From a virus, in the IMG/VR virus record IMGVR_UViG_3300031964_000019, positions 1 to 64,000 of that record: 64,000 bases of DNA, one strand, 5' to 3'. The translations under genes were made by a program, and so were the position numbers. Within the stretch, counting starts at the first letter, position 1. The number at the start of each line of letters is the position of its first letter. The notes below the pieces were generated by a model that saw nothing but the letters and a program-made list of their open reading frames with translations, searched no databases and was not told the origin of the DNA. This document shows, piece after piece, positions 1 through 64,000 of this stretch.

Positions 1-216
1 GTCCTTCACCAGCGAACGCGCGTCCCAACCGTGCTGGAACATCACGCACAACATATTCTCCCTGCTATCTGGGAGCACCGGGTGATCGGCATGCCCTCGG
101 ATGAGTTCGAACTCCCTTGACGCCTTGAACTCCTCAAGCATCTGCCATAGCGGATCTTCAGTCAGAAACTGATTAAACGGATGCTTGTGCCGTCGCGCTT
201 TCGCTTTTTTAGCCAT
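1..216 (-). CDS. Hypothetical protein, truncated by window edge
   Basis: Reading leftwards from an ATG at 214-216, the frame stays open for 72 codons and runs off the left edge, so only the N-terminus is present. It begins MAKKAKARRHKH, a very basic stretch, followed by a more acidic part. I recognise no family. It is the most distal gene of the minus-strand operon visible here. Confidence 0.6.
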   Translation of the reverse strand, partial: MAKKAKARRHKHPFNQFLTEDPLWQMLEEFKASREFELIRGHADHPVLPDSRENMLCVMFQHGWDARSLVKD

Positions 217-230
217 GGTCATCAGTTGAG

Positions 231-479
231 TTAGCCGATGAGCTTTGACGGACCGTGCATCTCGACATCGTTCACATACCAAGTGCCAGCGTCCGGTCGT
301 CCGGTTGTGACGTACTTCACCCTGTCGCCCGACTTCAATATGGGAAGCAGCCATTCTGGAATGGCGGTGCCTTTATGTGGCCCTTCCGTGAAGGCAAAAA
401 CTTCCGCATCCGTTGGGAATTCGCCATGAAATTCTATCGGTGGGACGCCGCCAGCCTTCCAGGTTTTCCACTCGCTCAT
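231..479 (-). CDS. Hypothetical small phage protein (82 aa)
   Basis: Small soluble protein with no membrane segment and no recognised family. A central PEWLLPILKSGDRVKYVTTG followed by GTWYVNDVEMHG suggests a small beta-rich fold. Its ATG overlaps the stop of the upstream gene (ATGA at 476-479), the coupling used throughout this operon, which supports the start. Confidence 0.6.
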   Translation of the reverse strand: MSEWKTWKAGGVPPIEFHGEFPTDAEVFAFTEGPHKGTAIPEWLLPILKSGDRVKYVTTGRPDAGTWYVNDVEMHGPSKLIG

Positions 480-628
480 AGGTCACCCGCAGGTCGATCT
501 AGTGTTTGCCTGGAAAGTAGCTTGCAATCGAGCCAATACTCAACAATGTGTCGTCCGTCCTGATTGACTAGCTCAACCTTCTCCACTTCAACTTTAGCGG
601 TCTTGAGAACGGTTTCTTGGATGGTCAT
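476..628 (-). CDS. Hypothetical small protein (50 aa)
   Basis: Fifty-codon ORF starting MTIQETVLKTAKVEVEKVEL and ending RPAGDL. Its stop overlaps the start of the next gene by ATGA. The composition is that of a short strand-helix protein; function unknown. The coupling at its 3' end and the close fit after the upstream gene are the main evidence that it is translated. Confidence 0.5.
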   Translation of the reverse strand: MTIQETVLKTAKVEVEKVELVNQDGRHIVEYWLDCKLLSRQTLDRPAGDL

Positions 629-630
629 GG

Positions 631-882
631 CTACTTACCCGCTGGTTGATCGGGTCGCAAAGGGTGGACAGGGCAGTTGGGATCGTACTGCCTCTGCTTG
701 CCGTCCATATCCCAGCAGGTGCATGCAGCCACTTGCTCGGGCGACATGGCGTGGTGTCGCCGCAACTCCAGCAGCTCGTCGATCGCACTGACGATCACTT
801 CGGCACCCGAGAGACTGCCGACTCGGGCTGCAGCCCAGGCGCGGGTATTGCGCAATCGATCCTCTGGCATTCGGTCGGTCAT
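631..882 (-). CDS. Hypothetical protein with C-terminal Cys cluster
   Basis: An 83-aa protein beginning MTDRMPEDRLRNTRAW. It has an N-terminal helical part (AIDELLELRRHHAM) and three cysteines near the C-terminus (CTCWDMDGKQRQYDPNC), a possible metal site. The frame is open further upstream, but the ATG at 882 leaves a normal 28-nt gap to the previous gene. Family unknown. Confidence 0.5.
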   Translation of the reverse strand: MTDRMPEDRLRNTRAWAAARVGSLSGAEVIVSAIDELLELRRHHAMSPEQVAACTCWDMDGKQRQYDPNCPVHPLRPDQPAGK

Positions 883-910
883 GTGTGATCCGTTAGTTGG
901 TCGGCAGGTA

Positions 911-1354
911 TCAGGCGGCCCGTCGCGAAACGCGGGGCTTGCCTTGTTTCGTGAGGGTGCTCTGATACTCCAGGGCTTGGGCTCGTGCAGCATCAACGAA
1001 ATCTTTGTGCGGCGCCATTCTGACCATCGCGTGCTCTGCGGGATGGTAGGCCATGCCGTCGCCCACCAGTGACCATAGGCCCTTGTTGTATGGATCGGGT
1101 CCACACTCGGAGACCCGATACGTTCTGCCGTCCAGGCGGTAAGACTCGCCCACCACAAACTGACTGGCAGGCTTCGAGAGTAGCGAGTCGTAAAAAGCCT
1201 GAGCCGACTTACCGCGCGTGGTGAGCTGCCATCCACAGCCGCCACACTGGAAGCATGTGGTGCCGTAGCGCGTGCAATAGCTGTAATTACCGCCGCCACC
1301 GCATCGAGTGCATGGTTGACTCTCAAACAACGGCTTGAACGATTTACCCTTCAT
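911..1354 (-). CDS. Zn-ribbon protein, DnaJ-like cysteine cluster
   Basis: A 147-aa protein whose N-terminus carries CTRCGGGGNYSYC followed by CFQCGGCGW, paired CxxCxG-like motifs resembling the zinc-binding region of DnaJ or a double zinc ribbon. The rest (VGESYRLDGRTYRVSECG) looks like a small beta domain. It could bind zinc and nucleic acid or protein; I recognise no specific family. Its ATG overlaps the upstream stop (ATGA at 1351-1354). Confidence 0.6.
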   Translation of the reverse strand: MKGKSFKPLFESQPCTRCGGGGNYSYCTRYGTTCFQCGGCGWQLTTRGKSAQAFYDSLLSKPASQFVVGESYRLDGRTYRVSECGPDPYNKGLWSLVGDGMAYHPAEHAMVRMAPHKDFVDAARAQALEYQSTLTKQGKPRVSRRAA

Positions 1355-1590
1355 TTGCCACCTGTTTGGTTGTCAGCGGATCTTTTGGTCATATACCTAA
1401 CGTGGTCGGCGCCCACCGCATCCAGATCGTCGTTTGGCCGCAGAGCCATCCAGTAACCGTCAAGTAGTCTCATGCTACTGATCTCTCCGCGTTTGCTCAA
1501 AAGATCCCAAGCGTAACGGGCCGCCTTTTCACCGGACGGTGGCCGCTGCCTATGAAACTTGGAGCTTGTGCGGAACACTGCGTAGGTCAC
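1351..1590 (-). CDS. Hypothetical protein (79 aa)
   Basis: Basic small protein beginning MTYAVFRTSSKFHRQRPPSG, with a helix (EKAARYAWDLLSKRG) and a strand-rich middle (LLDGYWMALRPNDD). It overlaps neighbours at both ends (4-nt ATGA at each junction). No family recognised. Confidence 0.55.
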   Translation of the reverse strand: MTYAVFRTSSKFHRQRPPSGEKAARYAWDLLSKRGEISSMRLLDGYWMALRPNDDLDAVGADHVRYMTKRSADNQTGGK

Positions 1591-1772
1591 GCCTTTCGCT
1601 CTTTCTCATGTTCAGCCCAGCACAGCGCCACGAGTTCGACCAGTTTTGGGATGTCAGCGTCGCCAGCTAGATAGCGATGCATCGTCCGCTCGTGGATCTG
1701 CATCTCTAGGGCGGCGCCCCGGACCGTACGGCCGGAGCGCTCCAAGGCTTTGCGCAGTTGCCCTGCGGTCAT
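1587..1772 (-). CDS. Small HTH DNA-binding protein
   Basis: A 61-aa protein with an XRE/Cro-like helix-turn-helix: helix 2 VRGAALEMQ, recognition region IHERTMHRYLAGDAD, then a third helix PKLVELVALCWA. It probably acts as a small repressor or activator. It is the second gene after the promoter at 2083-2111, whose spacer is a 19-bp palindrome, so autoregulation is plausible (inference). Start chosen at the ATG overlapping the upstream stop (ATGA). Confidence 0.6.
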   Translation of the reverse strand: MTAGQLRKALERSGRTVRGAALEMQIHERTMHRYLAGDADIPKLVELVALCWAEHEKERKA

Positions 1773-2059
1773 CGTCGGATGGCTACTGCAGCACGCGCCT
1801 GCTGAGATATCCCGCGCATTTTGGCGTCGAACTTCTCGCTCTTCACGACGCCCGGGAGTACCTCGTCTTTGCGCTTCTTGATGCAATCCGCGCAGATGTG
1901 CGCCCGCACGCTGTAGCTCCAGAGTCCGCGCAAGCCGCTGCCCCGACCGCGCTTGCACTGCTTGCAGACTTGATAGCTCAGCCCGTGCGGGTAGCTGAAC
2001 TCGCTGAAAGACCAGGGCTGCTGCTTCATCAGATCGCCGAAAGTTCGAATCGTCGCCAT
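1769..2059 (-). CDS. Hypothetical Cys-containing protein (96 aa)
   Basis: Begins MATIRTFGDLMKQQPW and contains CKQCKRGRG and later ICADCIKKRKDE, two CxxC pairs about 30 residues apart that could make one zinc site. The start at 2059 rather than the in-frame ATG at 2092 is supported by a very strong ribosome site (AGGAGG) five bases upstream. It is the first gene after the internal promoter at 2083-2111. Confidence 0.6.
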   Translation of the reverse strand: MATIRTFGDLMKQQPWSFSEFSYPHGLSYQVCKQCKRGRGSGLRGLWSYSVRAHICADCIKKRKDEVLPGVVKSEKFDAKMRGISQQARAAVAIRR

Positions 2060-2082
2060 ACGTACCTCCTGAATATGGTTAG

Positions 2083-2111
2083 AGTATGGCATAGCGCCAC
2101 TATGGCGTCAA
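2083..2111 (-). promoter_or_regulatory. Leftward promoter with palindromic operator in spacer
   Basis: On the minus strand TTGACG (2106-2111) and CATACT (2083-2088) are separated by exactly 17 bp. The spacer is almost filled by a 19-bp inverted repeat (2088-2106, GCCATAG-5-CTATGCC). The predicted transcript starts near 2076, ahead of the AGGAGG and start at 2059. An operator between -35 and -10 implies repression by steric block. Confidence 0.55.
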
Positions 2112-2181
2112 GCCATGCATAACCATAACCAGAAAATCGGGTTCATTAGAACCGGCAGCGTGAGAAATAGGGCAAGATCCT

Positions 2182-2646
2182 TCACTTATGCTCCGCCGTC
2201 TGTGGTTCCGGAGCTCCAATGAGCCGATTGATCGCAACGGCACACTCGAGGCATTCGTTACACCCGTGGTCTCGGACATTGCGCAGGAGGTCGCGTAGCC
2301 GCTCGTTCTCCGCATCCTTCTGCTGCATCATTTTCATGCGTACCTGCACTTCCTCCTCGTAGTTCGCCAGCCCTTCCTCGGCGAGGGAGAGTTCCTGAGT
2401 CAGCTTTGCGTTGGCCTGCCGCTCGCTCTCCAAAGCGTCTGGCGAGGATTCGGCATTCAGCCGGGCTGCCGCCTTCAACTGGTGAGACGAGATCGCCTTG
2501 GCCGCATCCATGCCGCTGCGCGCCGCGTTCGCCTGGCGCTGGATGACTTCCTCGTGGTCCTTATAGTGGACCCAGTTGCCTTCCGGATGCTCACCGAGCT
2601 CAATGAGCCCGGTGTCGCCCCTCAGAATCAGTTGGTAGCGCTTCAC
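2182..2646 (-). CDS. Coiled-coil protein
   Basis: A 154-aa protein, GTG start overlapping the upstream stop (GTGA at 2643-2646) and preceded by GGAG. N-terminal beta segment (RYQLILRGDTGLIEL), then a long charged coiled coil (about residues 40-125: ERQANAKLTQELSLAEEGL), then a short Cys segment (CNECLECAVAI). Resembles phage early coiled-coil proteins of unknown role. Confidence 0.6.
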   Translation of the reverse strand: MKRYQLILRGDTGLIELGEHPEGNWVHYKDHEEVIQRQANAARSGMDAAKAISSHQLKAAARLNAESSPDALESERQANAKLTQELSLAEEGLANYEEEVQVRMKMMQQKDAENERLRDLLRNVRDHGCNECLECAVAINRLIGAPEPQTAEHK

Positions 2647-2867
2647 GGCTTCTCCTGACCTGACGTGGGGTGAGCGTTTATCGCCGCATCGAAGGCGCAT
2701 CCACAGAAAAGCAGAAACCTCTCCTTGTCTCGGATCTTATAATCCCTCACGACGTACGTGCCAACATAGAACATGAACTCGGGAAACGACATTTCCTGAT
2801 TGATCGGTACCTCCGGCCGCTGGGTTGCCTTTGGTTTTATGCGTGCGCCTCGGGAGAAATCACTCAT
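2643..2867 (-). CDS. Hypothetical protein (74 aa)
   Basis: Begins MSDFSRGARIKPKATQRP. The C-terminal half is hydrophobic-aromatic (FPEFMFYVGTYVVRD, ERFLLFCGCAFDAAIN) without a clear membrane span. Coupled to the next gene by a GTGA overlap. No family recognised. Confidence 0.5.
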   Translation of the reverse strand: MSDFSRGARIKPKATQRPEVPINQEMSFPEFMFYVGTYVVRDYKIRDKERFLLFCGCAFDAAINAHPTSGQEKP

Positions 2868-2882
2868 GACGTGCGTCCACGG

Positions 2883-3314
2883 TTACTTGTGACTCTGCGC
2901 GTACCTGAGCATGCCGCCTTCGACGCTCGCGGTCTGCCCGCGAATCCGAATGCCGTGGATAAAGTTCTCATGGCCATACTGGGCGCGGAGCAGGTTCCTA
3001 GTTTCCTTTTCGCAAACGGGTGTGGTGACGTTCGATCCGTCTGTCGTGACGTGCTCGAACTCGCCATCGGCATCCGGGCTGTAATCGGCCAGCATGTCGA
3101 GCGCCTGCTGGATCATCCCCATTTCGACATGCGGATACAGCTTGCGGAGGGTTTCGGCAGTCTTCCGAAACAGCTCCTGCATCTCGTGTGTACGGTCGCG
3201 GTAATTCTGAATCGACGTGCACATATCGGTCTGCTCCGTTGAGCATCCCATCGTTTCTTCGTTTTGGCGGACGAGTCGATAGCCCTGCCAATCGAGCTTG
3301 GTTCGAAGGATCAT
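2883..3314 (-). CDS. Hypothetical protein (143 aa)
   Basis: Mostly helical: NYRDRTHEMQELFRKTAETL and MGMIQQALDMLADYSPDADG are clear amphipathic helices. No recognised catalytic motif. A good ribosome site (AGGAG) precedes the ATG at 3314 within the 3' end of the upstream gene. Probably an early phage accessory protein. Confidence 0.5.
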   Translation of the reverse strand: MILRTKLDWQGYRLVRQNEETMGCSTEQTDMCTSIQNYRDRTHEMQELFRKTAETLRKLYPHVEMGMIQQALDMLADYSPDADGEFEHVTTDGSNVTTPVCEKETRNLLRAQYGHENFIHGIRIRGQTASVEGGMLRYAQSHK

Positions 3315-3563
3315 TCATTTCTCCTGTTGATTACATGTTGCGCTGACGGCGAAGTCTCCGTCCGAGAGACCGTGCTCCGCCAACATTCTCTGGTCTCGGC
3401 GTTCCTCGAAATGTCCGTCGAGATATGCTTCGAGCAGTATCGAGGTCACGCGCATTGCTGTACGCTCCCGCCAGCACCGGAATAGGGCGCGGGTTCCAGA
3501 GCCGGCCCTAACAGCCCATCTCAGGCCGTCGCGTTCCCAACGATATCGTTCTTTCTGAATCAC
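3315..3563 (-). CDS. Hypothetical protein (82 aa)
   Basis: GTG start at 3561-3563 overlaps the upstream stop (GTGA), the best-supported start in a longer open frame. The protein is Arg-rich (RYRWERDGLRWAVRAG) with a helical C-terminal half (ILLEAYLDGHFEERRDQRML). Function unknown. Confidence 0.5.
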   Translation of the reverse strand: MIQKERYRWERDGLRWAVRAGSGTRALFRCWRERTAMRVTSILLEAYLDGHFEERRDQRMLAEHGLSDGDFAVSATCNQQEK

Positions 3564-3745
3564 GGTGCGTACCTCATCGCGTGGGACATGGCGCTGATAC
3601 CGCAGCGTGTGCAAACGGTCGTGCCGCCGCGCCCGTCTTCGAACTCCTGCCAACCCTGAAAGTCGTGGGAGCGCGGATCGTCGAAAGGCTCACATGTGCC
3701 TTTCGTCTGCTCTGGAGGGCAGCGAAATATCGTTACGTCATCCAT
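3560..3745 (-). CDS. Small protein with CxxC
   Basis: A 61-aa protein starting MDDVTIFRCPPEQTKGTC, with SHDFQGWQEFEDGRGGTTVC and CTRCG near the end: four cysteines in two groups, a probable zinc site. The ATG at 3745 overlaps the upstream gene by 8 nt; an in-frame ATG at 3763 is the alternative. Confidence 0.5.
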   Translation of the reverse strand: MDDVTIFRCPPEQTKGTCEPFDDPRSHDFQGWQEFEDGRGGTTVCTRCGISAMSHAMRYAP

Positions 3746-3917
3746 TGACCTGTCGCCTTTCATTGAGATAGCGCTGAGCCGCTTCGAGTCGATACCATTC
3801 CTGGCAGTTGAATGTGCAGAACGGACGATACCGCTCGAAGTTGCCTCGCGCCATCTTTCCTCGGGGGCGCTTCCCGCAGCGCTTGCAGCGCGTGAGATCG
3901 ATTGAAACTTGCCTCAT
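3738..3917 (-). CDS. Small zinc-finger protein (59 aa)
   Basis: Starts MRQVSIDLTRCKRCGKRPRG and contains FCTFNCQEW, giving C-x2-C and C-x3-C pairs 21 residues apart: a compact zinc-ribbon-like layout. Its ATG overlaps the upstream stop (ATGA at 3914-3917). Probably a nucleic-acid or protein adaptor; family not recognised. Confidence 0.55.
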   Translation of the reverse strand: MRQVSIDLTRCKRCGKRPRGKMARGNFERYRPFCTFNCQEWYRLEAAQRYLNERRQVNG

Positions 3918-4150
3918 GTGAAAGCGCTCCAGCCTTCAGCAGGGTTGTAGTCCTCGGGCTTTTCAAACCCACATTCAGGCTGAAACCAGCCGAGACCCAC
4001 GAGCGCTAGAACCTCGTGCGGCTCCAAAGGCGTCTCGGTCGCATAAACGTAGAACTGATCATGCTCCGAACCTATGTGGTATCCCTCGCCGCCGTCTTTG
4101 AAGTGAGTCTTCAGGATCTCCAGCCCGGCGATGAAATCGTTGAGTTTCAT
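3914..4150 (-). CDS. Hypothetical phage protein (78 aa)
   Basis: Acidic protein starting MKLNDFIAGLEILKTHFKDG. The pattern (helix, then YHIGSEHDQFYVYATETPL, then EVLALVGLGWFQPE) is reminiscent of small phage proteins with a two-strand hairpin and helices. The C-terminus reads PAEGWSAFT. No function can be assigned. Confidence 0.55.
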   Translation of the reverse strand: MKLNDFIAGLEILKTHFKDGGEGYHIGSEHDQFYVYATETPLEPHEVLALVGLGWFQPECGFEKPEDYNPAEGWSAFT

Positions 4151-4177
4151 TTCGTTACACTCGTAGGTGATGACGCA

Positions 4178-4489
4178 CTACACGGTGAGCTTTTCGAATT
4201 TCTCGACGGCAGCCAGAGCTTCCTCGGGCGTACCGAAGAGAATGACTTGGTCTGCCAGCTTTCGGGCTTCTCGCACCTTCGTGCGAATTTTGTCTGCCTT
4301 GGTATGCTGAGCGGTGTGCCACGCGCCGATGCGCTTCTCCAGTGCCTTCAGTTCCGCGGGCATGCGCTCGGTATCAACGTCACGCTTGTCGCGTGCGGCC
4401 TGCTCGAGGCGCCCCTGGAGATAGCGGCGCTGGATCTGGTTGACCTTGGGGCGCGATGGTGGAAGTTGTTCTTTAATTCTTGCGTTCAT
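4178..4489 (-). CDS. Hypothetical helical protein (103 aa)
   Basis: Highly charged, almost entirely helical (IQRRYLQGRLEQAARDKRD, ELKALEKRIGAWHTAQHTKA), probably a coiled-coil dimer. Notably, its ATG overlaps the stop of the alternative frame on the methyltransferase gene (ATGA at 4486-4489), not the methyltransferase stop, which lies 36 nt further upstream. Confidence 0.6.
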   Translation of the reverse strand: MNARIKEQLPPSRPKVNQIQRRYLQGRLEQAARDKRDVDTERMPAELKALEKRIGAWHTAQHTKADKIRTKVREARKLADQVILFGTPEEALAAVEKFEKLTV

Positions 4490-5316
4490 TTTGCATACCT
4501 GTCAGTTGTAGGTTCGGAGGATGTATCAGCAGTGCTTGTAGGCTTCGATGAACGCCGCCGCTTGCTGGGCAACGAGGCCATTGCCGTAACCCCGCAGGCG
4601 TCCCACACGGGCGGGAGCCCCATGAGCCAGCGGGAATGAGCCGGGTTCAACTGGCCGGTATTTGTCGTCTCGGCAGTAGAGCCAGTCGCAGTCGCTCCAG
4701 AAGCTAGCGCCACTGTCTTGCGGGAGCTGTCGTTGTTGCCAGCCTCGTTGTAACCCTTCTGCGCAGGCGTTCCCGCCATCGGCGTTGGCCAGCCGGCGAG
4801 CTTCGCTACTCCCCCCAGCTTCAAGCACGGCTTCGAGTGGTCGCCCCTCGAGTACGCATAATCGCTGCCCTTCGAGTCGTTGACTACTGGACTCGGCCAC
4901 CCAGTAGAGTCGTTGGCGGATGTGCGGCGCACCGAACCCCGCAGCGCATAGATCGAACGGCGCGAAGGCGTGATCCGTTGCTTCCAGGTCAGTTTGAACA
5001 AGGTCGAGCCACTTGAGGCCGTCCGGGCTCGCAACCTGTTCACCAAAGACCACTGCAGGACGTCGCTCCTCGATGAGATGGAACCAGGCTGGCCATAGGT
5101 GCCGCTCATCATCGAACCCGCCGCCTTTGCCTGCCGCGCTGAAAGGTTGGCATGGGCACGAGCCCGTCCAGACAGGCTCGGTATCGCTCCAGCCGGCAAG
5201 TCGGAGCGCGTAACTCCAGACGCCGATGCCGGCGAAGAAGTGGCACTGCGTGAATCCGTCGAGCTCGGCAGGTCGAACATCTCTAATGTCGCGTTCATCC
5301 ACATCCCCGGGCGCAA
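4486..5316 (-). CDS. Overprinted ORF on the methyltransferase gene (276 aa)
   Basis: Same strand as, but a different frame from, the cytosine methyltransferase; all but its last 40 nt lie inside that gene. The product is Ser/Thr/Arg-rich with motifs TLFKLTWKQRITP, TGWPSPVVNDSKGS, AGWPTPMAGTPAQ and NPAHSRWLMGLPPVWDACG. I recall similar GWPTP/NPAHSRWLMG proteins annotated in other phages carrying this methyltransferase. The GWPTP motifs are the shifted reading of conserved LADA-type methyltransferase codons, so conservation alone could be a shadow. Its stop couples by ATGA to the next gene, which favours real translation. Start uncertain (ATGs at 5316, 5301 and 5295). Confidence 0.4.
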   Translation of the reverse strand: MRPGMWMNATLEMFDLPSSTDSRSATSSPASASGVTRSDLPAGAIPSLSGRARAHANLSARQAKAAGSMMSGTYGQPGSISSRSDVLQWSLVNRLRARTASSGSTLFKLTWKQRITPSRRSIYALRGSVRRTSANDSTGWPSPVVNDSKGSDYAYSRGDHSKPCLKLGGVAKLAGWPTPMAGTPAQKGYNEAGNNDSSRKTVALASGATATGSTAETTNTGQLNPAHSRWLMGLPPVWDACGVTAMASLPSKRRRSSKPTSTADTSSEPTTDRYAK

Positions 5317-5389
5317 TGGCCCCGACTTTGATCAGCTCGCGCAACCACGCCGCGGCTTTCGGATCGATCTCGTTGTAATAAGCGGTCAT
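4526..5389 (-). CDS. DNA (cytosine-5) methyltransferase
   Basis: Transfers a methyl group from S-adenosylmethionine to cytosine C5 in DNA. Motifs from the start at 5389: FAGIGVWS (52-59, motif I, cofactor loop), SCPCQPFS (77-84, motif IV, Cys80 the nucleophile), EQV (about 117, motif VI, normally ENV), QRLYWVA (159-165, motif VIII) and GNGLVAQQAAAFIEAY at the end (motif X). At 287 aa it is a compact solitary enzyme; no cognate nuclease is next to it. It probably protects phage DNA from host restriction. The frame opens at 5446, but that ATG overlaps the upstream gene by 41 nt, so MTAYYNEID is preferred. Confidence 0.9.
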   Translation of the reverse strand: MTAYYNEIDPKAAAWLRELIKVGAIAPGDVDERDIRDVRPAELDGFTQCHFFAGIGVWSYALRLAGWSDTEPVWTGSCPCQPFSAAGKGGGFDDERHLWPAWFHLIEERRPAVVFGEQVASPDGLKWLDLVQTDLEATDHAFAPFDLCAAGFGAPHIRQRLYWVAESSSQRLEGQRLCVLEGRPLEAVLEAGGSSEARRLANADGGNACAEGLQRGWQQRQLPQDSGASFWSDCDWLYCRDDKYRPVEPGSFPLAHGAPARVGRLRGYGNGLVAQQAAAFIEAYKHC

Positions 5390-5405
5390 ATGGAAGAATG
5401 TTGCA

Positions 5406-5624
5406 TTACGTCGGGCTCTCTTTGTCGGATGAGCCTTTCGCGGCATTCGTTCGTCGCGCCCAGTTGATGAAGGTCTGAACCCTGCAGCAGAAGTGCTCGT
5501 TGCCGCCCTTGCTGTAGCGAATGATGCCGTCGATCTCCCCTAGTACCCAGCGCGGCAGCCTGCGAAAGCGAGCGTTCGGGATCTGCTCAGGGATATACCA
5601 ACCTTCTGGGATCGTGGTGCTCAT
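5406..5624 (-). CDS. Hypothetical protein (72 aa)
   Basis: Starts MSTTIPEGWYIPEQIPNAR, followed by LPRWVLGEIDGIIRYSKGG and a Cys pair (HFCCRVQTFINWARR). The basic C-terminal helix suggests possible DNA or RNA contact, but no family is recognised. Coupled by ATGA to the upstream gene at 5621-5624. Confidence 0.5.
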   Translation of the reverse strand: MSTTIPEGWYIPEQIPNARFRRLPRWVLGEIDGIIRYSKGGNEHFCCRVQTFINWARRTNAAKGSSDKESPT

Positions 5625-5830
5625 GGTTCGCCGCTCCGAGATATCTCGTGCTCCAGGTTGCGGACCTCGTCCTCAAGGAACGCGATCCGTTCTTCCTGCT
5701 TTTTCAGGTAGTGCAGGGCTACCGCAGCGCTCTTCCTGCCCTTCCACAAGCCGCCGTCCTGCTGCATTGGCAGGAACTCGACTGATAGATAGGTGGCGAG
5801 GCGCTCCATGTCGGGATCGATGTCTGTCAT
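5621..5830 (-). CDS. Hypothetical protein (69 aa)
   Basis: Acidic, helical protein with a C-terminal coiled coil (YLKKQEERIAFLEDEVRNLE). N-terminal part MTDIDPDMERLATYLSVEF resembles the start of the protein at 18467-18769 (TPEMERLRAYLRIE), hinting at a shared short module. Function unknown. Confidence 0.5.
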   Translation of the reverse strand: MTDIDPDMERLATYLSVEFLPMQQDGGLWKGRKSAAVALHYLKKQEERIAFLEDEVRNLEHEISRSGEP

Positions 5831-5833
5831 GGT

Positions 5834-5950
5834 TTACTCACGGGAGTGCTGTAGAGCGCGTAATGTCGCCGCTGCGACCATCTCTTTGAGCTGCCGCTTG
5901 CGCGCCTCCTGCCGCATCTCCCAGCCGATCAACCATTCGTAATACGTCAT
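5834..5950 (-). CDS. Very small protein (38 aa)
   Basis: Starts MTYYEWLIGWEMRQEARKRQ and ends RALQHSRE; a single amphipathic helix. Its ATG overlaps the upstream stop (ATGA at 5947-5950), and it ends just before the next gene, which is why it is accepted despite its size. Confidence 0.45.
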   Translation of the reverse strand: MTYYEWLIGWEMRQEARKRQLKEMVAAATLRALQHSRE

Positions 5951-6180
5951 GGTTTGCCCTCGGGTAAGCCGAGTAGCGTTTTAATCGATGCTCCGCTGCG
6001 AGTGTGTATCTGCATGAGGGTCTCCATGTCGCAGCCCTTGCCGTTCTCGATGCGGTGGAGGGTTGCTTGGTTGAGTCCGAGTTCCCGTGCGTGCTCGCGC
6101 AGGCCCATGCCACGCAACTCGCGCATGAGCTTCATGACGGTTGCGAGATGCATCGCCCAAGGTTTACCGGCTGCACTCAT
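5947..6180 (-). CDS. XRE-family HTH protein
   Basis: A 77-aa protein that is essentially one helix-turn-helix domain: VMKLMRELRGMGLREHARELG, recognition segment NQATLHRIENGKG, then METLMQIHTRSGASIKTLLGL. Probably a small transcription regulator of phage or host genes. Coupled by ATGA overlaps on both sides, so its level should follow the operon. Confidence 0.75.
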   Translation of the reverse strand: MSAAGKPWAMHLATVMKLMRELRGMGLREHARELGLNQATLHRIENGKGCDMETLMQIHTRSGASIKTLLGLPEGKP

Positions 6181-6371
6181 AGCTCCGACTCGCTCACTGG
6201 TGACTCTTCGTAGTGTTCAAAGCATGCAACTGAGCAGAAGCCGACCGGCAGAACGAAGCCCTGACACCCACAGTCGATGCCATTGCAGCAGACGTAGGGC
6301 TGTCCCCTGAAAGTCGGGATGGGCAACTCGCCGTCGCATCCTTTGCATTTTTGATCGCGCCAGTGCGTCAT
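6177..6371 (-). CDS. Cysteine-rich zinc-binding protein (64 aa)
   Basis: Contains CKGC near the start, then CCNGIDCGC and FCSVACFEHYEES; eight cysteines plus His allow two zinc sites. The FCSVACFEHYEE end resembles treble-clef/MYND-type ends. Family not recognised. ATGA-coupled to both neighbours. Confidence 0.6.
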   Translation of the reverse strand: MTHWRDQKCKGCDGELPIPTFRGQPYVCCNGIDCGCQGFVLPVGFCSVACFEHYEESPVSESEL

Positions 6372-6556
6372 ACGTCACGTGTCCCGTTCTCGGATGAGCG
6401 TGCATCCCGCACGGCGGCGCGGTAACCCGCTCGCCACCCTTCCATGTATGCCTTAGCCCGGTCATCGCCTTGGATATAGCCGGTTAGTCCGAAGTTGTTC
6501 ATCCAACGGGCAGCAGCGTGCCACGCGCGCGCCTGAATCGATCGTTTAGATTTCAT
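6368..6556 (-). CDS. Hypothetical protein (62 aa)
   Basis: Basic helical protein: MKSKRSIQARAWHAAARWMN and DRAKAYMEGWRAGYRAAVRD. Phage early proteins with WxxGYxAA segments are common but uncharacterised. ATGA overlaps at both ends. Confidence 0.5.
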   Translation of the reverse strand: MKSKRSIQARAWHAAARWMNNFGLTGYIQGDDRAKAYMEGWRAGYRAAVRDARSSENGTRDV

Positions 6557-6852
6557 TCCGGTTCCACCGGTGAGCGTAGGATTTCCTTCGCGCGGTCGTA
6601 TACCGATTGAAACAGCGGGTCAACTGCACCGCATGACACTGACGCGTTCATCTCATTACGGATGAAGCGCAACTGCTCAGGAGTGAATTGAGGTGGCGTC
6701 GTCTCGTGAGCGGAGCTTTCGTGTTCGAGATGTTCGATTGTGTCCACGGCCTCGCGCAACGCATTCCAGAGGGCAGCGGTCGCGCGACCATTCGTGTCAC
6801 TGGCATACATCGCCAGCACTTTCAGTAAGCTTGCCGTCTTTGAGGTCGGCAT
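6553..6852 (-). CDS. Hypothetical protein (99 aa)
   Basis: Helical protein starting MPTSKTASLLKVLAMYASD; second half FTPEQLRFIRNEMNASVSC and VYDRAKEILRS. No catalytic motif. It abuts the next gene upstream with no gap. Confidence 0.5.
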   Translation of the reverse strand: MPTSKTASLLKVLAMYASDTNGRATAALWNALREAVDTIEHLEHESSAHETTPPQFTPEQLRFIRNEMNASVSCGAVDPLFQSVYDRAKEILRSPVEPE

Positions 6853-7116
6853 TTATTTGGGCTCCAACTGGTGCGTGAGCGGGCCGATGTCCTGCAGGAT
6901 GTCGAGAGAGCGTCGGGAGCCGCCGATGTCTTCGGCTTCGAGATCCACCGCGACGCAAAGCTCCGTCGCCAGAACCCGTAACCGCTCCAACTGCGCATTG
7001 CGGTCCCGTAGGTAGATGATTTCGGCCGCTGTGGCGTATGGATCATCGCCGATAGAATCCTCGAGACTGCACGCGCGAGCCCGTTGCTCGAAGTCGAGTT
7101 TGTGTTCCTTGGTCAT
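6853..7116 (-). CDS. Hypothetical protein (87 aa)
   Basis: Acidic helical protein with a short leucine-rich coiled segment (IIYLRDRNAQLERLRVLATE). Coupled to the upstream gene by ATGA at 7113-7116. Function unknown. Confidence 0.5.
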   Translation of the reverse strand: MTKEHKLDFEQRARACSLEDSIGDDPYATAAEIIYLRDRNAQLERLRVLATELCVAVDLEAEDIGGSRRSLDILQDIGPLTHQLEPK

Positions 7117-7403
7117 AGAAGCCCCTTGTCGCGGCAGTAGTCAGTCCAGGCGCTGAGAACAGTGTGGGCAACGTCAACGTCTGAGCCATCGGCATCCTTT
7201 TCGCTATAGCCTTCCACCCGGGCTATCTCGTCGCGACACCAGTCGCGTTCGGCCTGCGTCATCTGCCGGTATTCGCCCGCGATGATTGCTCGGAGCGCGC
7301 GCTCCTCTCTCGCGCAGGCGCATCCTTCAGCTTCTGGCCCCTGACAGCACGGAGCCGAGTCCCGAAATAACTGTTGTTCCGATGTGACCGGAGCTTTCAA
7401 CAT
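7113..7403 (-). CDS. Hypothetical protein (96 aa)
   Basis: Start taken at the ATG 7401-7403, preceded by a strong GGGAGGAA site. Contains a Cys cluster (APCCQGPEAEGCACARE) and a charged helix (MTQAERDWCRDEIARVEG). The cysteines may bind metal. No family recognised. Confidence 0.5.
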   Translation of the reverse strand: MLKAPVTSEQQLFRDSAPCCQGPEAEGCACAREERALRAIIAGEYRQMTQAERDWCRDEIARVEGYSEKDADGSDVDVAHTVLSAWTDYCRDKGLL

Positions 7404-7552
7404 GGCTTCCTCCCTTCGATCTGGCATCTAACCCAGTAGTGGATGCATCCCCAATGGCCATACGCGTGGCAGCCGTACAGTTTCCAAGCCACCGCGTGCC
7501 AATGGAAGAACGCGAAGCCTTCGCCGCGCCGATCTGCAGTCGGGTTACTCAT
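7397..7552 (-). CDS. Small His/Cys/Trp-rich protein (51 aa)
   Basis: Starts MSNPTADRRGEGFAFFHWHA; a C/H/W-rich middle (YGCHAYGHWGCIHYW) follows. Its ATG overlaps the upstream stop (ATGA at 7549-7552) and its end overlaps the strong-SD start of the next gene. The opening resembles the small protein at 8371-8517 (MSN...GEGFAyFrW), so the two look paralogous. Confidence 0.5.
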   Translation of the reverse strand: MSNPTADRRGEGFAFFHWHAVAWKLYGCHAYGHWGCIHYWVRCQIEGRKPC

Positions 7553-7809
7553 TTCGCCAACTCCTTCAGCAGATAATCCGCAGCCTGCACGGCGTACTTC
7601 GCGGCTTCATCGCCCTCGTTGGGCATCGTGTAGCCATGAGCGAAGATGCCTTGCATCGCCGCCATGGCGAATCGCTCGCGCTTGGTGAGACCCTTAGAAA
7701 TTAGGCGCGAGTCGCCGCTTACTCCTGTTTCCCCGGCGCCAGCGGGAAGATGGCCATTTTTCCGGGCACGCTCTGCGACATCCTCTTCGGTCCGGTGAGT
7801 GTCAGTCAT
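7549..7809 (-). CDS. Hypothetical phage protein (86 aa)
   Basis: N-terminal charged region, then a helical domain LTKRERFAMAAMQGIFAHGY followed by DEAAKYAVQAADYLLKELAK. This RERFAMAAMQG...A..ADALL pattern is widespread in phage early regions (my recollection); role unknown. ATGA-coupled on both sides. Confidence 0.65.
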   Translation of the reverse strand: MTDTHRTEEDVAERARKNGHLPAGAGETGVSGDSRLISKGLTKRERFAMAAMQGIFAHGYTMPNEGDEAAKYAVQAADYLLKELAK

Positions 7810-8129
7810 TCGTCGATCTCCTCGAATTCGATTCGACCCTTGTTGGAGCGCGCATACTCGTATTCCTGCTCAGTCAGATCCCACGTCCAATATTTCTTCT
7901 CACGTTCGGACCTGAGAATTGCTACCCGCGCTTGCTCTCGGGCCGTCTTCGACGGGAAGCGCTTCGTGTGCGTCCACTCCTGCGCAGACCATTGGCGAAT
8001 CCGGAGCACGTAGGCACGCGGCTTTTTGTGAGGCGGCACCTTGGGCGGCTCCGGTACTACCTTGCGTGCATCACGCGGCCGTGTTGCACCGAAACGCTTA
8101 GCCTCTTTGCCTACGTCGACGCGCCTCAT
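7806..8129 (-). CDS. Hypothetical basic protein (107 aa)
   Basis: Very basic N-terminal half (RRVDVGKEAKRFGATRPRDA, PPHKKPRAYVLRIRQW), then KTAREQARVAILRSEREKKY and an acidic tail (RIEFEEIDE). Charge separation suggests nucleic-acid binding; no family recognised. Confidence 0.5.
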   Translation of the reverse strand: MRRVDVGKEAKRFGATRPRDARKVVPEPPKVPPHKKPRAYVLRIRQWSAQEWTHTKRFPSKTAREQARVAILRSEREKKYWTWDLTEQEYEYARSNKGRIEFEEIDE

Positions 8130-8156
8130 ATGCTCCGGTCCTCAGTGGTCGGCATA

Positions 8157-8381
8157 TCAAAACCCCTCGAAGTCGCGTAGAGCCTCGAATTGCGCCAGCG
8201 TCATCCATGTATCGGACGCCGTCAGGTCTGGATCGTCCTTCTGCATCTCGGCCGCCTCGTGTGGCTCAACTACGCACTTCGGGCCCTCGCCATTCAGTTG
8301 GAGCGCCACATATCGGCGCTTCGCGCGCGCCTGGTGCTTCTGTTCGGCGAGCTGTTCCGATGACGGATGACTAGAAGTCAC
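8157..8381 (-). CDS. Hypothetical protein (74 aa)
   Basis: GTG start at 8379-8381, chosen over upstream in-frame ATGs because AGGAGG lies six bases before it and it follows directly on the previous gene's end. Contains RYVALQLNGEGPKCVVEPHE and ends WMTLAQFEALRDFEGF. Function unknown. Confidence 0.5.
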   Translation of the reverse strand: MTSSHPSSEQLAEQKHQARAKRRYVALQLNGEGPKCVVEPHEAAEMQKDDPDLTASDTWMTLAQFEALRDFEGF

Positions 8382-8517
8382 GACGATCCTCCTCCCAAAA
8401 CTCGAAATGGGTTTGCGCACACGCTGAGCAGGTGCAGGGCTCGAAAAGCGCTCGCAACACGCGCCACCTGAAGTACGCGAAGCCTTCGCCAATTGTCTTT
8501 GCAGGCGCGTTACTCAT
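8371..8517 (-). CDS. Small Cys-containing protein (48 aa)
   Basis: Starts MSNAPAKTIGEGFAYFRWRV and contains CTCSACAQTHFEFW (C-x-C-x2-C). Its ATG overlaps the upstream stop (ATGA). It shares the MSN...GEGFAxFxW opening with the protein at 7397-7552. Confidence 0.45.
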   Translation of the reverse strand: MSNAPAKTIGEGFAYFRWRVLRALFEPCTCSACAQTHFEFWEEDRRDF

Positions 8518-8699
8518 GATCGATCCCAGAAGAGTTGCAGAGCGTTCACCTGGGCCTCGGTAAGCGGCAGAGCCACAGTATCCTGCTCGCCGTTCTCGAA
8601 TACCTTGCTGACGTTGACTTCGAACTTTCGGCCGCAGCGGGTTATCTGAATAGCCACGTCTTGCCACCCCGTCGCAAAGGTCCGCCGGTCTGCAGTCAC
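8514..8699 (-). CDS. Hypothetical protein (61 aa)
   Basis: Small beta-rich protein: DVAIQITRCGRKFEVNVSKV, then PLTEAQVNALQLFWDRS. No family recognised. Its ATG overlaps the upstream stop by ATGA (8696-8699). Confidence 0.5.
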   Translation of the reverse strand: MTADRRTFATGWQDVAIQITRCGRKFEVNVSKVFENGEQDTVALPLTEAQVNALQLFWDRS

Positions 8700-9118
8700 G
8701 TTGCATCCTTAGGGATGGGCGGCCACTGGCGGCTGCCGTCATCCAACCGACGATACTTGTCGCCCCAGACCACGAACGCCGGCACACCCAGGTGTATCGC
8801 GTCCCATGTGACATGAGCACCATCGCGGAAGGGGGTGTCGAGCTTGCCCCAACGATCCGGAGTTCCATCGCGGTCTGTGCGCGTACCGCCAAGGCTCGCC
8901 GCGAGAAAGCCCCACTTGTTGCCGTTCCGAATATCGTGGGTCGGCAGCGGGATCAGCAGCTCGTACTTGATGAGCCACGTGTAGCCGTCGTCATCCCGCT
9001 CGGGCAGTTTCTCCCACGTCAGTTGCAAGCGCGGGAGGGGTAGGCCGAGTTCAGCCCATCTAGGTTTCTCGGGCAACTTTTCAACGTCATCATCTTCGGT
9101 CGGGTGATCATTTGCCAC
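8696..9118 (-). CDS. Conserved phage protein, unknown function (140 aa)
   Basis: GTG start at 9116-9118, 10 nt inside the thyX end. Beta-rich protein with RLQLTWEKLPERDDDGYTW, YELLIPLPTHDIRNG and AHVTWDAIHLGVPAFVVWG. Such proteins are common next to nucleotide-metabolism genes in phages (recollection), but I cannot name a function. Confidence 0.6.
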   Translation of the reverse strand: MANDHPTEDDDVEKLPEKPRWAELGLPLPRLQLTWEKLPERDDDGYTWLIKYELLIPLPTHDIRNGNKWGFLAASLGGTRTDRDGTPDRWGKLDTPFRDGAHVTWDAIHLGVPAFVVWGDKYRRLDDGSRQWPPIPKDAT

Positions 9119-9803
9119 GGAACAGCCTCCACGTCTCAGGGAATGCGCGTTGGATGCACTGGCCCACTGCCTCGGCGTACTGCCTGATTTCCCACTGCGC
9201 GTTCGGCGCCATGCGCAAGGTGAGAAAGGCCAGCCAGTTACGCAGGTTGGCCGATGCACGCATGCGGCTGTAGTGACCCACCGGCATCGTGATACGAGCC
9301 AGCTCCTTCGGTACGCCGGCCGCCAGCGCCTGCTTGTACAAAAGCTCGGCTTCTGCGTAAAAGTCTGAGACCTCCGCATACCATTCAGACGCGGCAGTCT
9401 CATCGAAAGGTGCTACGCCGGATGCTTGCTTGTTCTGCGCGGCCGCCACACCGCGCTCCGCCAGGTTTTGGAATGACGGCAGGTAGTGCAGATCGGGCAG
9501 TGGCGTATAGCGAGCCGACATTTCGTTATACGACTGTGTCCGGTGACGGTGCCACTCGCGGAAGACAAAGATTGGCGCCTGAACTTCAACCACCAGGCCG
9601 GCGAACTCGAACGGCGTCGCATGCCCGTTGTCGTGTAGGAACTTGAGCAGCTTGTGATCGTCGCCCCAGCCCCGAAAGCTGCCCTGAGTGGATTGGCGGG
9701 CGGCCTCAATGATGCCAACCTCGAAGTCGGTCGTGCCGTCACGGCCCATCCCCCACGCCTCGATATACTCGACGTAGCCGTGGTCAAGAACGTCAATCTT
9801 CAA
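9108..9803 (-). CDS. thyX: Flavin-dependent thymidylate synthase ThyX
   Basis: Makes dTMP from dUMP using FAD, NADPH and methylene-tetrahydrofolate. The ThyX signature is present as RHRTQSYNEMSARY (residues 86-99; family RHRxxSxNExSxR), with HATPFEF upstream (61-67) and the conserved C-terminal part RASANLRNWLAFLTLR. At 231 aa it is of normal length. It supplies thymidylate for phage DNA synthesis. It overlaps the DUF3310 gene by 11 nt, a pairing often seen in phage nucleotide-metabolism operons. Confidence 0.95.
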   Translation of the reverse strand: MKIDVLDHGYVEYIEAWGMGRDGTTDFEVGIIEAARQSTQGSFRGWGDDHKLLKFLHDNGHATPFEFAGLVVEVQAPIFVFREWHRHRTQSYNEMSARYTPLPDLHYLPSFQNLAERGVAAAQNKQASGVAPFDETAASEWYAEVSDFYAEAELLYKQALAAGVPKELARITMPVGHYSRMRASANLRNWLAFLTLRMAPNAQWEIRQYAEAVGQCIQRAFPETWRLFRGK

Positions 9804-10065
9804 GCGCTTTCTCCAGATTGGTGATTTCGCGGTCCAGATACCAGCGAGCCTTTTTCAGATCCTGAATTCGGGTTCCGAATGTCGGAGGGCCTTTCTTGCC
9901 GGCTCGCGAGATGTACTTAACGCTGTTGCCCAGACAGAACCCGAGTTCCCACGCCTCGATCACCTTGATCGCTTCGTATGGGTTGTCCGCTCCGCCGTAA
10001 TGGGCGGGGTGGTTCACCTGTTCAGTGGTCGGGTGACTGGGGGCGTTGGAATGCTCACCGTTCAT
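9793..10065 (-). CDS. DUF3310 protein
   Basis: 90 aa with the family's features: VNHPAHYGGADNPYEAIKVI, then LGFCLGNSVKYISRAGKKG and a C-terminal helix KKARWYLDREITNLEKAL. DUF3310 proteins are frequent in phages and are often labelled nucleotide kinase-like without proof. Adjacent to thyX, consistent with a role in nucleotide supply. ATGA overlap with the upstream gene. Confidence 0.85.
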   Translation of the reverse strand: MNGEHSNAPSHPTTEQVNHPAHYGGADNPYEAIKVIEAWELGFCLGNSVKYISRAGKKGPPTFGTRIQDLKKARWYLDREITNLEKALED

Positions 10066-10700
10066 CGGTAGAAACTCCCGTCTATGGACATGCGGTTCGG
10101 CGTCATGTATTCACGCTGGTATCGCGCGTAAATGTCTTGAGGCGAGTAAATCCCGCGCTGGCGGCAGTACTCGACGAACTGCGGATCGACGTTGCGGAGC
10201 ATTTGTTGCTCCTCATATTGCTGGCGATCCTGCTGGCCCTTATTCGCCTCAGCGAGGATCTGAGCCATCTCGCGAGCCTCTTTCAGGCGCTCGTTGCGTT
10301 CCTTGTCCTTTTCCTTCTTCGCGGCATCACGCTCGGCCTGACGGGCCACGATGTCATCGCACGTCAACTGTCGGGGCTTAGGCGCCTCACGCTGGATACG
10401 ATCGCGGAGCCAGCCCTGCAGCCGTCTCGTGCTGCTCATGCCGATATCAGCCGGCGGCGGTGGCGATTCATCCGGGGGCGACGCAAAGGCCGCCACGCCG
10501 CCCTTATGCATCTTCCGGGCAACGCCGTTGAGTTCCTTGAGTTCATCCTTGCTCAGTCCATCCAGCGGCTTCTGGAGGAGATCCAGGGCCATCTTGCGAA
10601 GCCCGCTCACCACCTCGTCGCCGCCTTTCCATTCAAAGCAAAGCGGGCAGGGCGGGCGGCCGCAGAAATCGAGGGGCTGAGGGCAGACTGCGATCCACAT
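10062..10700 (-). CDS. Hypothetical Cys- and coiled-coil-containing protein (212 aa)
   Basis: Starts MWIAVCPQPLDFCGRPPCPLC, four cysteines in 21 residues, likely a zinc site. A helical region follows (LRKMALDLLQKPLDGL), then a strongly charged coiled coil (RQAERDAAKKEKDKERNERL) and a tail ending YMTPNRMSIDGSFYR. The frame is open to 10817, but the ATG at 10700 follows the upstream gene by 2 nt. Function unknown. Confidence 0.55.
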   Translation of the reverse strand: MWIAVCPQPLDFCGRPPCPLCFEWKGGDEVVSGLRKMALDLLQKPLDGLSKDELKELNGVARKMHKGGVAAFASPPDESPPPPADIGMSSTRRLQGWLRDRIQREAPKPRQLTCDDIVARQAERDAAKKEKDKERNERLKEAREMAQILAEANKGQQDRQQYEEQQMLRNVDPQFVEYCRQRGIYSPQDIYARYQREYMTPNRMSIDGSFYR

Positions 10701-10702
10701 GG

Positions 10703-10930
10703 CTAGATCTTTGTGGCGGCGTGCGCCAGTCCAGAGCTGATGATGTGAACCACGCGCTCCACCAAGGCCGGATCGATCGGGGCGTCGGCAACCAGCTCGC
10801 GCTCCATCTTTTTCCAATCCCCCGAGTGGACGAAATACTGCTCAAGCAGAAGCGCGCTGGCCGCGAACTTGCCGGTAAGAACTCGCTCAACGTTCGTCCA
10901 TCGCTCAATCAGGTCATTCGACTCAATCAC
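10703..10930 (-). CDS. Hypothetical protein (75 aa)
   Basis: GTG start (10928-10930). Helical, with WTNVERVLTGKFAASALLLE and DPALVERVVHIISSGLAHAA. No recognised family. Confidence 0.5.
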   Translation of the reverse strand: MIESNDLIERWTNVERVLTGKFAASALLLEQYFVHSGDWKKMERELVADAPIDPALVERVVHIISSGLAHAATKI

Positions 10931-10967
10931 GGCTATTCCCTCGGAAAATGGATGAATGGCTAAAGGG

Positions 10968-11468
10968 TCAAATTTTTATTCTGCGGACGGCACGAGCCCG
11001 GAGCCCGTAGCCCTTGCTCCAGTAGTACTGGCAGCCGTAGAAGAAGCGCTGGCTCCAGGCATAGTCGCTGTCGGACGCGTGCTGCTCACACGACCAATAG
11101 CTCTCCGGCTTAAATAACTCCGGCACGTTCGCGAAACACAGAGCTTGTTCTTTCCGGTAGGGAAGGCCGTAATCGGTGAAGCCGTGCTCCCTGAGTCCGG
11201 CTGCCCACATGAGCGATGTGTTCCAATCAGCCGTGCCGTCGTACTCAGGACCAACAATCAGATAAGTGTCCCGATCGCCATCCCGCCCGCGAGCGATTCC
11301 GGCATAAACGCCGCCCTGACTGGCCCAGACTTCCCCAATGCGGGGCGGGAGCGAAGTAGCGAAATAGAGCGGAGATCTATCGACTTTCTCCGACAGGCGC
11401 TCCACGAGCAAGCGCCGGATCTCATCGTCCGCTACCGAGACGGTGATGCCGTTTTTTTCGAATTCCAT
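10968..11468 (-). CDS. DUF1566-like protein
   Basis: A 166-aa protein with the hallmarks of the DUF1566/Lcl-type C-type-lectin-like fold found in phages: GGVYAGIARGRDGDRDTYL, aromatic Cys segments (YWSCEQHASDSDYAW), and a terminal YGLRARAVRRIKI, the usual end of this family. The exact role is unknown; such domains often mediate binding. Confidence 0.7.
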   Translation of the reverse strand: MEFEKNGITVSVADDEIRRLLVERLSEKVDRSPLYFATSLPPRIGEVWASQGGVYAGIARGRDGDRDTYLIVGPEYDGTADWNTSLMWAAGLREHGFTDYGLPYRKEQALCFANVPELFKPESYWSCEQHASDSDYAWSQRFFYGCQYYWSKGYGLRARAVRRIKI

Positions 11469-11476
11469 TGGTGCCT

Positions 11477-11659
11477 CTAGATGTAGGGTGCGTTCAGAAG
11501 TTGAAATGCGAGATAGCGGGCGTGTTCGGCGGAGACCTCCGCGCCAGCCTTCTCGAAGTGTTTGGCGCTCGCTTGGAGTACGCCGTAAATTTCCGCGAGG
11601 ACGTCAGCGGGCAATAGATACCCGCTGATCTCGTCTTCAAGCTGACATCCTTGTCGCAT
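11477..11659 (-). CDS. Hypothetical helical protein (60 aa)
   Basis: Start at ATG 11657-11659 with GGAG five bases upstream; the frame opens with GTG at 11665. Sequence MRQGCQLEDEISGYLLPADV then EIYGVLQASAKHFEKAGAEV forms a helical hairpin. Function unknown. Confidence 0.5.
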   Translation of the reverse strand: MRQGCQLEDEISGYLLPADVLAEIYGVLQASAKHFEKAGAEVSAEHARYLAFQLLNAPYI

Positions 11660-11717
11660 TGCCACTCCGTGGTTGTGTTAGAGCGCTTGGACGCGCTCAG
11701 AGAATCGGATTGAGCTT

Positions 11718-12554
11718 TCATCGCTGCAGCCTTAGCGTCGGCCTACGGACTGGCTGAATGCGATCGGTCAGTAAGGCTGGCTGCGCGAGTTGCTCGGCAA
11801 TCGTGCGAGGCGCGCGCTTCCTCACCGGTGGCACGTCCACGTGCTTCCATGTCCTGCCCGATCTCGCAGCCGACACCGTGGCAAACGCGCATCCCAACTT
11901 CGACGCCCACTGCTCTAACGTGACGTCCGGCTTCGACCTGATCTCGCGCACTTGGTCTGCAGTAAGCCGAACGAGTTCGACAAACTTCGTCCCATGGAGG
12001 ATGCGGTCAGCCTGATTCCCTTGTCGGGTATCCCAGCGAAGGTTGTCTTCGCGACAATTTTCCGGATTGCCATCGTTGTGGCAGCCCTCGTGATCCGGGC
12101 TAGGGGCAGGTCCAACGAACGCCTCGAGTACCATTCGATGTAGAACGCCGTGGGCGCGGCGCTCTCCGTCGCGGAGCTTTAGAACGCGATATCCGCCTTG
12201 AACGCGCATGCCGATGGCGAGGCGTCCAGTCTGATGGAGTGAGTAGAGACGACCCAGATTCGATACCCGATAGAACCGCTCCCAGCGGACTACGGGCCGC
12301 CATTCCTCGCCGGGGAGCGAGATCGCTTGCAGGTCGACGACGGCCGGCTGCCCGTCGCGCTTACTACCGGTATCGAATCGCGGCCGGCGGTCGGGACTAT
12401 GAGGAGGAGTCGCCAGGTCTTTGTGGGTGCGCCCGATCCTGGCGCGCATCACCGTGCTTCGATTCACGCCGAAAGCTTCGGCCCAATGCTCGTCCGATAG
12501 GTTCGACAGGCGAACGCTGGTAGCCTGCTCGGCGGTGAGGGCGCGGCCGTTCAC
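11718..12554 (-). CDS. NUMOD4-HNH homing endonuclease-like protein
   Basis: A 278-aa free-standing homing endonuclease type. N-terminal HTH (HWAEAFGVNRSTVMRARIG), NUMOD4 DNA-binding motif (EEWRPVVRWERFYRVSNLGR), HNH domain (HRMVLEAFVGPAPSPDHEGC then NDGNPENCREDNLRWDTRQG), and a second HTH (VTLEQWASKLGCAFATVSAA). Cuts DNA to spread its own gene; flanking HTHs would give site recognition. GTG start at 12552-12554 with GGAG eight bases before. It is the first gene of the left operon, next to the attP-like region. Confidence 0.85.
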   Translation of the reverse strand: MNGRALTAEQATSVRLSNLSDEHWAEAFGVNRSTVMRARIGRTHKDLATPPHSPDRRPRFDTGSKRDGQPAVVDLQAISLPGEEWRPVVRWERFYRVSNLGRLYSLHQTGRLAIGMRVQGGYRVLKLRDGERRAHGVLHRMVLEAFVGPAPSPDHEGCHNDGNPENCREDNLRWDTRQGNQADRILHGTKFVELVRLTADQVREIRSKPDVTLEQWASKLGCAFATVSAARSGRTWKHVDVPPVRKRAPRTIAEQLAQPALLTDRIQPVRRPTLRLQR

Positions 12555-12570
12555 GGCTTGCGCTCCAGAT

Positions 12571-12775
12571 GTGCAATCTCGTGTGTGGCTCCCCGTTCGG
12601 CAGCCGCGCCGCGCGTAGCAGAATTCCCCACTTTTGCTGGCGGGGAGAGGGAAAATAGGCCGGGTGTGGCTCCCACCCTCTCCGCCATTACGCTTACTGT
12701 ACTGCGCGTCCTACGCGCAAACAAGCGCAATGTGCCAATTTCTGCGCGAATGTGAGTTCCCGTGGTGCAATCTCG
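12571..12775. other. Probable attP site with arm repeats
   Basis: Immediately upstream of the integrase in the 272-bp gene-free gap. The core TCCCACCCTCTCCGCCA (12671-12687) matches what I recall as the 3' end of proteobacterial tRNA-Ser genes, including the CCA; no complete tRNA is present. An 11-bp direct repeat GTGCAATCTCG occurs on either side (12571-12581 and 12765-12775), about 100 bp from the core each way, as expected for integrase arm sites. A second repeat GTGTGGCTCCC is at 12583-12593 and 12664-12674. Confidence 0.55.
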
Positions 12776-12826
12776 CGCAGCCGCGCGTAACGTCCTGTCC
12801 CCGCACATCCGGGGGAAATTACGCGC

Positions 12827-13900
12827 ATGGGAAGTATCGTCCGCGATCGCAACGGCTGGCGTGCGCAACTGCACGTCAACGGAGTTCGGGAATCGAAGGC
12901 ATTCCGCACCCGAGTCGGGGCCAAGGCATGGGCCGATCGACGCGAGGACGAACTCAAAGCCGGTCCCGCTGGGGTGACTTTCGAGCAGATGACCGAGGAG
13001 TGGTTGAAGCTCCATCTGCCGACCCTCGACAACGCCGCCAACCAGCGTACCGTCGAGCAGAGTCTCCGCGATCACGTCCTGCCGGACATCGGCCAGAAGA
13101 AACTGTCGGAGATCGTGCGCACCGACTTGGTGGCCGTCGTCAAGAAATTGGCCAATACCGGGAAGATCGAGACCGCGCAGCGTATCGGCCAGCGGATCTG
13201 CAAGATATTCGACCTGGCCGTGGATAGCGGGATCCTCGAGAAGGGCCATCCGGCCGCCGACCTCGCGCGGGTGCTCCCAAAGGGCCAGCGCAAACGCCAT
13301 ATGCCGGCCGTGGGCCAGGGCGACCTGCCAGCGTTGCTCTATGCCATCGATAGCTACTCGGAGCCCACCACGCGCGCCGGGCTGTGGCTGCTGGCGCGCA
13401 CGTTCACGCGTACGGCCGAACTGATCGGGGCCACGTGGGATGAGATTCGCGACCCCGAGACCTGGGTGATTCCTGGCCCCCGCGTCAAACGGCGCCTGCC
13501 ACACGTCGTGCCGCTGTCCAGGCAGGCACTGGCGATCCTGGAAGACCTGAAGGCCGCGCACCCTGACAGTCGCTACTTCCTGCCCTCGGAAGTGAACCCG
13601 ATGTGCGGGCTGTCCAATAACACGCTTCTCTCCGCCCTCTACCGTCTGGGGTACAAGGGGAGGATGAGCGGCCATGGGTTCAGGTCGGTGGCCTCGACGG
13701 CGCTGAACGAGTCGAAGCTCTGGCGTCCGGACGCCATCGAGCGCCAGCTTTCCCACGGCGAGACGGATCGAGTCCGCGAGGCCTACAACCAAGCTGAGTA
13801 CCTGGATGAGCGCCGCCCTATGGTCCAGTGGTGGAGTGACCACCTCGATAAGCTGCTGGCCGATCACTGCGCGTCCCTCGCGGCTAACACGGCCTCGTAA
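12827..13900 (+). CDS. int: Tyrosine integrase, P4 type
   Basis: Site-specific recombinase joining attP and attB. 357 aa: N-terminal arm-binding part (MGSIVRDRNGWRAQLHVNGV), core-binding domain (about 50-150), catalytic domain. Catalytic residues: Arg195 (TRTAELIGATW), Lys region before PHVVPLSRQA (221-233), HGFR (283-286), His310 (QLSHGETD) and Tyr320 (AYNQAEYLDER). P4-type integrases often use tRNA genes, which fits the tRNA-Ser-like core just upstream. The gene runs against the surrounding minus-strand operons and overlaps the excisionase-like gene by 37 nt at its 3' end, so leftward transcription would make antisense RNA to int. Confidence 0.95.
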   Translation: MGSIVRDRNGWRAQLHVNGVRESKAFRTRVGAKAWADRREDELKAGPAGVTFEQMTEEWLKLHLPTLDNAANQRTVEQSLRDHVLPDIGQKKLSEIVRTDLVAVVKKLANTGKIETAQRIGQRICKIFDLAVDSGILEKGHPAADLARVLPKGQRKRHMPAVGQGDLPALLYAIDSYSEPTTRAGLWLLARTFTRTAELIGATWDEIRDPETWVIPGPRVKRRLPHVVPLSRQALAILEDLKAAHPDSRYFLPSEVNPMCGLSNNTLLSALYRLGYKGRMSGHGFRSVASTALNESKLWRPDAIERQLSHGETDRVREAYNQAEYLDERRPMVQWWSDHLDKLLADHCASLAANTAS

Positions 13901-14073
13901 GGAATCAAGCCCGCCGAGTTCCGCGGTAGTTTGAGTTTGCGCGCCGTATTTGGCGAGATGTCGAGCATCTCTGCGGCCTGCTTCAATGTCACAGCGCTGG
14001 GCACAGGTCGGCGGGCCAAAAGCTCCTCCACGGTCGCGGCGACCACTTGGCGGACTTCGTTGGCGCTCAGCAT
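13864..14073 (-). CDS. Excisionase-like HTH protein
   Basis: A 69-aa protein with a MerR/excisionase-type winged-helix segment (LKQAAEMLDISPNTARKLKL followed by IPYEAVLAAR). Position next to and convergent with int supports a role as recombination directionality factor, though a general HTH regulator is possible. ATG overlaps the end of the upstream gene (ATG at 14071-14073, stop at 14067-14069). Confidence 0.6.
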   Translation of the reverse strand: MLSANEVRQVVAATVEELLARRPVPSAVTLKQAAEMLDISPNTARKLKLPRNSAGLIPYEAVLAARDAQ

Positions 14074-14330
14074 CCCATTTCCTCCGGAGCTTCGCCCAGC
14101 GGTGCCCGCATTACGGGATACACCGCTGGGGTCGGCCCTTTCTCGCTATGACGGGTCTCGGCACCGCAGGCAACTCCGGTGATCTGGCGCGTCCGCCTCG
14201 AGCCGGCTACAGAGATCGCTCCAGGCCTGCGGACCTTGCGATCGGTATGACTTTGCCAGGGGCAGCTACTCCCCCAAGAGACCCTATGGTATGGGTTCAT
14301 TTCAAACATGGAGACCGTAGGCTCGCTCAC
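14067..14330 (-). CDS. Hypothetical protein (87 aa)
   Basis: Starts MSEPTVSMFEMNPYHRVSWG and continues basic, Pro/Gly-rich and probably disordered. Overlaps both neighbours (ATGA at 14327-14330), which supports translation, but the composition is weak evidence on its own. No family recognised. Confidence 0.4.
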   Translation of the reverse strand: MSEPTVSMFEMNPYHRVSWGSSCPWQSHTDRKVRRPGAISVAGSRRTRQITGVACGAETRHSEKGPTPAVYPVMRAPLGEAPEEMGC

Positions 14331-14527
14331 GCCACGCTCCTCTCATCCACAGTCAGCGAGCGGATGAGCCGCTCCGCGTTCCTTCGATCGACCAACTCAC
14401 GCAGCGCCTCGATCATGTCGCGCTCATCCTGTGGGCCGACTGCGTAGTGCTCGTTCGTGATGATGTCAGCGAGCTCGGCCAAGCGAGCGTTGGTGAGCGG
14501 CGGCGGTTTTGATGCCTTCCCTTTCAT
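14327..14527 (-). CDS. Hypothetical protein (66 aa)
   Basis: Basic start MKGKASKPPPLTNARLAELA, then helices IITNEHYAVGPQDERDMIEA and LRELVDRRNAERLIR. ATGA overlaps at both ends. Function unknown. Confidence 0.5.
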   Translation of the reverse strand: MKGKASKPPPLTNARLAELADIITNEHYAVGPQDERDMIEALRELVDRRNAERLIRSLTVDERSVA

Positions 14528-14778
14528 GCGAGTCGTTCCACGAATCGCACGTCCGCCCGCACGTATCGACTCGAGATGCTTTCAGCGGTCAATCCCAGAT
14601 CCGCGACCCTCCGCAACGCCACCGTCTTGCGGGTCACCTCATCGACCTCGACGCAGCAGCAGGCGACGCCTTGCGGGAGCACGACGAACCAGGTGTCACC
14701 GGCGTGTAAGCGCGGTTTCTTGACTCCAGCTGAGCGCGGCGTGGGCACTTCCGCGAGACGGGTCGCGAGTTGGTTCAC
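14524..14778 (-). CDS. Hypothetical small beta protein (84 aa)
   Basis: Beta-rich central part (RLHAGDTWFVVLPQGVACCC, VEVDEVTRKTVALRRV). Sits between the coiled-coil recombination partner and small genes; ATGA-coupled to both. Function unknown. Confidence 0.5.
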   Translation of the reverse strand: MNQLATRLAEVPTPRSAGVKKPRLHAGDTWFVVLPQGVACCCVEVDEVTRKTVALRRVADLGLTAESISSRYVRADVRFVERLA

Positions 14779-16544
14779 GCCATCTCCCCCTCACACTGCG
14801 CCAACGCTTCCAGGTCCATGTCGCGTAACCACTCCACCATGGTGTCCCAGTCGACCGACAGCGCGTGCGCGAAAAGCTTCACCAGCGCGACATCGCTCGG
14901 GCGCACGGGCTTACGGTGCTGCACGATCACAGTCACGATGCTCGAAGGCCGCGCATCCTCTGTCGCTGCGGACTCAGCGGGGCTGTCGGTCGCCTCGCTC
15001 GAATGACTTGCCGGCGCCACCATCTCGCGCGACACCAAAGCCGCTTCCCGCGCTGCAATCTCACGCTCGCGCGCTTCCTGCTGACGCGCGAGTTCCGCAG
15101 ACTCGTCTGCCAATCGCTGGGATTCGGCTTCCTGCTGCCTGCGCTGCTCGGCCAACTCCTGCTCACTGGCCAACCGCTTCGCGAGCGCGATTTGCCGCTG
15201 ACGTAGTGTCGTTAGCGTGTTGGTCTGCGCGGTCTCGGCAGCCTCCACCAGGTCGCCGAAGCGCTCTTCGGTGATGACCTCGCCCTGGGTGACGCTGATG
15301 GCGAGATCGTACGCCTCCAGGCTGTCTCCCTCGGCGGCGGTGTGTACGCGGTCCTGGATGGCGCGAATGGCGTCCATGGCTCGTTCGCGAGCTTCGGCCT
15401 TGGCTTTCGCATTGGCTTCGGCGGCGAATTTCCTGGTCAGGATCTCGCGGCGTTCCAGCAGCAACGCACGAGCATCATTGAGTGCGTCGGCGATGGGTAC
15501 CGAGTGCAATCCGAACAGCGCGTCGTCGATTACCCATGCCGCCGCAACGCGGATAGCCTCGTCGTACTTCTCTAAGGTGCCGTGCCGATCAGCGGTCACT
15601 GGGATCTGTTGAATCGTGCGAATTTCGTCATCGGCTTGTTCGCGTAGCTGACGCGCTTCCTCGGCCTGGCGGTTTTCTTCGGCAATGCGCGCGCGCTCCT
15701 TCGCGGCAGCGGCGTCTTGCTCGGCCTTCTCCCGGGCGAGGCGCTCTCTGACTTCCTCCAGCCTCTTCTGTTCAGCCTCAAGGGTGAGAGTGGCGGCGTG
15801 CAGCCCTTTCAAACGCCCGAGAGTCGCTGCCTTTGCAGCCTCGGCACGCTGCTGGAACTCGGCGAAGGTCTGGTCGACGACGACAGACTCGATATCGCCG
15901 ATGGCGACTGCGATATCCGCAGCCGATTTGCCTGCCACGAGCGCGACTGCCTCGCGCATGTCGTTGATGCGCTCCTCGATCACGGCTTTGCGCTTCTCCT
16001 CGGCTTCTTCCTTCGCCTTTTTCTCGGCCGCCTTCCGATTGTTCTCGTTCACGATCTGTTCGTGAATCGGAGCCTCTATCGCGGTAATGCGCGCGATGTA
16101 GCTCTCGGCCTGCTGGTCAACCTCATTCTTCAGGTTGTTGAGCGTTCCCTTCGCTTCCTTGGCCAGATTCTGGATCGCGTACCGAGGCTCGCGGATCACC
16201 TCGCGCGCCTTGCACGCCTCCTTCATGCCCACCGTCGTCTCGACGGGGAAGACGATACCGACGTACTGCCGCTCAAGCTCTGCAACGCCTGCCGAGAATG
16301 CCTGGATAGCGCTGACGTGCTGAGTGACCAGCGCGAGCGCCGTCGTCGTTTGCGACTCGATCGCGAGAATGACTTCGGGCTCGGCAGCGCTCGCAGGCGC
16401 CTCGGCTGGGGCGACCTCCCTTGGCGGATCGGGCGTGAGCGGAGCATCCGACTGAGGTTCGGGAGCGGAGGCGGCCTCGTTCAGTTCCGCTTGCTGCGGC
16501 TCGTGTGCGGGTGCTCGGCGCCGTGATTTCGGTGACGCGTTCAT
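14775..16544 (-). CDS. Large coiled-coil protein of the recombination operon
   Basis: A 589-aa protein. Acidic Pro/Ala-rich N-terminus (about 1-60), then a helical region with FPVETTVGMKEACKAREVIR and EPRYAIQNLAKEAKGTLNNL, long Glu/Lys/Ala-rich coiled coils (about 150-320 and 450-520), and a globular C-terminal end (DWDTMVEWLRDMDLEALAQC). Proteins with the EYVG...MKEA.AAR.EIREPRY pattern occur beside RecE-like nucleases in prophages (recollection). Probably helps annealing or scaffolds recombination; activity not shown by sequence. Confidence 0.6.
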   Translation of the reverse strand: MNASPKSRRRAPAHEPQQAELNEAASAPEPQSDAPLTPDPPREVAPAEAPASAAEPEVILAIESQTTTALALVTQHVSAIQAFSAGVAELERQYVGIVFPVETTVGMKEACKAREVIREPRYAIQNLAKEAKGTLNNLKNEVDQQAESYIARITAIEAPIHEQIVNENNRKAAEKKAKEEAEEKRKAVIEERINDMREAVALVAGKSAADIAVAIGDIESVVVDQTFAEFQQRAEAAKAATLGRLKGLHAATLTLEAEQKRLEEVRERLAREKAEQDAAAAKERARIAEENRQAEEARQLREQADDEIRTIQQIPVTADRHGTLEKYDEAIRVAAAWVIDDALFGLHSVPIADALNDARALLLERREILTRKFAAEANAKAKAEARERAMDAIRAIQDRVHTAAEGDSLEAYDLAISVTQGEVITEERFGDLVEAAETAQTNTLTTLRQRQIALAKRLASEQELAEQRRQQEAESQRLADESAELARQQEAREREIAAREAALVSREMVAPASHSSEATDSPAESAATEDARPSSIVTVIVQHRKPVRPSDVALVKLFAHALSVDWDTMVEWLRDMDLEALAQCEGEMA

Positions 16545-16547
16545 GGG

Positions 16548-17210
16548 TTACTCCTGCGCCCGCTGTTCAAGGGCCTCGCGATGCTCATTCGCCGCCGCAT
16601 CGACATCCAACGGCACGTCCGCATTGGCAGCGGCATACAAGCCCCACACCGACTTGCGCGCCTTCGCGAGAGCGTCGAGCGTCTGCGCGGCACGAATCGT
16701 TTCGATGGACTGCGCCGACGGAGGGAGCGTTTTGCCGCCGCCGGCAGCACCGTTGGCCGCCGGCGCAACTCCATTGGCCGAGCCGGCAGCGGGGGGCGCG
16801 GCGCGGGTGGAATGCATGGTCATCGCAAACGGTCGCTTGCGCGGCAGCGAGATCGTGATCTCTTTGTCGGCTTCGATCTCGGGCGAACCATAGATGCGGA
16901 TTGCATCCTCGCCGTTCCAGACGGTCGGGAAGAGCGTGACGCGTTTGCCGACCCACTCCTGCACCTTCTTGCCGAACATCTCTTTCAGACAGATGCCGTT
17001 GGTCTTATTTAACGCCAATTGCTTCTCGGTCTTGTCGAACGAGATGATGCCCTTGATCTGCGCGCCCTTGTCGCCGATCAACTCCTCGAGCCGGATACCG
17101 GATATCTTGAGTGTGACCTGCTTGCCCTTGAAGTCCGAAGCTTTAAGGAAGCGTCCCGGATAAAGTTCATCCCAATCGACCGGGGTCGGAAATATTTTTT
17201 CTTGTGCCAC
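16548..17210 (-). CDS. Phage recombination-associated protein, unknown function
   Basis: 220 aa from a GTG start at 17208-17210, one base after the upstream stop. Globular N-terminal domain (about 1-120) with VTLKISGIRLEELIGDKGAQ, KQLALNKTNGICLKEMFGKK and EWVGKRVTLFPTVWN, a beta-rich pattern like an OB-type fold. Then an Ala/Gly/Pro linker and a helical tail. Between the nuclease and the coiled-coil protein; a ssDNA-binding role is a guess. Confidence 0.6.
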   Translation of the reverse strand: MAQEKIFPTPVDWDELYPGRFLKASDFKGKQVTLKISGIRLEELIGDKGAQIKGIISFDKTEKQLALNKTNGICLKEMFGKKVQEWVGKRVTLFPTVWNGEDAIRIYGSPEIEADKEITISLPRKRPFAMTMHSTRAAPPAAGSANGVAPAANGAAGGGKTLPPSAQSIETIRAAQTLDALAKARKSVWGLYAAANADVPLDVDAAANEHREALEQRAQE

Positions 17211-17211
17211 G

Positions 17212-18078
17212 TTATTGCTCCAGGCCAAGCTCGGCCAGGTCATCGTTTGAGGGGTAGGCCCAGGTCGGGAAGGTCAGCTGCTCCTGCATCGGAACCGGAC
17301 CGGGCCACGTGTTAGTCTTTTCGCAGCGGTCGAGGAGCACCAACAGCTTGTCGTACTCATCGCGGCCCTGGTCGATAATCTCGGTAGGGATCTCGAACGG
17401 CGCGACTGCGTGCGGCGGCTTGGATTCGACCACGATCTCGATCATTTTGGGCTCGACGCCCGTGATGATTTTGTAACCGTCGAGATACCACGCCCACTGC
17501 AGGTGGTATCCGAATCTCGCGGCGGCGTTACCGAAAATCATGGGACGACAGTCGACTGAGGTTTTCAGTCCAACGAGATACGGCACGCCATCGATATGCG
17601 TGATCCAGTCCGCGCGCCCGCGACACGGACGACCGTTCAGCTGCCACGTCATGACCACTTCGGGATCGCCGGTCGTGAGGTAGCGCGCGGCGTCCGGGGC
17701 AGCGTGCACCGCGTCCTGCATGGACATCGCGAAGTTGTAGTCGTCCTCGGTGATGATCTCGAAGCCGGCGTGCTCCGCCGCGAATGCATCCCACCACTGG
17801 CCGTTGCGGGGCGCCATTTCGCCGGCTTTGGTGAGGCGACGCCATATCGCGAAGTCGGCGCCGAACCGCTCGGGCTCCAACACGGCGCAGTGAGCGGCAC
17901 GGCCGAGCGTCAGGGGCGCCGATTCTTTGGGCGTGCCGAGCCGGTATTTGTAGTGCTGCGGTGAGCGACCCAACTCCTTCAGACGCGTGATGGAGGTGCC
18001 GGGCATGGCGAAATACTCTTCGGCCGGCATGCGCGAGATGATTTCGCCGCGCACGAGGGTGTTGAGTTGGGCGTTCAT
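17212..18078 (-). CDS. RecE/exonuclease VIII-like nuclease (PD-(D/E)XK)
   Basis: A 288-aa protein matching the prophage exodeoxyribonuclease VIII-like family. N-terminal EEYFAMPGTSITRLKELGRS, then LTLGRAAHCAVLEPERF, then the catalytic core: CRGRADWITHIDGVPYLVGL (Asp156-type metal ligand, then the strand carrying LKTS) and FGYHLQWAWYLDGYKIITGV (QxxxY motif). Resects dsDNA to expose single strands for annealing. Here the usual D-x-K reads GLKTS, so the active-site Asp/Glu should be checked against homologues. ATGA overlap upstream. Confidence 0.8.
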   Translation of the reverse strand: MNAQLNTLVRGEIISRMPAEEYFAMPGTSITRLKELGRSPQHYKYRLGTPKESAPLTLGRAAHCAVLEPERFGADFAIWRRLTKAGEMAPRNGQWWDAFAAEHAGFEIITEDDYNFAMSMQDAVHAAPDAARYLTTGDPEVVMTWQLNGRPCRGRADWITHIDGVPYLVGLKTSVDCRPMIFGNAAARFGYHLQWAWYLDGYKIITGVEPKMIEIVVESKPPHAVAPFEIPTEIIDQGRDEYDKLLVLLDRCEKTNTWPGPVPMQEQLTFPTWAYPSNDDLAELGLEQ

Positions 18079-18284
18079 GGAATGCTCCGCGTAGGCCGGT
18101 CAAGTCGATGTTCGTTGTTGGCCCGCTCGCACAGATGCGATGGAGGTGGCAGAACGCCTCGACGCCGGCGGTTGCGTGCGCGCCGGAAAAAGCGAGGCCA
18201 GCGCAGGTCGTCCAGAATGGCCAGCACGATCACGGCCAACACGACAACGGCGATCCAGGTCAGATCAGTCGGAGTCAGATTCAC
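18075..18284 (-). CDS. Small membrane protein (69 aa)
   Basis: GTG start (18282-18284) overlapping the upstream stop (GTGA). A single strong membrane segment near the N-terminus (LTWIAVVVLAVIVLAILDDL) is followed by a very basic tail (RWPRFFRRARNRRRRG), predicting an N-out/C-in inner-membrane protein. Function unknown. Confidence 0.55.
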   Translation of the reverse strand: MNLTPTDLTWIAVVVLAVIVLAILDDLRWPRFFRRARNRRRRGVLPPPSHLCERANNEHRLDRPTRSIP

Positions 18285-18457
18285 GGCAATACCTCCTCTT
18301 GTACCTTGTGCCACCGCGCCAACTCTTGCGGTGAGGGCGGTCTCAGCCAGTAAGGCGGGTCACACTTGCAGCCGAGCATATGAAGGCAGCCTGGTTGGAT
18401 GCGGCGCGCGAACTGATAGGCATCGACAATGCGCGGCTCGACGGGTGCTTTGGCCAT
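18281..18457 (-). CDS. Hypothetical protein (58 aa)
   Basis: Starts MAKAPVEPRIVDAYQFARRI and has CLHMLGCKCDPPYWLRPPSP, a three-Cys cluster, then a short helix. The GTGA junction with the membrane-protein gene downstream supports its reality. No family recognised. Confidence 0.5.
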   Translation of the reverse strand: MAKAPVEPRIVDAYQFARRIQPGCLHMLGCKCDPPYWLRPPSPQELARWHKVQEEVLP

Positions 18458-18466
18458 GACGCTGCC

Positions 18467-18769
18467 TCACCCGACCAACAGGAGCGCTGCTGCGACGGTC
18501 AACAGGCTCCAGCCGATGCGCGTCCAGTTCCGGCCCGGGTCGCGAGGTTGACGAGGCGCGACCCCAGCGGCCCGGCTTTGCATCCAGCGCTCAAACACGA
18601 ACTGCGCCCGGATGACCGGGGCGGCTTCCTCGCCGTCGAGTTCGGCCAGGTCGCCTATCGCGTTGACGCGGTCCAGGTTGCAGTCGATCCAGGCGCGGAA
18701 CGGGTCCCACTCGATGCGCAAATAGGCGCGCAGGCGCTCCATTTCGGGCGTGTGGTTGGTGACGATCAC
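18467..18769 (-). CDS. Hypothetical protein with C-terminal membrane anchor (100 aa)
   Basis: GTG start overlapping the upstream stop (GTGA at 18766-18769). Cytoplasmic N-terminal part (TPEMERLRAYLRIEWDPFRA) and a C-terminal hydrophobic segment (IGWSLLTVAAALLLVG), so probably tail-anchored in the inner membrane. Function unknown. Confidence 0.5.
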   Translation of the reverse strand: MIVTNHTPEMERLRAYLRIEWDPFRAWIDCNLDRVNAIGDLAELDGEEAAPVIRAQFVFERWMQSRAAGVAPRQPRDPGRNWTRIGWSLLTVAAALLLVG

Positions 18770-18948
18770 GGCTGCTTCTCCTGCTTGCCTTCGGCCAGTC
18801 CCAACTCGTGCGCGTCTATCATCTTCAGCAGCAACGTATCGGAGAGCTGGTCCCCCATGGCGTGGACGCTGTCGGGAAGGCGCGGCAACTGCATGCGCCC
18901 CGCCAACTCGCACTCGTCGAGAATCTGCTGGCGACGGGCCGGGTTCAT
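18766..18948 (-). CDS. Hypothetical protein (60 aa)
   Basis: Starts MNPARRQQILDECELAGRMQ; helical, acidic, ending LGLAEGKQEKQP. An in-frame GTG at 18969 would add seven residues. Coupled to the next gene by GTGA. Confidence 0.45.
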   Translation of the reverse strand: MNPARRQQILDECELAGRMQLPRLPDSVHAMGDQLSDTLLLKMIDAHELGLAEGKQEKQP

Positions 18949-18970
18949 TTGTCCGCAGGCGTAGCGCACG

Positions 18971-19453
18971 TTAAAAGTTCTCGTTAGCGATAAGGGCCTG
19001 CGCAGCCGGGTCGACTCTGAGCGTCTCGTTGTTGCTCGCGTACCAGCGTTTCTGCCTGTCTCGCCTGCACGTCTTGCACACTCGGCCCGTGCCATTACGA
19101 CGGAAATAGACGTTGCTGCCTGAAAATGGGTGGCCCTTCGAGCAATGTGTCGCTGCCGCCGCTTTAGCCGAGGGGGAGTTCCCGCGGAGATTGTTCTCAT
19201 ATGCAGTCACCGCCTCCAAGTGATCAGGATTGCAGCAGCCTCTCACACGACAAAGATGGTCTAAGACGAACCCGGAAGGAATCGGGCCTCTGAATGCTGC
19301 GTATGCAACTCGGTGGGCCAACTTCACTCGATAACGACCTTCGATCTTTACCGTAATGACGCCGTAGCCATTCTGATTCTTGCGGTTTGTCCATATCCAA
19401 CACCCGTTGGTGTCGACATAGACGGAAATTGGAAATCTGTCTCGGATCGGCAT
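18971..19453 (-). CDS. HNH endonuclease with Zn-ribbon tail
   Basis: 160 aa from ATG 19451-19453. HNH domain: CWIWTNRKNQNGYGVITVKI, LAHRVAYAAFRGPIPSGFVL, DHLCRVRGCCNPDHLEAVTA (the H-N-H residues), followed by a zinc ribbon (THCSKGHPFSGSN, then CKTCRRDRQKRWY) typical of phage HNH_3 proteins. Probably a free-standing homing or nicking endonuclease inserted in the early operon. Confidence 0.9.
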   Translation of the reverse strand: MPIRDRFPISVYVDTNGCWIWTNRKNQNGYGVITVKIEGRYRVKLAHRVAYAAFRGPIPSGFVLDHLCRVRGCCNPDHLEAVTAYENNLRGNSPSAKAAAATHCSKGHPFSGSNVYFRRNGTGRVCKTCRRDRQKRWYASNNETLRVDPAAQALIANENF

Positions 19454-19463
19454 GGGAATTCTT

Positions 19464-19910
19464 CTAGGCACGAGTGTTCTCCGATTCACCGGCGCTGACT
19501 AACTCAGGCACCGGTGATATCCCGCGCGCATCGTCAGGGGGTTGGTACGATGGCGCGGCCTGCGTGTCTGCGGGAAGGGAGGGAACCGCAGATGAGGGGA
19601 ACTCAGATATGACCTGCAGGCCCAGCGGCTCGAAGCATTCGCGGATCTGCTGGGCTTCGTCAGGCAACAGGTCGAATTCGGTGCGGCCGATCCACAGGAC
19701 CGACGTTCGCAGGTTGAGTTCGATTCTCTCTGATCGGTTCAACACCGTGTTGGCATGGAACGCGTGGGCCAGCGCGAAGCGGCGTGCCAGCGGATCCTCC
19801 GGATACACTGCAGCGGCTATGCTCAGTGCGGTCCACGACATCCACAGGCGGCGCGGAAAGTTGGGAGACGGGCCCACGGTCAGGACGGTGGTTGCGGGGA
19901 TGACGTTCAC
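19464..19910 (-). CDS. Hypothetical phage protein (148 aa)
   Basis: Globular N-terminal part (RRLWMSWTALSIAAAVYPED, LNLRTSVLWIGRTEFDLLPD) and a disordered Pro/Ser-rich tail. No catalytic motif recognised. ATGA-coupled to the Zn-finger gene upstream. Confidence 0.55.
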   Translation of the reverse strand: MNVIPATTVLTVGPSPNFPRRLWMSWTALSIAAAVYPEDPLARRFALAHAFHANTVLNRSERIELNLRTSVLWIGRTEFDLLPDEAQQIRECFEPLGLQVISEFPSSAVPSLPADTQAAPSYQPPDDARGISPVPELVSAGESENTRA

Positions 19911-20140
19911 AGCGCACTCCTCGCCGGCAGGCCCAGCTCGCCGCGCATCGCCGCGCAGTCAAACGCCAATGTGCCGTTCTCGCTGCGCAGGGTGGCGCAC
20001 TCGAGGTGGAGGCCGTAGTTGATGCAAGGTGCGAGTTGGAAGCGCAGGTAGCGCACGCCGGTCGCGATGAGCTCATCGCAGCGGTCGCAGTCGTGTGGCT
20101 TGCGCGCCGTCACGATCTTGCTGGCGAGGTAGGCGCTCAC
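19907..20140 (-). CDS. Zinc-finger protein (77 aa)
   Basis: GTG start (20138-20140). Contains HDCDRCDELIATGVRYLRF and later LHLECATLRSENG: a C-x2-C plus H/C pair typical of small phage zinc ribbons. Second gene after pL; could be an early regulator or inhibitor of a host protein (inference only). Confidence 0.6.
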   Translation of the reverse strand: MSAYLASKIVTARKPHDCDRCDELIATGVRYLRFQLAPCINYGLHLECATLRSENGTLAFDCAAMRGELGLPARSAL

Positions 20141-20292
20141 GCCGCCACCGCGCCGTTTAACTTATCGAGGCACGCGGTGCAGTGGTCGCAGCCGTCTTCG
20201 GGAGTGGCAGTGCCGCACTGGAGGCAGAGGATCTTGGTCTGCTGGGTGAGCAGGCCGGATTCGGCGATGAACTCTTCGTAGGTCTGGTACAC
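20137..20292 (-). CDS. First pL gene: small zinc-ribbon protein (51 aa)
   Basis: GTG start at 20290-20292 with GGGGGAA upstream; starts VYQTYEEFIAESGLLTQQTK and has CLQCGTATPEDGCDHCTAC, a compact double-CxxC ribbon. It is the first gene after the pL-like promoter, the position of lambda N, but no Arg-rich antiterminator motif is seen. Confidence 0.55.
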   Translation of the reverse strand: MYQTYEEFIAESGLLTQQTKILCLQCGTATPEDGCDHCTACLDKLNGAVAA

Positions 20293-20318
20293 GCTTGTTC
20301 CCCCGTTCGATGGGAGGA

Positions 20319-20366
20319 ACTCTACGGTATTCCGATATCGTAGTCAACGGTATTCCGATATATGAG
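20319..20366 (-). promoter_or_regulatory. pL-like promoter with two operators (OL)
   Basis: Minus-strand TTGACT (20342-20347) and TAGAGT (20319-20324) are 17 bp apart. Operator core CGGTATTCCG occurs twice, at 20325-20334 (filling the spacer) and 20348-20357 (just upstream of -35), 23 bp apart. The same core is found at the repressor/Cro promoter region. Repressor binding here would block leftward early transcription. Confidence 0.75.
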
Positions 20367-20385
20367 GCCAAAAATATCTGGGTGA

Positions 20386-20733
20386 CTATTGGGAGGCGAT
20401 CACCCGGCCGTCGATAGAGATCTCTATACGGCCGCCCAGGTCGTGGAACTCGTACTCGTACCGGTTGTGGTCACAAACGAAGACGAGTGAGTTATGGAAG
20501 GGAAGCATGCGGACGCTGCTGATGCTCTTGCAGGAATATCCGGCAGATTGAATGATCTGTGCGGCGATTCGTGCGATGTTGATAACCGCCTCTCGCTTGT
20601 AAAGTGACGCGTCTGGAAAAGTTGCGCCCGGCTCGAATAAAGGGTCCTCGTTGGCGCTGGCAGTCGATGCAATCCCCGCGAGAAGGGCCGAGCAGCACAC
20701 AATCGCTAGCCGCTCCATTTTCAAGTCGATCAC
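20386..20733 (-). CDS. Secreted protein cotranscribed with the repressor
   Basis: A 115-aa protein with a signal peptide (MERLAIVCCSALLAGIASTA, predicted cut after the SANA/STASA region), then a mature periplasmic domain of about 90 residues with two cysteines (GYSCKSISS, LVFVCDHNRY) that could form a disulfide. Its ATG overlaps the repressor stop (ATGA at 20730-20733), so it should be expressed in lysogens. By position (like lambda rex) it is a candidate lysogenic-conversion or superinfection-exclusion factor. Confidence 0.65.
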   Translation of the reverse strand: MIDLKMERLAIVCCSALLAGIASTASANEDPLFEPGATFPDASLYKREAVINIARIAAQIIQSAGYSCKSISSVRMLPFHNSLVFVCDHNRYEYEFHDLGGRIEISIDGRVIASQ

Positions 20734-21143
20734 CCGCTGCCTTTGTTGCGGCGTGAATTGATGATGTCTTGGAGCGCTTCCTGCAGCCTGCTTTCGGCGT
20801 AGTGCAACTCCACCTTGCTGAGCCGCGTTAGCTGAGCCTTGCCGATGTTCTCAAACGGCCACCAAGGCGGCAATTCGCCGCTCGTGCGGCTGGCGGGAGG
20901 CCCGTTAGGTTCCGGGTCGCCCTCGTCGGTCTCCAGGTAATGCGGGTCTACGCGAAGTGCCGCAGCGAGACGATTCAGCTTTGTGGAGGATATCTGCTTC
21001 TGATTTTCCAGCCCGGAAAGGGTCGACTGGCCGATACCAGCGCTCTTGGCGAGCTCCGGCTGGGTAAGTCCGCGATAGGCGCGCCACCACTGAACCCGTG
21101 GGCCAATCGCGTCGAAAGTAGGGAGGCCGAGTGGACGTGGCAT
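20730..21143 (-). CDS. CI-like XRE repressor (short form)
   Basis: 137 aa from ATG 21141-21143. XRE HTH at about residues 14-70: VQWWRAYRGLTQPELAKSAG, recognition GIGQSTLSGLENQKQISSTK, then LAAALRVDPHYLETDEG. The C-terminal half (GELPPWWPFENIGKAQLTRL, YAESRLQEALQDII) has no LexA/CI-type Ser-Lys peptidase motif, so induction may not use RecA-stimulated self-cleavage. Lies between OL and OR and faces the Cro-like gene, so it is the presumed maintenance repressor. Confidence 0.85.
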   Translation of the reverse strand: MPRPLGLPTFDAIGPRVQWWRAYRGLTQPELAKSAGIGQSTLSGLENQKQISSTKLNRLAAALRVDPHYLETDEGDPEPNGPPASRTSGELPPWWPFENIGKAQLTRLSKVELHYAESRLQEALQDIINSRRNKGSG

Positions 21144-21157
21144 ACGGCGGGAAGTAT

Positions 21158-21212
21158 TACGGAGTTCCGTAGCGGAATGCCGATTGCACAATATATCGGT
21201 ATTCCGTATGCT
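21158..21212 (+). promoter_or_regulatory. pR-like promoter and three operators (OR)
   Basis: Between divergent repressor and Cro-like genes. Three operator cores CGGnnnnCCG: 21160-21169 (CGGAGTTCCG, inside TACGGA..TCCGTA), 21173-21182 (CGGAATGCCG), 21197-21206 (CGGTATTCCG, identical to OL). Rightward TTGCAC (21184-21189) and TATGCT (21207-21212) are 17 bp apart with the third operator in the spacer. On the other strand TAATAC (21154-21159) could be the repressor -10 with a poor -35. Confidence 0.75.
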
Positions 21213-21219
21213 CGGTTCC

Positions 21220-21420
21220 ATGAGCAACTGGTCTTCACGCATTTCGGATCTGCGCCGAAAAGGGATGACGGTCGCCGAAATCGGCGACGCCATCGGACTT
21301 GCACAGTCTTCGGTTAGTGACATCGAGAGCGGGCGCTCGAAAGAGCCCCGCGGAGATGCAGCAGTCGCGTTGCATGAGTTACACAAATCCAAGGTGGATG
21401 AATCGCTCGGAGAGGGCTGA
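21220..21420 (+). CDS. Cro-like HTH protein
   Basis: 66 aa: MSNWSSRISDLRRKGMTVAE, IGDAIGLAQSSVSDIESGRS (HTH with recognition helix), then DAAVALHELHKSKVDE. First gene of the rightward early transcript. The predicted pR -10 ends only 7 bases before the ATG at 21220, so the mRNA may be nearly leaderless. An upstream in-frame start at 21184 would fall inside the operators and is rejected. Confidence 0.8.
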   Translation: MSNWSSRISDLRRKGMTVAEIGDAIGLAQSSVSDIESGRSKEPRGDAAVALHELHKSKVDESLGEG

Positions 21421-21483
21421 GGCCCGGGTTCGTTCTTTTCAGTCATGTTCGCTGACGTTCCTATTTTTGCCTAGAAAAACGAT

Positions 21484-21927
21484 ATGCACCGAGACTCAAC
21501 AAAGTTGCGGACCGTTGAGAGTGAGCAGCTTTCGCTCATCCCCAACGACGCGATAGCGGGGCGCCCGGCAAGTCTCGATCGGATCTACACACTGTCGGAC
21601 ACTCACGAGGCGCTGATGTACGGATGCGAACTCGCGCGTCGGCCTGCGAAGCAGCTCTATGGCGAGATGGAGGTCGACAAGACGACGTGGTCGCGGATCG
21701 TGAACGGCGAGTGGGATCTCAGCGGACGCAACATCCTGAGATTCAGCCGGGCTGTCCGCAACGACGCGTACCTGCTCTATCTGAACCACGTGCACGGCTA
21801 CGACCTTACGAGCCTGCAGAAGGTCCAGGACGACAACGAGCGACGGATCGCTGAGCTTGAGAAGGCGGTCGCGGAGCGAGATCGGACCATTCAACTGCTG
21901 GTTGGGTACCAGAAGGGAAAGGCCTGA
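21484..21927 (+). CDS. Putative early regulator with HTH and coiled coil
   Basis: 147 aa. Central region MYGCELARRPAKQLYGEMEV followed by DKTTWSRIVNGEWDLSGRNI reads like an XRE/CII-type HTH; the C-terminus is a coiled coil (DDNERRIAELEKAVAERDR). Position right after the Cro-like gene is that of lambda cII, so a lysis-lysogeny or replication regulator is plausible. No firm family assignment. Confidence 0.6.
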   Translation: MHRDSTKLRTVESEQLSLIPNDAIAGRPASLDRIYTLSDTHEALMYGCELARRPAKQLYGEMEVDKTTWSRIVNGEWDLSGRNILRFSRAVRNDAYLLYLNHVHGYDLTSLQKVQDDNERRIAELEKAVAERDRTIQLLVGYQKGKA

Positions 21928-21928
21928 A

Positions 21929-22105
21929 ATGACTGGTCAGTTCCATTGCGCCCCCTCGCTTCCCGCTGTCAGGCGGGTCATCGACAGCGATGTTCTGCGA
22001 CATCGTTTTCATCGGTTGTACGCCGTTAAGGCCAAGGTCGCAATGCAACGGAACGTAAAGAATTCTGAAGCAGACCCATTAGGAGCGCCAATCAACGTGA
22101 GTTAA
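21929..22105 (+). CDS. Hypothetical small protein (58 aa)
   Basis: Starts MTGQFHCAPSLPAVRRVIDS, basic and His-rich. The ATG is two bases after the upstream stop with AAAGG before it. No family recognised; the following 120 bp (22106-22225) hold no gene, only short G/C-run repeats and a TTGACT box without a convincing -10. Confidence 0.4.
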   Translation: MTGQFHCAPSLPAVRRVIDSDVLRHRFHRLYAVKAKVAMQRNVKNSEADPLGAPINVS

Positions 22106-22225
22106 CGGAAATAAACCCCGGGTTGCCCCCAGGGACAATTGACTTTTTAAGAATCAGGACCTGGCGAGCGGGGAGTCTGACAGCGTGCCGCACGCAATTG
22201 CATTGTGTTTGAAACAAGGTGGTGC

Positions 22226-22573
22226 GTGTTGAATCTTCAACAGCGCATTCTCGACGTGTTGGATCAGCAAGTTGCGTGCCCCGCAGAGCTTGTCTACAGC
22301 CTGTTGAGCGGCGTGGGCTCGGAGGCGATCGACTGTGCGCTCGGTGGCTTGATTCGCGGGAAGAAGGTCATTCGGACCGAGCAGGGCTACTCGCTGCTGC
22401 GTCTGCACCCCACTATTTCACCGAGCGTCTTCGTGCACATGGCGAGCAAACGCTCGGCTGCGGAGGCGCGAATCGTTCGACTCGAGAAGGAGCTCGCTGA
22501 GCAGCAGGCCGTCGTCGAGCAGTGCGACGACTTCGAGGTTCGGTATGCGGGGAAGAAGGAGGGGGGGGCTTGA
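22226..22573 (+). CDS. Winged-helix-like DNA-binding protein with coiled coil
   Basis: About 115 aa. N-terminal NLQQRILDVLDQQVACPAEL, VYSLLSGVGSEAIDCALGGL and IRGKKVIRTEQGYSLL fit a small winged helix; the C-terminus is a coiled coil (AEARIVRLEKELAEQQAVVE). Start uncertain: GTG 22205, GTG 22226 or TTG 22229, the last two following AAGGTGG. Its stop overlaps the TTG start of the replication gene. Confidence 0.55.
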   Translation: MLNLQQRILDVLDQQVACPAELVYSLLSGVGSEAIDCALGGLIRGKKVIRTEQGYSLLRLHPTISPSVFVHMASKRSAAEARIVRLEKELAEQQAVVEQCDDFEVRYAGKKEGGA

Positions 22574-23532
22574 ATTACTACCCGCGGTACATGGGTGACT
22601 ATCAGTCCGACACGATGCACCTCTCGATGACCGAGGACGGCGCCTACACCCGGCTCCTGGATCATTACTACGGCAAGGGCAAGCCGCTTCCGGGTGATCT
22701 CAAGCAGCTGTGCCGCATCGCCCGCGCGTTAGACAAGATTGAGCAGGACGCGGTTGCGGCCGTGGCCGATGAGTTCTTCCCGGTCGGTCCGGACGGACTA
22801 CGCCACAACGCTAGAGCTGATACTGAGATCGCGAAATGGCAGGTCATGGCCGAGCGTAATCGTGAAGTCGGCAAGACCGGCGGGAGGCCTAAGAAGAAAC
22901 CCGCAGATAACCCAAGTGGTTCTCCAGAAGAAACCCAGGTGGTTTCCGCAGTAAACCCAACTGGAAACCCTGACGGTAACCACGATGGTTCCAAAAAGGC
23001 CCATTCTGGAAACCCAGATGTAACCCAAGTGGGTACCCAGACCATAACCCACAAGAAACCCTCTCCAACTCCAACTCCAACTCCAACTCTAGATCCATCC
23101 CCAGACGAGCATTCAGAGCGCGCGAAAGAGGTGGCGCTGGAGCCTCAAAGGGTAAGGGAAGGGAAAGATTTACAGGCGGATCCGGCAGAGGGGGGCATCG
23201 CTCGGATCCGAGCGGCCTATCCCCAGAGAGCCGGTCGGACCGACTGGGACCGTGCCGAGCATTTCTGCCACGTCCTCATCGAGCGCCACAGCCAGACGTG
23301 GGACGGCTTGGAGGAGGCGGTCAAGCGCTACGCGGCCTTCAGCGAGGCGACCGGCGCCACCCGGACGCAGCACGTGATGATGCCGGGGAACTTCTTCGGT
23401 GCTCCCGACAAGCCGTGGTCTCAGCCCTGGGGGCTGCCTGACCCTCAATCGGGCAAAGCCGCCGCCCCCGTGCTCACCTGGCGCCCCGACCCCGCCGACG
23501 ACGTGGAGGAACCCAGCCGTGCAATCCGCTGA
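22570..23532 (+). CDS. DUF1376 replication protein
   Basis: 320 aa from a TTG start overlapping the upstream stop (TTGA at 22570-22573). N-terminal DUF1376 domain: NYYPRYMGDYQSDTMHLSMT, EDGAYTRLLDHYYGKGKPLP and LCRIARALDKIEQDAVAAVA. Residues about 115-180 are a low-complexity linker whose DNA carries iteron-like repeats. The C-terminal domain (about 200-320: YPQRAGRTDWDRAEHFCHVL) is like that of phage replication initiators. Probably the O-type initiator, binding repeats inside its own gene. Confidence 0.75.
   Translation: MNYYPRYMGDYQSDTMHLSMTEDGAYTRLLDHYYGKGKPLPGDLKQLCRIARALDKIEQDAVAAVADEFFPVGPDGLRHNARADTEIAKWQVMAERNREVGKTGGRPKKKPADNPSGSPEETQVVSAVNPTGNPDGNHDGSKKAHSGNPDVTQVGTQTITHKKPSPTPTPTPTLDPSPDEHSERAKEVALEPQRVREGKDLQADPAEGGIARIRAAYPQRAGRTDWDRAEHFCHVLIERHSQTWDGLEEAVKRYAAFSEATGATRTQHVMMPGNFFGAPDKPWSQPWGLPDPQSGKAAAPVLTWRPDPADDVEEPSRAIR
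22909..23034. repeat. Iteron-like repeats inside the replication gene (candidate ori)
   Basis: Near-palindromic motif AACCCANNTGGTT: 22909-22921, 22932-22944, 22954-22966 (ends GGAA), 22978-22990 (AACCACGATGGTT), a partial at 23011-23023, and 23022-23034 (ends GGGT). The first four are 22-24 bp apart, about two helical turns. Position within the initiator gene mirrors lambda ori within gene O. Confidence 0.55.
23065..23088. repeat. Tandem CCAACT x4
   Basis: Four perfect 6-bp repeats immediately after the iteron-like array, coding a Pro-Thr run (PTPTPTPT). Could be a flexible linker only, or a strand-biased element next to a replication origin. Prone to copy-number change. Confidence 0.7.
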
Positions 23533-23965
23533 CTTCCCCGAATTCAAAACGACGCTCCAACGGCTGAAAAAGCAATGGCCGAAGAAGGAACTCGACGACG
23601 AGATCGTGCAGTTGTACTGGCGTGCGCTGCGGGACCAACCGCTCGCCATCTTCCGCAAGTTCGTGGAGCGCCACGAGAAGCACGGCCGCACTTACCCGCA
23701 GCCGTCCGACCTGCGACCGAAGGAGGACAAACTCCCGAGCGTCAGTGGCACCGGCGACAGCGCGTTTGACGAGGGCGTTGCCCGCTCCGTCCGCAACCTC
23801 GAGGAGCTCCGCAAGCGCGATCCCGAGGCGTGGAGGGTTGAGGTGGCCATTCGCCGGATGAGCCGCATTCTCGCCACTGAATCGCCGGGGTCGAGTATGT
23901 ACGAGGCCGCCTCGAACGAGCTGCGCGTCTTGGGGGCCGATAACGGCCGGTGGGTGGTGGGATGA
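23519..23965 (+). CDS. Putative replication accessory protein (148 aa)
   Basis: GTG start at 23519, overlapping the initiator gene by 14 nt. Starts with FPEFKTTLQRLKKQWPKKEL, then DDEIVQLYWRALRDQPLAIF and YPQPSDLRPKEDKLP, a pattern common in proteins encoded after phage initiators (a P-like position). C-terminal helices (EAWRVEVAIRRMSRILATE). A helicase-loading role is an inference from position. Confidence 0.55.
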   Translation: MQSADFPEFKTTLQRLKKQWPKKELDDEIVQLYWRALRDQPLAIFRKFVERHEKHGRTYPQPSDLRPKEDKLPSVSGTGDSAFDEGVARSVRNLEELRKRDPEAWRVEVAIRRMSRILATESPGSSMYEAASNELRVLGADNGRWVVG

Positions 23966-24234
23966 CCCAACAGTCCGCCGAGGAATGGCTGAAGGATCGC
24001 CTGCAGGCCCATGGGATCGACATCTACGCGAGCGGGGACCAGTTCGCGTCGTTCCGCGAAAGACTTGCGCACGCTGTCGCGATGAACCGCTACGGATCGG
24101 TGATTGCCGGCCGTCACAACGGCAAGCCTGAAACTTACGAACAATTCGTGGAGCGCGCGCTGGGAATCAAACTCAAGGATGTTCCACGTGGAGCATCCGC
24201 CTCACAGACGAAACAATCTAACATGGGAGCCTGA
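23962..24234 (+). CDS. Hypothetical protein (90 aa)
   Basis: ATGA overlap with the upstream gene. Starts MTQQSAEEWLKDRLQAHGID; helical with LAHAVAMNRYGSVIAGRHNG. No family recognised. Confidence 0.5.
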   Translation: MTQQSAEEWLKDRLQAHGIDIYASGDQFASFRERLAHAVAMNRYGSVIAGRHNGKPETYEQFVERALGIKLKDVPRGASASQTKQSNMGA

Positions 24235-24235
24235 C

Positions 24236-24799
24236 ATGAAAATCTACTCCAAGGCCAGTTCCGACGTCCTGATCCACATCGAGAACATGCAGTCGGAGCA
24301 CCATCCGGATCTGGACGCGGTGACGGTCGACGCGCTGTTCGCCTTCGACGAAGAGCACTCAGGCCCAGTCCTGAAGCACCAGGGGTATGGCGCCGCGGCT
24401 GTCGTGCGCATCACACCTCTTCGTGACCGAGCACTCGGCACGGCCGATGCCGTGATTACCATCGACCGTTCGACATGGATCGATCTGACGGCACCGCAGC
24501 GCGATGCGCTCGTCGACCACGAGCTCCAACACCTGGTTTGGGTTGTAGACGACGAGGGCAAGCCGAAGTCCGACGGATTAGGTCGGCCCAAGCTCGCGAC
24601 GCGACGCCACGACCATCAGCTCGGATGGTTCGATGAGATCGCGCAGCGTCACGGGGAGGCCTCGTTCGAAGTGCGCCAGGCCCGTGTGCTGCTCGAGACT
24701 GGTCGGCAGCTGTACTTCGCCTTCGGACCGATCCGGGCTCCGGGGATAGAGCCAGGCGTTAGGACGCAAGACTCCGAGTCACAGCAGGCAACGATGTGA
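24236..24799 (+). CDS. Putative phage metallopeptidase
   Basis: 187 aa with a zinc-peptidase motif in VDHELQHLVWVVDDEG (HExxH). Before it AVITIDRSTWIDLTAPQRDA fits the putative phage metallopeptidase family, where this strand precedes the active-site helix; after it come HDHQLGWFDEIAQRHG and a disordered tail. It may process a phage or host protein early in infection; the substrate is unknown. Starts one base after the upstream stop. Confidence 0.7.
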   Translation: MKIYSKASSDVLIHIENMQSEHHPDLDAVTVDALFAFDEEHSGPVLKHQGYGAAAVVRITPLRDRALGTADAVITIDRSTWIDLTAPQRDALVDHELQHLVWVVDDEGKPKSDGLGRPKLATRRHDHQLGWFDEIAQRHGEASFEVRQARVLLETGRQLYFAFGPIRAPGIEPGVRTQDSESQQATM

Positions 24800-25203
24800 T
24801 CCGAGGCCTCCCCAAAGGCGCCCGCGTCGTCGGCCGCATGGCTCGCGTGAAACACAACACGCGCTTCGAGGAACTGCTGGCGTTCCAGATCAAGTCGCTG
24901 GGACTGCCCACGCCCGAGCGCCAATACCGCTTCGCCAAGGGCATGAAGCGGCAGTTCGAATCCGACTTCGCGTGGCCCGAGCTCAAACTGCTGGTTGAAG
25001 TCGAGGGTGGAATCTGGAAGCGAGGTGGCGGAGCACATTCGCATCCGTTGGACGTCGAGCGAGATATCGAGCGCCGACAATACGCCGTGCTGCTGGGATT
25101 CTTCGTGCTGCCCGTCATCACCGATGAGGTGACGAGCGGCAAAGCAATTGCCGTGATTCAACGAGCGCTGGCCGTGCGCGGCTGGCAGCGAGGTTTATCA
25201 TGA
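24796..25203 (+). CDS. Endonuclease/resolvase-like protein (PD-(D/E)XK)
   Basis: 135 aa, GTG start overlapping the upstream stop (GTGA). Core FESDFAWPELKLLVEVEGGI gives D, E and V-E-G in the place of D-ExK, as in very-short-patch/DUF559-like and phage VRR-type nucleases; ends with DIERRQYAVLLGFFVLPVIT, the typical following helix and strand. Likely resolves branched recombination or replication intermediates. Confidence 0.65.
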   Translation: MIRGLPKGARVVGRMARVKHNTRFEELLAFQIKSLGLPTPERQYRFAKGMKRQFESDFAWPELKLLVEVEGGIWKRGGGAHSHPLDVERDIERRQYAVLLGFFVLPVITDEVTSGKAIAVIQRALAVRGWQRGLS

Positions 25204-25634
25204 CCACGTTAGAGCCATTGACCGAAGCAGAACTGAACCAACTGCAAGCTAACTGGATGGCTGGGAACCGAAGGGAGCAATGCGACCCGCATGAGCCGTG
25301 CCCTCGGCAGCCCGAATGCGACAGCGACAAAGTCTGCATTTACCGGTGCCAGTTTTTCCCGCTTGGCGCAAGAGGCATTGGTACTCCATCTTGGTTTGTT
25401 CGCGAGAGTGCTCGAATACCCGACTTCGACCATATCGGACCAAGTCCGCTGGGTTCCGACCCACTCGCCGAAGACTGGACGCGCCACACCGTTGACATCA
25501 CTCGCCAACCGGTGTCGGTGGAGGATGAGCCGATCGCATACGTCAGGCCGTGGAAGTGGCTCGCGGCGCTGGCGGTCGTGGGACTGTTCTACGCGGCATG
25601 TTGGTTCTTCATAAAGTGGGTGGCGCACCGATGA
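25200..25634 (+). CDS. Hypothetical protein with C-terminal membrane segment (144 aa)
   Basis: Cys-rich N-terminal half (REQCDPHEPCPRQPECDSDK, VCIYRCQFF) and a C-terminal membrane span (WLAALAVVGLFYAACWFFIK), predicting a cytoplasmic domain anchored by its end. ATGA overlaps on both sides. Function unknown. Confidence 0.5.
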   Translation: MTTLEPLTEAELNQLQANWMAGNRREQCDPHEPCPRQPECDSDKVCIYRCQFFPLGARGIGTPSWFVRESARIPDFDHIGPSPLGSDPLAEDWTRHTVDITRQPVSVEDEPIAYVRPWKWLAALAVVGLFYAACWFFIKWVAHR

Positions 25635-25855
25635 CAATGAAACCCTGTACGATTGTCGTCACCAACAAGGGCCGCAAGCGCATCACAACGAAGTTCCGGG
25701 GACGACATACTGTCACAATGCTAGAAACTGTTATTACCGACGGCCAAACGGGTAGAGTTTTAAACGGCAGCGTGACGCACAGTGCTGAGCGAGACACACT
25801 GACGTTCAAGGCGTTCTACCTTCATGACCGAAAGGCGACTGGAAAAAATCGATGA
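25631..25855 (+). CDS. Hypothetical beta-rich protein (74 aa)
   Basis: Starts MTMKPCTIVVTNKGRKRITT; alternating strands (TVTMLETVITDGQTGRVLNG). ATGA overlap upstream and downstream. No family recognised. Confidence 0.5.
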   Translation: MTMKPCTIVVTNKGRKRITTKFRGRHTVTMLETVITDGQTGRVLNGSVTHSAERDTLTFKAFYLHDRKATGKNR

Positions 25856-26520
25856 ACGCTGCAGAACTCGTAGCCCTCTGTGACGCCCACGGAATAGATT
25901 TCGTCCATGTTGCCGGGAGCAGTAGCAACACCAAAGGCGTCGCCCGCAAGCGTGTGCGCACCGAGGTGGAGATCGAAGCCGGCATCGGTGAAGTCGTCGA
26001 AACCTCACGCGGCAAGGAGTCGCGCACCTCAAAGCCAAAAGCCTGGAGCAGCGCCGAACTGGCCATCGCAGCCGTCGGGGTCACAGCACTCCACTGGGCC
26101 GCCGCCCAACACACCATCGCGAATGACCGCCGTCCCGACACCCTGCGCATCCTGATGTGTGGCCTGCGTTACTACGCCAACAAGCTCGCGACCCAAAGCA
26201 ACTGGGAGACGGTGCTGCCGAAGCGCGTCGAGCGTGACGTGAAGGGTCGCCGCATCCCCGGACAGCGCCGCCAGTCAGCGTTCTACGTGGACCCGCTGTG
26301 CATGCTCGTGTTGGATGAGATCTCGTTCAAGCCGGCGTTTCTGGCGGCCCCGCACCTGCCGGCGATCTACATGGGGGTCGAGCCGCAGACCTGGGAGGAC
26401 ATCCTGGCGCCGCGGTTCGTGATGCTGCAGCAACGGTACGCGAGCTGGTATGGGACGGGGTTGCGGACCATTCAGCGGCGCATCAATGGGGAGGAGGAGC
26501 GGGAGGAGGTGGCGGCGTGA
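25852..26520 (+). CDS. Hypothetical protein near the early-late junction (222 aa)
   Basis: Contains a disordered basic region then WSSAELAIAAVGVTALHWAA, LRILMCGLRYYANKLATQSN and a helical C-terminus (MLQQRYASWYGTGLRTIQRR). Basic overall. It is the largest gene before the hairpin leader and terminase, the position of late activators such as Q, but no Q-family motif is recognised. Confidence 0.5.
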   Translation: MNAAELVALCDAHGIDFVHVAGSSSNTKGVARKRVRTEVEIEAGIGEVVETSRGKESRTSKPKAWSSAELAIAAVGVTALHWAAAQHTIANDRRPDTLRILMCGLRYYANKLATQSNWETVLPKRVERDVKGRRIPGQRRQSAFYVDPLCMLVLDEISFKPAFLAAPHLPAIYMGVEPQTWEDILAPRFVMLQQRYASWYGTGLRTIQRRINGEEEREEVAA

Positions 26521-26783
26521 AACACATCGAGACGGTTGCAGTACCAGCAACGACCCGCGAGAAGGTGGGTCGCGTTACGTGTGACATTTGCGGAGTAGAG
26601 ATCAAGCGCAAGGATGCATTCGATGGCAACCGGGTAGAGATGCGGTGCGAGAAGGTAACCAACTATCCCGAAGGCGCGTTTGGCACCGTATATGACTACG
26701 ACGTTTGTGTTCCATGCTTCGAGTCGAAGGTGATGTCGTTCATGGAATCACTATCGGCTATGCCGCGCGAGACGGAGTTATGA
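26517..26783 (+). CDS. Zinc-finger protein (88 aa)
   Basis: GTG start (GTGA overlap). VTCDICGVEIKRKDAF near residue 20 and YDVCVPCFESKVMSF near 65 form two CxxC knuckles, as in small phage zinc ribbons. Possible transcription or late-gene regulator; unproven. Confidence 0.6.
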   Translation: MKHIETVAVPATTREKVGRVTCDICGVEIKRKDAFDGNRVEMRCEKVTNYPEGAFGTVYDYDVCVPCFESKVMSFMESLSAMPRETEL

Positions 26784-26989
26784 ACATCACCCAACCCACC
26801 ACCGACCAGATCGCCGTGTTGACCCGCATGGCCGCCGACCTGCCACCGGATGATATCGCGCGGCAGTTGTTTGTCATTCAGGACCAGGGGCCGACCACGG
26901 CAGGCGCGGCTGTCCTGAGACGTGCGATTGCGGAGATACTGGGGCTGCGGATGTTGGCGCGGAAGATGCAGAAGGGGGAGACGGTATGA
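26780..26989 (+). CDS. Hypothetical helical protein (69 aa)
   Basis: Starts MNITQPTTDQIAVLTRMAAD; helical (DDIARQLFVIQDQGPTTAGA, LRRAIAEILGLRMLARKM). ATGA overlaps at both ends. Confidence 0.5.
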   Translation: MNITQPTTDQIAVLTRMAADLPPDDIARQLFVIQDQGPTTAGAAVLRRAIAEILGLRMLARKMQKGETV

Positions 26990-27099
26990 ATTGCGCACCG
27001 AGTTACGTGCTCCATGCCGTCGCAGCCCTTGAGTTGGTTGCATGCCTCGTCGCTTACTGGCTCGGACGGAAGCATGGATGCGAGGATGCCGAGAAATGA
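26986..27099 (+). CDS. Small membrane-like peptide (37 aa)
   Basis: Starts MNCAPSYVLHAVAALELVAC, one hydrophobic helix (VLHAVAALELVACLVAYWLG) and a charged tail (RKHGCEDAEK). ATGA overlap with the upstream gene. Last gene of the early block. Confidence 0.45.
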   Translation: MNCAPSYVLHAVAALELVACLVAYWLGRKHGCEDAEK

Positions 27100-27158
27100 C
27101 CTGCGAGATACTTCGGACGCGGATGACTTGCAAAGCTGATCGGCTCCGCTGTAGTCTC

Positions 27159-27217
27159 TGAGAACAATCTGACGCCGGTTCTCAAAAAGGCCCGCTGAGA
27201 CTCTAACGTTCTCAGCG
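27159..27217 (+). promoter_or_regulatory. Two switchable hairpins before the packaging genes
   Basis: In the 174-bp gap. Hairpin 1: TGAGAAC (27159-27165) with GTTCTCA (27178-27184). Hairpin 2: CGCTGAGA (27193-27200) with TCTCAGCG (27210-27217). A second GTTCTCA (27208-27214) lies within hairpin 2, so TGAGAAC could pair with either copy; the two structures would exclude each other, as in an attenuator or antitermination site. Confidence 0.45.
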
Positions 27218-27273
27218 CTCGCCCCCACTCCGCAAAATGCTTCTAACCCTTTGATTCCAAAGGACGATTTCCC

Positions 27274-27678
27274 ATGCCCGTTGAACTGATGCCTTGGATT
27301 TCCTTGAGGTGCACCGAGGCACTTTTCTATCAACTTCAGGTGATCGACCGGAATGGCAGAAACCCTATCCGGGCATACCTGGGACATAAGAGCAACGCTA
27401 AACATCGCGGCATCGCCTTCGATCTGACGCTGGCCGAGTGGTGGAATATCTGGAAAACCTCCGGCCATTATCACGAGCGCGGTCGCGGTGCCCGCCGATA
27501 CGTCATGGCACGAAAAAATGACCTTGGCCCCTATGCCGTCGGCAACGTTTCGATTCAAACCGGTGCGGAAAATCAGCGGACCAAAGTCCGGATGCACCGA
27601 GAGAACGAGTTATTGCGAGGCTGGGTACGCCAGCACCCTCAGCATCACTCCCGAAGTCGGATCGCTGAAGCGATCTGA
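27274..27678 (+). CDS. Putative HNH-like endonuclease, degenerate or divergent
   Basis: 134 aa. Central pattern KSNAKHRGIAFDLTLAEWWN, ARRYVMARKNDLGPYAVGNV and SIQTGAENQRTK resembles phage HNH-type proteins (the GPYAVGNV..T..N part matches the distal half of the fold). The upstream His motif is weak. Lies just before terS in a region already holding a second endonuclease gene. Confidence 0.5.
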   Translation: MPVELMPWISLRCTEALFYQLQVIDRNGRNPIRAYLGHKSNAKHRGIAFDLTLAEWWNIWKTSGHYHERGRGARRYVMARKNDLGPYAVGNVSIQTGAENQRTKVRMHRENELLRGWVRQHPQHHSRSRIAEAI

Positions 27679-27710
27679 ACTTCAGCTAATTCCCTCACTT
27701 GACGAATCCC

Positions 27711-28262
27711 ATGCCTTCCGAGCAGCCCGCTCAGGAAACCCTGGCCACATTGCAAGCCGAGCGCCGCCGCGAGCGTGCGCTAGCCCTGCGTGCCTGTCGC
27801 CCCCACGAGCGTGCCTTTCTGCGCCAGCTGCCGAAGTCGCGGTATTCCCCCTACACCGCCGGCGAAACGTTAGGCATCTCCAGCCGCACGGTCTGGAACA
27901 TGGTCAATCGGCCGCGCGTGAAGCGGGCGATGGAGGTGTTTCTGCAGGCGGCACTCGACGATATCGGTGTGAGTCACACGTCGCTGGTGGCTGACCTGGT
28001 CGAGATCAAGAATCGCTGCATGCAAGTCGCCGCGGTGCTCGACAAGGAGGGCAAGCCGACGGGCGAGTTTCAGTTTGATTCCCGCGGCGGGATCGCGGCG
28101 ATCAAGGAGCTCGCCGAGCTGCTGAAGATTGCGCCGGCGAAGCGGGTGGAGTTCACGGGCGCCAACGGCGGACCCATCGAGACCCTGCATACGCACATCA
28201 CAGATGACATGGACGCCGAGGAAGCCGCGCGGGTGTATCAAGAAATAATGCGCACGCACTGA
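27711..28262 (+). CDS. Terminase small subunit
   Basis: 183 aa, by position and fold. N-terminal HTH (FLRQLPKSRYSPYTAGETLG, ISSRTVWNMVNRPRVKRAME) binds the packaging site; middle DDIGVSHTSLVADLVEIKNR and GIAAIKELAELLKIAPAKRV match the oligomerisation region of many small terminases. In lambdoid order it would directly precede terL, but an HNH gene separates them. A TTG at 27699 is an alternative start. Confidence 0.75.
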   Translation: MPSEQPAQETLATLQAERRRERALALRACRPHERAFLRQLPKSRYSPYTAGETLGISSRTVWNMVNRPRVKRAMEVFLQAALDDIGVSHTSLVADLVEIKNRCMQVAAVLDKEGKPTGEFQFDSRGGIAAIKELAELLKIAPAKRVEFTGANGGPIETLHTHITDDMDAEEAARVYQEIMRTH

Positions 28263-28268
28263 TACTCC

Positions 28269-28751
28269 ATGAAACCCGATATCGCATATCTCAAAACACA
28301 GGTTTCTTACGACCCACTGACAGGAGTATTCACGTGGGTCGTCAGTAAGCGCGGACATCGACGAGCCGGCGATATCGCGGGATCGATCTGGAAATCTCGC
28401 CGCGGAGGTCCATATTGGCGAGTCAAGATTGATCAACGCGCTCATCGCGCCGGAATTTTGGCGTGGGTACTGCACTACGGGACTTGGCCCGTCGGTGAAA
28501 TAGACCACCGCGATGGTAACGGACTGAACAATCGCATCGCGAACCTGCGCGACGCAACCCATCCGCAAAACTGTCAGAACGTTCCAGGCGCTGGTATACG
28601 CTACGAACAGGACCGAAATCGATGGTTGGCGAGAATTCGCGTTAATGGTCACGAGATGAATCTGGGCCGGTATGTCAACAGAGATGATGCAGCCGCAGCT
28701 TACAAACAAGCCTGCGTCACATATCGGGGAGAATTCGCGCGCGGGATCTGA
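28269..28751 (+). CDS. HNH homing endonuclease with AP2 domain
   Basis: 160 aa. HNH part: HRAGILAWVLHYGTWPVGEI, DHRDGNGLNNRIANLRDATH, PQNCQN. AP2 DNA-binding part: GIRYEQDRNRWLARIRVNGH, NLGRYVNRDDAAAAYKQACV. A mobile endonuclease inserted between terminase subunits; its last 80 nt overlap the open frame of terL. Confidence 0.9.
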   Translation: MKPDIAYLKTQVSYDPLTGVFTWVVSKRGHRRAGDIAGSIWKSRRGGPYWRVKIDQRAHRAGILAWVLHYGTWPVGEIDHRDGNGLNNRIANLRDATHPQNCQNVPGAGIRYEQDRNRWLARIRVNGHEMNLGRYVNRDDAAAAYKQACVTYRGEFARGI

Positions 28752-30336
28752 CTTTGATTTCAAGAATCCCCCCTATTCATTAATTTTTGGCGAGCGGCTA
28801 GAGCGACTTCAGAGAATAAATTCTCTTCAACCACCGAAGCTGCGCTCGCTTAGAGCCTATTACCGCGCGAACCCCGCTGACTTCATCAGCGATTACGGGC
28901 TGACGTTCGACCCGCGCAATGTTTCGAGCGGATTGCCTTCAGCCGTTCCTTTCGTCCTCTGGCCGAAGCAGCGCGAGGCGATCCAATGGACACTCGATCG
29001 CTGGCGCAATAACGAGCCCGGGATCTGGGAGAAAAGCCGCGAAACCGGCGCGACCTGGCTGGCTGTTGCCCTGAGCTGCACGTTGTGCCTGTTCAATCAA
29101 CAGTTGGTCGTGGGCTTCGGTTCCCGCAAAGAGGTCTACGTCGACAACGGCGGGGACCCGAAATCGATTTTCTTCAAGGCGCGATTCTTCATCGAGAATC
29201 TGCCGCCGATTTTCCGCGGTGGCTGGAACCGGCAGAAGCACAGCGCGCACATGCGCATCTCGTTTCCGGAGACGGGCTCGTACCTGAGCGGCGAGTCAGG
29301 CGACGGTATTGGCCGCGGCGACCGCACGGCGATCTACTTCGTGGACGAGGCCGCGTTCCTTGAGCGCCCGCTGTTGACCGACGCGTCGTTGTCACAGACC
29401 ACGCGCTGCCGTATCGATATATCCACGCCCAACGGCATGGCCAACTCGTTCGCGCAGAAACGCCACTCGGGCAAGATCAAGATATTCACGTTCCACTGGC
29501 TGTTCGACCCGCGCAAGGATCAGGCGTGGTACGACAAGCAGGTCCGCGACATCGCGAACGATGTGATCGTCAACCAGGAGTTGAATATCAACTATCTGGC
29601 GTCCACGGAAGGACAGGTCATTCCCGCCGAGTGGGCGCAAGCCGCCGTGGGGGCTGCTGAGAAGCTCGGTATCGTTCCGTCCGGTCAGAGGTTAGGCGGC
29701 CTCGACGTTGCCGATGAAGGCAGCGCTATGAATGCGTTTGCCGGTCGTCAGGGGATCGAGCTCGACTACCTCAAACAGTGGTCTGGCAAAGGCTCCGACA
29801 TTTACCACACTGTCGAAAAGGCCTTCGCAATCTGCGACGAGCGCGAATACGATGGATTCGAGTACGACGCCGACGGCATTGGCGCGGGCGTGCGCGGCGA
29901 TGCGATGGTCATCAACACGGCACGACGGGATGCCGGAGCACGTTGGATTAATGACGCGCCCTTTCGCGGGTCGAGCGCCCCGCACGATCCCGAGGGCGAG
30001 ATGGTGCCTGAGCGCAAGAACAAAGATTTCTTCGCCAACCTCAAGGCTGCGTCATGGTGGAGTTTGCGACAGCGTTTCCAGAACACGCATCGCGCAATCT
30101 CCGAAGGGATGGAAGTCGATCCAGACAGCATCATTTCGATCAATCCAAACATAGAAGACCTGGCCGCGCTGCTGATGGAGTTGGCGCAGCCGGTCTACAC
30201 GATCAACACCGTCGGCAAGGTGATTATCGAGAAGACGCCCAGCGGGGCGAAGTCGCCGAACCTCGCCGACGCGGTCATGATCGCATTTAACCCCACAGCC
30301 GGCGCCATGGATATCTGGCGCAAGCTGGCTGAGTAA
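28672..30336 (+). CDS. Terminase large subunit
   Basis: ATPase-nuclease motor that packages DNA. 554 aa from the first ATG. ATPase: WEKSRETGATWLA (about 119-131, Walker A variant) and IYFVDEAAFL (221-230, Walker B); SLSQTTRCRIDISTPNG is the coupling region. Nuclease part: RLGGLDVADEG (metal Asp), YDGFEYDADGIG and SPNLADAVMIAF near the end, as in Terminase_6-type proteins. Residues 1-27 are coded by DNA overlapping the HNH gene and do not look family-like; family similarity begins at about DFKNPPYSLIF. The HNH insertion may have replaced the original start. Confidence 0.95.
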   Translation: MSTEMMQPQLTNKPASHIGENSRAGSDFDFKNPPYSLIFGERLERLQRINSLQPPKLRSLRAYYRANPADFISDYGLTFDPRNVSSGLPSAVPFVLWPKQREAIQWTLDRWRNNEPGIWEKSRETGATWLAVALSCTLCLFNQQLVVGFGSRKEVYVDNGGDPKSIFFKARFFIENLPPIFRGGWNRQKHSAHMRISFPETGSYLSGESGDGIGRGDRTAIYFVDEAAFLERPLLTDASLSQTTRCRIDISTPNGMANSFAQKRHSGKIKIFTFHWLFDPRKDQAWYDKQVRDIANDVIVNQELNINYLASTEGQVIPAEWAQAAVGAAEKLGIVPSGQRLGGLDVADEGSAMNAFAGRQGIELDYLKQWSGKGSDIYHTVEKAFAICDEREYDGFEYDADGIGAGVRGDAMVINTARRDAGARWINDAPFRGSSAPHDPEGEMVPERKNKDFFANLKAASWWSLRQRFQNTHRAISEGMEVDPDSIISINPNIEDLAALLMELAQPVYTINTVGKVIIEKTPSGAKSPNLADAVMIAFNPTAGAMDIWRKLAE

Positions 30337-30355
30337 ACCCTACAGGAAAACGTCA

Positions 30356-30655
30356 ATGGCCATTGAGATCGCACGCGGTCCGCTGCCCGCAACGCTCGAT
30401 GGCGAGGGCCTGGATCATAACTGCTTGCACTGCCAGTTGAGTCTGCCGGTGCAGCACTTTATCGAACGCCATCCCGACAAGCCCCGCGAGGACCTGATTC
30501 GCGAGGCGTGTGAGCTCGTGGCTGAGCTCGTGGCCTCCTGCGGACACAACTGGAGTGGAGTCCGCCCCTACGCGCAGTTAGCCAAGGACGTCCTGCAGGG
30601 GGAGATCAAGAGCAAGTTCGATGCCCACGAGCGCGCACGGCGCGAGCGCCACTAG
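30356..30655 (+). CDS. Hypothetical protein between terL and portal (99 aa)
   Basis: N-terminal Cys/His cluster (LDHNCLHCQLSLPVQHFIER), then helices (LIREACELVAELVASCGHNW, YAQLAKDVLQGEIKSKF). Possibly a zinc-bound packaging or head accessory. No family recognised. Confidence 0.55.
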   Translation: MAIEIARGPLPATLDGEGLDHNCLHCQLSLPVQHFIERHPDKPREDLIREACELVAELVASCGHNWSGVRPYAQLAKDVLQGEIKSKFDAHERARRERH

Positions 30656-30661
30656 CGCGCC

Positions 30662-32188
30662 ATGGCCGCGAGCCCTGCCGCACCCCTGACGCGTCCCGGC
30701 CGCGCGGGGCCGAAGCCTCGCGTGCGCGAGAAAGACGGGAAGTTCTACACTGTCGATTCTTTCGAGAACTTCCTAACTAGGACAGGCGTCAATGCTGGCA
30801 ACCTGTCAAGCGGCGGTACGTACGGATTCAATCCGGTAAGCCGCTTACGTTTGAAGATGGAGTGGGCGTATCGTGGGTCGTGGGTTGTCGGCACGATTGT
30901 TGATTGTGTAGCCGAGGACGCCACGCGCGAAGGCGTCCAACTCATCTGCGATGCGTCGCCGGACGAGATCGCCAAGGTCGAGAATCACGCCGACGAGTTG
31001 CAGGTGTGGCCAGAGTTGTGCGACACCGAGAAGTGGAGTCGACTCTACGGCGGCTCGGTTGGCCTGATCATGATCGACGGCCAGGATGTCGCGACGCCGT
31101 TTGACGTGACCACCGTCTCAAGAGACCAGTTCCGCGGTGTACTTCCGCTCGACCGCTGGGCGTTGTTCCCGTCGATGAACGACCTGATCAGCGAGCAGGG
31201 TCCGGACATCGGCAACCCACGCTACTACGAAGTGCGGCCCGACACCGGCACCGGGCTGCCGTATATGAAGCTGCATTACAGCCGGGTCATTCGGTTAGAC
31301 GGTGTGCGGCTTCCCTATTGGCAGAAGATCACGGAAAACTACTGGGGGCAGTCGGTCGTCGAGCGCCTGTGGGATCGACTGATAGCTTTCGATTCGGCCA
31401 CGCAAGGCACGGCGCAGTTGGTTTACAAGGCCCACCTGCGCAACTACAAGGTCAAGGATCTGCGCAAGATCATCGGGCAGGGCGGTAAAGCCTTGGATGG
31501 GCTTTTGGCGCAGATGAATATGATCCGCCAATTCCAGTCCAGCGAGGGCATGACCCTCATGGATACGGAAGACGAGTTTGAGGTCCATCCCTACAGCTTC
31601 ACGGGATTAGACGAGGTGCTTCTCCAATTCGGGCAGCAACTCTCTGGCGCCTCACAGATTCCGCTCGTGCGCCTGTTTGGTCAGTCACCGGCCGGACTGA
31701 ACTCGACGGGCGAGTCTGACCTGCGAATGTATTACGACGGTATCAAGCGCCAGCAGACGGCGCGCCTAGGTCGGGGCGTCCGCAAAATCTACGAGGCTGC
31801 CTGGAGAAGCAAACACGGCGCCGATCCGCCGGAAGGGTGGTCGACTCAGTTCAAGCCGCTGTGGCAAATGGACGATGAGCAGCGAGCTACCGTTGCTGAG
31901 ACGCTCACGCGTGCCGTGTTGGAACCGTACGAGAAAGGCGTCACCGCACGCTCGACGACACTGAAGGAGCTCCGCCAGGTCTCCAAGGTCACGGGAATTT
32001 GGACCAACATAAGCGACGAGATCATTCAAGAAGCCGTCGCGGAAGACAACGAGCAGCCCCCCACCCCCGAGGAACTCGCCATTGCAAACGGCAAAGTGGG
32101 ACCGGACGGCAAGCCGCTCGGCGCAAATGGCGCGACAGACCCAGGACGACCGTCCAAAGAATCCGGTTCGGGGAGCCAGCCGAACTAG
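30662..32188 (+). CDS. Portal protein (DUF1073 type)
   Basis: 508 aa, dodecameric ring at the capsid vertex through which DNA passes. Family features: MEWAYRGSWVVGTIVDCVAE, TEKWSRLYGGSVGLIMIDGQ, PLDRWALFPS, YWGQSVVERLWDRLIAFDSA, GLDEVLLQFGQQLSGASQIP and RLFGQSPAGLNSTGESDLRM, a strongly conserved stretch of DUF1073/Gp6-like portals. C-terminus disordered. Its end overlaps the MuF-like gene by 62 nt. Confidence 0.95.
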   Translation: MAASPAAPLTRPGRAGPKPRVREKDGKFYTVDSFENFLTRTGVNAGNLSSGGTYGFNPVSRLRLKMEWAYRGSWVVGTIVDCVAEDATREGVQLICDASPDEIAKVENHADELQVWPELCDTEKWSRLYGGSVGLIMIDGQDVATPFDVTTVSRDQFRGVLPLDRWALFPSMNDLISEQGPDIGNPRYYEVRPDTGTGLPYMKLHYSRVIRLDGVRLPYWQKITENYWGQSVVERLWDRLIAFDSATQGTAQLVYKAHLRNYKVKDLRKIIGQGGKALDGLLAQMNMIRQFQSSEGMTLMDTEDEFEVHPYSFTGLDEVLLQFGQQLSGASQIPLVRLFGQSPAGLNSTGESDLRMYYDGIKRQQTARLGRGVRKIYEAAWRSKHGADPPEGWSTQFKPLWQMDDEQRATVAETLTRAVLEPYEKGVTARSTTLKELRQVSKVTGIWTNISDEIIQEAVAEDNEQPPTPEELAIANGKVGPDGKPLGANGATDPGRPSKESGSGSQPN

Positions 32189-32903
32189 CCGGGCCGAGCG
32201 CGACTACGCGAAGCAACTTAAGCTTCTGTCGCGCCAAGTCGGCGGACTGATCGAATCGTATGCGTCTGGTTTGCACGGACTGCCGACGTTGACGCAGTTG
32301 TTGACAGCCTACGCGGAAGGACTGGTCCCGTGGGCCAAGCGCGTCGCCAGTCGGATGCTGGGCGAGGTGGACTTACGCGACCGTGACGCCTGGCGCTCGC
32401 TCGGCAACGCCATCTCAGCCCAGTTGCACCAGGACATCCGCAACGCCCCGGTGGGCGTGCGCATGAGCGAATTGCTCGGCCTGCAGGTCACGCTCATCAC
32501 CTCCATTCCGCTCGAGGCGGCGCAGCGCGTACAGGAGCTCGCCGTCAAGGCGCGCATCGAGGGCGGTCGGGCGCGAGAGATTGCGCAGGAGATTGCGCGG
32601 TCGGGTGAGGTCGCGGAGTCGCGGGCGGTGCTCATTGCACGCACCGAAACCTCGCGGGCCGCCAGTGTATTGCTTCAGGCACGGGCCGAGTCCATCGGCA
32701 GCGTGGCCTACCTATGGCGAACTTCCATGGACGGCTCGGTCCGTGACTCGCACCGAAAGATGGAAGGCAAGCTGGTTCATTGGGACGCGCCGCCCACGCT
32801 CGATAATCTGACGGGTCACGCGGGCGCATTGCCTAACTGCAGATGTTGGCCCGAGCCCGTCATCTCCGACCCCTACAAACCAGAAAGGCGCAGCCGCTCA
32901 TGA
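32127..32903 (+). CDS. Phage Mu F-like minor head protein
   Basis: 258 aa. Helical N-terminal part, then the MuF signature: VAESRAVLIARTETSRAASV, LLQARAESIGSVAYLWRTSM, DGSVRDSHRKMEGKLVHWDA, and GHAGALPNCRCWPEPVI. Minor capsid protein attached at the portal; in SPP1 the homologue helps DNA ejection. Start taken at ATG 32127. Confidence 0.9.
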   Translation: MARQTQDDRPKNPVRGASRTSRAERDYAKQLKLLSRQVGGLIESYASGLHGLPTLTQLLTAYAEGLVPWAKRVASRMLGEVDLRDRDAWRSLGNAISAQLHQDIRNAPVGVRMSELLGLQVTLITSIPLEAAQRVQELAVKARIEGGRAREIAQEIARSGEVAESRAVLIARTETSRAASVLLQARAESIGSVAYLWRTSMDGSVRDSHRKMEGKLVHWDAPPTLDNLTGHAGALPNCRCWPEPVISDPYKPERRSRS

Positions 32904-33241
32904 CATCTCGACTTATCGTAGTGGGCGCAGCGGTGGCCATGCTCTACGGCTGCGCGTCTGTGCCCGACACCGAAGTCATCGTAAAGCCGGAGTCATCGCG
33001 CCCGCTGTCGGCTGTGGCCGTCACCCAATGCGGACTGGCCGTGGCGCTGTTCGTCCAACTGGATGAGTCGCACATGTTGCGCGCCGACCCGCGGCAGTCC
33101 GATCTCTTCACGGCCGTCGACGGCCAACAGCGACAGAGCACCGCGCCACCGATGGCGTGGGACAAGGCGTATCAGCTCGCCGGCTCCGCAGTTCTGTCCT
33201 CTCACGTCATTCTTCCCTGTACCGACAAACCTTCGATTTGA
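32900..33241 (+). CDS. Lipoprotein in the head gene cluster
   Basis: 113 aa, ATGA overlap with the MuF-like gene. Signal peptide with lipobox: SRLIVVGAAVAMLYGCASV (Cys18 lipidated). Mature part has a Cys and mostly strands. A host-membrane lipoprotein among head genes suggests a superinfection-exclusion factor or an outer-membrane spanin-like role; neither is shown. A basic leader of 19 residues in the longer frame is not used. Confidence 0.65.
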   Translation: MTSRLIVVGAAVAMLYGCASVPDTEVIVKPESSRPLSAVAVTQCGLAVALFVQLDESHMLRADPRQSDLFTAVDGQQRQSTAPPMAWDKAYQLAGSAVLSSHVILPCTDKPSI

Positions 33242-33316
33242 TTGCTGAGCGGGATACCCGCCGGCAGCGTTAAAAATAACGCGACCTCTTTCCTCTCCAC
33301 TTCCGGAGAAACCAAT

Positions 33317-33724
33317 ATGTTCTGGAGGAAGAAAAAGTCCTCCAAGGCGAAGGCGGCTAAAGCTGTCGCGTCGTCTTTGGAGACACGCTCCGATTTCTTG
33401 CCGATCGCGCCGCTCGCCGCCATCAATGACGTTGTGTTGTCCCGCCCCGTCTCGCGCGAACGCGCTGGCGGCATCGGCATGCAGGGCTATGCACCGAAGC
33501 TGGCCATCAGCAAGAACCGCCGCTACTGCGAGTACTGTGCCGAGCGCGTCGTTTCGGACAAGCGCCATGTGTGTTGGGGCAATGCCGAACACCATATGCA
33601 CACGCTGACCGCCGAGGAGCGTGTCCGCATCATGGCTCAGCTTGCCGCAAAGCCGAAGAAGGCGACGAGAGCGCAGTTGAGGAAGCTCTACGCGTCCGAC
33701 AGCGGTCCGCCGGCGGAGTATTAG
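33317..33724 (+). CDS. C2HC-module protein 1 (135 aa)
   Basis: Lys-rich start (MFWRKKKSSKAKAAKAVASS), then NRRYCEYCAERVVSDKRHVC (Cys71, Cys74, His84, Cys86; C-x2-C-x9-H-x-C), then a helix (LTAEERVRIMAQLAAKPKKA). The same spacing recurs in the next two genes. Strong ribosome site (GGAG) before the ATG at 33317. Probably zinc-binding; function unknown. Confidence 0.6.
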   Translation: MFWRKKKSSKAKAAKAVASSLETRSDFLPIAPLAAINDVVLSRPVSRERAGGIGMQGYAPKLAISKNRRYCEYCAERVVSDKRHVCWGNAEHHMHTLTAEERVRIMAQLAAKPKKATRAQLRKLYASDSGPPAEY

Positions 33725-33727
33725 CAT

Positions 33728-34045
33728 ATGAACGACGCTGTGCCGGTATCGATCCCGATTATCTCGACCGCCGTCGGTCAGTGCACCGGCTGCGGCAGTC
33801 TGCTGTTTGCGAACGTCTTCCACATCTGTGCCGCCAACATGCACCTGCACGAGGGCGCGATTGCACAGGAGGTGTTGAAGCAACTCCTGGTGACGAGCTA
33901 CGTCGCCGCGCCTCCAGCCCCTACGACGACGGGGATCGTGACGGAGCCGCCCGCGCTGAAACAAACAGTCTCGCGAACTCACTGTGAGGTGTGTGAGCAG
34001 AGACTGGACCCGACGGCCATGCACCTCTGTGCAGGCAATAAATAA
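33728..34045 (+). CDS. C2HC-module protein 2, two copies (105 aa)
   Basis: Two copies of the C-x2-C-x9-H-x-C module: QCTGCGSLLFANVFHICAAN (Cys19, Cys22, His32, Cys34) and HCEVCEQRLDPTAMHLCAGN (Cys86, Cys89, His99, Cys101), joined by a Pro/Ala linker. The second copy is nearly the same as the one opening the next gene. Function unknown. Confidence 0.6.
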   Translation: MNDAVPVSIPIISTAVGQCTGCGSLLFANVFHICAANMHLHEGAIAQEVLKQLLVTSYVAAPPAPTTTGIVTEPPALKQTVSRTHCEVCEQRLDPTAMHLCAGNK

Positions 34046-34081
34046 AACGACGATTTAACTCCTCTTCCGGAGACAACAGAC

Positions 34082-35746
34082 ATGACCCATAACGTCGACA
34101 CGGCGTTTGATCGAACGTTCTCAGATCCCCCTTCGGTCACGGTGGCCGAGAATCGGACGCACTGTGAAGCCTGCGGCGCAACGCTCGACGCCTCCGTGAT
34201 GCACAAATGCGCGGGGAATGCGGAGTGGAAGGTCGACACTAATTGCGACATGTGCAACGGCACAAACCCGAATTGCGAGGCGTGCGGCGGCACGGGCGAC
34301 CTACTACAAGAGGCCGCCGATGATGACAGCCCGATACTGACCGAGCAGCAGAAATACGAAGCGATGTGGTCTCACGACCAGTACCGCGGCGTCGCCCCCG
34401 GCGAGCAGATCGCCCCCGAATTCCTCAGCGTCGCCCGCCCGCGCAACGGCGCAACGATCATCGACTTCGGCGCCGGCACCGGTCGTGGCTCGCGTGCGAT
34501 TGCCATTCTCGCCAACCTCCATGGCCTCGATGTCACCATCGAGATGCTCGACTTCGCGACCAACGCGCTCGACGACGATGTGGCCGAGCTGTGCAAGCAG
34601 GACGGCACGACCAAGCTTCGATTCACGCAGCACGACCTGACGAAGGCCGCGCCCGTGACCGCGCCGTATGGCTTCTGTACAGACGTGCTCGAGCACATTC
34701 CCCCTGAACAGGTCGACACGGTGCTCCGGAACATTCTGCAGGCCGCACAGCACGTCTTCTTCCAGATCAGTTGCGTCGACGACTCGTGCGGGGTGTTGAT
34801 CGGTCATCCGCTCCACCTGTCCGTGCACGACGGCGCCTGGTGGAAGAAGAAGTTAGAGGACCTTGGCTGCACGATTCATTTCTGGCGCGACGATGAACAC
34901 TCGTGCGTGGCCTACGTCACGGCCTGGTCTGACGGTCAGGATGTCGTTGATGTCGGCGTCCTCAACATCGAGGAAGAGGCGATTCGCGCCAACGTGCGCA
35001 CGAATGTCAAAGGCGGTTGGCATCAGGTCAAGCCACACGCGCCGCAGTCGACCGAGGTCATGATTGTCGGCGGTGGGCCGTCACTGGCCGGTCAGCTCGA
35101 CACGATCCGCCGCATGCGGTTCGAAGGCGTCAAGCTCGTGACACTGAACGGCGCCTACAACTGGGCCATCGAGAATGGCCTCGAGGTTTCGGCGACCGTC
35201 GTCGTCGACGCGCGGCCGCACAATGCTCGTTTCACAAAGCCGGTGCAGCCGCAGACGATCTACCTGATGGGCTCGCAGGTTGATCCGTCGGTGCTCGAGG
35301 GATTGCCGAAGGAACGGACGCTGCTGTGGCACACGACGGCGGAAGCGATCCGCGACATCCTGGAAGAGGAATGCCCTGGCGAATGGTTCGGCGTGCCGGG
35401 CGGTTCAACGGTGTTGCTGCGGGCGATTCCGTTGCTGCGGATGCTGGGGTTCTCTAAGTTTCATTTGTTTGGGTGTGATTCGTGTGTGGTCGCGGATGCG
35501 CATCACGCCTACGCGCAGCCAGAGAACGACGGAACGCCGCTGTTCCCCGCAACGGTGGGCGGTAGGCTATTCCATTGCACCGCATGGCAAGTGGCGCAGG
35601 CGCAGGAGTTCATGAACTTGATCCGCATCATGGGCGACATGTTCGAACTTGAGATGCACGGCGACGGACTGCTGTCATGGATCATCCAACACGGCGCCCA
35701 AGTCGATATCGATTTGGAAGAGGCGCGCGAGGTGTCGGAGAAATGA
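34082..35746 (+). CDS. C2HC - methyltransferase - DUF115 fusion protein
   Basis: 554 aa in three parts. (1) Residues 26-72: C2HC module THCEACGATLDASVMHKCAG (Cys28, Cys31, His41, Cys43) plus CDMCNGTNPNCEACGGTG, a DnaJ-like zinc motif. (2) About 100-290: class I S-adenosylmethionine methyltransferase, motif I IIDFGAGTGRGSRAIAI and TDVLEHIPPEQVDTVLRNIL. (3) About 320-540: DUF115/MAF-like domain, MIVGGGPSLAGQLDTIRRM, VKLVTLNGAYNWAIENGLEV, FHLFGCDSCVVADAHHAYA. DUF115 domains are linked to sugar or pterin pyrophosphate chemistry in other proteins. In a head gene cluster it might modify a virion protein, glycan or DNA; the substrate cannot be read from sequence. Confidence 0.8.
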   Translation: MTHNVDTAFDRTFSDPPSVTVAENRTHCEACGATLDASVMHKCAGNAEWKVDTNCDMCNGTNPNCEACGGTGDLLQEAADDDSPILTEQQKYEAMWSHDQYRGVAPGEQIAPEFLSVARPRNGATIIDFGAGTGRGSRAIAILANLHGLDVTIEMLDFATNALDDDVAELCKQDGTTKLRFTQHDLTKAAPVTAPYGFCTDVLEHIPPEQVDTVLRNILQAAQHVFFQISCVDDSCGVLIGHPLHLSVHDGAWWKKKLEDLGCTIHFWRDDEHSCVAYVTAWSDGQDVVDVGVLNIEEEAIRANVRTNVKGGWHQVKPHAPQSTEVMIVGGGPSLAGQLDTIRRMRFEGVKLVTLNGAYNWAIENGLEVSATVVVDARPHNARFTKPVQPQTIYLMGSQVDPSVLEGLPKERTLLWHTTAEAIRDILEEECPGEWFGVPGGSTVLLRAIPLLRMLGFSKFHLFGCDSCVVADAHHAYAQPENDGTPLFPATVGGRLFHCTAWQVAQAQEFMNLIRIMGDMFELEMHGDGLLSWIIQHGAQVDIDLEEAREVSEK

Positions 35747-35955
35747 GCGAGGCTCAATACCGTTGTCTCGTCGCTTATATGATGTATTGGAGCGAGTGGG
35801 AGGGATGCTCACTCGACCGCGCAATCAAAGAAATTGGCATAGTGATTTCGCGAGAGGACGTCATCCATGAACTCTTCCGCGCCGGCTATGACTACGACCC
35901 CCAACTGGACAGAATCCGCAACACGCAAGACGGTCCAGAAGACCCTAGTCGCTGA
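35743..35955 (+). CDS. Hypothetical protein after the fusion gene (70 aa)
   Basis: ATGA overlap with the fusion gene. Sequence MSEAQYRCLVAYMMYWSEWE, then SLDRAIKEIGIVISREDVIH; a small helical protein with conserved-looking aromatics. The coupling suggests it works with the fusion protein. Family not recognised. Confidence 0.55.
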   Translation: MSEAQYRCLVAYMMYWSEWEGCSLDRAIKEIGIVISREDVIHELFRAGYDYDPQLDRIRNTQDGPEDPSR

Positions 35956-35978
35956 CTGATCCCACAGGAGCCTGACCG

Positions 35979-36596
35979 ATGGCCGATACCCCGATCCAAC
36001 CTGCTAGCGGCTCTCTCGCCGCCAACGGTATCGCGCTCGCGCTCGCCTTGAGTTTGGTGATCACGCCCGTCGCCGGGAGTCTGTCAGCGACCGCCACGGC
36101 GGGCGTGGTCTCCCAGGCGACCTCGACAGCCATCACGCCGACCGTCGGGTCAGTAACCCTGGCAGGGGTCGCGCCGGGGTTCTCGAAACCAACTGTCACT
36201 GCGATGGTGCCGACCGTCGGTGCCGTCGCGTTGAGTGGGGTGGCGTCTACGCTCGCCCAAGCCATCGGTGCAGTATCGAACTTCGACAGTGTCGATCAAG
36301 GCATTGTCACCTGGTCGGGCATCGCCAACGGGCAGGTTGGCACCCGCGTTCCGCCGGCTCCAGCCTATGGAAAGGTCAGCCTACAGGTCACCGGAACCTT
36401 TGGAAGCGGCGGCTCCATCAAGCTCGAAGGCAGTAACGACGGCATCAACTGGGCCGCATTGAGCCCCGCCGCTCTCACCGGCGCGGGCTTCTTTGCTGCC
36501 CTTGGCGCGAACGAGAAGCCGCGGTATCTGCGGCCTAACTGCACGGCGGGGGATTCGACCACGGCGCTGACGGTAGTCGCGTGGTTTTCGAGCTGA
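35979..36596 (+). CDS. Virion-region protein with short repeat array and beta domain
   Basis: 205 aa. Residues 10-95 hold about four degenerate repeats of the type TPTVGSVTLAGVAP, shared with four other proteins in this window. Residues 100-205 form a beta-sandwich-like domain (GKVSLQVTGTFGSGGSIKLE, GSNDGINWAAL, KPRYLRPNCTAGD) like those of phage capsid or tail surface proteins. Probably a decoration protein. Confidence 0.6.
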   Translation: MADTPIQPASGSLAANGIALALALSLVITPVAGSLSATATAGVVSQATSTAITPTVGSVTLAGVAPGFSKPTVTAMVPTVGAVALSGVASTLAQAIGAVSNFDSVDQGIVTWSGIANGQVGTRVPPAPAYGKVSLQVTGTFGSGGSIKLEGSNDGINWAALSPAALTGAGFFAALGANEKPRYLRPNCTAGDSTTALTVVAWFSS

Positions 36597-36681
36597 GTCG
36601 ATGTTAGAATAAGCGGGCGCCCAGGGTGTTATCAGCACTCCGAGCGCCCTGACCACCGTCTACCTTTCACAGAGGTTTCAG

Positions 36682-37293
36682 ATGGCTATCGACGAGTCTA
36701 GCAAGCCGGGCCAGCTTGCGCTATTTGACCGGTCCGCCCCTTCTAAAGCGCCGCGGAAGCATTCCGACGAGACGCGCGCCAAAATGTCTGCGTCGCACAC
36801 GGGCCGCCGCAATACGCCCGAACACAACGCCAATATCGCGAAAGCCCGAACGGGGACCACGCGTCTACCTTCGACCGTGGAGAAGATGCGCAAAGCCTCG
36901 ACGGGCAAGAAGATGTCTCCGTGGTTCAAGGAGGAACTCCGCCGCAGATTCAGCGGACCAGAAAATCCGTCTTTCGGGAAGACGCCCGTCCATGCGGGTC
37001 CGCGCGGTCGATGGATTGAATATCGCGGAATCAACTTCAGGTCCAGTTATGAAGTGCGCTTCGCCAAGGCGTTAGATGCGCGCGGCTGGCCTTGGGAGTA
37101 TGAGCCCGAGCGATTCAACTTAGGGCCGTGTACCTACCTACCAGACTTCTTCGTGCCTAAGCTGGCGGCATATGTTGAGGTCAAGGGTTGGATGGATCCG
37201 CAAAGTAAGAGAAGAATTAATTTATTTCGGGAAGTGCATCCGAAGTTGCCATTGATTGTGGCGACTGATCAGATCATCCGAATGTTCGAATAA
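36682..37293 (+). CDS. NUMOD3 PD-(D/E)XK homing endonuclease
   Basis: 203 aa. N-terminal NUMOD3 repeats (SDETRAKMSASHTGRRNTPE, EHNANIAKARTGT, VEKMRKASTGKKMSP) for DNA contact; C-terminal nuclease RSSYEVRFAKALDARGWPWE, FNLGPCTYLPDFFVPKLAAY, VEVKGWMDPQ (Asp...Glu-x-Lys). A mobile endonuclease among structural genes, with its own leader (36597-36681, containing a GGGCGC...GCGCCC hairpin) and terminator. Confidence 0.85.
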   Translation: MAIDESSKPGQLALFDRSAPSKAPRKHSDETRAKMSASHTGRRNTPEHNANIAKARTGTTRLPSTVEKMRKASTGKKMSPWFKEELRRRFSGPENPSFGKTPVHAGPRGRWIEYRGINFRSSYEVRFAKALDARGWPWEYEPERFNLGPCTYLPDFFVPKLAAYVEVKGWMDPQSKRRINLFREVHPKLPLIVATDQIIRMFE

Positions 37294-37317
37294 CTCGAAC
37301 GCTCGGAATGTCGATAG

Positions 37318-37346
37318 AAGGGCCGCCTTAGAGCGGCCCTTTTTTA
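37318..37346 (+). terminator. Rho-independent terminator
   Basis: AAGGGCCGC - CTTAGA - GCGGCCCTT, a 9-bp GC-rich stem followed by a T-run (37340-37345). Ends the endonuclease unit. Confidence 0.9.
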
Positions 37347-37400
37347 TTCCCCCGGCGCTCAAGCGCAATTCCACATCATCCACTAGTTGGAGAGTTCGTC

Positions 37401-38006
37401 ATGTCTGAAATGAAGTCGGCGTCACGCCGTATCTATTCGAAGGGCGTCTGGCAGATGACGCCGACCGGCTACGAGTTCCTGCCCGAAGAGTCGGAGTATT
37501 TCGACTATTCTGGCCCCGTAGCTGAGGCCGCCGCGGGCGCGTGGAAGATATACACCAGGGCCAAAAGAACCATCGGGAGTGGCTCGGGGACGATCACGTT
37601 AGGTGCGGGCGTTTTCAAACTCGCACTCTGCCGCACGAGCGCCTCCGCAACGATCCTGAAGATCAGCAACGGTGGCATCTCCACCTGGGCCTCTGTTGGA
37701 AGCGAGATTTCGGCCACGGGCGGCTACGCGGCGAACGGTCGCAACCTCCCGCCTGCCACCGGCAAGTGGACGGTGGGGGCATCCACAAAACAAATGAAGT
37801 TCAGTTATACCACCGCCGGTCTCGTGTTCACGGCCAACGGTGCGAACCTGAACAACATCCGCTACGCGGTGATTCGCAACTCGACGGGCGCTGGCGCGGG
37901 CAAGGTGATTTGCTACTGCACGCTGTCGACGGCGGCGTTCACGATCACATCCCCCAACACCTTGACGATCAGCCCAGCCGCAACTGGGGTCTTCACGATG
38001 GCCTAG
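37401..38006 (+). CDS. Phage structural protein, unknown (201 aa)
   Basis: Starts MSEMKSASRRIYSKGVWQMT; Gly/Ser/Thr-rich beta protein (GSGSGTITLGAGVFKLALCR, KQMKFSYTTAGLVFTANGAN, NNIRYAVIRNSTGAGAGKVI). Matches the general type of virion surface proteins encoded near capsid genes. Good ribosome site; own terminator at 38046. No family named. Confidence 0.6.
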   Translation: MSEMKSASRRIYSKGVWQMTPTGYEFLPEESEYFDYSGPVAEAAAGAWKIYTRAKRTIGSGSGTITLGAGVFKLALCRTSASATILKISNGGISTWASVGSEISATGGYAANGRNLPPATGKWTVGASTKQMKFSYTTAGLVFTANGANLNNIRYAVIRNSTGAGAGKVICYCTLSTAAFTITSPNTLTISPAATGVFTMA

Positions 38007-38045
38007 ACCGTAAGGGTATTAGTTCGAGTGATAGTGAATCGGGAG

Positions 38046-38067
38046 CCGGCCTTGTGCCGGTTTTTTT
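38046..38067 (+). terminator. Rho-independent terminator
   Basis: CCGGC-CTTGT-GCCGG and seven T. Almost the same hairpin as at 46197 (CCGGC-CTCGT-GCCGG). Confidence 0.85.
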
Positions 38068-38092
38068 ATGTCTGCGCGTCGGGCTGGGAGAG

Positions 38093-41000
38093 ATGACAAA
38101 CATCATTTTCAGCCCGACGCTGCAGGCACCGATAGTCTTATCGAATCCCACAGGCTCGCTAGCCCTAGCCAGCGATCCCAGCGCCAGCATCCACCAGGCG
38201 AACCCCATCCCTAACCAGGGCGCGGTGGCGTTGGTCGGCGCCGCAGTGCGTCTCTCGCTCGCCATCGCCACCGTGAGTGGTGCTGCGTCGGTTTCAGGCG
38301 TGACCCCCGGCGTCATCCGGGGCACCGTCACGCATCCGGCAGTCGTCACCGGTGCACTGGCCGCCAGCGGTGGTGCGCCCATTGTCGCGACCTCGATCAG
38401 CGCGCCACAACTGACCTACCCGCGCGTCATGCTCATTGGCGACGGCGGTGATCAGAGCTACGGCTGTAATGCCGCCAACAGTTTCACACCCTGGCTGACG
38501 GCAGCCGCGGGCAACACCTCGCAGACCTTTATCCAACAGGTCGGCGCCTGGGATGTGTGGATCGGGTCCGGGGTCAATGAGACCGGCCCTACGACCGACT
38601 GGACCGACAGCGCCGCGCGCGACCGCGACAACCTCGCACGGGCGTTGCTGAAGCAGTCCACGACCTACACGGTCAAACTGAACAACTCGCGACCGACGCT
38701 GTACTTCCCCTACCACATCATGGGTCAGGGCGAGACGGCGAGCGGCGGGGGCGGCTACCAGCAGTACATCACCCAGGTCGTCGACATGGACGGCTGGCTG
38801 TTCTCGTTGGCGGGCGGCGCCGGCACGATCACCCCGGCTTCCGACACCGGCAACCTGATCAATTACTCGGCGGCGTACCAGGCTGTCATCGGTAACGCAC
38901 AGCCGGGCCAGAGCATCGTCGGCTCGAACTACGGCACGACTAGCACCGGCAGTCCCACGGGGGCCCAGGGCATCGCGCGTACGAGCGGCAACTATGCCGC
39001 CATCAAACTCCTGATGCGCGGCTACACCGGGGACTCGCGCTTCAGCTTCACGCTCCAGATGGGCTCGGTGAACTGCGCGGGCGTGTTCCTCGACGACGCC
39101 TTCTGCGCACTCGACGGCAACGGCGCGGTCGCCAACTCCTCACTGGACGGCGTGACGATTGCGCCGGGCAGCCAGCAGGGCGGCGGCTATCCGGGTCTCG
39201 ACACCGTGCAGGTCGTGATGGCGCATGGCAACCACAACTTCTTCGACCAGATGCAGATCATGGTCACGACGTTGGGGACCGGCAACTTCTACAACTTCGC
39301 AAACTTCGGTCAGTACGCCAACAACTATCAGTTCGGCACCGCGCCGCTGACGGCCGGCTGGTCCAATCTGAATGGCGGCTTGATCGAAGCAGCCATCGGG
39401 GATGGCGCAGCCTCCTGGGAGTATTTCCAGACGGCGGGCGTGAATCCGTCGGGCTGGCCTGCGGTCCGCACGAACTACTACCAGGGCATGGCGTTTTGCG
39501 TGGCTCCCGCCTGGTGGAATGCCGCGACTATGGGGACGTACGAGCCGCTGGTGGGCTTAGGGACCATGTTGCCCGCCACCGATGGCAGTTCGACAGCGTC
39601 CTTCGCGGTTAACGGCACGCTCACCTCAGTGACAGCCGGCACGGCGCTCGAGTATCAACTCATGCGCTACGGCCTGTGCACTGCGCTACTCCACAACGGT
39701 TTGGCTGCTTTCGGCGTCAGTGGCTACAACTACGCGCTGACCCGCTGGTACGACGAATTCGGTGACGACTCGCTCACGCAGGTCAACGTCAAGCGCGGCT
39801 ACCTCGGCGTCCCGACGTCCAACCCGCCCACGGCCGCCACCTGGGCTCAGGGCCCGCTAGGCGTGTGGTCACGTACGTGGACCAACGGACTGTCGATCGT
39901 CAATCCGCGCGGCAACGGTTCGCAGACCGTGGCGCTCAGCGGAACGTATCAGAAACTGCAGGGTACTCAGCAGTCCTCGATCAACAATGGCGCCTACGTC
40001 ACCAGCGTTACGCTCGGTGACGGGGACGGGATCATTGTGTTGGGTCCGAAGACGGCCGCGACGCTTGCGATCACGACCACCAGTTTGCCTGCGGCGACAG
40101 TAGGAGCCGCCTACAGCGCCACGATGGCCGCGACAGGCGGATTCCCTCCGTATGCATGGTCGGCCACCATCACGCCTAACGCCGGCTCGCAGTTCTCGAT
40201 GTCGACCGGAGGGGTACTGAGCGGCACGCCTGGCACGGCGGAGAATGAATCCTGCGTCGCCAAAGTCACGGATGCCGCGAACAACTCCGCCACGGTCACC
40301 CTGGGTTTTTCGGTAGCTACCGCGAGTTCGTTCGCGCCGAATCGGCCGGCAGGGCTCACCACTCTGTTCGATCGCACGTTCGCGCCCGCGGACCTATTGT
40401 CCGGTGGCGCCCAGGATCAGTATGGGCTGCTGTGGTTTGTCTCCTCGTCCGGCAACCAAGCTAAGACGCCTATCATTGCGACCCCTGCGAGTTTGAGTTC
40501 CACCATCGGGGAAACGATCAACGCCCCGCCTGACGGAAACCCAACGGCCCTAGCCGTCGTATACCCGGCGAGTTACCCCATCGGTAATACGCCTTTCCAG
40601 CTCAACTGGAAGAACAATAACAGCCTGACCTACAAACAGATGTATGTCTGCATGTGGGTATGTATGCCGAAGGGCTTCAGCTCCAACAGCAACAACATAA
40701 AACTGATGGGCATTTCGCAGAACGGTGGTGCGAATCACATTGCGATGCTGTCGTCCAACGGCTCCGGCACCGTATCCTCATCCGGCAGCGGCAAAGACTA
40801 TCGCGGTCCATGGCTCAGCCTTCAGGGAACCGGCTCCGGGGACAATTACGGCGGCGAAGGCAGCGTCGGGGGAGCCGTCACTCAGCTATCGTCGACCGCA
40901 TTCAACCCCACCGGGAGCAACGCAGTCGGTTGGTGGACGGCGATGTACAACGGCTCGACCGCCTATGCACTCGCCAACAAGTACAACGGCTGGCACCTGT

Positions 41001-41227
41001 GCGAGTGGCTGTTCACGCTTGAAACCGCAGGGGGCGCCGGCAACGGCGTCTTCCAAAGCTGGGTGGACGGTGTGCTGATCAACGAGTGGACCAACGTGAA
41101 TTACGGGGTCTCCTCCGGGGTGAACTTCGACATCTGGTCCTTCATCCCGTATTACGGCGGCGGTGGCAGCCCGTCTCCTGCGATCGAATATCTCCTTTTC
41201 AGCCGCATGCAGGTCGCAGGAGCCTGA
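38093..41227 (+). CDS. Large fibre-like protein with glycosidase-like domain
   Basis: 1044 aa from ATG 38093 (GGGAGAG four bases before). N-terminal 110 residues hold repeats of the shared type (GAASVSGVTPGVIRGTVTHP). About 110-645: a barrel-like domain resembling putative glycosyl hydrolases (GHL15 type): CAGVFLDDAFCALDGNG, LEYQLMRYGLCTALLHNGLA, and the C-terminal strand part TWTNGLSIVNPRGNGSQTVA, SVTLGDGDGIIVLGPKTAA. About 650-740: putative Ig/cadherin-like domain (TTSLPAATVGAAYSATMAAT). About 750-1044: lectin-like beta domain. Likely a virion fibre binding or cutting surface glycan. Unusual place, between head genes. Confidence 0.7.
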   Translation: MTNIIFSPTLQAPIVLSNPTGSLALASDPSASIHQANPIPNQGAVALVGAAVRLSLAIATVSGAASVSGVTPGVIRGTVTHPAVVTGALAASGGAPIVATSISAPQLTYPRVMLIGDGGDQSYGCNAANSFTPWLTAAAGNTSQTFIQQVGAWDVWIGSGVNETGPTTDWTDSAARDRDNLARALLKQSTTYTVKLNNSRPTLYFPYHIMGQGETASGGGGYQQYITQVVDMDGWLFSLAGGAGTITPASDTGNLINYSAAYQAVIGNAQPGQSIVGSNYGTTSTGSPTGAQGIARTSGNYAAIKLLMRGYTGDSRFSFTLQMGSVNCAGVFLDDAFCALDGNGAVANSSLDGVTIAPGSQQGGGYPGLDTVQVVMAHGNHNFFDQMQIMVTTLGTGNFYNFANFGQYANNYQFGTAPLTAGWSNLNGGLIEAAIGDGAASWEYFQTAGVNPSGWPAVRTNYYQGMAFCVAPAWWNAATMGTYEPLVGLGTMLPATDGSSTASFAVNGTLTSVTAGTALEYQLMRYGLCTALLHNGLAAFGVSGYNYALTRWYDEFGDDSLTQVNVKRGYLGVPTSNPPTAATWAQGPLGVWSRTWTNGLSIVNPRGNGSQTVALSGTYQKLQGTQQSSINNGAYVTSVTLGDGDGIIVLGPKTAATLAITTTSLPAATVGAAYSATMAATGGFPPYAWSATITPNAGSQFSMSTGGVLSGTPGTAENESCVAKVTDAANNSATVTLGFSVATASSFAPNRPAGLTTLFDRTFAPADLLSGGAQDQYGLLWFVSSSGNQAKTPIIATPASLSSTIGETINAPPDGNPTALAVVYPASYPIGNTPFQLNWKNNNSLTYKQMYVCMWVCMPKGFSSNSNNIKLMGISQNGGANHIAMLSSNGSGTVSSSGSGKDYRGPWLSLQGTGSGDNYGGEGSVGGAVTQLSSTAFNPTGSNAVGWWTAMYNGSTAYALANKYNGWHLCEWLFTLETAGGAGNGVFQSWVDGVLINEWTNVNYGVSSGVNFDIWSFIPYYGGGGSPSPAIEYLLFSRMQVAGA

Positions 41228-41228
41228 A

Positions 41229-41990
41229 GTGACAACGAAGACAGACAGTTTCCCGACGGTGCAGAATCCATTGTCGGGGCACTGGGCAACGACCTACGGC
41301 GGCTTGCAATGTACCGCCTCCGGCATCGTGAAAGGCACCAGCCCGACGCCTCAGGACAACCTGTCGTCGTGGTCAACTTCTGACTATACGTTCCTGAACG
41401 ATCAGACGTCGCAGATTACTTTCAGCAACATCGGAGATGACGACTGGCCGGGCGCGACTGTCCGAATCGCTGGGACTACGACGTCGTCAACCGGTTACGT
41501 GGCCTATGCCAGGCTGGAGTCTACCGGGATCTTTCTTTACAAGATCGCAACCAGTGGCACGATTGGCGCTGGCTCCGCGAATGAAATCGGCAGCGCAACG
41601 GGACTCACCCTGACCGGCTCCCACACGATGCAGTTGGCCGTTGCCGGGACGAATCTGATCGTATATCTAGACGGCTCATCGATTATCACGGTCTCAGACT
41701 CGGCTTTCACAGCCGGACAGCCCGGTATCGCGTACGAGTTCGGCAACAACAATTCGACCCAGATCAACAGCTTCACTGCTACGGATGCCGGCGGTGGATC
41801 CAACACAGGCATCACGCCGGCCGTGGGCGCGGTAACGACCGCGGGTAATACGCCGACGGTAACGCCCGCTAGCAGCACCGTGATTTCCCCGCTCGTGGCG
41901 CGCAAGTCCGGGTTGCTCATGCCGAGCCGCCGTTTGCTTATTCCGACGACGAAAAAGATTTTCCTGCCGCCGGTTCGCAAGGCTGCGTAA
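41229..41990 (+). CDS. Lectin-like virion-region protein with repeat tail
   Basis: 253 aa, GTG start two bases after the upstream stop. Main domain like a concanavalin/LamG sandwich (SQITFSNIGDDDWPGATVRI, TGSHTMQLAVAGTNLIVYLD, GQPGIAYEFGNNNSTQINSF). Residues about 205-225 carry one shared repeat (GITPAVGAVTTAGNTPTV), then a basic tail. Probably acts with the large fibre protein upstream. Confidence 0.6.
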   Translation: MTTKTDSFPTVQNPLSGHWATTYGGLQCTASGIVKGTSPTPQDNLSSWSTSDYTFLNDQTSQITFSNIGDDDWPGATVRIAGTTTSSTGYVAYARLESTGIFLYKIATSGTIGAGSANEIGSATGLTLTGSHTMQLAVAGTNLIVYLDGSSIITVSDSAFTAGQPGIAYEFGNNNSTQINSFTATDAGGGSNTGITPAVGAVTTAGNTPTVTPASSTVISPLVARKSGLLMPSRRLLIPTTKKIFLPPVRKAA

Positions 41991-41996
41991 ATCGCG

Positions 41997-43907
41997 ATGG
42001 CCAATACGACCATTACTCCCGGCGTCGGCAATCTAAGGCTGACCACCTCGACGGTGGTGATCGCGCCTTTGATCGCCGCACTCGCACTGTTGGGCACGGC
42101 ACCGACGCTAAGCCAGAACATTGTACCGGGTGTCGCCTCTGTCGCAGTCGTCTCGCCGGGCGCTGCAGTGATGGCGCTGGGGTTCCCCGGGAGCGCGGGC
42201 GCTGTTTCTATCGCCGGCGTCACCGTCGCGCTTTCATTTGGAAGCGCCGCGAGCCCTTCGACGGGCGCTGTCAGCGTCGCCGGCACCTCCGCGGCCCTCG
42301 CGGTCGGAATCGTGACTCCGGCGGCCGGTGCGGCAACATTCGCGGGCCAAGCGCCGCTGGTTAACATCCCGAATCAGACGGCAACTCCCGCTGCCGGGCT
42401 TCTCGGCCTTCGTGGGTTCGAAAGCCAGATCAACACCGGCAGTTCGGCGCCGGCAGCGTCTGCGGTCCTGACGTTGGCGGGCGCCGCGCCGCTGCTCGGA
42501 TTGCAGATTGCGTTGAGTCCGGCCGGGACTGCGGCACTGGGATTGGCGGGCGCTGGTTCGACGCTCAACTATGGCGTCGCGCCGATTGTGGGCAACCTGC
42601 TGATGACGACGCGGGCTTCCCCCCTCGCGCCCTCGACGGGTGTGATCACGCTGACGGGCTACGCGCCGACCTTGGCAGGCTCGCTCGGCCTCGTGCCGGG
42701 CACGGCGGTCCTGACGTTGGGCGGTACCGTGGTCAGCCTGGCGCTTGCAGTGCCGTCGCCCCCGTGCGCCGCGCTCGTTCTCGGCGGCACGGTTTCCGGT
42801 CTGGTGCTCACGCACATTCAGGTTCCGACCGTGGGCGCGCTGGCGCTCGCTGGCAGTGCGCCAGTGGTTACACAGAGCGTATCGGCGACGGTTCCGAATG
42901 GCATCCTCGTCGTGGGGGGTCTGGGCCCCGGCCTAGGCGTCAACCTGCTCACGCAAGCGGCCGGCTTGCAACTCAACGGCGTCGCAGCGCTGGCGCTCAG
43001 CGGAACGGTCTCCGTCCCCGTCGCAGGCAGTCTCGCCGCGGCCGGTACCGTCCCCACCCTGACGCCTGGCGGCTCAGTCGCCCCGTCAGCTGGCGCTATC
43101 ACCTTGGTGGGCATCGCGCCGAATGTCGCGGAAGGCCTCGTGCCTTCGGTGGGCACGATCTCACTCAGTGGCAACGCGCCGGTTCAGGGTCTGCGGATTG
43201 CGCCGCCTGCTGCGGCGCTCGCGGTTCAAGGCTCGGTCCCCACTGTCAACGGCCAGGTGGTCGAAACAGTTCCGGCTGGCGCACTGACATTGATGACGGG
43301 CGCCCCGACGATGGCGCTGGGAATCACCCCGGCCGTGGCAACACTCACGTATGGCGCGACCGCGCCGACGTTTGGACTCGCGATCGTGCCGCCGGCCGCC
43401 GCCGTGAATCTCGGTGGCAACGCGCCGGTCCTGGCAGTCTCGGGCGTCCCGCTGACCCAGACGGGCAATGTGGCGCTGTCCGGTGCCGCGCCGGTCCTGG
43501 GGCTTCAGATTGCGCCCAGCGCGGGCGTACTCGCGATACCGGGAATCCAACCGATCGCGAGCTCGCGCTTCTCGATCGCGCCGCTCACGGGCGCCGTCGG
43601 GTTGGCAAGCGATCCGGCCGTCATCACCAACGCCGGTGTTCCGGTGCCGGTGACGGGTGTGATCGCCTTCAACTCGGATGCGCCGGAAATCATCCGCTCT
43701 GGTTTCGCCGCACCGCAGACCGGCGCCATCACAACGGGCGGCAACGTCCCACTGGTCTACCAGACCACCAACGGGTTCGTCGTTCCGGACACGGCGACCA
43801 TCACGCTCGACGGTCAGCCGGCGGTCGTGCCGCTCTATCAGCCCGACCCGTATCACACCGTCGACTCGCCGGGCCCGGATCGCTACACCGTCAATTCGCC
43901 AGGGTAG
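41997..43907 (+). CDS. Long repeat protein A (636 aa)
   Basis: Nearly all of the protein is a degenerate repeat of about 20-23 residues with consensus P-x2-G-x-(V/L)-x-L-x-G-x-A-P-x5-I-x (e.g. APSTGVITLTGYAPTLAGSL, TPAVATLTYGATAPTFGLAI), about 25 copies. It opens MANTTITPGVGNLRLTT, like protein B at 49375. Very low charge and no Cys: a beta-solenoid or extended beta array is expected. Tail end TVDSPGPDRYTVNSPG. Between fibre genes and capsid protease, so probably a virion surface protein. Confidence 0.65.
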   Translation: MANTTITPGVGNLRLTTSTVVIAPLIAALALLGTAPTLSQNIVPGVASVAVVSPGAAVMALGFPGSAGAVSIAGVTVALSFGSAASPSTGAVSVAGTSAALAVGIVTPAAGAATFAGQAPLVNIPNQTATPAAGLLGLRGFESQINTGSSAPAASAVLTLAGAAPLLGLQIALSPAGTAALGLAGAGSTLNYGVAPIVGNLLMTTRASPLAPSTGVITLTGYAPTLAGSLGLVPGTAVLTLGGTVVSLALAVPSPPCAALVLGGTVSGLVLTHIQVPTVGALALAGSAPVVTQSVSATVPNGILVVGGLGPGLGVNLLTQAAGLQLNGVAALALSGTVSVPVAGSLAAAGTVPTLTPGGSVAPSAGAITLVGIAPNVAEGLVPSVGTISLSGNAPVQGLRIAPPAAALAVQGSVPTVNGQVVETVPAGALTLMTGAPTMALGITPAVATLTYGATAPTFGLAIVPPAAAVNLGGNAPVLAVSGVPLTQTGNVALSGAAPVLGLQIAPSAGVLAIPGIQPIASSRFSIAPLTGAVGLASDPAVITNAGVPVPVTGVIAFNSDAPEIIRSGFAAPQTGAITTGGNVPLVYQTTNGFVVPDTATITLDGQPAVVPLYQPDPYHTVDSPGPDRYTVNSPG

Positions 43908-43911
43908 GTTA

Positions 43912-44232
43912 ATGCTCACGTTCCCCACCATCGACCCCGACGCGCAGCGGGTGCTGACCTTCAATTGTTCCAAGGATCTGGATGGCAACGAGGTGTTGGC
44001 CGGCGGCGCGGTGCTGAAAAGCATCGTGTGCACGGCCGGTACCGATGCGACGCCGCTGGGCATGCTGTTGGGCCTGGTGTCGTACGACAACACGGGGACG
44101 CAGATTCTGGTGCCGGTGGGCAATCTGAGCTCGCGCAACGGCAATGACTACGTGTTGGAAGTGACCTCGCTCACGTCGATCCCGCCGAAGGAAATCGTCG
44201 TTCGCGCGCTGCTGCAAGTAAGGCCCGACTGA
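43912..44232 (+). CDS. Small phage structural protein (106 aa)
   Basis: Beta-rich: MLTFPTIDPDAQRVLTFNCS, TPLGMLLGLVSYDNTGTQIL, DYVLEVTSLTSIPPKEIVVR. The layout resembles small proteins next to capsid genes that act as fibre-base or decoration domains. Function unknown. Confidence 0.55.
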   Translation: MLTFPTIDPDAQRVLTFNCSKDLDGNEVLAGGAVLKSIVCTAGTDATPLGMLLGLVSYDNTGTQILVPVGNLSSRNGNDYVLEVTSLTSIPPKEIVVRALLQVRPD

Positions 44233-44233
44233 C

Positions 44234-45601
44234 ATGAGCAAGACGCGCGATTTCGCCGGGTACTACGCATCCGAAAAGATCGGCAAAACCCGTCGGATTA
44301 CGCCCGAGGGTTTTTTGGTGCTCGAGGGCACCCCCATCGCTCGGACGGGTGAGCAGATTTACGCCGCGCACGAGTTGGAAGGCATTGAGCCTAACGGCGC
44401 GGGTCAAATCATTGTCACCCGTCTCCCGGAGGAAGTCTTCCGGCCCGAGACGTTGCAATCCCTGGAAGGGAAAGACTTCGTCATCGAGCATCCGCCGGAT
44501 GGCGTCGATGTCGACAATTGGAAAAATCATTCCGTGGGTCACGTTCAAAACGTGCGCCGTGGTGAGGGCATCGAAGACGATCTGGTTCTCGGGGATATCA
44601 TCGTCAAAGATCCGCTGGCGATTGACTACGTCAACAAACATCTTCCCGAGATTTCCGCTGGGTACAACTGTGACTACGAACAGATCGAACCCGGCAAAGC
44701 GATTCAACGCAACATTATTCACAACCACGCGGCTGGTGTTAAAGCAGGGCGCGCTGGCGCTCGGGTCGCGGTGCGGGACCATCAAACAGCAGTAGGAGAG
44801 ATTGACATGTCGAAAATGAATGTGCCCGTATTGCGCGCCGTCTTGGCGGCTATCGGGATCAAAACCGAAGATGCAACCAAGGTCGAGAGCGCGCTGCAGG
44901 CCGTTCAGACCGCCGACGAGGGCGGTGGCTACAGCAAGGAGATCGGCGAGCAGATCTCCAGCATGTCGAATGACATGAAGGCCATCAAGGACTGGGTCAA
45001 GGCCCGCGACAGCGAGCGTGAGGAAGAGAAGAAGCAGAAGGATGCCAAGATCGCGCACGACGCCGAGGAAGCCAAGAAAAAGGAGGAGGAAGGCAAGAAG
45101 GGCGAGGGCGAGTCCGAGGAAGCCGAGAAAACCGGCGACACCGTGTTGGAAGCGGAATCCCCTGGCCACGTCGTCAACCTCGGGAAGACCTGGAAAGGCA
45201 GCATGACCGGTGACGCGTCCGCGACCGAGCCGGTTCTCCAGGCGGTCGTCGCGCGCGCCGAGATTCTGGCCCCCGGCATTGCGAAGCCGACCGCGGATTC
45301 GCTCAAGGGCAACAAGGGCACTGCGCTCGCGGGCTTCATGCGCACGGCGCTGGAGAAGCATGCCGCATCCGCTGGCGGCCTCGCCAACGTCGGACCATTC
45401 CTGATGGGCGACTCAATCGGAAACCTCAAGGGGCAGAAGCTGGTCGGGGTGTTCAACGGGACCGCGCAGTTGGCCCGCGCGCGCAACAACAAACAGGCCA
45501 GCGGGATTCAGAACCGCAAGACGGGCGATTTCTCCGCCCCCACCACGATCGCCGACGTCAACGAGATCAACCGCAAGTTCTGGGCGGAGCGCAAAGGCTA
45601 A
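44234..45601 (+). CDS. Prohead protease-scaffold (DUF2213)
   Basis: 455 aa. N-terminal DUF2213 domain (about 1-185): GYYASEKIGKTRRITPEGFL, TGEQIYAAHELEG, DFVIEHPPDGVDVDNWKNHS, ISAGYNCDYEQIEPGKAIQR, NIIHNHAAGVKAGRAGARVA, as in phage capsid maturation proteases. C-terminal half (from Met192) is the scaffold: helical, Lys/Glu-rich (EEEKKQKDAKIAHDAEEAKK). Processes the prohead and is lost during maturation. An internal start is described separately. Confidence 0.85.
   Translation: MSKTRDFAGYYASEKIGKTRRITPEGFLVLEGTPIARTGEQIYAAHELEGIEPNGAGQIIVTRLPEEVFRPETLQSLEGKDFVIEHPPDGVDVDNWKNHSVGHVQNVRRGEGIEDDLVLGDIIVKDPLAIDYVNKHLPEISAGYNCDYEQIEPGKAIQRNIIHNHAAGVKAGRAGARVAVRDHQTAVGEIDMSKMNVPVLRAVLAAIGIKTEDATKVESALQAVQTADEGGGYSKEIGEQISSMSNDMKAIKDWVKARDSEREEEKKQKDAKIAHDAEEAKKKEEEGKKGEGESEEAEKTGDTVLEAESPGHVVNLGKTWKGSMTGDASATEPVLQAVVARAEILAPGIAKPTADSLKGNKGTALAGFMRTALEKHAASAGGLANVGPFLMGDSIGNLKGQKLVGVFNGTAQLARARNNKQASGIQNRKTGDFSAPTTIADVNEINRKFWAERKG
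44807..45601 (+). CDS. Nested scaffold protein (in-frame internal start)
   Basis: Within the protease gene, ATG 44807 (MSKMNVPVLRAVLAAIGIKT) follows a strong ribosome site TAGGAGAG with 6-nt spacing, exactly at the boundary between protease and scaffold parts. Same arrangement as lambda C/Nu3. Would give a free 264-aa scaffold in excess of the fused form. Confidence 0.65.
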   Translation: MSKMNVPVLRAVLAAIGIKTEDATKVESALQAVQTADEGGGYSKEIGEQISSMSNDMKAIKDWVKARDSEREEEKKQKDAKIAHDAEEAKKKEEEGKKGEGESEEAEKTGDTVLEAESPGHVVNLGKTWKGSMTGDASATEPVLQAVVARAEILAPGIAKPTADSLKGNKGTALAGFMRTALEKHAASAGGLANVGPFLMGDSIGNLKGQKLVGVFNGTAQLARARNNKQASGIQNRKTGDFSAPTTIADVNEINRKFWAERKG

Positions 45602-45663
45602 AACGGCTCGCCCCCGCGTAGTAACTTCGATACCGCATTCCTCTCATTCCATAAGGAACTTCC

Positions 45664-46167
45664 ATGTCTGTGATCACTTACCGGATGCCGTTCGGCGTCC
45701 AGGGCGATATCTCCCGGCCTTCGGTAGCGACTGTCGAGGCGCAGGCGTTCGGCGCGACCGCTTTCACACAATACGGATTGCCGGCCAAGGTGTCTGGCGG
45801 CAAGGTCATCCCGATCGCCGCGCAGAACGACTTCGTGTACGGCTTCCTCGTGCGGCCGTTCCCCATCACCGGCGCGAACGCGGGCGATCCGCTGGGCACT
45901 TCCGTTCCCGCCACGACGGGCATCGCCGGCATCCTGCGGCGCGGCTACATCAACGTGCTCGTGCAGTTGGGCGGCGCTACTGCTGCGCTCGGCTCCAGCG
46001 TTTATGTGCGTTATCAGAACGCTGTCACGGGTCAGATTGTCGGCGGCGTTGAAGGCGCGACCAGCGGTAACAACTACCAGTTGACCACGACCTACGCGGC
46101 AGGGCAGGTGTACTTCACCGGTCCGGTGGACGCCAACAATATCGCTGAGGTGGGATTCAACATCTAA
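45664..46167 (+). CDS. Capsid cement/decoration protein
   Basis: 167 aa, directly before the major capsid gene. Features of phage structural cement proteins: MSVITYRMPFGVQGDISRPS, AFGATAFTQYGLPAKVSGGK, GYINVLVQLGGATAALGSSV, YVRYQNAVTGQIVGGVEG. Would stabilise the expanded capsid. Own terminator follows. Confidence 0.75.
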   Translation: MSVITYRMPFGVQGDISRPSVATVEAQAFGATAFTQYGLPAKVSGGKVIPIAAQNDFVYGFLVRPFPITGANAGDPLGTSVPATTGIAGILRRGYINVLVQLGGATAALGSSVYVRYQNAVTGQIVGGVEGATSGNNYQLTTTYAAGQVYFTGPVDANNIAEVGFNI

Positions 46168-46196
46168 CGCGAAGGTTCCTCTTTCGATTCTCCTCA

Positions 46197-46217
46197 CCGG
46201 CCTCGTGCCGGTTTTTT
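46197..46217 (+). terminator. Rho-independent terminator before the capsid gene
   Basis: CCGGC-CTCGT-GCCGG then six T. The T-run continues into the leader of the capsid gene. Confidence 0.85.
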
Positions 46218-46245
46218 ATTGCCAAAATTTGGCGAGGTAAACCCT

Positions 46246-47367
46246 ATGATCGGCTCCCACGTTGCCCAGCGGTACTCCCGGGGCACTACTCTCCCCGTGA
46301 CCATCGTCAAGGATACGAGCACACCGCTGAATCAGCGTCGGTCGCTCAGCGCCAAAGATGCGGTCCACCGGCTGGCGCGCCGCGACGTCCGCACCCACGA
46401 CAGTCTGTTTACGTTCGATGCGGCCACCGCGGACGCCGCCGGCGTCTTCCTGGTCGGCGAGCTCGAGCGGTTGGACCAGCGGTTGCACATGCCGTTGGCA
46501 TCCGTGACCTGGTCGCGGGATATCGATCTGCGCGAAGACGTCTCCATGGCCGACGAGCGCAGTTCGTACACGAACTCGAGCTTCGGTCAGGCGCAGGGTA
46601 TCGCAGGGTCCAACAAAGCGTGGATCAACAAGGAGTCGAGCGCCATCGTTGGCGTGTCGCTGGACATCGGCAAGACGATCCAGAACCTCGAGCTCTGGGC
46701 AATGCAGTTGTCATGGACGATCCCGGAACTCGCTTCGGCCCAGGCGTTGGGACGTCCGGTCGATGAGCAGAAGTTCATGGGCATGAATCTCAAACACCAG
46801 ATGGACTGCGACGAGCAGGTCTATGTGGGTGATGCGATTCTGAGCATGAACGGTCTGCTCAATCACTCACTGCTCGCCAACACCGGCAACGCGGTGACCG
46901 GTCAGTGGGGTACGGCGACCCCCGCGCAGATCCTCGCGGATGTGAATTCGCTGCTCAACAGCGTATGGGCGGCTGCGGGTTGGGCGGTGATTCCGGATCG
47001 CTTGCTGGTGACACCGACGGCGATGTCCATTCTCGCCTCCACGCTGATCAGCTCGGCGGGCAACATCTCGATCCTCGACTTCATCATGAAGAACAACCTG
47101 GCCTCGTCCAACGGCCAGAAGTTCGAGATTCAGCCGTCCAAGTGGCTCCTGGGCACGAACAACGCCAATACGCTGGGCGTCGTTGCGACGGACTCCATGT
47201 TCGCATACGTGAAGGACCCGGTCCGCGTTCGCTGGCCGTACGTGCCTTTGCAGCGCACTCCGGTAGAATGGCGCGACATCCGCCAGCTCGTGACCTATTA
47301 CGGGCGCCTGGGCGCGGTGGAGATGGTCTACCCCGAGGTGTGCGGTCGGCGTTCCAATATCGGCTGA
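46246..47367 (+). CDS. Major capsid protein (DUF2184)
   Basis: 373 aa from ATG 46246 (GAGGTAA upstream). DUF2184 capsid features: VFLVGELERLDQRLHMPLAS, VTWSRDIDLREDVSMADERS, SYTNSSFGQAQG, NLKHQMDCDEQVYVGDAILS, MNGLLNHSLL and WGTATPAQILADVNSLLNSV; C-terminal VYPEVCGRRSNIG. HK97-type fold expected. The frame opens nine codons upstream, but the SD favours this start. Confidence 0.95.
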   Translation: MIGSHVAQRYSRGTTLPVTIVKDTSTPLNQRRSLSAKDAVHRLARRDVRTHDSLFTFDAATADAAGVFLVGELERLDQRLHMPLASVTWSRDIDLREDVSMADERSSYTNSSFGQAQGIAGSNKAWINKESSAIVGVSLDIGKTIQNLELWAMQLSWTIPELASAQALGRPVDEQKFMGMNLKHQMDCDEQVYVGDAILSMNGLLNHSLLANTGNAVTGQWGTATPAQILADVNSLLNSVWAAAGWAVIPDRLLVTPTAMSILASTLISSAGNISILDFIMKNNLASSNGQKFEIQPSKWLLGTNNANTLGVVATDSMFAYVKDPVRVRWPYVPLQRTPVEWRDIRQLVTYYGRLGAVEMVYPEVCGRRSNIG

Positions 47368-47423
47368 ACGGTCCCCGGTTCCGGGCCGGGGATTTCTCAC
47401 TCACATAAAGAGGCTACAAGCCC

Positions 47424-47915
47424 ATGAGCAAGACCGTCATTCTACTGCGACCTTTTACGTTCTCGTACCCCTCGACGGGCGGCGAAAACCACCGTCTCCC
47501 GCGTGAGCAGAAGTTCGCACCGCTGCGGGACAAGGAAACCGGCGGCTGGCTTCCGACCGAGCAGGAGCTGCCCGACGAGGTCGCGGAGCATTCGTTCATC
47601 AGTGAGCACTTCGCGGACGGCTGCATCGAGCGGCCGGAAGTGACCAAGGCTCGCATCGAGGCGGCGCAGGCCAAAGTGACCAAGGAGAAGGAGGACAACG
47701 CGCGCGAGCTCAAGAAGGCGGAGGATGCCTTGAAGCGGGCCAGCGGCTCACATGCGGTCCACAAGATCACGGAGGCCAAGGTGGAGCAGCAACTCAACAC
47801 GCCGGTCAACGAGATTGGCGCGAAGCAAGGCGCGGATATCGACAAGCCGGTCGACGACAAGGATTTGCAAGCGGCGCTGAATACGCCGGTCAATAAGCTG
47901 GCCGGTAAGAAGTAA
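47424..47915 (+). CDS. Head-region protein with internal duplication (163 aa)
   Basis: N-terminal beta part (ILLRPFTFSYPSTGGENHRL), coiled coil (about 75-105), then a duplicated motif QQLNTPVNEIGAK and AALNTPVNKLAGK. Similar small proteins occur after capsid genes in phages; function unknown. Confidence 0.55.
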   Translation: MSKTVILLRPFTFSYPSTGGENHRLPREQKFAPLRDKETGGWLPTEQELPDEVAEHSFISEHFADGCIERPEVTKARIEAAQAKVTKEKEDNARELKKAEDALKRASGSHAVHKITEAKVEQQLNTPVNEIGAKQGADIDKPVDDKDLQAALNTPVNKLAGKK

Positions 47916-47918
47916 CCC

Positions 47919-48392
47919 GTGACGCCCACACTGTTTCGTCAGGTCTTTCGCGAATTCGCTGAACCTGACACGTCGCCCGATGACGCCATCAACTTCTTCA
48001 TCGGGCTGGCGCAGAATTTTCTGAATGGCTCGACCTCCAGTGTGGGTCAGCGCTGGGACCCGACTTCGCTCGACTACGGCATCGGGCTGTTCACTGCGCA
48101 CCATCTGGCGTTGAGTCAGCGGGCTGTGGCCACCGCGTCGGCTGGTGGCATTCCGGGCGATGTCAGAGGGCCTGCGACCGCGAAGTCGGTTGATAAAGTA
48201 TCCCAGTCGTTCGATACGAAAAGCGTTACCTGGGAGAACGAAGCGTTTTGGTCAATGACGACCTACGGAGTTAGGTTGATAGATTTGGCCAGAATGTTTG
48301 GCGCTGGCGGCGTCCAGTTGGGTGTCTGCGCCGGTGGCGAGCTGATCGGCGGCATCGGTCCTTATGGCTGGGGCCTGAATCTGGGCGGATGA
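47919..48392 (+). CDS. Head-tail adaptor (DUF4054)
   Basis: 157 aa, GTG start. DUF4054 pattern: FREFAEPDTSPDDAINFFIG, SLDYGIGLFTAHHLALSQRA, SVDKVSQSFDTKSVTWENEA, FWSMTTYGVRLIDLARMFGA. Forms the ring between portal and neck. Confidence 0.8.
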   Translation: MTPTLFRQVFREFAEPDTSPDDAINFFIGLAQNFLNGSTSSVGQRWDPTSLDYGIGLFTAHHLALSQRAVATASAGGIPGDVRGPATAKSVDKVSQSFDTKSVTWENEAFWSMTTYGVRLIDLARMFGAGGVQLGVCAGGELIGGIGPYGWGLNLGG

Positions 48393-48395
48393 GTC

Positions 48396-48992
48396 ATGGC
48401 CTCCCGCGTCGTTATCACCGCCGATAAAGTCAACGCGGTGATCGGCTCCATTACTAAGTTGGTCGGCAAGGAGGTGCTGGTCGGCATCCCCGAAGCCAAC
48501 GCCAGCCGACAAAACGATGACAGCAGCGGTCCGGTGAATAATGCGATGATCGGCTATCTCATGGAGAACGGCAGCCCCGCGCGCAACGTTCCGGCGCGTC
48601 CGTGGCTGGTCCCGGGAGTACGAGACTCGACGAGCCAGTGGTCGCCCCATCTCAAAGGCGCTGCCAATGCGGCGTTGGATGGGAACACTCAGCGGAGTGA
48701 TCAGGAGCTCGCGGCGTCCGGAGTGATCGCGGCGTCCGGCGTCAAACGCAAGATCAACAGCAACATTCCGCCGCCATTGAGCGCTGCGACGATCCGGGGG
48801 CGCAAGTACGGCCGTGACACGAAATCGCGTAGAGAGAACGAGGACCGGTATTTGAACATGATCCGCAGCCCTGCTAAAGGCGGCGCTGGGATGTCGCCGG
48901 GAGATGCGCAGAGCGCGGCAGGGATTGTGGCCCTCGTGAACACCGGAGAATTTCGCAACGCGGTGGACTCCGTCGTCCGCAAGAAGACGTGA
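48396..48992 (+). CDS. HK97 gp10-like neck/tail completion protein
   Basis: 198 aa. Contains VLVGIPEANASRQND, NNAMIGYLMENGSPARNVPA, RPWLVPGVRDSTSQW, the pattern of phage virion morphogenesis proteins of the gp10 type (names and roles vary). C-terminal GIVALVNTGEFRNAVDSVVR. Confidence 0.7.
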   Translation: MASRVVITADKVNAVIGSITKLVGKEVLVGIPEANASRQNDDSSGPVNNAMIGYLMENGSPARNVPARPWLVPGVRDSTSQWSPHLKGAANAALDGNTQRSDQELAASGVIAASGVKRKINSNIPPPLSAATIRGRKYGRDTKSRRENEDRYLNMIRSPAKGGAGMSPGDAQSAAGIVALVNTGEFRNAVDSVVRKKT

Positions 48993-48995
48993 CCC

Positions 48996-49370
48996 GTGCC
49001 ATTTCTTGACTGCTCAGACGTCCTGTTGGATCCGGACTTCTGTGACCCCACGCTCATCTGTCAACGTAACCCAGTCAGTGCAAATAACAACGGTCGTGGC
49101 GTATTCACAGGGACACAAACCCTTCCTTTCACCGGCGTCGTCACCTCCGACAAAGGTGAACTGCTCGCGCGCGGCATGGTCGGCGAGCACGCTACAGGTG
49201 CGATCTCCATCATCACACGCTTCACGCTGATCGATGCCGGCACCGGCATGACGGCTGACATCGTGCAGTGGAATGGCAAGCAGTACACGGTGACCAAGGT
49301 CAACGACTACTCGACCTACGGCATCGGCTTCATTGAGGCGATTGCCGAACTCATTCCCTTAGCCGGCTAG
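48996..49370 (+). CDS. Head closure/neck protein
   Basis: 124 aa, GTG start. Beta-rich (TGVVTSDKGELLARGMVGEH, TGAISIITRFTLIDAGTGMT, VQWNGKQYTVTKVNDYSTYG), matching head-closure proteins by size, fold type and place between gp10-like and tail terminator genes. Confidence 0.7.
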   Translation: MPFLDCSDVLLDPDFCDPTLICQRNPVSANNNGRGVFTGTQTLPFTGVVTSDKGELLARGMVGEHATGAISIITRFTLIDAGTGMTADIVQWNGKQYTVTKVNDYSTYGIGFIEAIAELIPLAG

Positions 49371-49374
49371 GCCC

Positions 49375-50637
49375 GTGTCCAACACCACGATCACCCCTTC
49401 AGCCGGATTGGTTCGGCTGACGACGGACCTTGCGCCGTTGATCGTGGTTGGCAGCGTGACGCTATCCGGCGTGGCGCCCGCCATCATCCGCGGGACCGTG
49501 ATCACCCCCAGTGTGGTCGCGGCGACATTGGCCGGTGTGGCGCCATCGGTTACGAAGCCGACCGTCACGGCCATCGCGCCGACGGCTGGATCCGTCTCGC
49601 TGAGTGGCGTCTCGCCCGCACTCCTGCTGACCAGCCTGATCACGCCGTCAGTCGGCACCGTCACGCTGAGTTCGGCGGCCGGGGTGATGAGCCTGGGCGT
49701 GTCGCCGCTGGCAGGCGCGCTGACTGTTGCTGGTGTGGCCCCGACCGAGGCCCGCGGAACCGTTATCGCGCCGTCGGTGGGAGCGCTGGCGCTCGCTGCA
49801 GCCGCGCCGACTCTGATCATCGGCACTGTCATTGCTCCCGCCGTCGGGGCGGCGACGCTCACCGGCGCAGCGCCTGCCGAGGCGCGCGGCACGGTCATCG
49901 CGCCTGCTGTCGGGACCGTTTCGTTGGCGGGTATCGCCCCGACGATGGCGCTCGCCATGGCGCCGGGTGTCGGGACACTGGCATTGACGGGCTCGACGCC
50001 GTCGCTGTCGATGGGTGCTGGCAGTTACACCATCACGCCCAACACGGGCGCGCTTGCGCTGACTGGGTCTGCGGCAGCGATGGGACTCGGCATTGCGCCC
50101 CTCATCGGCACGGTTGCCTTTGCGGGCGTGGCGCCGACCCGGATTCAGGCGGCCGTCCTGTCGCCGACGGTGGGCTCTATATCGTTCGCGGGCGCTGCGC
50201 CGACAACTGGCCTAGCCATCGCCCCCGGTGTCGCGCAGATCGCCCTCAGTGGCGTGTCTCCGGGGCTCGGGCGCGGGACCGTCATTGCTCCCAACGTCGG
50301 AGGAGTCAGCCTCTCGGGGACTGCCCCCGGCGTTGTTCAGGCCGATTTGATCGCTCCGTCGACCGGCTCGGTCGCCATTACCGGCGCGCCACCCACGCTG
50401 GCCGGTGCGATCACGTTGATCACGCCCGCGAGCGCAGCCTTAACGCTGGTGGGAACTGTCCCGAATGCGGCGGCGGTGGCGACAATACCGGCTGGCGCCG
50501 TTGCGTTGGGCTCGCTGGCGCCTGTGGTGCGAATCACCTATGCCGCCGGGCCGCTCTATCTCTTGCCGGCACCGGCCTCGATCCCGATGCCATCGCCCGG
50601 TTACTACTACCTGCTGCCCGCAAAGGATGCCGCGTGA
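49375..50637 (+). CDS. Long repeat protein B (420 aa)
   Basis: GTG start. About 17 copies of the 21-22-residue repeat, clearer here than elsewhere: GTVIAPAVGAATLTGAAPAE, GTVIAPAVGTVSLAGIAPTM, GTVITPSVVAATLAGVAPSV. Opens MSNTTITPSAGLVRLTT like protein A; ends with a Pro/Tyr tail (MPSPGYYYLLPAKDAA). Sits between head closure and tail terminator and overlaps the latter by GTGA, so it is expressed with structural genes. Probably a neck, whisker or decoration protein. Confidence 0.65.
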   Translation: MSNTTITPSAGLVRLTTDLAPLIVVGSVTLSGVAPAIIRGTVITPSVVAATLAGVAPSVTKPTVTAIAPTAGSVSLSGVSPALLLTSLITPSVGTVTLSSAAGVMSLGVSPLAGALTVAGVAPTEARGTVIAPSVGALALAAAAPTLIIGTVIAPAVGAATLTGAAPAEARGTVIAPAVGTVSLAGIAPTMALAMAPGVGTLALTGSTPSLSMGAGSYTITPNTGALALTGSAAAMGLGIAPLIGTVAFAGVAPTRIQAAVLSPTVGSISFAGAAPTTGLAIAPGVAQIALSGVSPGLGRGTVIAPNVGGVSLSGTAPGVVQADLIAPSTGSVAITGAPPTLAGAITLITPASAALTLVGTVPNAAAVATIPAGAVALGSLAPVVRITYAAGPLYLLPAPASIPMPSPGYYYLLPAKDAA

Positions 50638-51221
50638 CCGCGTTCGTGGTTCCAACAGCGCCGGTCGAGGATGACGCCCTTGACGATGTCCTGCAGGCCA
50701 TGGTCGTGGGCATCACCGGTCTCGAGGCGGACCTCGTGCGACCGCGCTGGCAGGTCGTGACGCCGAAGCAGCCGGAGCCGGGGACCAACTGGTGCTCCAT
50801 CGGCGTCATCTCATCTACCGCTGACACGTTCGCAGTCATGCAGCACATCGCGGGAGTCTCGATCACCGAGCCGGCTGGGGATTTGTCGCAGCGCCACGAG
50901 GCGCTCGAGGTGCTGGTGAGCTTCTACGGCCCCAACGCGAAAGGGAACCTCGGCGTTCTGCGCGACGGCCTCGGCGTCTCTCAGAACCTCGAAGCGGCCA
51001 AGGCCTCCGGACTGTACTTCACCGGCACGATGGAGCCTGGCCGCGCCGCACCGGAGTTCATAAACCAACAGTGGGTGCGGCGGTGGGACTCGTCCCTGAC
51101 GTTCCGCCGCATGGTCGCGCGCGCGTACCTCATCAACAACATCCTCTCGGCCGAAGTCGACCTGTTTGATGGCGATGGCCATATCTACGACGTGATCGAA
51201 GCGCCGCCCGCCGGGCGCTGA
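50634..51221 (+). CDS. Tail terminator
   Basis: 195 aa, GTG start overlapping the upstream stop. LIC_12616-like neck/tail terminator pattern: LQAMVVGITGLEADLVRPRW, CSIGVISSTADTFAVMQHIA, RHEALEVLVSFYGPNAKGNL and WVRRWDSSLTFRRMVARAYL. Caps the tail tube and sheath at the neck. Confidence 0.75.
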   Translation: MTAFVVPTAPVEDDALDDVLQAMVVGITGLEADLVRPRWQVVTPKQPEPGTNWCSIGVISSTADTFAVMQHIAGVSITEPAGDLSQRHEALEVLVSFYGPNAKGNLGVLRDGLGVSQNLEAAKASGLYFTGTMEPGRAAPEFINQQWVRRWDSSLTFRRMVARAYLINNILSAEVDLFDGDGHIYDVIEAPPAGR

Positions 51222-51249
51222 CACAGCCTCTCCTCGCCCGAACTCACGA

Positions 51250-51274
51250 ACCCCGCCCAGTGCGGGGTTTTTTA
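51250..51274 (+). terminator. Rho-independent terminator before the sheath gene
   Basis: CCCCGC-CCAGT-GCGGGG then six T; the downstream leader is the same type as that of the capsid gene. Confidence 0.9.
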
Positions 51275-51300
51275 TTGCCCGAAATTTGAGGTACCCCGAC

Positions 51301-52782
51301 ATGACAGGCCTGTCCGTCAACGACGTCGTCACTGTTCAGATCCAGATGTCGCCTGTCGCGGCGGCGACTCGCAACTTCGGCAGCCTGCTCATCGTCGGTG
51401 ATTCGGATGTGATCGACACGAATCAGCGCTATCGGCTCTACACCTCGATTCAGGGCATTTCGACGGACTTCGGCACGTCGGCGCCGGAATACCAGGCGGC
51501 ACTGCTGTTCTTCAGCCAGTCTCCGCAACCCTCGCAGTGTTACGTCGGACGTTGGGCCGCATCCGCCACTCGAGGGCGCGTCACCGGCTCGCCGCTGAGC
51601 GCCTCGCAGCAAGGCATCGGCAACTTCACCGGCATCCTAAACGGCGGTGTCAACTTCACCGTCGACGGCAACGCCAAGAATCTGACGGGCCTCAACTTCT
51701 CTGCGCAGACCAATCTGAATGGGGTTGCCTCTGTTATCCAGTCCGCCTTCGCCGGTTCGGCGACGGTCGTCTGGAATGCGACCTACGGTTACTTCCAGAT
51801 CAAGAGCGCGACGACCGGCTCGTCTTCGGCAGTGTCGTTTGCCACGACCGGAACCGGCACGGATGTCTCCGCGCTCCTAGGCCTGCAGTCCACCCAGGGC
51901 GGCACCAGTGTCAACGGAATCTTCGCCGAGACCATCGAAACCTGCGTCAGCACCTTCCTCAGCCTGACGAATGCGTGGTACGGCCTGCAGATCGCGGCCG
52001 CTACGGGAATCGCCGACTCCGACTACGTGCAGACAGCGAGTCTCATCGAGGCCGCGTCCCCGTCACATATCTTCGGCGTTACGACGCAGGAGACTGCGGC
52101 GCTTCTGTCGACCAGCACGACAGACCTCGCGGCGCTTCTTCAGGCTGGCGGGTACACGCGTACGTTCTGCCAATATTCCAGCAGCAATCCGTACGCCTCG
52201 ACCTCCATCTTCGGGCGCGCCTTCTCGGTCAACTTCAATGCGTCCAACACGACCATCACGCTGAAGTTCAAGCAGGAGCCGACCATCGCGGGAGAGGTGC
52301 TCAGCGAGACCGCCGCGGCCGTCCTGACCGCGAAGAATTGCAACGTCTTCGTCGCATACAACAACAACACGTTCATCATCCAGCAGGGAACGATGGCGAA
52401 CGGCTTCTTCTTCGACGAGATCCACGGCACCGACTGGCTGCAGAATCAGATGCAGACGGACGTCTATAACCTTCTCTATACCTCGACGACCAAGATTCCC
52501 CAGACCGACGCGGGCATCAATCAGATCGCGACCCAGGTCACGCAAGACTGCCAGCTTGGAGTCAACAACGGACTCATCGCGCCGGGGCCGTGGAACGGTC
52601 CAGCCGTGGGGGCCATCGTACCCGGTCAGTACCTGACGACAGGGTACTACGTCTACCAACCGCCTATCGCGAGTCAGAATCAGACCGCGCGCGTCGCTCG
52701 CATTGCGCCTCCCATTCAGTGTGCCATCAACCTCGCGGGAGCAGTCCACTTCGCGGGCGTCATCGTAAACGTCAACCGCTAG
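51301..52782 (+). CDS. Tail sheath (DUF3383)
   Basis: 493 aa contractile sheath subunit. DUF3383 features: VNDVVTVQIQMSPVAAATRN, FGSLLIVGDSDVI, FGTSAPEYQAALLFFSQSPQ, PSQCYVGRWA, then NVFVAYNNNTFIIQQGTMAN, FFFDEIHGTDWLQNQMQTDV and QCAINLAGAVHFAGVIVNVN at the end. Defines the phage as a myovirus. Confidence 0.95.
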   Translation: MTGLSVNDVVTVQIQMSPVAAATRNFGSLLIVGDSDVIDTNQRYRLYTSIQGISTDFGTSAPEYQAALLFFSQSPQPSQCYVGRWAASATRGRVTGSPLSASQQGIGNFTGILNGGVNFTVDGNAKNLTGLNFSAQTNLNGVASVIQSAFAGSATVVWNATYGYFQIKSATTGSSSAVSFATTGTGTDVSALLGLQSTQGGTSVNGIFAETIETCVSTFLSLTNAWYGLQIAAATGIADSDYVQTASLIEAASPSHIFGVTTQETAALLSTSTTDLAALLQAGGYTRTFCQYSSSNPYASTSIFGRAFSVNFNASNTTITLKFKQEPTIAGEVLSETAAAVLTAKNCNVFVAYNNNTFIIQQGTMANGFFFDEIHGTDWLQNQMQTDVYNLLYTSTTKIPQTDAGINQIATQVTQDCQLGVNNGLIAPGPWNGPAVGAIVPGQYLTTGYYVYQPPIASQNQTARVARIAPPIQCAINLAGAVHFAGVIVNVNR

Positions 52783-52795
52783 AGGAGCGACTCCC

Positions 52796-53245
52796 ATTAG
52801 CACGTATTCCTTTCTCGATGTTGTAGCAACCATTTCCGGCCCCACCGGCTCGTGCAACCTCGCAAAAGATGCTGGCGCAGCTCCCGAGGGCATTACCTTC
52901 GAGCCAGCCGGCGATAAAAACACCATGACCATTGGCGCGGGTGGCGCGGTTCAACACTCTTTGCACGCGGACAAGTCCGGTCACTGCACGGTGCGATTGC
53001 TCAAAACATCGCCCATCAATGCGGTGCTCCAAGCTATGTACGACGTGCAGACCAGCTCCGCGGCACTTCACGGTCAGAACACCATCATGTGCCAGCAGAA
53101 GGCCTCCGGGGATGTGATCACCGCCCGGCAGGTCGCCTTCAAACGCAATTCGGCCGCCAACTACCAGGTCGAGGCCGGGGTGATGGAGTGGCAGTTTGAT
53201 GTGGGGCAGTTCGATAAGGTCTTGGGGACCTATCCGACAAGTTAG
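52796..53245 (+). CDS. Tail tube (DUF3277), apparent ATT start
   Basis: 149 aa. The conserved DUF3277 N-terminus is present as STYSFLDVVATISGPTGSCN, then PEGITFEPAGDKNTMTIGAG, HCTVRLLKTSPINAVLQAMY, SSAALHGQNTIMCQQKASGD and VMEWQFDVGQFDKVLGTY. The only codon available at the expected start is ATT 52796, eight bases after AGAGGAG; the frame has a TAA at 52766 and no ATG/GTG/TTG in between. The first ATG (52925) would remove 43 conserved residues. Confidence 0.85.
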   Translation: MSTYSFLDVVATISGPTGSCNLAKDAGAAPEGITFEPAGDKNTMTIGAGGAVQHSLHADKSGHCTVRLLKTSPINAVLQAMYDVQTSSAALHGQNTIMCQQKASGDVITARQVAFKRNSAANYQVEAGVMEWQFDVGQFDKVLGTYPTS

Positions 53246-53286
53246 AAGAAACATAAACCAAATGAATCAAACCGGGAAATACCACT

Positions 53287-53805
53287 ATGGAATTCGAGCT
53301 TCATGATCGAAAGTTTCGCGTAAAGAAACTGTCGGCGTTCGGACAACTGCATCTATCGCGCCGGGTGGCGCCGTTACTGCCACCACTCGCTCCGCTGATC
53401 GTCAAGATCACCCAGAAGGCGCGGGAGGAACGTGAGAAAGGAGAGGACGGCCCAGCCGGTTCTTTACTGTCCACGGACGTGCTGGCCTTGGCCGAGCTCG
53501 CGCTGCCCTTTGCAGAGGCGCTCGCCTCAATGAGTGACGAGGACGCGGAGCGGGTGTTCACCATGACACTGACCTGCGTCGAGGTGCTCACCGATCCAGG
53601 TCACAACGTCTGGATGCCACTGTGGCTGGCTGGGGGCAAGGCGCCAATGGTGATGGAGCTTGATGACGCCGCGGCACTTCTGCCCATCGTCGTGCGCGTG
53701 ATTGTCCACAACCTCGGAAATTTTATGGACACACTTCTTACACGCCGCGAGGAAGTGGGGCCTGCATCGATTGGCGGCATCTCCCCGGCGAGGAAGACTG
53801 GCTGA
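53287..53805 (+). CDS. Tail assembly chaperone, short form
   Basis: 172 aa. Starts MEFELHDRKFRVKKLSAFGQ, then VAPLLPPLAPLIVKITQKAR and FAEALASMSDEDAERVFTMT, typical of chaperones encoded between tube and tape measure. A slippery site near the end permits a longer form. Binds the tape measure during tail assembly; absent from the virion. Confidence 0.85.
   Translation: MEFELHDRKFRVKKLSAFGQLHLSRRVAPLLPPLAPLIVKITQKAREEREKGEDGPAGSLLSTDVLALAELALPFAEALASMSDEDAERVFTMTLTCVEVLTDPGHNVWMPLWLAGGKAPMVMELDDAAALLPIVVRVIVHNLGNFMDTLLTRREEVGPASIGGISPARKTG
53718..53724 (+). promoter_or_regulatory. -1 frameshift slippery site A AAT TTT
   Basis: In the chaperone frame the codons are GGA AAT TTT, giving the X XXY YYZ heptamer A-AAT-TTT. 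After a -1 slip the frame runs without stop through 53966, adding about 80 codons. Confidence 0.65.
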
Positions 53806-53966
53806 TGATCCCGGTGCTTTCAACGCCACCGCTGTGTCGTCTGAAGGAACTCCAGGACGGCACCTATGATCTCGCGGATGTGGCGCTGATGATCGACGCG
53901 CTGATGGTCAAGGCCGATAACGAGGCCATCATGGAGAACATTCGCGCGGGGCAGCGTGGCAACTGA
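53724..53966 (+). CDS. Tail assembly chaperone frameshift extension
   Basis: The -1 frame after the slippery site reads ...CIDWRHLPGEEDWLMIPVLS and DGTYDLADVALMIDALMVKA, DNEAIMENIRAGQRGN, matching the second domain of myovirus chaperones (recollection). It also contains an ATG at 53805 (TGATG overlap) giving a 53-aa separate ORF. The DWRHLP.EEDWLMIPV part lies before that ATG, so fusion by frameshift explains the coding better. Fused product about 226 aa. Confidence 0.75.
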   Translation, partial: YGHTSYTPRGSGACIDWRHLPGEEDWLMIPVLSTPPLCRLKELQDGTYDLADVALMIDALMVKADNEAIMENIRAGQRGN

Positions 53967-55650
53967 GACCATCCGAGAATTTCTCGTGTCGCTGGGCTTC
54001 GTCAGCGACGAACCGGCACTGAAGAAGTTCGAGCAGGGAATCAGTAACGCGACCAAGGCCGTGTTTGCCTTGGCGACTGCGATCGAAACCACGGCGGTAG
54101 CGGTCGCGGCAGGCGTCGCCAGATTAGCCAGCAATCTGGAGACCCTGTATTTCGCAGCTCAGCGCACCGGCTCGTCGGCCACGCAGCTCAAGGCGCTTGA
54201 CGTGGCTGCGCGTAGCTTGGGAGCGCAGGCTGGCGAAGCACAGGCGGCTGTCGAGGGATTGGCGACCGCGCTGCGGACCAACCCGGGCAACGTCGGAGTT
54301 CTGACGGGCCTTCTCGGGCGCTTCGGGATGACGGCGCAGAAGAATGCCAACGGCACGATCAATGCGGCGGATGCGCTGATCAAGTTGTCTCAAGCTTTCA
54401 AAAGCATGGGGCCTCAAGCGTATTTTCAGGCGGCCCAGTTCGCGCAACAGCTGGGAATTTCAGAGCAGACGCTGTATCAGCTGACGAGCGGTGATCTGGT
54501 TGGAAAGTATAGAACGGAACTTGAGAGGCTCGGCACTGACGGATTCGATAAGGCGGCCGAAAACTCGCACAACTTCATGGATCAGTTGCGAGACTTCGGT
54601 GCGCAACTGGAACTGTTTGGGGCACGCGTCGAGAGTGTTCTCACCAGTAAACTCATCGGCAACCTGCAAAAAGCATCCGATTGGTTAGTCACCAACGGGC
54701 CGGCCCTGGCGAAAACCGTGTCCGATGCGGCGGCCCAGATCATTCAGGCCGCCCAATGGATCGGTGACAAGGTCGCGTGGCTCGTCGGAAAGCTCAAAGA
54801 ATGGAACGAGGAGACCGGTGGCCTCTCCACCAAGCTCCTCGCGCTGGCTGTATTGCTGAAGGTCAGCGGTGCCGGATCGATCATCGGTGGCGTCTTGTCA
54901 CTCGCCGGCGCATTTGTGAGGCTCGCCGCCGCTATGGCTGGCGTCAATGCTGCTGGCTCAGCCGGAGTGCTGGCAAGACTTCTGGGGCCGGTTGGCGCCG
55001 GTGTCGCAGCAGGGTGGGCGCTGGACAAGTATTTTCCTAACAACTGGCTGGCTCAAGCCGGCAGAAAGTTAGGCGGTGACTGGTACGACGCTCTGCATCC
55101 TTACGGTGACAGCCTCGGCTTGCGTCTGAATAACCCCGGCAACCTCGAATTCCGCAATCAAGCTTATGCCATCCCTGGCGGTCCCGGAGGACGCTGGGCG
55201 AATTTTGCCAGTCCGGGCGAAGGACTTTTTGCACTCGGCAGGCAGTTGGAAATGTACGGCATGCGCGGCATCAACAGCGTGCAATCTATCGTAAGCAAGT
55301 GGGCACCTCCTGGCGAAAACAACACCGCCGGCTATATCCGCGATGTCATGAAGCGCACGGGCTACTCTGCCGATCAAGCGCTTAACTTGCAGGACCCCGC
55401 AGTGTTGTCCAACCTTATGAATGCTGTGATCTGGCACGAGCAGGGCAAGAATCCTTATCAGGCTGGCCTTGTTTCAGGAAAAGCCGGCGAGGCTATCGAC
55501 TACGTTCGCGGCACCACTGTGGTTTCTCCGCAGACGACGATTCACGTGAACGGCGCGGGCGATCCGAGCGCGGTCGCCAAGCGAGTGGCCGACCAGCAGC
55601 GTCAGGTGAACGCCGACCTCACGCGCAACTTCGTCACGCCGGTGCAGTGA
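53956..55650 (+). CDS. Tape measure protein, short, with C-terminal peptidoglycan hydrolase-like domain
   Basis: 564 aa, GTG start. N-terminal helical part with ETIREFLVSLGFVSDEPALK and AQRTGSSATQLKALDVAARS; hydrophobic middle (KLLALAVLLKVSGAGSIIGG, LARLLGPVGAGVAAGWALD). C-terminal domain about 390-520: GLRLNNPGNLEFRNQ, RWANFASPGEGLFALGRQLE, SIVSKWAPPGENNTAGYIRD, as in structural lytic proteins (P5-like). The tail should be short (roughly 1.5 angstrom per residue gives about 80 nm at most). Fuses length control with cell-wall entry. Confidence 0.85.
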   Translation: MATETIREFLVSLGFVSDEPALKKFEQGISNATKAVFALATAIETTAVAVAAGVARLASNLETLYFAAQRTGSSATQLKALDVAARSLGAQAGEAQAAVEGLATALRTNPGNVGVLTGLLGRFGMTAQKNANGTINAADALIKLSQAFKSMGPQAYFQAAQFAQQLGISEQTLYQLTSGDLVGKYRTELERLGTDGFDKAAENSHNFMDQLRDFGAQLELFGARVESVLTSKLIGNLQKASDWLVTNGPALAKTVSDAAAQIIQAAQWIGDKVAWLVGKLKEWNEETGGLSTKLLALAVLLKVSGAGSIIGGVLSLAGAFVRLAAAMAGVNAAGSAGVLARLLGPVGAGVAAGWALDKYFPNNWLAQAGRKLGGDWYDALHPYGDSLGLRLNNPGNLEFRNQAYAIPGGPGGRWANFASPGEGLFALGRQLEMYGMRGINSVQSIVSKWAPPGENNTAGYIRDVMKRTGYSADQALNLQDPAVLSNLMNAVIWHEQGKNPYQAGLVSGKAGEAIDYVRGTTVVSPQTTIHVNGAGDPSAVAKRVADQQRQVNADLTRNFVTPVQ

Positions 55651-55651
55651 G

Positions 55652-56395
55652 ATGGCCGCGAATTTCGCTCTAGGCAGCCTCGGCGGTGTCGGCAACCTGG
55701 GCGAAGTCACCATCCTCGGCGCGCTGAACGTCGTTTTGCAGCAGTCCAACATGATCGGCGGCATCCAGGTCGACACGACGATCGACGAGTCCTATGAGGA
55801 TTCGCTCGAGATTACCGAGCATCCGGTTGAAGCTGGGGCTGCGATCACCGACCACTGCTTCAAGCGACCGATGGAACTCGTGCTCTCGTGCGGGTGGTCG
55901 GACTCCAGCGCGTCAGGATTGTTCGGCGTCGCCTCCAGTGTGTTGCAGGCAGTATCCCCGGTCGCCGCTGGCATTGTCGGCATTGCGACGGCAGCCTCAT
56001 CCTTCCTGTCGAATCCTGGCGCTGGCAACAGCGGGTCGTTCGCCGGCGGTTCCATGGCCGCATCTGACTACGTTGCCGGCATCTATTCGCAGCTTCTCCA
56101 GCTCCAGCAGTCGCGCAAGCCGTTCGAAGTCATCTCCGGCCTGCGCGTCTACGACAACATGCTGCTGCAGTCGATCCGGGTGCGCCGCGATCAGCGCTCG
56201 CAGTACACCCTGAACGTCCAGGCGGTGATGCGCGAAGTCATCATCGTCTCGACGCAGACGGCCACGTTGGCGCCGCAGGCGAATCAGGCCAATCCCGCCT
56301 CGACCGCGGACACCACGAATGTCGGTCAGCAGCAGTTGCAGTCGAGCTCGAACGTGTCGCCGCTGACGGCCGTCCTGCCGCCGCAATCGCAATGA
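55652..56395 (+). CDS. Baseplate Dit-like protein
   Basis: 247 aa. ILGALNVVLQQSNMIGGIQV, SLEITEHPVEAGAAITDHCF, KRPMELVLSCGWSD, PFEVISGLRVYDNMLLQSIR, matching Dit-like proteins following the tape measure in simple myoviruses. Joins the tube to the hub. Confidence 0.75.
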   Translation: MAANFALGSLGGVGNLGEVTILGALNVVLQQSNMIGGIQVDTTIDESYEDSLEITEHPVEAGAAITDHCFKRPMELVLSCGWSDSSASGLFGVASSVLQAVSPVAAGIVGIATAASSFLSNPGAGNSGSFAGGSMAASDYVAGIYSQLLQLQQSRKPFEVISGLRVYDNMLLQSIRVRRDQRSQYTLNVQAVMREVIIVSTQTATLAPQANQANPASTADTTNVGQQQLQSSSNVSPLTAVLPPQSQ

Positions 56396-56724
56396 GCGCG
56401 GTATTTGAAATCCCGTTGCAGGTGGGCATGCCGCAGACCATTACGGGCATTCAGCTCGGCGCGACGACCTACCAGATGACGTTTCTGTACCGGAACGACA
56501 CGTCTGGGCTGGGTGGCTGGACGGTAGACATCTTCGACGCGAGCGGGAACCCAATCCTGCAAGGCGTACCGCTCGTGACCGGCGCGGATCTGCTCGCGCA
56601 ATACCCTCATTTGGGCTTTACCGGGTCGCTGATTGTGCAGACCACATCCAACCCGGATGCGGTGCCCACCTTCGCGAATCTCGGTAGTGACGGGGTCGTT
56701 TACTGGGTAACGCCGCCCGTATGA
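56392..56724 (+). CDS. Baseplate plug protein (Pam3 gp18-like)
   Basis: 110 aa, ATGA overlap. IPLQVGMPQTITGIQLGATT, YQMTFLYRNDTSGLGGWTVD, IFDASGNPILQGVPLVTGAD, LLAQYPHLGFTG: the pattern of the small plug protein in compact baseplates such as cyanophage Pam3. Confidence 0.8.
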   Translation: MSAVFEIPLQVGMPQTITGIQLGATTYQMTFLYRNDTSGLGGWTVDIFDASGNPILQGVPLVTGADLLAQYPHLGFTGSLIVQTTSNPDAVPTFANLGSDGVVYWVTPPV

Positions 56725-57743
56725 GCCAACAGTATCTTCGGCAAATCTCGCTGGTGGTCGCCAACGCAGCGGGTCAGGGCCTGGAGTTGGGGGCGCTGCG
56801 CGTCGTGTTCGAGGTGCGCCGAGGCGATACCCAGACTCCCAACACCTGCACAGTCCGGGTGTACAACGTCTCGCCGAACACTTCAAACGCGCTACGGTAT
56901 CGGGGAGCCTCCGAGTTCACCCAACTCGTGCTGAAGGTTGCCTACCAAGACCAGCCGCTGGCGCAGATTTTCTACGGGTCTATCAAGCAGGTTCGGCAGG
57001 GTCGCGAGGACCAGAAGAATTCGTATATCGCCATCACCGCTGCGGACGGCGATAGCGTTTATAACTTCGTGCCGCTGAGTTTCACGTTGGCTGCGGGCAA
57101 CACGCCTCAAAACGCCGTGACGAACTTGATAGGCGTTGCAGCCGCCGCCGCAGCAACCTATGGCAGTCCCACAGGCGGTCCCGGCGGTCAGCCGCTCACG
57201 CAAGGATACATGCCCACCCTGAATCCGAACCGCTCGATTCGGGGCAAGGTGTTCTATGGAGACTGGAAAGATGAGATGCGGTCGCTCGCTGATACCCAGG
57301 ACTGCACGTGGAGCATTCAGGACGGCAAGCTCCAGTTCGTGTTGAAAACCGGGTACATACCCGCGCCGCCCGTGCTCATCACGCCATCGACCGGCCTCAT
57401 CGGCGTACCGGAACAAACACAGAACGGCTTGTCTCTGCGCGTGCTACTCAATCCGAACATCAAGATCGGGCAGACGATCAAGCTCGATTCGACCGACATC
57501 AACGAGTTGCAGTACGGGCTGGATACGCAATCCGTCGCCAACAACCTGAATCTCCAACAGGGCGCGACCGCAAAGAGTGCGGACGGGACTTACTACGTCA
57601 TGCGCGCTGAACATTTCGGCGACACACGCGCAACAGCTTGGTACACCGACCTGATCTGTCTGTCGGTCAACGCGACCGTGACGCCTCCTTCCAGCGTTGC
57701 GCAGGCGGCCATCGCTGACGCAGACGCCATTCCGAGGTACTGA
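56721..57743 (+). CDS. Baseplate hub protein (gp27-like)
   Basis: 340 aa. YLRQISLVVANAAGQGLELG, LRVVFEVRRGDTQTPNTCTV, RVYNVSPNTSNAL, SIRGKVFYGDWKDEMRSLAD and SADGTYYVMRAEHFGDTRAT. Forms the hub onto which the spike docks. Confidence 0.8.
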   Translation: MSQQYLRQISLVVANAAGQGLELGALRVVFEVRRGDTQTPNTCTVRVYNVSPNTSNALRYRGASEFTQLVLKVAYQDQPLAQIFYGSIKQVRQGREDQKNSYIAITAADGDSVYNFVPLSFTLAAGNTPQNAVTNLIGVAAAAAATYGSPTGGPGGQPLTQGYMPTLNPNRSIRGKVFYGDWKDEMRSLADTQDCTWSIQDGKLQFVLKTGYIPAPPVLITPSTGLIGVPEQTQNGLSLRVLLNPNIKIGQTIKLDSTDINELQYGLDTQSVANNLNLQQGATAKSADGTYYVMRAEHFGDTRATAWYTDLICLSVNATVTPPSSVAQAAIADADAIPRY

Positions 57744-57746
57744 GCA

Positions 57747-58490
57747 ATGGACCGTCGCGAGCGAGTCCTCGACGAAGAGGAAACGCTGCGCATGGCATTC
57801 GGCTCAATGATCGCGAGAGCCTGGACCGCGCTGCCCGGTCAGATCCAAGCCGTCACCAACAACGGCAACACCGTCGAGGTCCAACCGGCCATCAACGGTC
57901 GCGTGCTCCAATTGAACGGCACCTACAAGCCCATGCAGATGCCGAAGCTTGTTGACGTACCAATCTGTTGGCAGGGCGGCGGTGGCGCCACGTGGACGTT
58001 TCCTATCGCTAAGGGCGACGAGTGCCTGGTCGTCTTCTCATCTCGCTGTATCGATGCGTGGTGGCAGAACGGCTTTGTGACGCCAGCCGGCGGAAGCGGA
58101 GCGGATGGCAAGCCGATGAACGTGCAGAACAATCCGCCAGAGTTCCGGATGCATAGCTTGTCGGACGGCTTCGCAATTGTCGGTGTGCGCTCCAAGGCCC
58201 GGGCTTTCAGCCAATTCGATGCCAACACGGCACGACTTCGAACGGACGATGACTCCTGCTATCTGGAGTTCGATCCGACCAACAAGAAACTCAACGGCGT
58301 CTTCCCGGGAGGAATCACTTTGAACGGCGTCACAATAGACACCAACGGCAACGTCGTGACCGCCGGCAACATTACCGGCGCGACCGTGACGGGCACGACG
58401 CAGGTCGTGGCAGGCAGTGGTGGCAGCGCGGTCCATCTCGCCACGCATACCCATCCCTCCAACGGCGCGCCGCCAACACCTGGCACATGA
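57747..58490 (+). CDS. Central spike (Gp138-N/gpV-like)
   Basis: 247 aa. OB-like N-terminal domain (TALPGQIQAVTNNGNTVEVQ, PKLVDVPICWQGGGGATWTF, PIAKGDECLVVFSSRCIDAW), a beta-helical stalk (GGITLNGVTIDTNGNVVTAG), and a tip HLATHTHPSNGAPPTPGT with the HxH iron-binding motif. Punctures the outer membrane. Confidence 0.9.
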   Translation: MDRRERVLDEEETLRMAFGSMIARAWTALPGQIQAVTNNGNTVEVQPAINGRVLQLNGTYKPMQMPKLVDVPICWQGGGGATWTFPIAKGDECLVVFSSRCIDAWWQNGFVTPAGGSGADGKPMNVQNNPPEFRMHSLSDGFAIVGVRSKARAFSQFDANTARLRTDDDSCYLEFDPTNKKLNGVFPGGITLNGVTIDTNGNVVTAGNITGATVTGTTQVVAGSGGSAVHLATHTHPSNGAPPTPGT

Positions 58491-58855
58491 GAACCCGTCC
58501 ACTCTCACCCACCGGGGATATGACCATTGGTCAACCCTGGTACATCAATAGTCCGCAGGCCGTCGAGCAGACGATCAGCACGCGCCTGAAGTTGTGGCTC
58601 GGCGAGTGGTTCTTGGATGTCAGCGATGGCACGCCCTATCTCACGGAAGTGCTCGGTGAGCGCTACGGCAAGACTCCTGACGCCGCGATCAAGGCCCGCA
58701 TTCTCGGTACCCCCGGCGTCACACAGCTCATCTCCTACTCGAGCACGTTCAGTGGCAGCTCGACCCGGCAGTTCACTGTCAACGCCACCGTCCAAACACA
58801 GTACAGCGTGACACCGATTGCGGTATCCATTCCGTTGGGAAGCTCCACGACATGA
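58487..58855 (+). CDS. Baseplate wedge gp25-like protein
   Basis: 122 aa, ATGA overlap. QAVEQTISTRLKLWLGEWFL, DVSDGTPYLTEVLGERYGKT, IKARILGTPGVTQLISYSST, matching the gp25/gpW lysozyme-like wedge family that triggers sheath contraction. Confidence 0.85.
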   Translation: MRTRPLSPTGDMTIGQPWYINSPQAVEQTISTRLKLWLGEWFLDVSDGTPYLTEVLGERYGKTPDAAIKARILGTPGVTQLISYSSTFSGSSTRQFTVNATVQTQYSVTPIAVSIPLGSSTT

Positions 58856-60057
58856 CATCCCCCGTTGCCGCCACTATCAGCGCCACCGGCATCAGTGCGC
58901 CGAATTTCGCGGCGGTGCAAGCCTATCTCGTCGCTCAGTTTCAGGCGATCTATGGCGCTGACTCTTTTTTGGGCAACGATTCCGTCGATGGTCAGTGGAT
59001 CGGCACGATTGCCTCCGCCATCAACGACTGCAACAGCGCAGCGGTCGCGGTCTACAACTCCTTCTCCCCGACCACTGGCCAGGGCAACGGCCTGTCGTCG
59101 AACGTCAAACTCAACGGCCTGACGCGCAACGTCGGCTCGTTCTCGACCGCGCCCATCTTATTGGTCGGCACCGAGAACACGGTCATCACCAACGGTCAGG
59201 TGCAGGACTCGAACGGCTTTCTCTGGGCGCTACCGGCATCAGTCACGATTCCATTCAGCGGCACGATCACGGTCTCGGCCACCTGCACGACCATCGGCGC
59301 CATCAATGCCGCCGAAGGCGCGATTGCGGATATCGCCACACCGATACTGAACTGGCAGTCAGCCAGCAACTCCACGGCGGCGGCCACGGCCGGCAATCCG
59401 GTCGAGACCGATGCGCAACTGCGTATTCGACAGGCGAATTCGGTCGCGCTACCCTCGGTCGGCATCTTCGACGGTATCGCCGCCTCGATCGCCCAGGTCG
59501 CCGGTGTCACGCGCGTCACACCGTACGAGAACAACACCAACAGCTCGAACAGCAACGGCATCCCCGCCAATACGCTCGCCTTCGTTGTGGAAGGCGGTAT
59601 CGCGCTGGCCATCGCTCAGGCGATTGCGGTCAAGATGCCCCCTGGGACGCCCAGCTACGCCACCGGCGCGGGCGCGCAGAACTTCACCATCACGAGCCCG
59701 AACGGCTACGCCAAGGTCGTTAACTTCATGCAGGCCGGGGTCGGCGCGCCCTCGGGCACCTCGAACTCCATCGGCGTCGACATCAGCATTCACGCGCTCA
59801 ATGGCTATGCGACGTCGACCTCGGCGCTGATCACTTCAGCCCTGCAATCGGTCATCAACAACACGGCTATTGGTGGGGTGGTGAACGTGCCACTCCTCCT
59901 GCAAGCGGCGCTCCTGCCGGGGACGGCACAAGCCGGCACATACCTCATCAAGGCGCTGACCATCAACAGCAATGGTGGGGGCTTCCAGTCGACTGACATC
60001 ACACTCGCCTTCAACGTCGCCGCCGTCGCCGGAACGGTCACCGTCAGTAGCGTATGA
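58852..60057 (+). CDS. Baseplate J-like protein
   Basis: 401 aa, ATGA overlap. Conserved in baseplate J proteins: AYLVAQFQAIYGADSFLGND, DGQWIGTIASAINDCNSAAV, PVETDAQLRIRQANSVALPS, SIAQVAGVTRVTPYENNTNS. Wedge arm linking sheath to fibre. Confidence 0.9.
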   Translation: MTSPVAATISATGISAPNFAAVQAYLVAQFQAIYGADSFLGNDSVDGQWIGTIASAINDCNSAAVAVYNSFSPTTGQGNGLSSNVKLNGLTRNVGSFSTAPILLVGTENTVITNGQVQDSNGFLWALPASVTIPFSGTITVSATCTTIGAINAAEGAIADIATPILNWQSASNSTAAATAGNPVETDAQLRIRQANSVALPSVGIFDGIAASIAQVAGVTRVTPYENNTNSSNSNGIPANTLAFVVEGGIALAIAQAIAVKMPPGTPSYATGAGAQNFTITSPNGYAKVVNFMQAGVGAPSGTSNSIGVDISIHALNGYATSTSALITSALQSVINNTAIGGVVNVPLLLQAALLPGTAQAGTYLIKALTINSNGGGFQSTDITLAFNVAAVAGTVTVSSV

Positions 60058-61103
60058 GCGTGGACTACTCGCAACTGCTCACCTCGGAGTATTCGGGGCA
60101 GCCGAACTTCGTCGCGACCGTACAGCTCACCGCGAACGCCATCGGCGACATCACTTCCCTTATCCAGTCACTGCCGGCCGCATTCGACCTCGACAACGCA
60201 ATCGCCGCGCAGCTCGACGTGGATGGCCAATGGATCGGCTTCGCGCGAACCATCGGCGGCGTGCTGATCGTCCAGTTCTTTGGATTCGCGGACGACTCCA
60301 CCGCCCTCGGCTTTAGCGAACTCACCAACCCTTCCACCGGTGGGCGCTTCATTGAGCTCGGCGAGGACACCTCCCAGACCGCGACCCTGGCGGACCCTGA
60401 GTATCTCCAGCTACTGCGCGCCAAGATCCTCCAGAACAACTGGGACGGCAGTCCCGGCGAGTTCATGACGGCGATTGCGGAAGTGATCGGCGTCCCGACG
60501 TCAGTCATCGACCCGGGCACCAATGTCGTGCTGATCATGCCATCCCAGACCATCGACCCGGTGTTGTCGCAGTTGCTGACCGGCTACGACCTGCTGCCTC
60601 GGCCGGCCGGGACCCGCTACCAGTTTGTATTCATGGCCAGCGGGTATGTCTGGACGACGGCCGGGACCGCGATCTCGCCCAACCTCGCGACCGTTGAGAA
60701 GCTGACGGGCACCACGGCGTGGGACTCATCCGCGTTTGTGGCCAGCCCCTCGACGCACATCTACCTGTCGTGGACCGTTCTCGACATCACTCACTACCTG
60801 ATGGGCGGTCTGTCGACCAACCCGTCCGGCTCACCGAACTACCCGACGCTCAACAATGCGATCTACAACTCAGGCGGCGTCATCGAGGTTTACGAGTCGG
60901 GCAATAATCAGGGGTCCTTCGGCACCTACGCCGCCGGCGATACCTTCGCGGTCTACTGGGACGGCAAATCAGCGGTGTATCTGCACAACGGCGCGCCCTT
61001 CAAAGTGACCACGCCGGCATCGTCTCCCGGCTCGCTGTCTCCCATGTTCTGCCTGTACTCCGTTGGCGGACAGGCCGACAACATTCTCATCTCGACGGGT
61101 TAA
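60054..61103 (+). CDS. DUF2612 baseplate/fibre-base protein
   Basis: 349 aa, ATGA overlap. N-terminal DUF2612 part (about 1-170): LPAAFDLDNAIAAQLDVDGQ, WIGFARTIGGVLI, YLQLLRAKILQNNWDGSPGE; C-terminal lectin-like sandwich (YLSWTVLDITHYLMGGL, GGVIEVYESGNNQGSFGTYA). Fusion of baseplate attachment with a possible receptor-binding domain. Confidence 0.8.
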   Translation: MSVDYSQLLTSEYSGQPNFVATVQLTANAIGDITSLIQSLPAAFDLDNAIAAQLDVDGQWIGFARTIGGVLIVQFFGFADDSTALGFSELTNPSTGGRFIELGEDTSQTATLADPEYLQLLRAKILQNNWDGSPGEFMTAIAEVIGVPTSVIDPGTNVVLIMPSQTIDPVLSQLLTGYDLLPRPAGTRYQFVFMASGYVWTTAGTAISPNLATVEKLTGTTAWDSSAFVASPSTHIYLSWTVLDITHYLMGGLSTNPSGSPNYPTLNNAIYNSGGVIEVYESGNNQGSFGTYAAGDTFAVYWDGKSAVYLHNGAPFKVTTPASSPGSLSPMFCLYSVGGQADNILISTG

Positions 61104-61106
61104 TAC

Positions 61107-62267
61107 GTGACGCAGTATACAAAGCCAGCGGTCCGCAGCGCTTGGGGACAGACCGCGACCTCCGCTGACCTGCAGGACCCGGGCAACAGTTACGCGTCGG
61201 CTGGCTGGCAGATTGGAATCAAGCCGCCGCGCCAGTATGAGAACTGGGTCATCAATTATATGTTCTCTGGCATACGGTATCTGTGCCAGCAAGGCATCCC
61301 TAATTGGGATCCCTCAGAAACATACGCCTCAGCGGCTTGTGTCGTCTCTCCTGAAGGGTATGTCTATCGAGCAGTAACCAACAACACCGGCCAGAATCCG
61401 GACACGACTTTTGGAACTCAATGGGACGTGCCGTATATCCGCACGGCTGCCCCGGGGGATTCTGGAGGGCGGGTCGCCAACACGCAGTATGTATCTAACA
61501 ATTTCCTCCCGGTAGGCACGCCGTTCGACAATATCGCCGGCCAGATCGGCAATAATCAAGTCCCCGTCGGCGCCGTGACGCAGTGGCAGGGCTCACTGTC
61601 GATCTCCGGTACTCAGGTCGGCAGCCCGGTTCCCTACGCCAACACCATATTGATTAATGGCGGCTATCGCACCATACAGTGGTCTGGCCAGTCCGGGCAG
61701 CCCAGCTACGTTATCGGCAGCAGCGACGGCGTCAACTTCCTCGTCTGGAATCCGGCCAACTTCGGCGTCGCCAACTCCCAACAACTGACCGGTTTGTCAC
61801 CGAGCATCGCCGCAGCCGGAAGTTCCGTGATGGTGCGAGATTCGAGCGGCTACGCGTACACCGTCTACTTCAACCAGTCCAGCCCGAACAACGAGAACCC
61901 TTCGATCAGCCAGTTCATGGTGACGAACGGAAGCGATAACTTTCTGCGCAAGGCCAGCAACGCCGCCGTCGCGAACCTGCTCTCGCAGTTGGGTTTCCTC
62001 TCGGTAAATGGATTCCCCGGATCCGCTGCAGTCAACGGCTATCAGAAGTTCGACAACGGCATCATTCTCCAGTGGGGACAGACTTCTGTAAGCGGGACGG
62101 CCACTACGTTCTTCCCGATAGCTTTCACCAGCCGGGTGTTCTCCGTCGTCTTCACCAACGCGAGCAATACCAATCAGATTTTCCTCAACGGCCTGCCGAG
62201 TTCGAACACGAGTTTCAGTACGACGAACGGGACGGCCAACCTCAGTTGGTTCGCGGTGGGGTTCTAA
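61107..62267 (+). CDS. Tail fibre protein with gp53-like C-terminus
   Basis: 386 aa, GTG start. N-terminal baseplate-binding part (YENWVINYMFSGIRYLCQQG, IPNWDPSETYASAACVVSPE), middle NTQYVSNNFLPVGTPF, C-terminal receptor-binding part GYQKFDNGIILQWGQTSVSG, typical of the gp53-like tail fibre end. Main host-range determinant. Confidence 0.85.
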   Translation: MTQYTKPAVRSAWGQTATSADLQDPGNSYASAGWQIGIKPPRQYENWVINYMFSGIRYLCQQGIPNWDPSETYASAACVVSPEGYVYRAVTNNTGQNPDTTFGTQWDVPYIRTAAPGDSGGRVANTQYVSNNFLPVGTPFDNIAGQIGNNQVPVGAVTQWQGSLSISGTQVGSPVPYANTILINGGYRTIQWSGQSGQPSYVIGSSDGVNFLVWNPANFGVANSQQLTGLSPSIAAAGSSVMVRDSSGYAYTVYFNQSSPNNENPSISQFMVTNGSDNFLRKASNAAVANLLSQLGFLSVNGFPGSAAVNGYQKFDNGIILQWGQTSVSGTATTFFPIAFTSRVFSVVFTNASNTNQIFLNGLPSSNTSFSTTNGTANLSWFAVGF

Positions 62268-62270
62268 TAT

Positions 62271-62693
62271 ATGGCCGCTAAAAAAGGTTCGAGCAAATTC
62301 TTCAGCGCATCCACCGGCGGATTCTATTCGACCGATGTTCACGATGAGAAAACCCAGATTCCCGCCGATGTCGTCGAGATCAGCAATGAGCGTTGGCAGG
62401 AGCTGCTTCAGGAGCAGACCAATGGCAAGCAGATCGTCGCGGGGGTGAACGGGCAACCCACCGCAATCGAGCGGCCAGTCACCGCTGAGACCGTGCTGTT
62501 GCGCCGTGATCAGGCATTGCGCGAGAGCGACTGGCTCGTCGCACGGCACCGCGACGAGGTCGATTTTACCGCGTCGAGCACTACCCTCAGGGCGGACCAG
62601 TACATGGCGTTGCAGGCGTATCGTCATCAGCTGCGCAACATCGCCTCTCATCCTGATTTTCCTAACGTGACATTGCCGGCGAGTCCGGTATGA
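62271..62693 (+). CDS. Tail fibre assembly protein
   Basis: 140 aa. KFFSASTGGFYSTDVHDEKT, PADVVEISNERWQELLQEQT, NGKQIVAGVNGQPTAIERP and a helical end with LRRDQALRESDWLVARHRDE: the Caudovirales tail fibre assembly family. Helps the fibre trimerise. Confidence 0.9.
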   Translation: MAAKKGSSKFFSASTGGFYSTDVHDEKTQIPADVVEISNERWQELLQEQTNGKQIVAGVNGQPTAIERPVTAETVLLRRDQALRESDWLVARHRDEVDFTASSTTLRADQYMALQAYRHQLRNIASHPDFPNVTLPASPV

Positions 62694-62884
62694 ACCTTAC
62701 GGTCGATGGCCTGGTGACCGCGATTCAATCGGCTCGCAGCCTGGAGAAACTGCAGACCGAATTGCGCGACGCCATGATCGCATCCCTCATGCAGCCGGCG
62801 AATCCTGAACTTACCGGGACGCCCAACCCAATAGAGTTATCGAGTAGCGCAGTGCGCGCTCAGGGCGTTTTTCCCGGAAGTTGA
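62690..62884 (+). CDS. Small protein after the fibre chaperone (64 aa)
   Basis: ATGA overlap. MNLTVDGLVTAIQSARSLEK, LQTELRDAMIASLMQPANPE, disordered end. Unknown; probably tail-related by position. Confidence 0.5.
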   Translation: MNLTVDGLVTAIQSARSLEKLQTELRDAMIASLMQPANPELTGTPNPIELSSSAVRAQGVFPGS

Positions 62885-62926
62885 CGGAGTGTCGCCAGTT
62901 GAGCTGGCGCGCTCCGTCCTTTTTTA
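62883..62926 (+). terminator. Rho-independent terminator, end of tail genes
   Basis: Long two-part hairpin: GACGGAG (62883-62889) with CTCCGTC (62912-62918) and inner CGCCAG (62893-62898) with CTGGCG (62904-62909), then CTTTTTT. Separates tail from lysis genes. Confidence 0.9.
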
Positions 62927-62949
62927 CACACAAAAAGGAGGGATCGACG

Positions 62950-62991
62950 ATGGAGACCGTGCAACGAGTGACGATGGGTCGAGGGCGATGA
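62950..62991 (+). CDS. Possible 13-codon leader peptide before the holin-like gene
   Basis: METVQRVTMGRGR; the ATG has the strongest ribosome site nearby (AAGGAGGGATCGACG-ATG), and its stop overlaps the holin-like start (ATGA at 62988-62991). May set timing by coupling, like the dual starts of lambda holin control. Confidence 0.35.
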   Translation: METVQRVTMGRGR

Positions 62992-63272
62992 GTGATTTTT
63001 TCAGCGACCCAAAGTCCGCCCTCATAGCCTTACTGGGGATTCTCGGAGGCATCGTGACCTGGCTCTTCAAACGCGAAGTTCGGCGTATCGATAAAGCACT
63101 GGCCGAGAGTGTACGTCGGGAAGAGTTCAATCAATGGCGCGGAGATATGGACCGTCGGCACGAGGAGAACATCGACCGACTGGACCGCATCGAAGCGGCG
63201 ACCACTGGAACACACAAGAGAATCGACGAGTTGTATCGCGACCTGGTCAAAAACAGGCAGTCGGGGAAATAA
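62988..63272 (+). CDS. Holin-like membrane protein
   Basis: 94 aa: one membrane segment (SALIALLGILGGIVTWLF) close to the N-terminus, then a charged coiled coil (VRREEFNQWRGDMDRRHEEN, RLDRIEAATTGTHKRIDELY). Place directly before lysozyme fits a holin or regulator of lysis (an antiholin is also possible). Confidence 0.6.
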   Translation: MSDFFSDPKSALIALLGILGGIVTWLFKREVRRIDKALAESVRREEFNQWRGDMDRRHEENIDRLDRIEAATTGTHKRIDELYRDLVKNRQSGK

Positions 63273-63275
63273 GCC

Positions 63276-63755
63276 ATGGTAGATGAGGCGCGCCTCGAAC
63301 AGTCGGTCGAAGGTAACGAGGGATTCAAAGCCGCGCCATATCTGGACACAAAGAATCTGTGGACTTGGGGTGAAGGCTGGTGCCTCGAAACGTCGCCTCC
63401 CACGGGCGCTCAGTGGAAGTATCTGCTCGACAACAAACTGGCGACGTTGTCGATCACGCGGGCCGGTGCTGACTGGTTCGTGCAGCAAAGACTAGTGGTA
63501 ATCGAGGCGCAACTTGCGCACGACTACGCCGAGTTCTGGGCGTTCCTTGGAGGCGCCCGTCAAAATGCATTGGTCGAAATTGCTTACCAGATGGGCGTCA
63601 CGAAGGAAGAGGCATTCCACGTCGCCATTCAGGCCATGCGTGAGGCGCGTTGGCATGACGCTGAAGTGGCCTTCCTAGATTCACTATGGGCTAAGCAGAC
63701 GCCCGGCCGTGCGACCAAACTGGCTGCGCAGATCGGGACTGGCGAGTTCCAGTGA
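63276..63755 (+). CDS. Endolysin, GH24 lysozyme type
   Basis: 159 aa. T4/P22-type lysozyme: Glu15 (GNEGFKAAPYLD), Asp24 and Thr30 form the catalytic triad positions (WTWGEGW replaces the usual TIGYGH). Also ALVEIAYQMGV and RWHDAEVAFLDSLWAKQTPG, conserved structural parts. No signal peptide, so release needs the holin. Confidence 0.9.
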   Translation: MVDEARLEQSVEGNEGFKAAPYLDTKNLWTWGEGWCLETSPPTGAQWKYLLDNKLATLSITRAGADWFVQQRLVVIEAQLAHDYAEFWAFLGGARQNALVEIAYQMGVTKEEAFHVAIQAMREARWHDAEVAFLDSLWAKQTPGRATKLAAQIGTGEFQ

Positions 63756-63970
63756 GCAACGCAGGCCGACGCACAACGCCCCGGCGCGCCATCGAACTGG
63801 TGGCGATGTGCCCGGACCAGCGCGGCGTCGAAGGGTTCGCCGTAGCCGTCACGGTCGCGGTGCGCGGCCGAGGCATGAAGCGCCAGGTCTTCCCGCACAA
63901 CGAAACGATTGAAAGTCTGGCAGGTGCGCTCTACGCGGCATCCGAATGGGTGAGAGCGGGCGCTCCGTGA
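63752..63970 (+). CDS. Hypothetical protein in the lysis cassette (72 aa)
   Basis: GTG start (GTGA overlap). Basic; MSNAGRRTTPRRAIELVAMC, VAVTVAVRGRGMKRQVFPHN. No membrane segment; ends at the next gene's GTG. Family not recognised. Confidence 0.45.
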   Translation: MSNAGRRTTPRRAIELVAMCPDQRGVEGFAVAVTVAVRGRGMKRQVFPHNETIESLAGALYAASEWVRAGAP

Positions 63971-64000
63971 GGCGCACCCGGATCGTGATGATCCTGTCGC
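63967..64000 (+). CDS. Start of a gene cut by window edge, possible i-spanin
   Basis: GTG 63967 overlaps the upstream stop; reads MRRTRIVMILS, a basic start and onset of a hydrophobic segment. Place after lysozyme suggests an Rz-like protein; only 11 codons visible. Confidence 0.35.
   Translation, partial: MRRTRIVMILS

Follow-up and report, generated by a model that had tools for sequence, protein, structure and literature searches.

The name PF01973 spans at least two activities, among them that of the 6-hydroxymethylpterin diphosphokinases. Maf proteins O-glycosylate serine and threonine residues of flagellin, and the central domain corresponds to pfam01973 and is similar to the sialyltransferase Cst-II (PMC11339370). 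The N-terminal domain of Maf has a degenerate Rossmann fold in which the methyltransferase motifs are weak (PMC11339370). In FlmG, the flagellin O-glycosyltransferase of Caulobacter, acceptor specificity is set by an N-terminal domain (PMC7591256). In the openly accessible journal literature we found no study of a DUF115/MptE-like enzyme in phages; two apparent DUF115 matches did not concern phage DUF115 proteins, as the word had matched DUF1156. The locus described here lies in a 64,000-nucleotide stretch (the window) of a 69,383-base record of an uncultured virus of bacteria.

Gene layout and the repeated unit

Three adjacent genes of the window encode proteins with a putative zinc knuckle. 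Gene 1 (33317..33724, plus strand; 135 aa) encodes a basic N-terminus, a peptide discussed below, one knuckle and a C-terminal tail, and gene 2 (33728..34045, plus strand; 105 aa) encodes two knuckles with a disordered linker between them. Gene 3 (34082..35746, plus strand; 554 aa) encodes an enzyme in which the peptide and a knuckle are followed by a DnaJ-like cysteine motif, a methyltransferase domain and a PF01973 domain. Genes 1 to 3 look real because their GC3 (0.76-0.80) is similar to that of the portal and MCP genes. Gene 4 (35743..35955, plus strand; 70 aa) overlaps the stop of gene 3 in an ATGA; it gave no family match, and no counterpart was seen in the related locus L094. A 10-base leader, CTTCCGGAGA, precedes gene 1 (33300..33309, plus strand) and gene 3 (34064..34073, plus strand) and occurs only there in the window (two found versus 0.12 expected); it likely holds the ribosome-binding site of both genes. 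Elsewhere, ARAGORN called a tRNA-Asn within the portal gene (window 30867-30957) that is probably a false positive.

The original prediction described four identical copies of a C-x2-C-x9-H-x-C module in three adjacent genes. When all six frames of the 64 kb were scanned for CxxC-x(k)-HxC, allowing k values of 3 to 16, there were precisely four matches, every one with k = 9 and all inside 0.7 kb: CEYCAERVVSDKRHVC in gene 1 (33527..33574), CTGCGSLLFANVFHIC and CEVCEQRLDPTAMHLC in gene 2 (33782..33829 and 33983..34030), and CEACGATLDASVMHKC in gene 3 (34163..34210), all on the plus strand. The count and placement are confirmed, and "identical" applies to the spacing and not to the sequence. Degenerate DNA patterns, chosen because an alignment of the zinc units is too short to scan with, also located the first knuckle of gene 2. 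At the DNA level, each gene 2 copy matched that of gene 3 with none of 200 shuffles scoring as high. The gene 1 copy is weaker, with 15-22 of 200 shuffles equalling its matches to the second gene 2 copy and to gene 3, and 58 of 200 equalling its match to the first gene 2 copy. The four-copy unit is not a product of chance.

Among approximately 636,000 ORF residues from the related loci and the window there were 13 CxxC-x(k)-HxC matches. Eight of these were from the window, L007, L012 and L031; the remaining five came from ORFs that are unrelated or probably spurious. The three cysteines and the histidine are invariant across all aligned units, with a spacing of 9 throughout, and on the strength of these residues we assume that the knuckles bind zinc. 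The predicted structure of the gene 2 knuckles is only moderately confident, and the zinc units are too few in sequence for a confident structural model. Searches of Pfam, NCBIfam and PHROG gave no noteworthy match that would place gene 1 or gene 2 in a known zinc family; PHROG matches at E 0.02-0.04 were rejected as chance-level. Protein queries with each of the two genes by itself found no further relatives among viral contigs except L011, a window-like DNA fragment, and L094/L096, and none among genome contigs or plasmids. Separately, another phage (L097 724-897 and L098 7505-7678) carries a 57-aa ORF with the same type of knuckle, CEGCGRWLAAPVFHEC, and a terminase-like gene downstream; there is no enzyme gene in the stretch examined.

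The repeated unit is larger than first described, because a peptide of about 15 residues, [GS]x[AP]PxVx[IV], stands before three of the four knuckles: those of gene 1 (GGIGMQGYAPKLAIS), gene 2 (TGIVTEPPALKQTVS) and gene 3 (FSDPPSVTVAEN). The first 25 residues of the enzyme's relatives have a common peptide, approximately aG[IVF]x[GS]x[AP]PxVx[IV], directly before the methyltransferase domain. In gene 1 this enzyme-family peptide (33467..33511, plus strand) scored above all of its shuffles (0/500) and ranked first among 53,965 positions in the window ORFs, using a position matrix built from the relatives with the window sequences left out. The peptide of gene 2 (33929..33973, plus strand; 10/500 shuffles) aligns with the units of L007, L094, L012 and L031, and that of gene 3, DRTFSDPPSVTVAEN (34109..34153, plus strand; 11/500 shuffles), can be aligned with the zinc units and is similar to the N-terminus of the enzyme family; in these two genes the peptide match taken by itself is modest.

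The gene 3 enzyme

All three features that had been predicted for the body of gene 3 are present. The DnaJ-like motif, CxxCxGxxxxCxxCxGxG (34244..34297, plus strand), is evident in the sequence and is not conserved in the zinc clade described below, L007 and L031 having other Cys/His arrangements. The class I SAM methyltransferase domain (34343..34936, plus strand; Methyltransf_25, E 1.4e-6) has an intact D-x-G-x-G-T-G and a DVxEHIP segment. Its motif I is invariant (D128, G130, G132, T133, G134), the fold matches too, and the domain is predicted to transfer methyl groups. The PF01973 Maf/MptE-like domain (34973..35701, plus strand) contains the motifs GGGPSL, VDARxxNARF, SQxDP, WHT, GGSTV, GCDSC and HHAY and matches "MptE-like" (Maf_flag10 / DUF115) at E 7e-16, with 58.9 bits against a cut-off of 34.6. 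The family was above its cut-off in 27 of 27 relatives' records, and the GxGPS motif and a second GxD...H stretch are kept in the family alignment, which was aligned to 5MU5.

The predicted model of gene 3 is confident apart from residues 1-78 (pLDDT < 50), which form the zinc N-terminus. Its best PDB match by Foldseek is 5MU5, the Magnetospirillum Maf glycosyltransferase (E 6.5e-12), ahead of methyltransferases; the match covers 485 columns, enough for both Rossmann domains, with a TM-score to the whole of 5MU5 of only 0.36. By sequence profile, 5MU5 matches gene 3 across the PF01973 domain (E 9.4e-6). The structural matches of the methyltransferase domain are small-molecule O/N-methyltransferases, such as phosphoethanolamine N-methyltransferase and ChlM, and one of its profile matches is phrog_4752, annotated as a tRNA methyltransferase (E 0.0018). 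Family profile searches gave no match to a DNA methyltransferase, nucleotidyl transferase or DNA-binding family, and we rejected a DNA methyltransferase reading of gene 3 for lack of such a match. The PseD equivalog (NF050051), with a cut-off of 670 bits, was not reached by any of the enzymes; L010 alone matched it, at 28.7 bits.

The methyltransferase and PF01973 domains are linked in three ways among the relatives: fused as in gene 3, fused in reverse order, and encoded as separate adjacent genes, as in L006 (MW202621), where the PF01973 match is below the cut-off. These exchanges of domain order and gene boundary argue that both activities work together. The reverse-order protein (L010 7884-9293) is a single chain encoded slightly downstream of a capsid-like gene. 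Two other relatives (L012 6524-8497 and L028 3370-5313) encode a triple enzyme, in which a DSPc (dual-specificity phosphatase) domain is fused before the methyltransferase and PF01973 domains; the DSPc matches have E values of 6.7e-11 and 2.6e-10, respectively, and the CX5R motif is intact. A gene for CTP_transf_3 (CMP-sugar synthetase) was absent from the 27 virus records, many of which are fragments, which suggests that the donor would come from the host or would not be a nonulosonic acid. Maf flagellin glycosyltransferases are characterised by a flagellin acceptor and a CMP-nonulosonic acid donor.

Fusion and fission of the zinc unit

A search of IMG/VR for relatives of gene 3 gave confirmed matches to the enzyme family in at least 464 uncultivated-virus sequences, of which 80 were kept. 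Among 50,697 annotated phage records, a single metagenomic phage was matched, via the methyltransferase alone. Nearly all of the relatives are about 475 residues long and consist of the methyltransferase with PF01973 behind it. The enzyme does not require the zinc module, because the majority of the family has no knuckle; the zinc form belongs to five phages that make up one clade and require one change (SH-aLRT 98, in a tree of 43 enzymes from a quick search without bootstrap).

Within this clade the unit is found both attached and detached. In the window and in L094 the peptide and knuckle are fused to the enzyme. In L007, L012 and L031 they form a separate gene directly upstream of a peptide-less enzyme; this small gene encodes the peptide and RTHCExC-x9-HxC in L012 and L031, and in L007 it is an orthologue of the two-knuckle gene 2. 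The peptide was found on the zinc proteins of all three phages (0/500 shuffles each) and was not found at the N-termini of their enzymes (490, 59 and 200 of 500 shuffles in L007, L012 and L031). In L094, both gene-2-type knuckles and the peptide are fused onto the enzyme, and an orthologue of gene 1 (3033-3470, minus strand; 45% identity) lies just upstream. We also observed, in the enzyme N-terminus of L007 (2181-2330), a duplicated CxxxxC-x5-HxH motif at the place where the peptide and knuckle would be.

The recurrence of gene 1 and of a fused gene 2 in L094 supports a linked system. The original prediction that the enzyme and the small zinc proteins form a set is borne out by L094 and by the upstream zinc genes of L007, L012 and L031: inside the five-phage clade the genes do not occur independently of one another, nor does the module lie in disordered regions that lack conserved Cys and His. 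We consider the linkage well supported. In the simplest reading of these sequences, the zinc protein would be a handle that has separated from the N-terminus of the enzyme and acts in trans. The small proteins and the enzyme may share a partner through the module, as had been proposed.

Neighbourhood, proposed function and known systems

In the window the gene order is terminase, portal, Mu-F protein, genes 1-4, short-repeat protein, NUMOD3 endonuclease, phrog_644 protein, fibre-like proteins, head protease and MCP. The short-repeat structural protein (PxxGxLxLxGxAP...; 35979..36596, plus strand) adjoins the enzyme cassette, and the phrog_644 protein (37401..38006, plus strand) is the neighbour found most consistently beside enzymes of this family; both are candidate acceptors. 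A phrog_644 protein is directly upstream in 54 of 83 enzyme loci and directly downstream in 58 of 83, a short-repeat protein is at +2 in 43 of 83, and a tail-fibre-like protein is at +3 in 37 of 83; the counts do not represent independent events, since many of these loci are near-copies, but divergent loci have similar flanks. The location between minor head and capsid genes that was first noted is accurate for the window and does not extend to most relatives, in which the enzyme sits within an appendage/tail-fibre cassette with phrog_644 proteins on either side. In one such locus, L054, SU10-adaptor proteins are encoded just upstream.

Two other features of the neighbourhood deserve mention. 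In 47 loci (e.g., L054 4973-5398), a protein of approximately 120-145 aa with a CDRCGFRY...CNNCW zinc ribbon is encoded upstream of the enzyme, a few genes away. A NUMOD3/endonuclease-like gene close downstream of the enzyme, in the window (36682-37293) and in L037, L044 and L051, possibly marks a homing endonuclease site.

We consider the chances evenly balanced that gene 3 glycosylates and/or methylates an appendage or tail-fibre protein of the phage itself, with the peptide and zinc unit as a docking handle. In this model, the PF01973 domain would use a nucleotide sugar as donor for sugar transfer, and the SAM methyltransferase domain would O-methylate that sugar or the same acceptor, which may be a protein of the appendage/tail-fibre cassette such as the adjacent phrog_644 or short-repeat protein. 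The conserved N-terminal peptide would be the docking handle of the enzyme. In the zinc clade a knuckle would have been added behind it, and the combined unit would then have been copied and moved, so that its presence on the enzyme and on the small partners encoded by genes 1 and 2 may bring the enzyme to the acceptor or keep the two in contact. A docking role is suggested by the conservation of the peptide, by its fusion to and fission from the enzyme and, by analogy, by the example of FlmG. With somewhat less than even confidence, we would extend this to a virion glycosylation-plus-methylation machine whose mobile subunit is the acceptor-docking peptide and knuckle, either fused or supplied in trans as one or two zinc proteins, and replaced on the L012 enzyme by the phosphatase domain.

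If the enzyme does decorate fibres, the result would be a widespread and unstudied change to the phage surface that bears on adsorption and host range. An experimental handle is offered by the detachable zinc unit, whose binding partner would reveal the acceptor.

It is unlikely, in our estimation, that the enzyme acts instead on a small molecule or a host glycan, such as a surface polysaccharide or cofactor, with its location among late genes incidental. The resemblance of the methyltransferase domain to phosphoethanolamine N-methyltransferase and ChlM, the pterin diphosphokinases within PF01973 and the phosphatase domain added in two relatives would all suit such a substrate, but the place of the enzyme among virion genes is very constant over divergent phages, and over the whole chain the best match is to a protein glycosyltransferase, Maf.

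We find it distinctly improbable that the peptide and zinc unit serves as a tag for assembly or for incorporation into the virion, rather than a handle that joins enzyme to acceptor, with the enzyme still modifying a structural protein. The peptide would then correspond to a single repeat of the short-repeat protein, and the enzyme and zinc proteins would ride in the particle. The peptide pattern scored better than its own shuffles in 28 of 63 repeat proteins (comp 2), versus 0-14% in other neighbour families, with matches such as GYAPTVTI and GYAPTVLV, and the enzyme does sit in an appendage cassette. However, the pattern is a short one composed of common residues, and there is no particular likeness between the enzyme peptide (FSEAPQVKV) and the repeats (GIAPSV) of the largest phage group. 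The likeness to single repeats, which suggests either docking on the short-repeat protein or incorporation into it, is a lead and not a result.

That the zinc proteins have nothing to do with the enzyme, the minimal knuckle having arisen by convergence in chance neighbours, is very doubtful: similar bare knuckles occur in L097/L098 and L095 with no enzyme in the stretch examined, but throughout the five-phage clade the knuckle, invariably with x9 spacing, adjoins the enzyme or forms part of it, and most copies are preceded by the enzyme's own peptide. Scarcely credible is a role in nucleic-acid modification or 5'-end capping, in which the knuckles would bind nucleic acid, as zinc knuckles can, and the methyltransferase and, in L012 and L028, the phosphatase with its intact CX5R would act on the 5' end, because the structural matches are to small-molecule O/N-methyltransferases and Maf and not to DNA methyltransferases, the neighbours are appendage and not replication genes, and no DNA-methyltransferase, nucleotidyl transferase or DNA-binding family was matched, although phrog_4752 carries a tRNA methyltransferase annotation; the nucleic acid substrate included in the original prediction is accordingly disfavoured.

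Returning to the proposed protein-modifying enzyme, we find that its closest described counterpart is Maf (5MU5), which is the best fold match and likewise has a Rossmann domain followed by PF01973. The methyltransferase motif is intact in the phage enzyme, whereas it is degenerate in Maf (PMC11339370), and only the phage enzyme has a peptide/zinc N-terminus and an appendage-gene setting. Gene 3 ends in the PF01973 region and one helix, with no separate C-terminal helical bundle like the flagellin-export-chaperone-like one of Maf. The Maf fold together with the invariant motif I gives the phage enzyme the appearance of a Maf-type protein in which the methyltransferase is still intact. Among viral proteins, the top structural matches of gene 3 (A0A6J5PVH5, A0A6J7XC21 and others) include proteins of uncultured Caudovirales entered in UniProt/BFVD as "6-hydroxymethylpterin diphosphokinase MptE-like"; these probably belong to the same enzyme family, their name derives from the Pfam domain only, and a zinc unit is not indicated for them. 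Small zinc-ribbon proteins (UOF79506.1 in MW202621, and the CDRCGFRY...CNNCW family, comp 4) share a gene cluster with a methyltransferase in phage head/neck clusters, but they differ from the knuckle in their Cys spacing, no fusion of them to the enzyme occurs in the loci examined, and comp 4 has no peptide enrichment. FlmG appears similar in principle, as an N-terminal part directs a transferase, although in FlmG that part is a flagellin-binding domain, unlike the peptide and zinc unit of gene 3.
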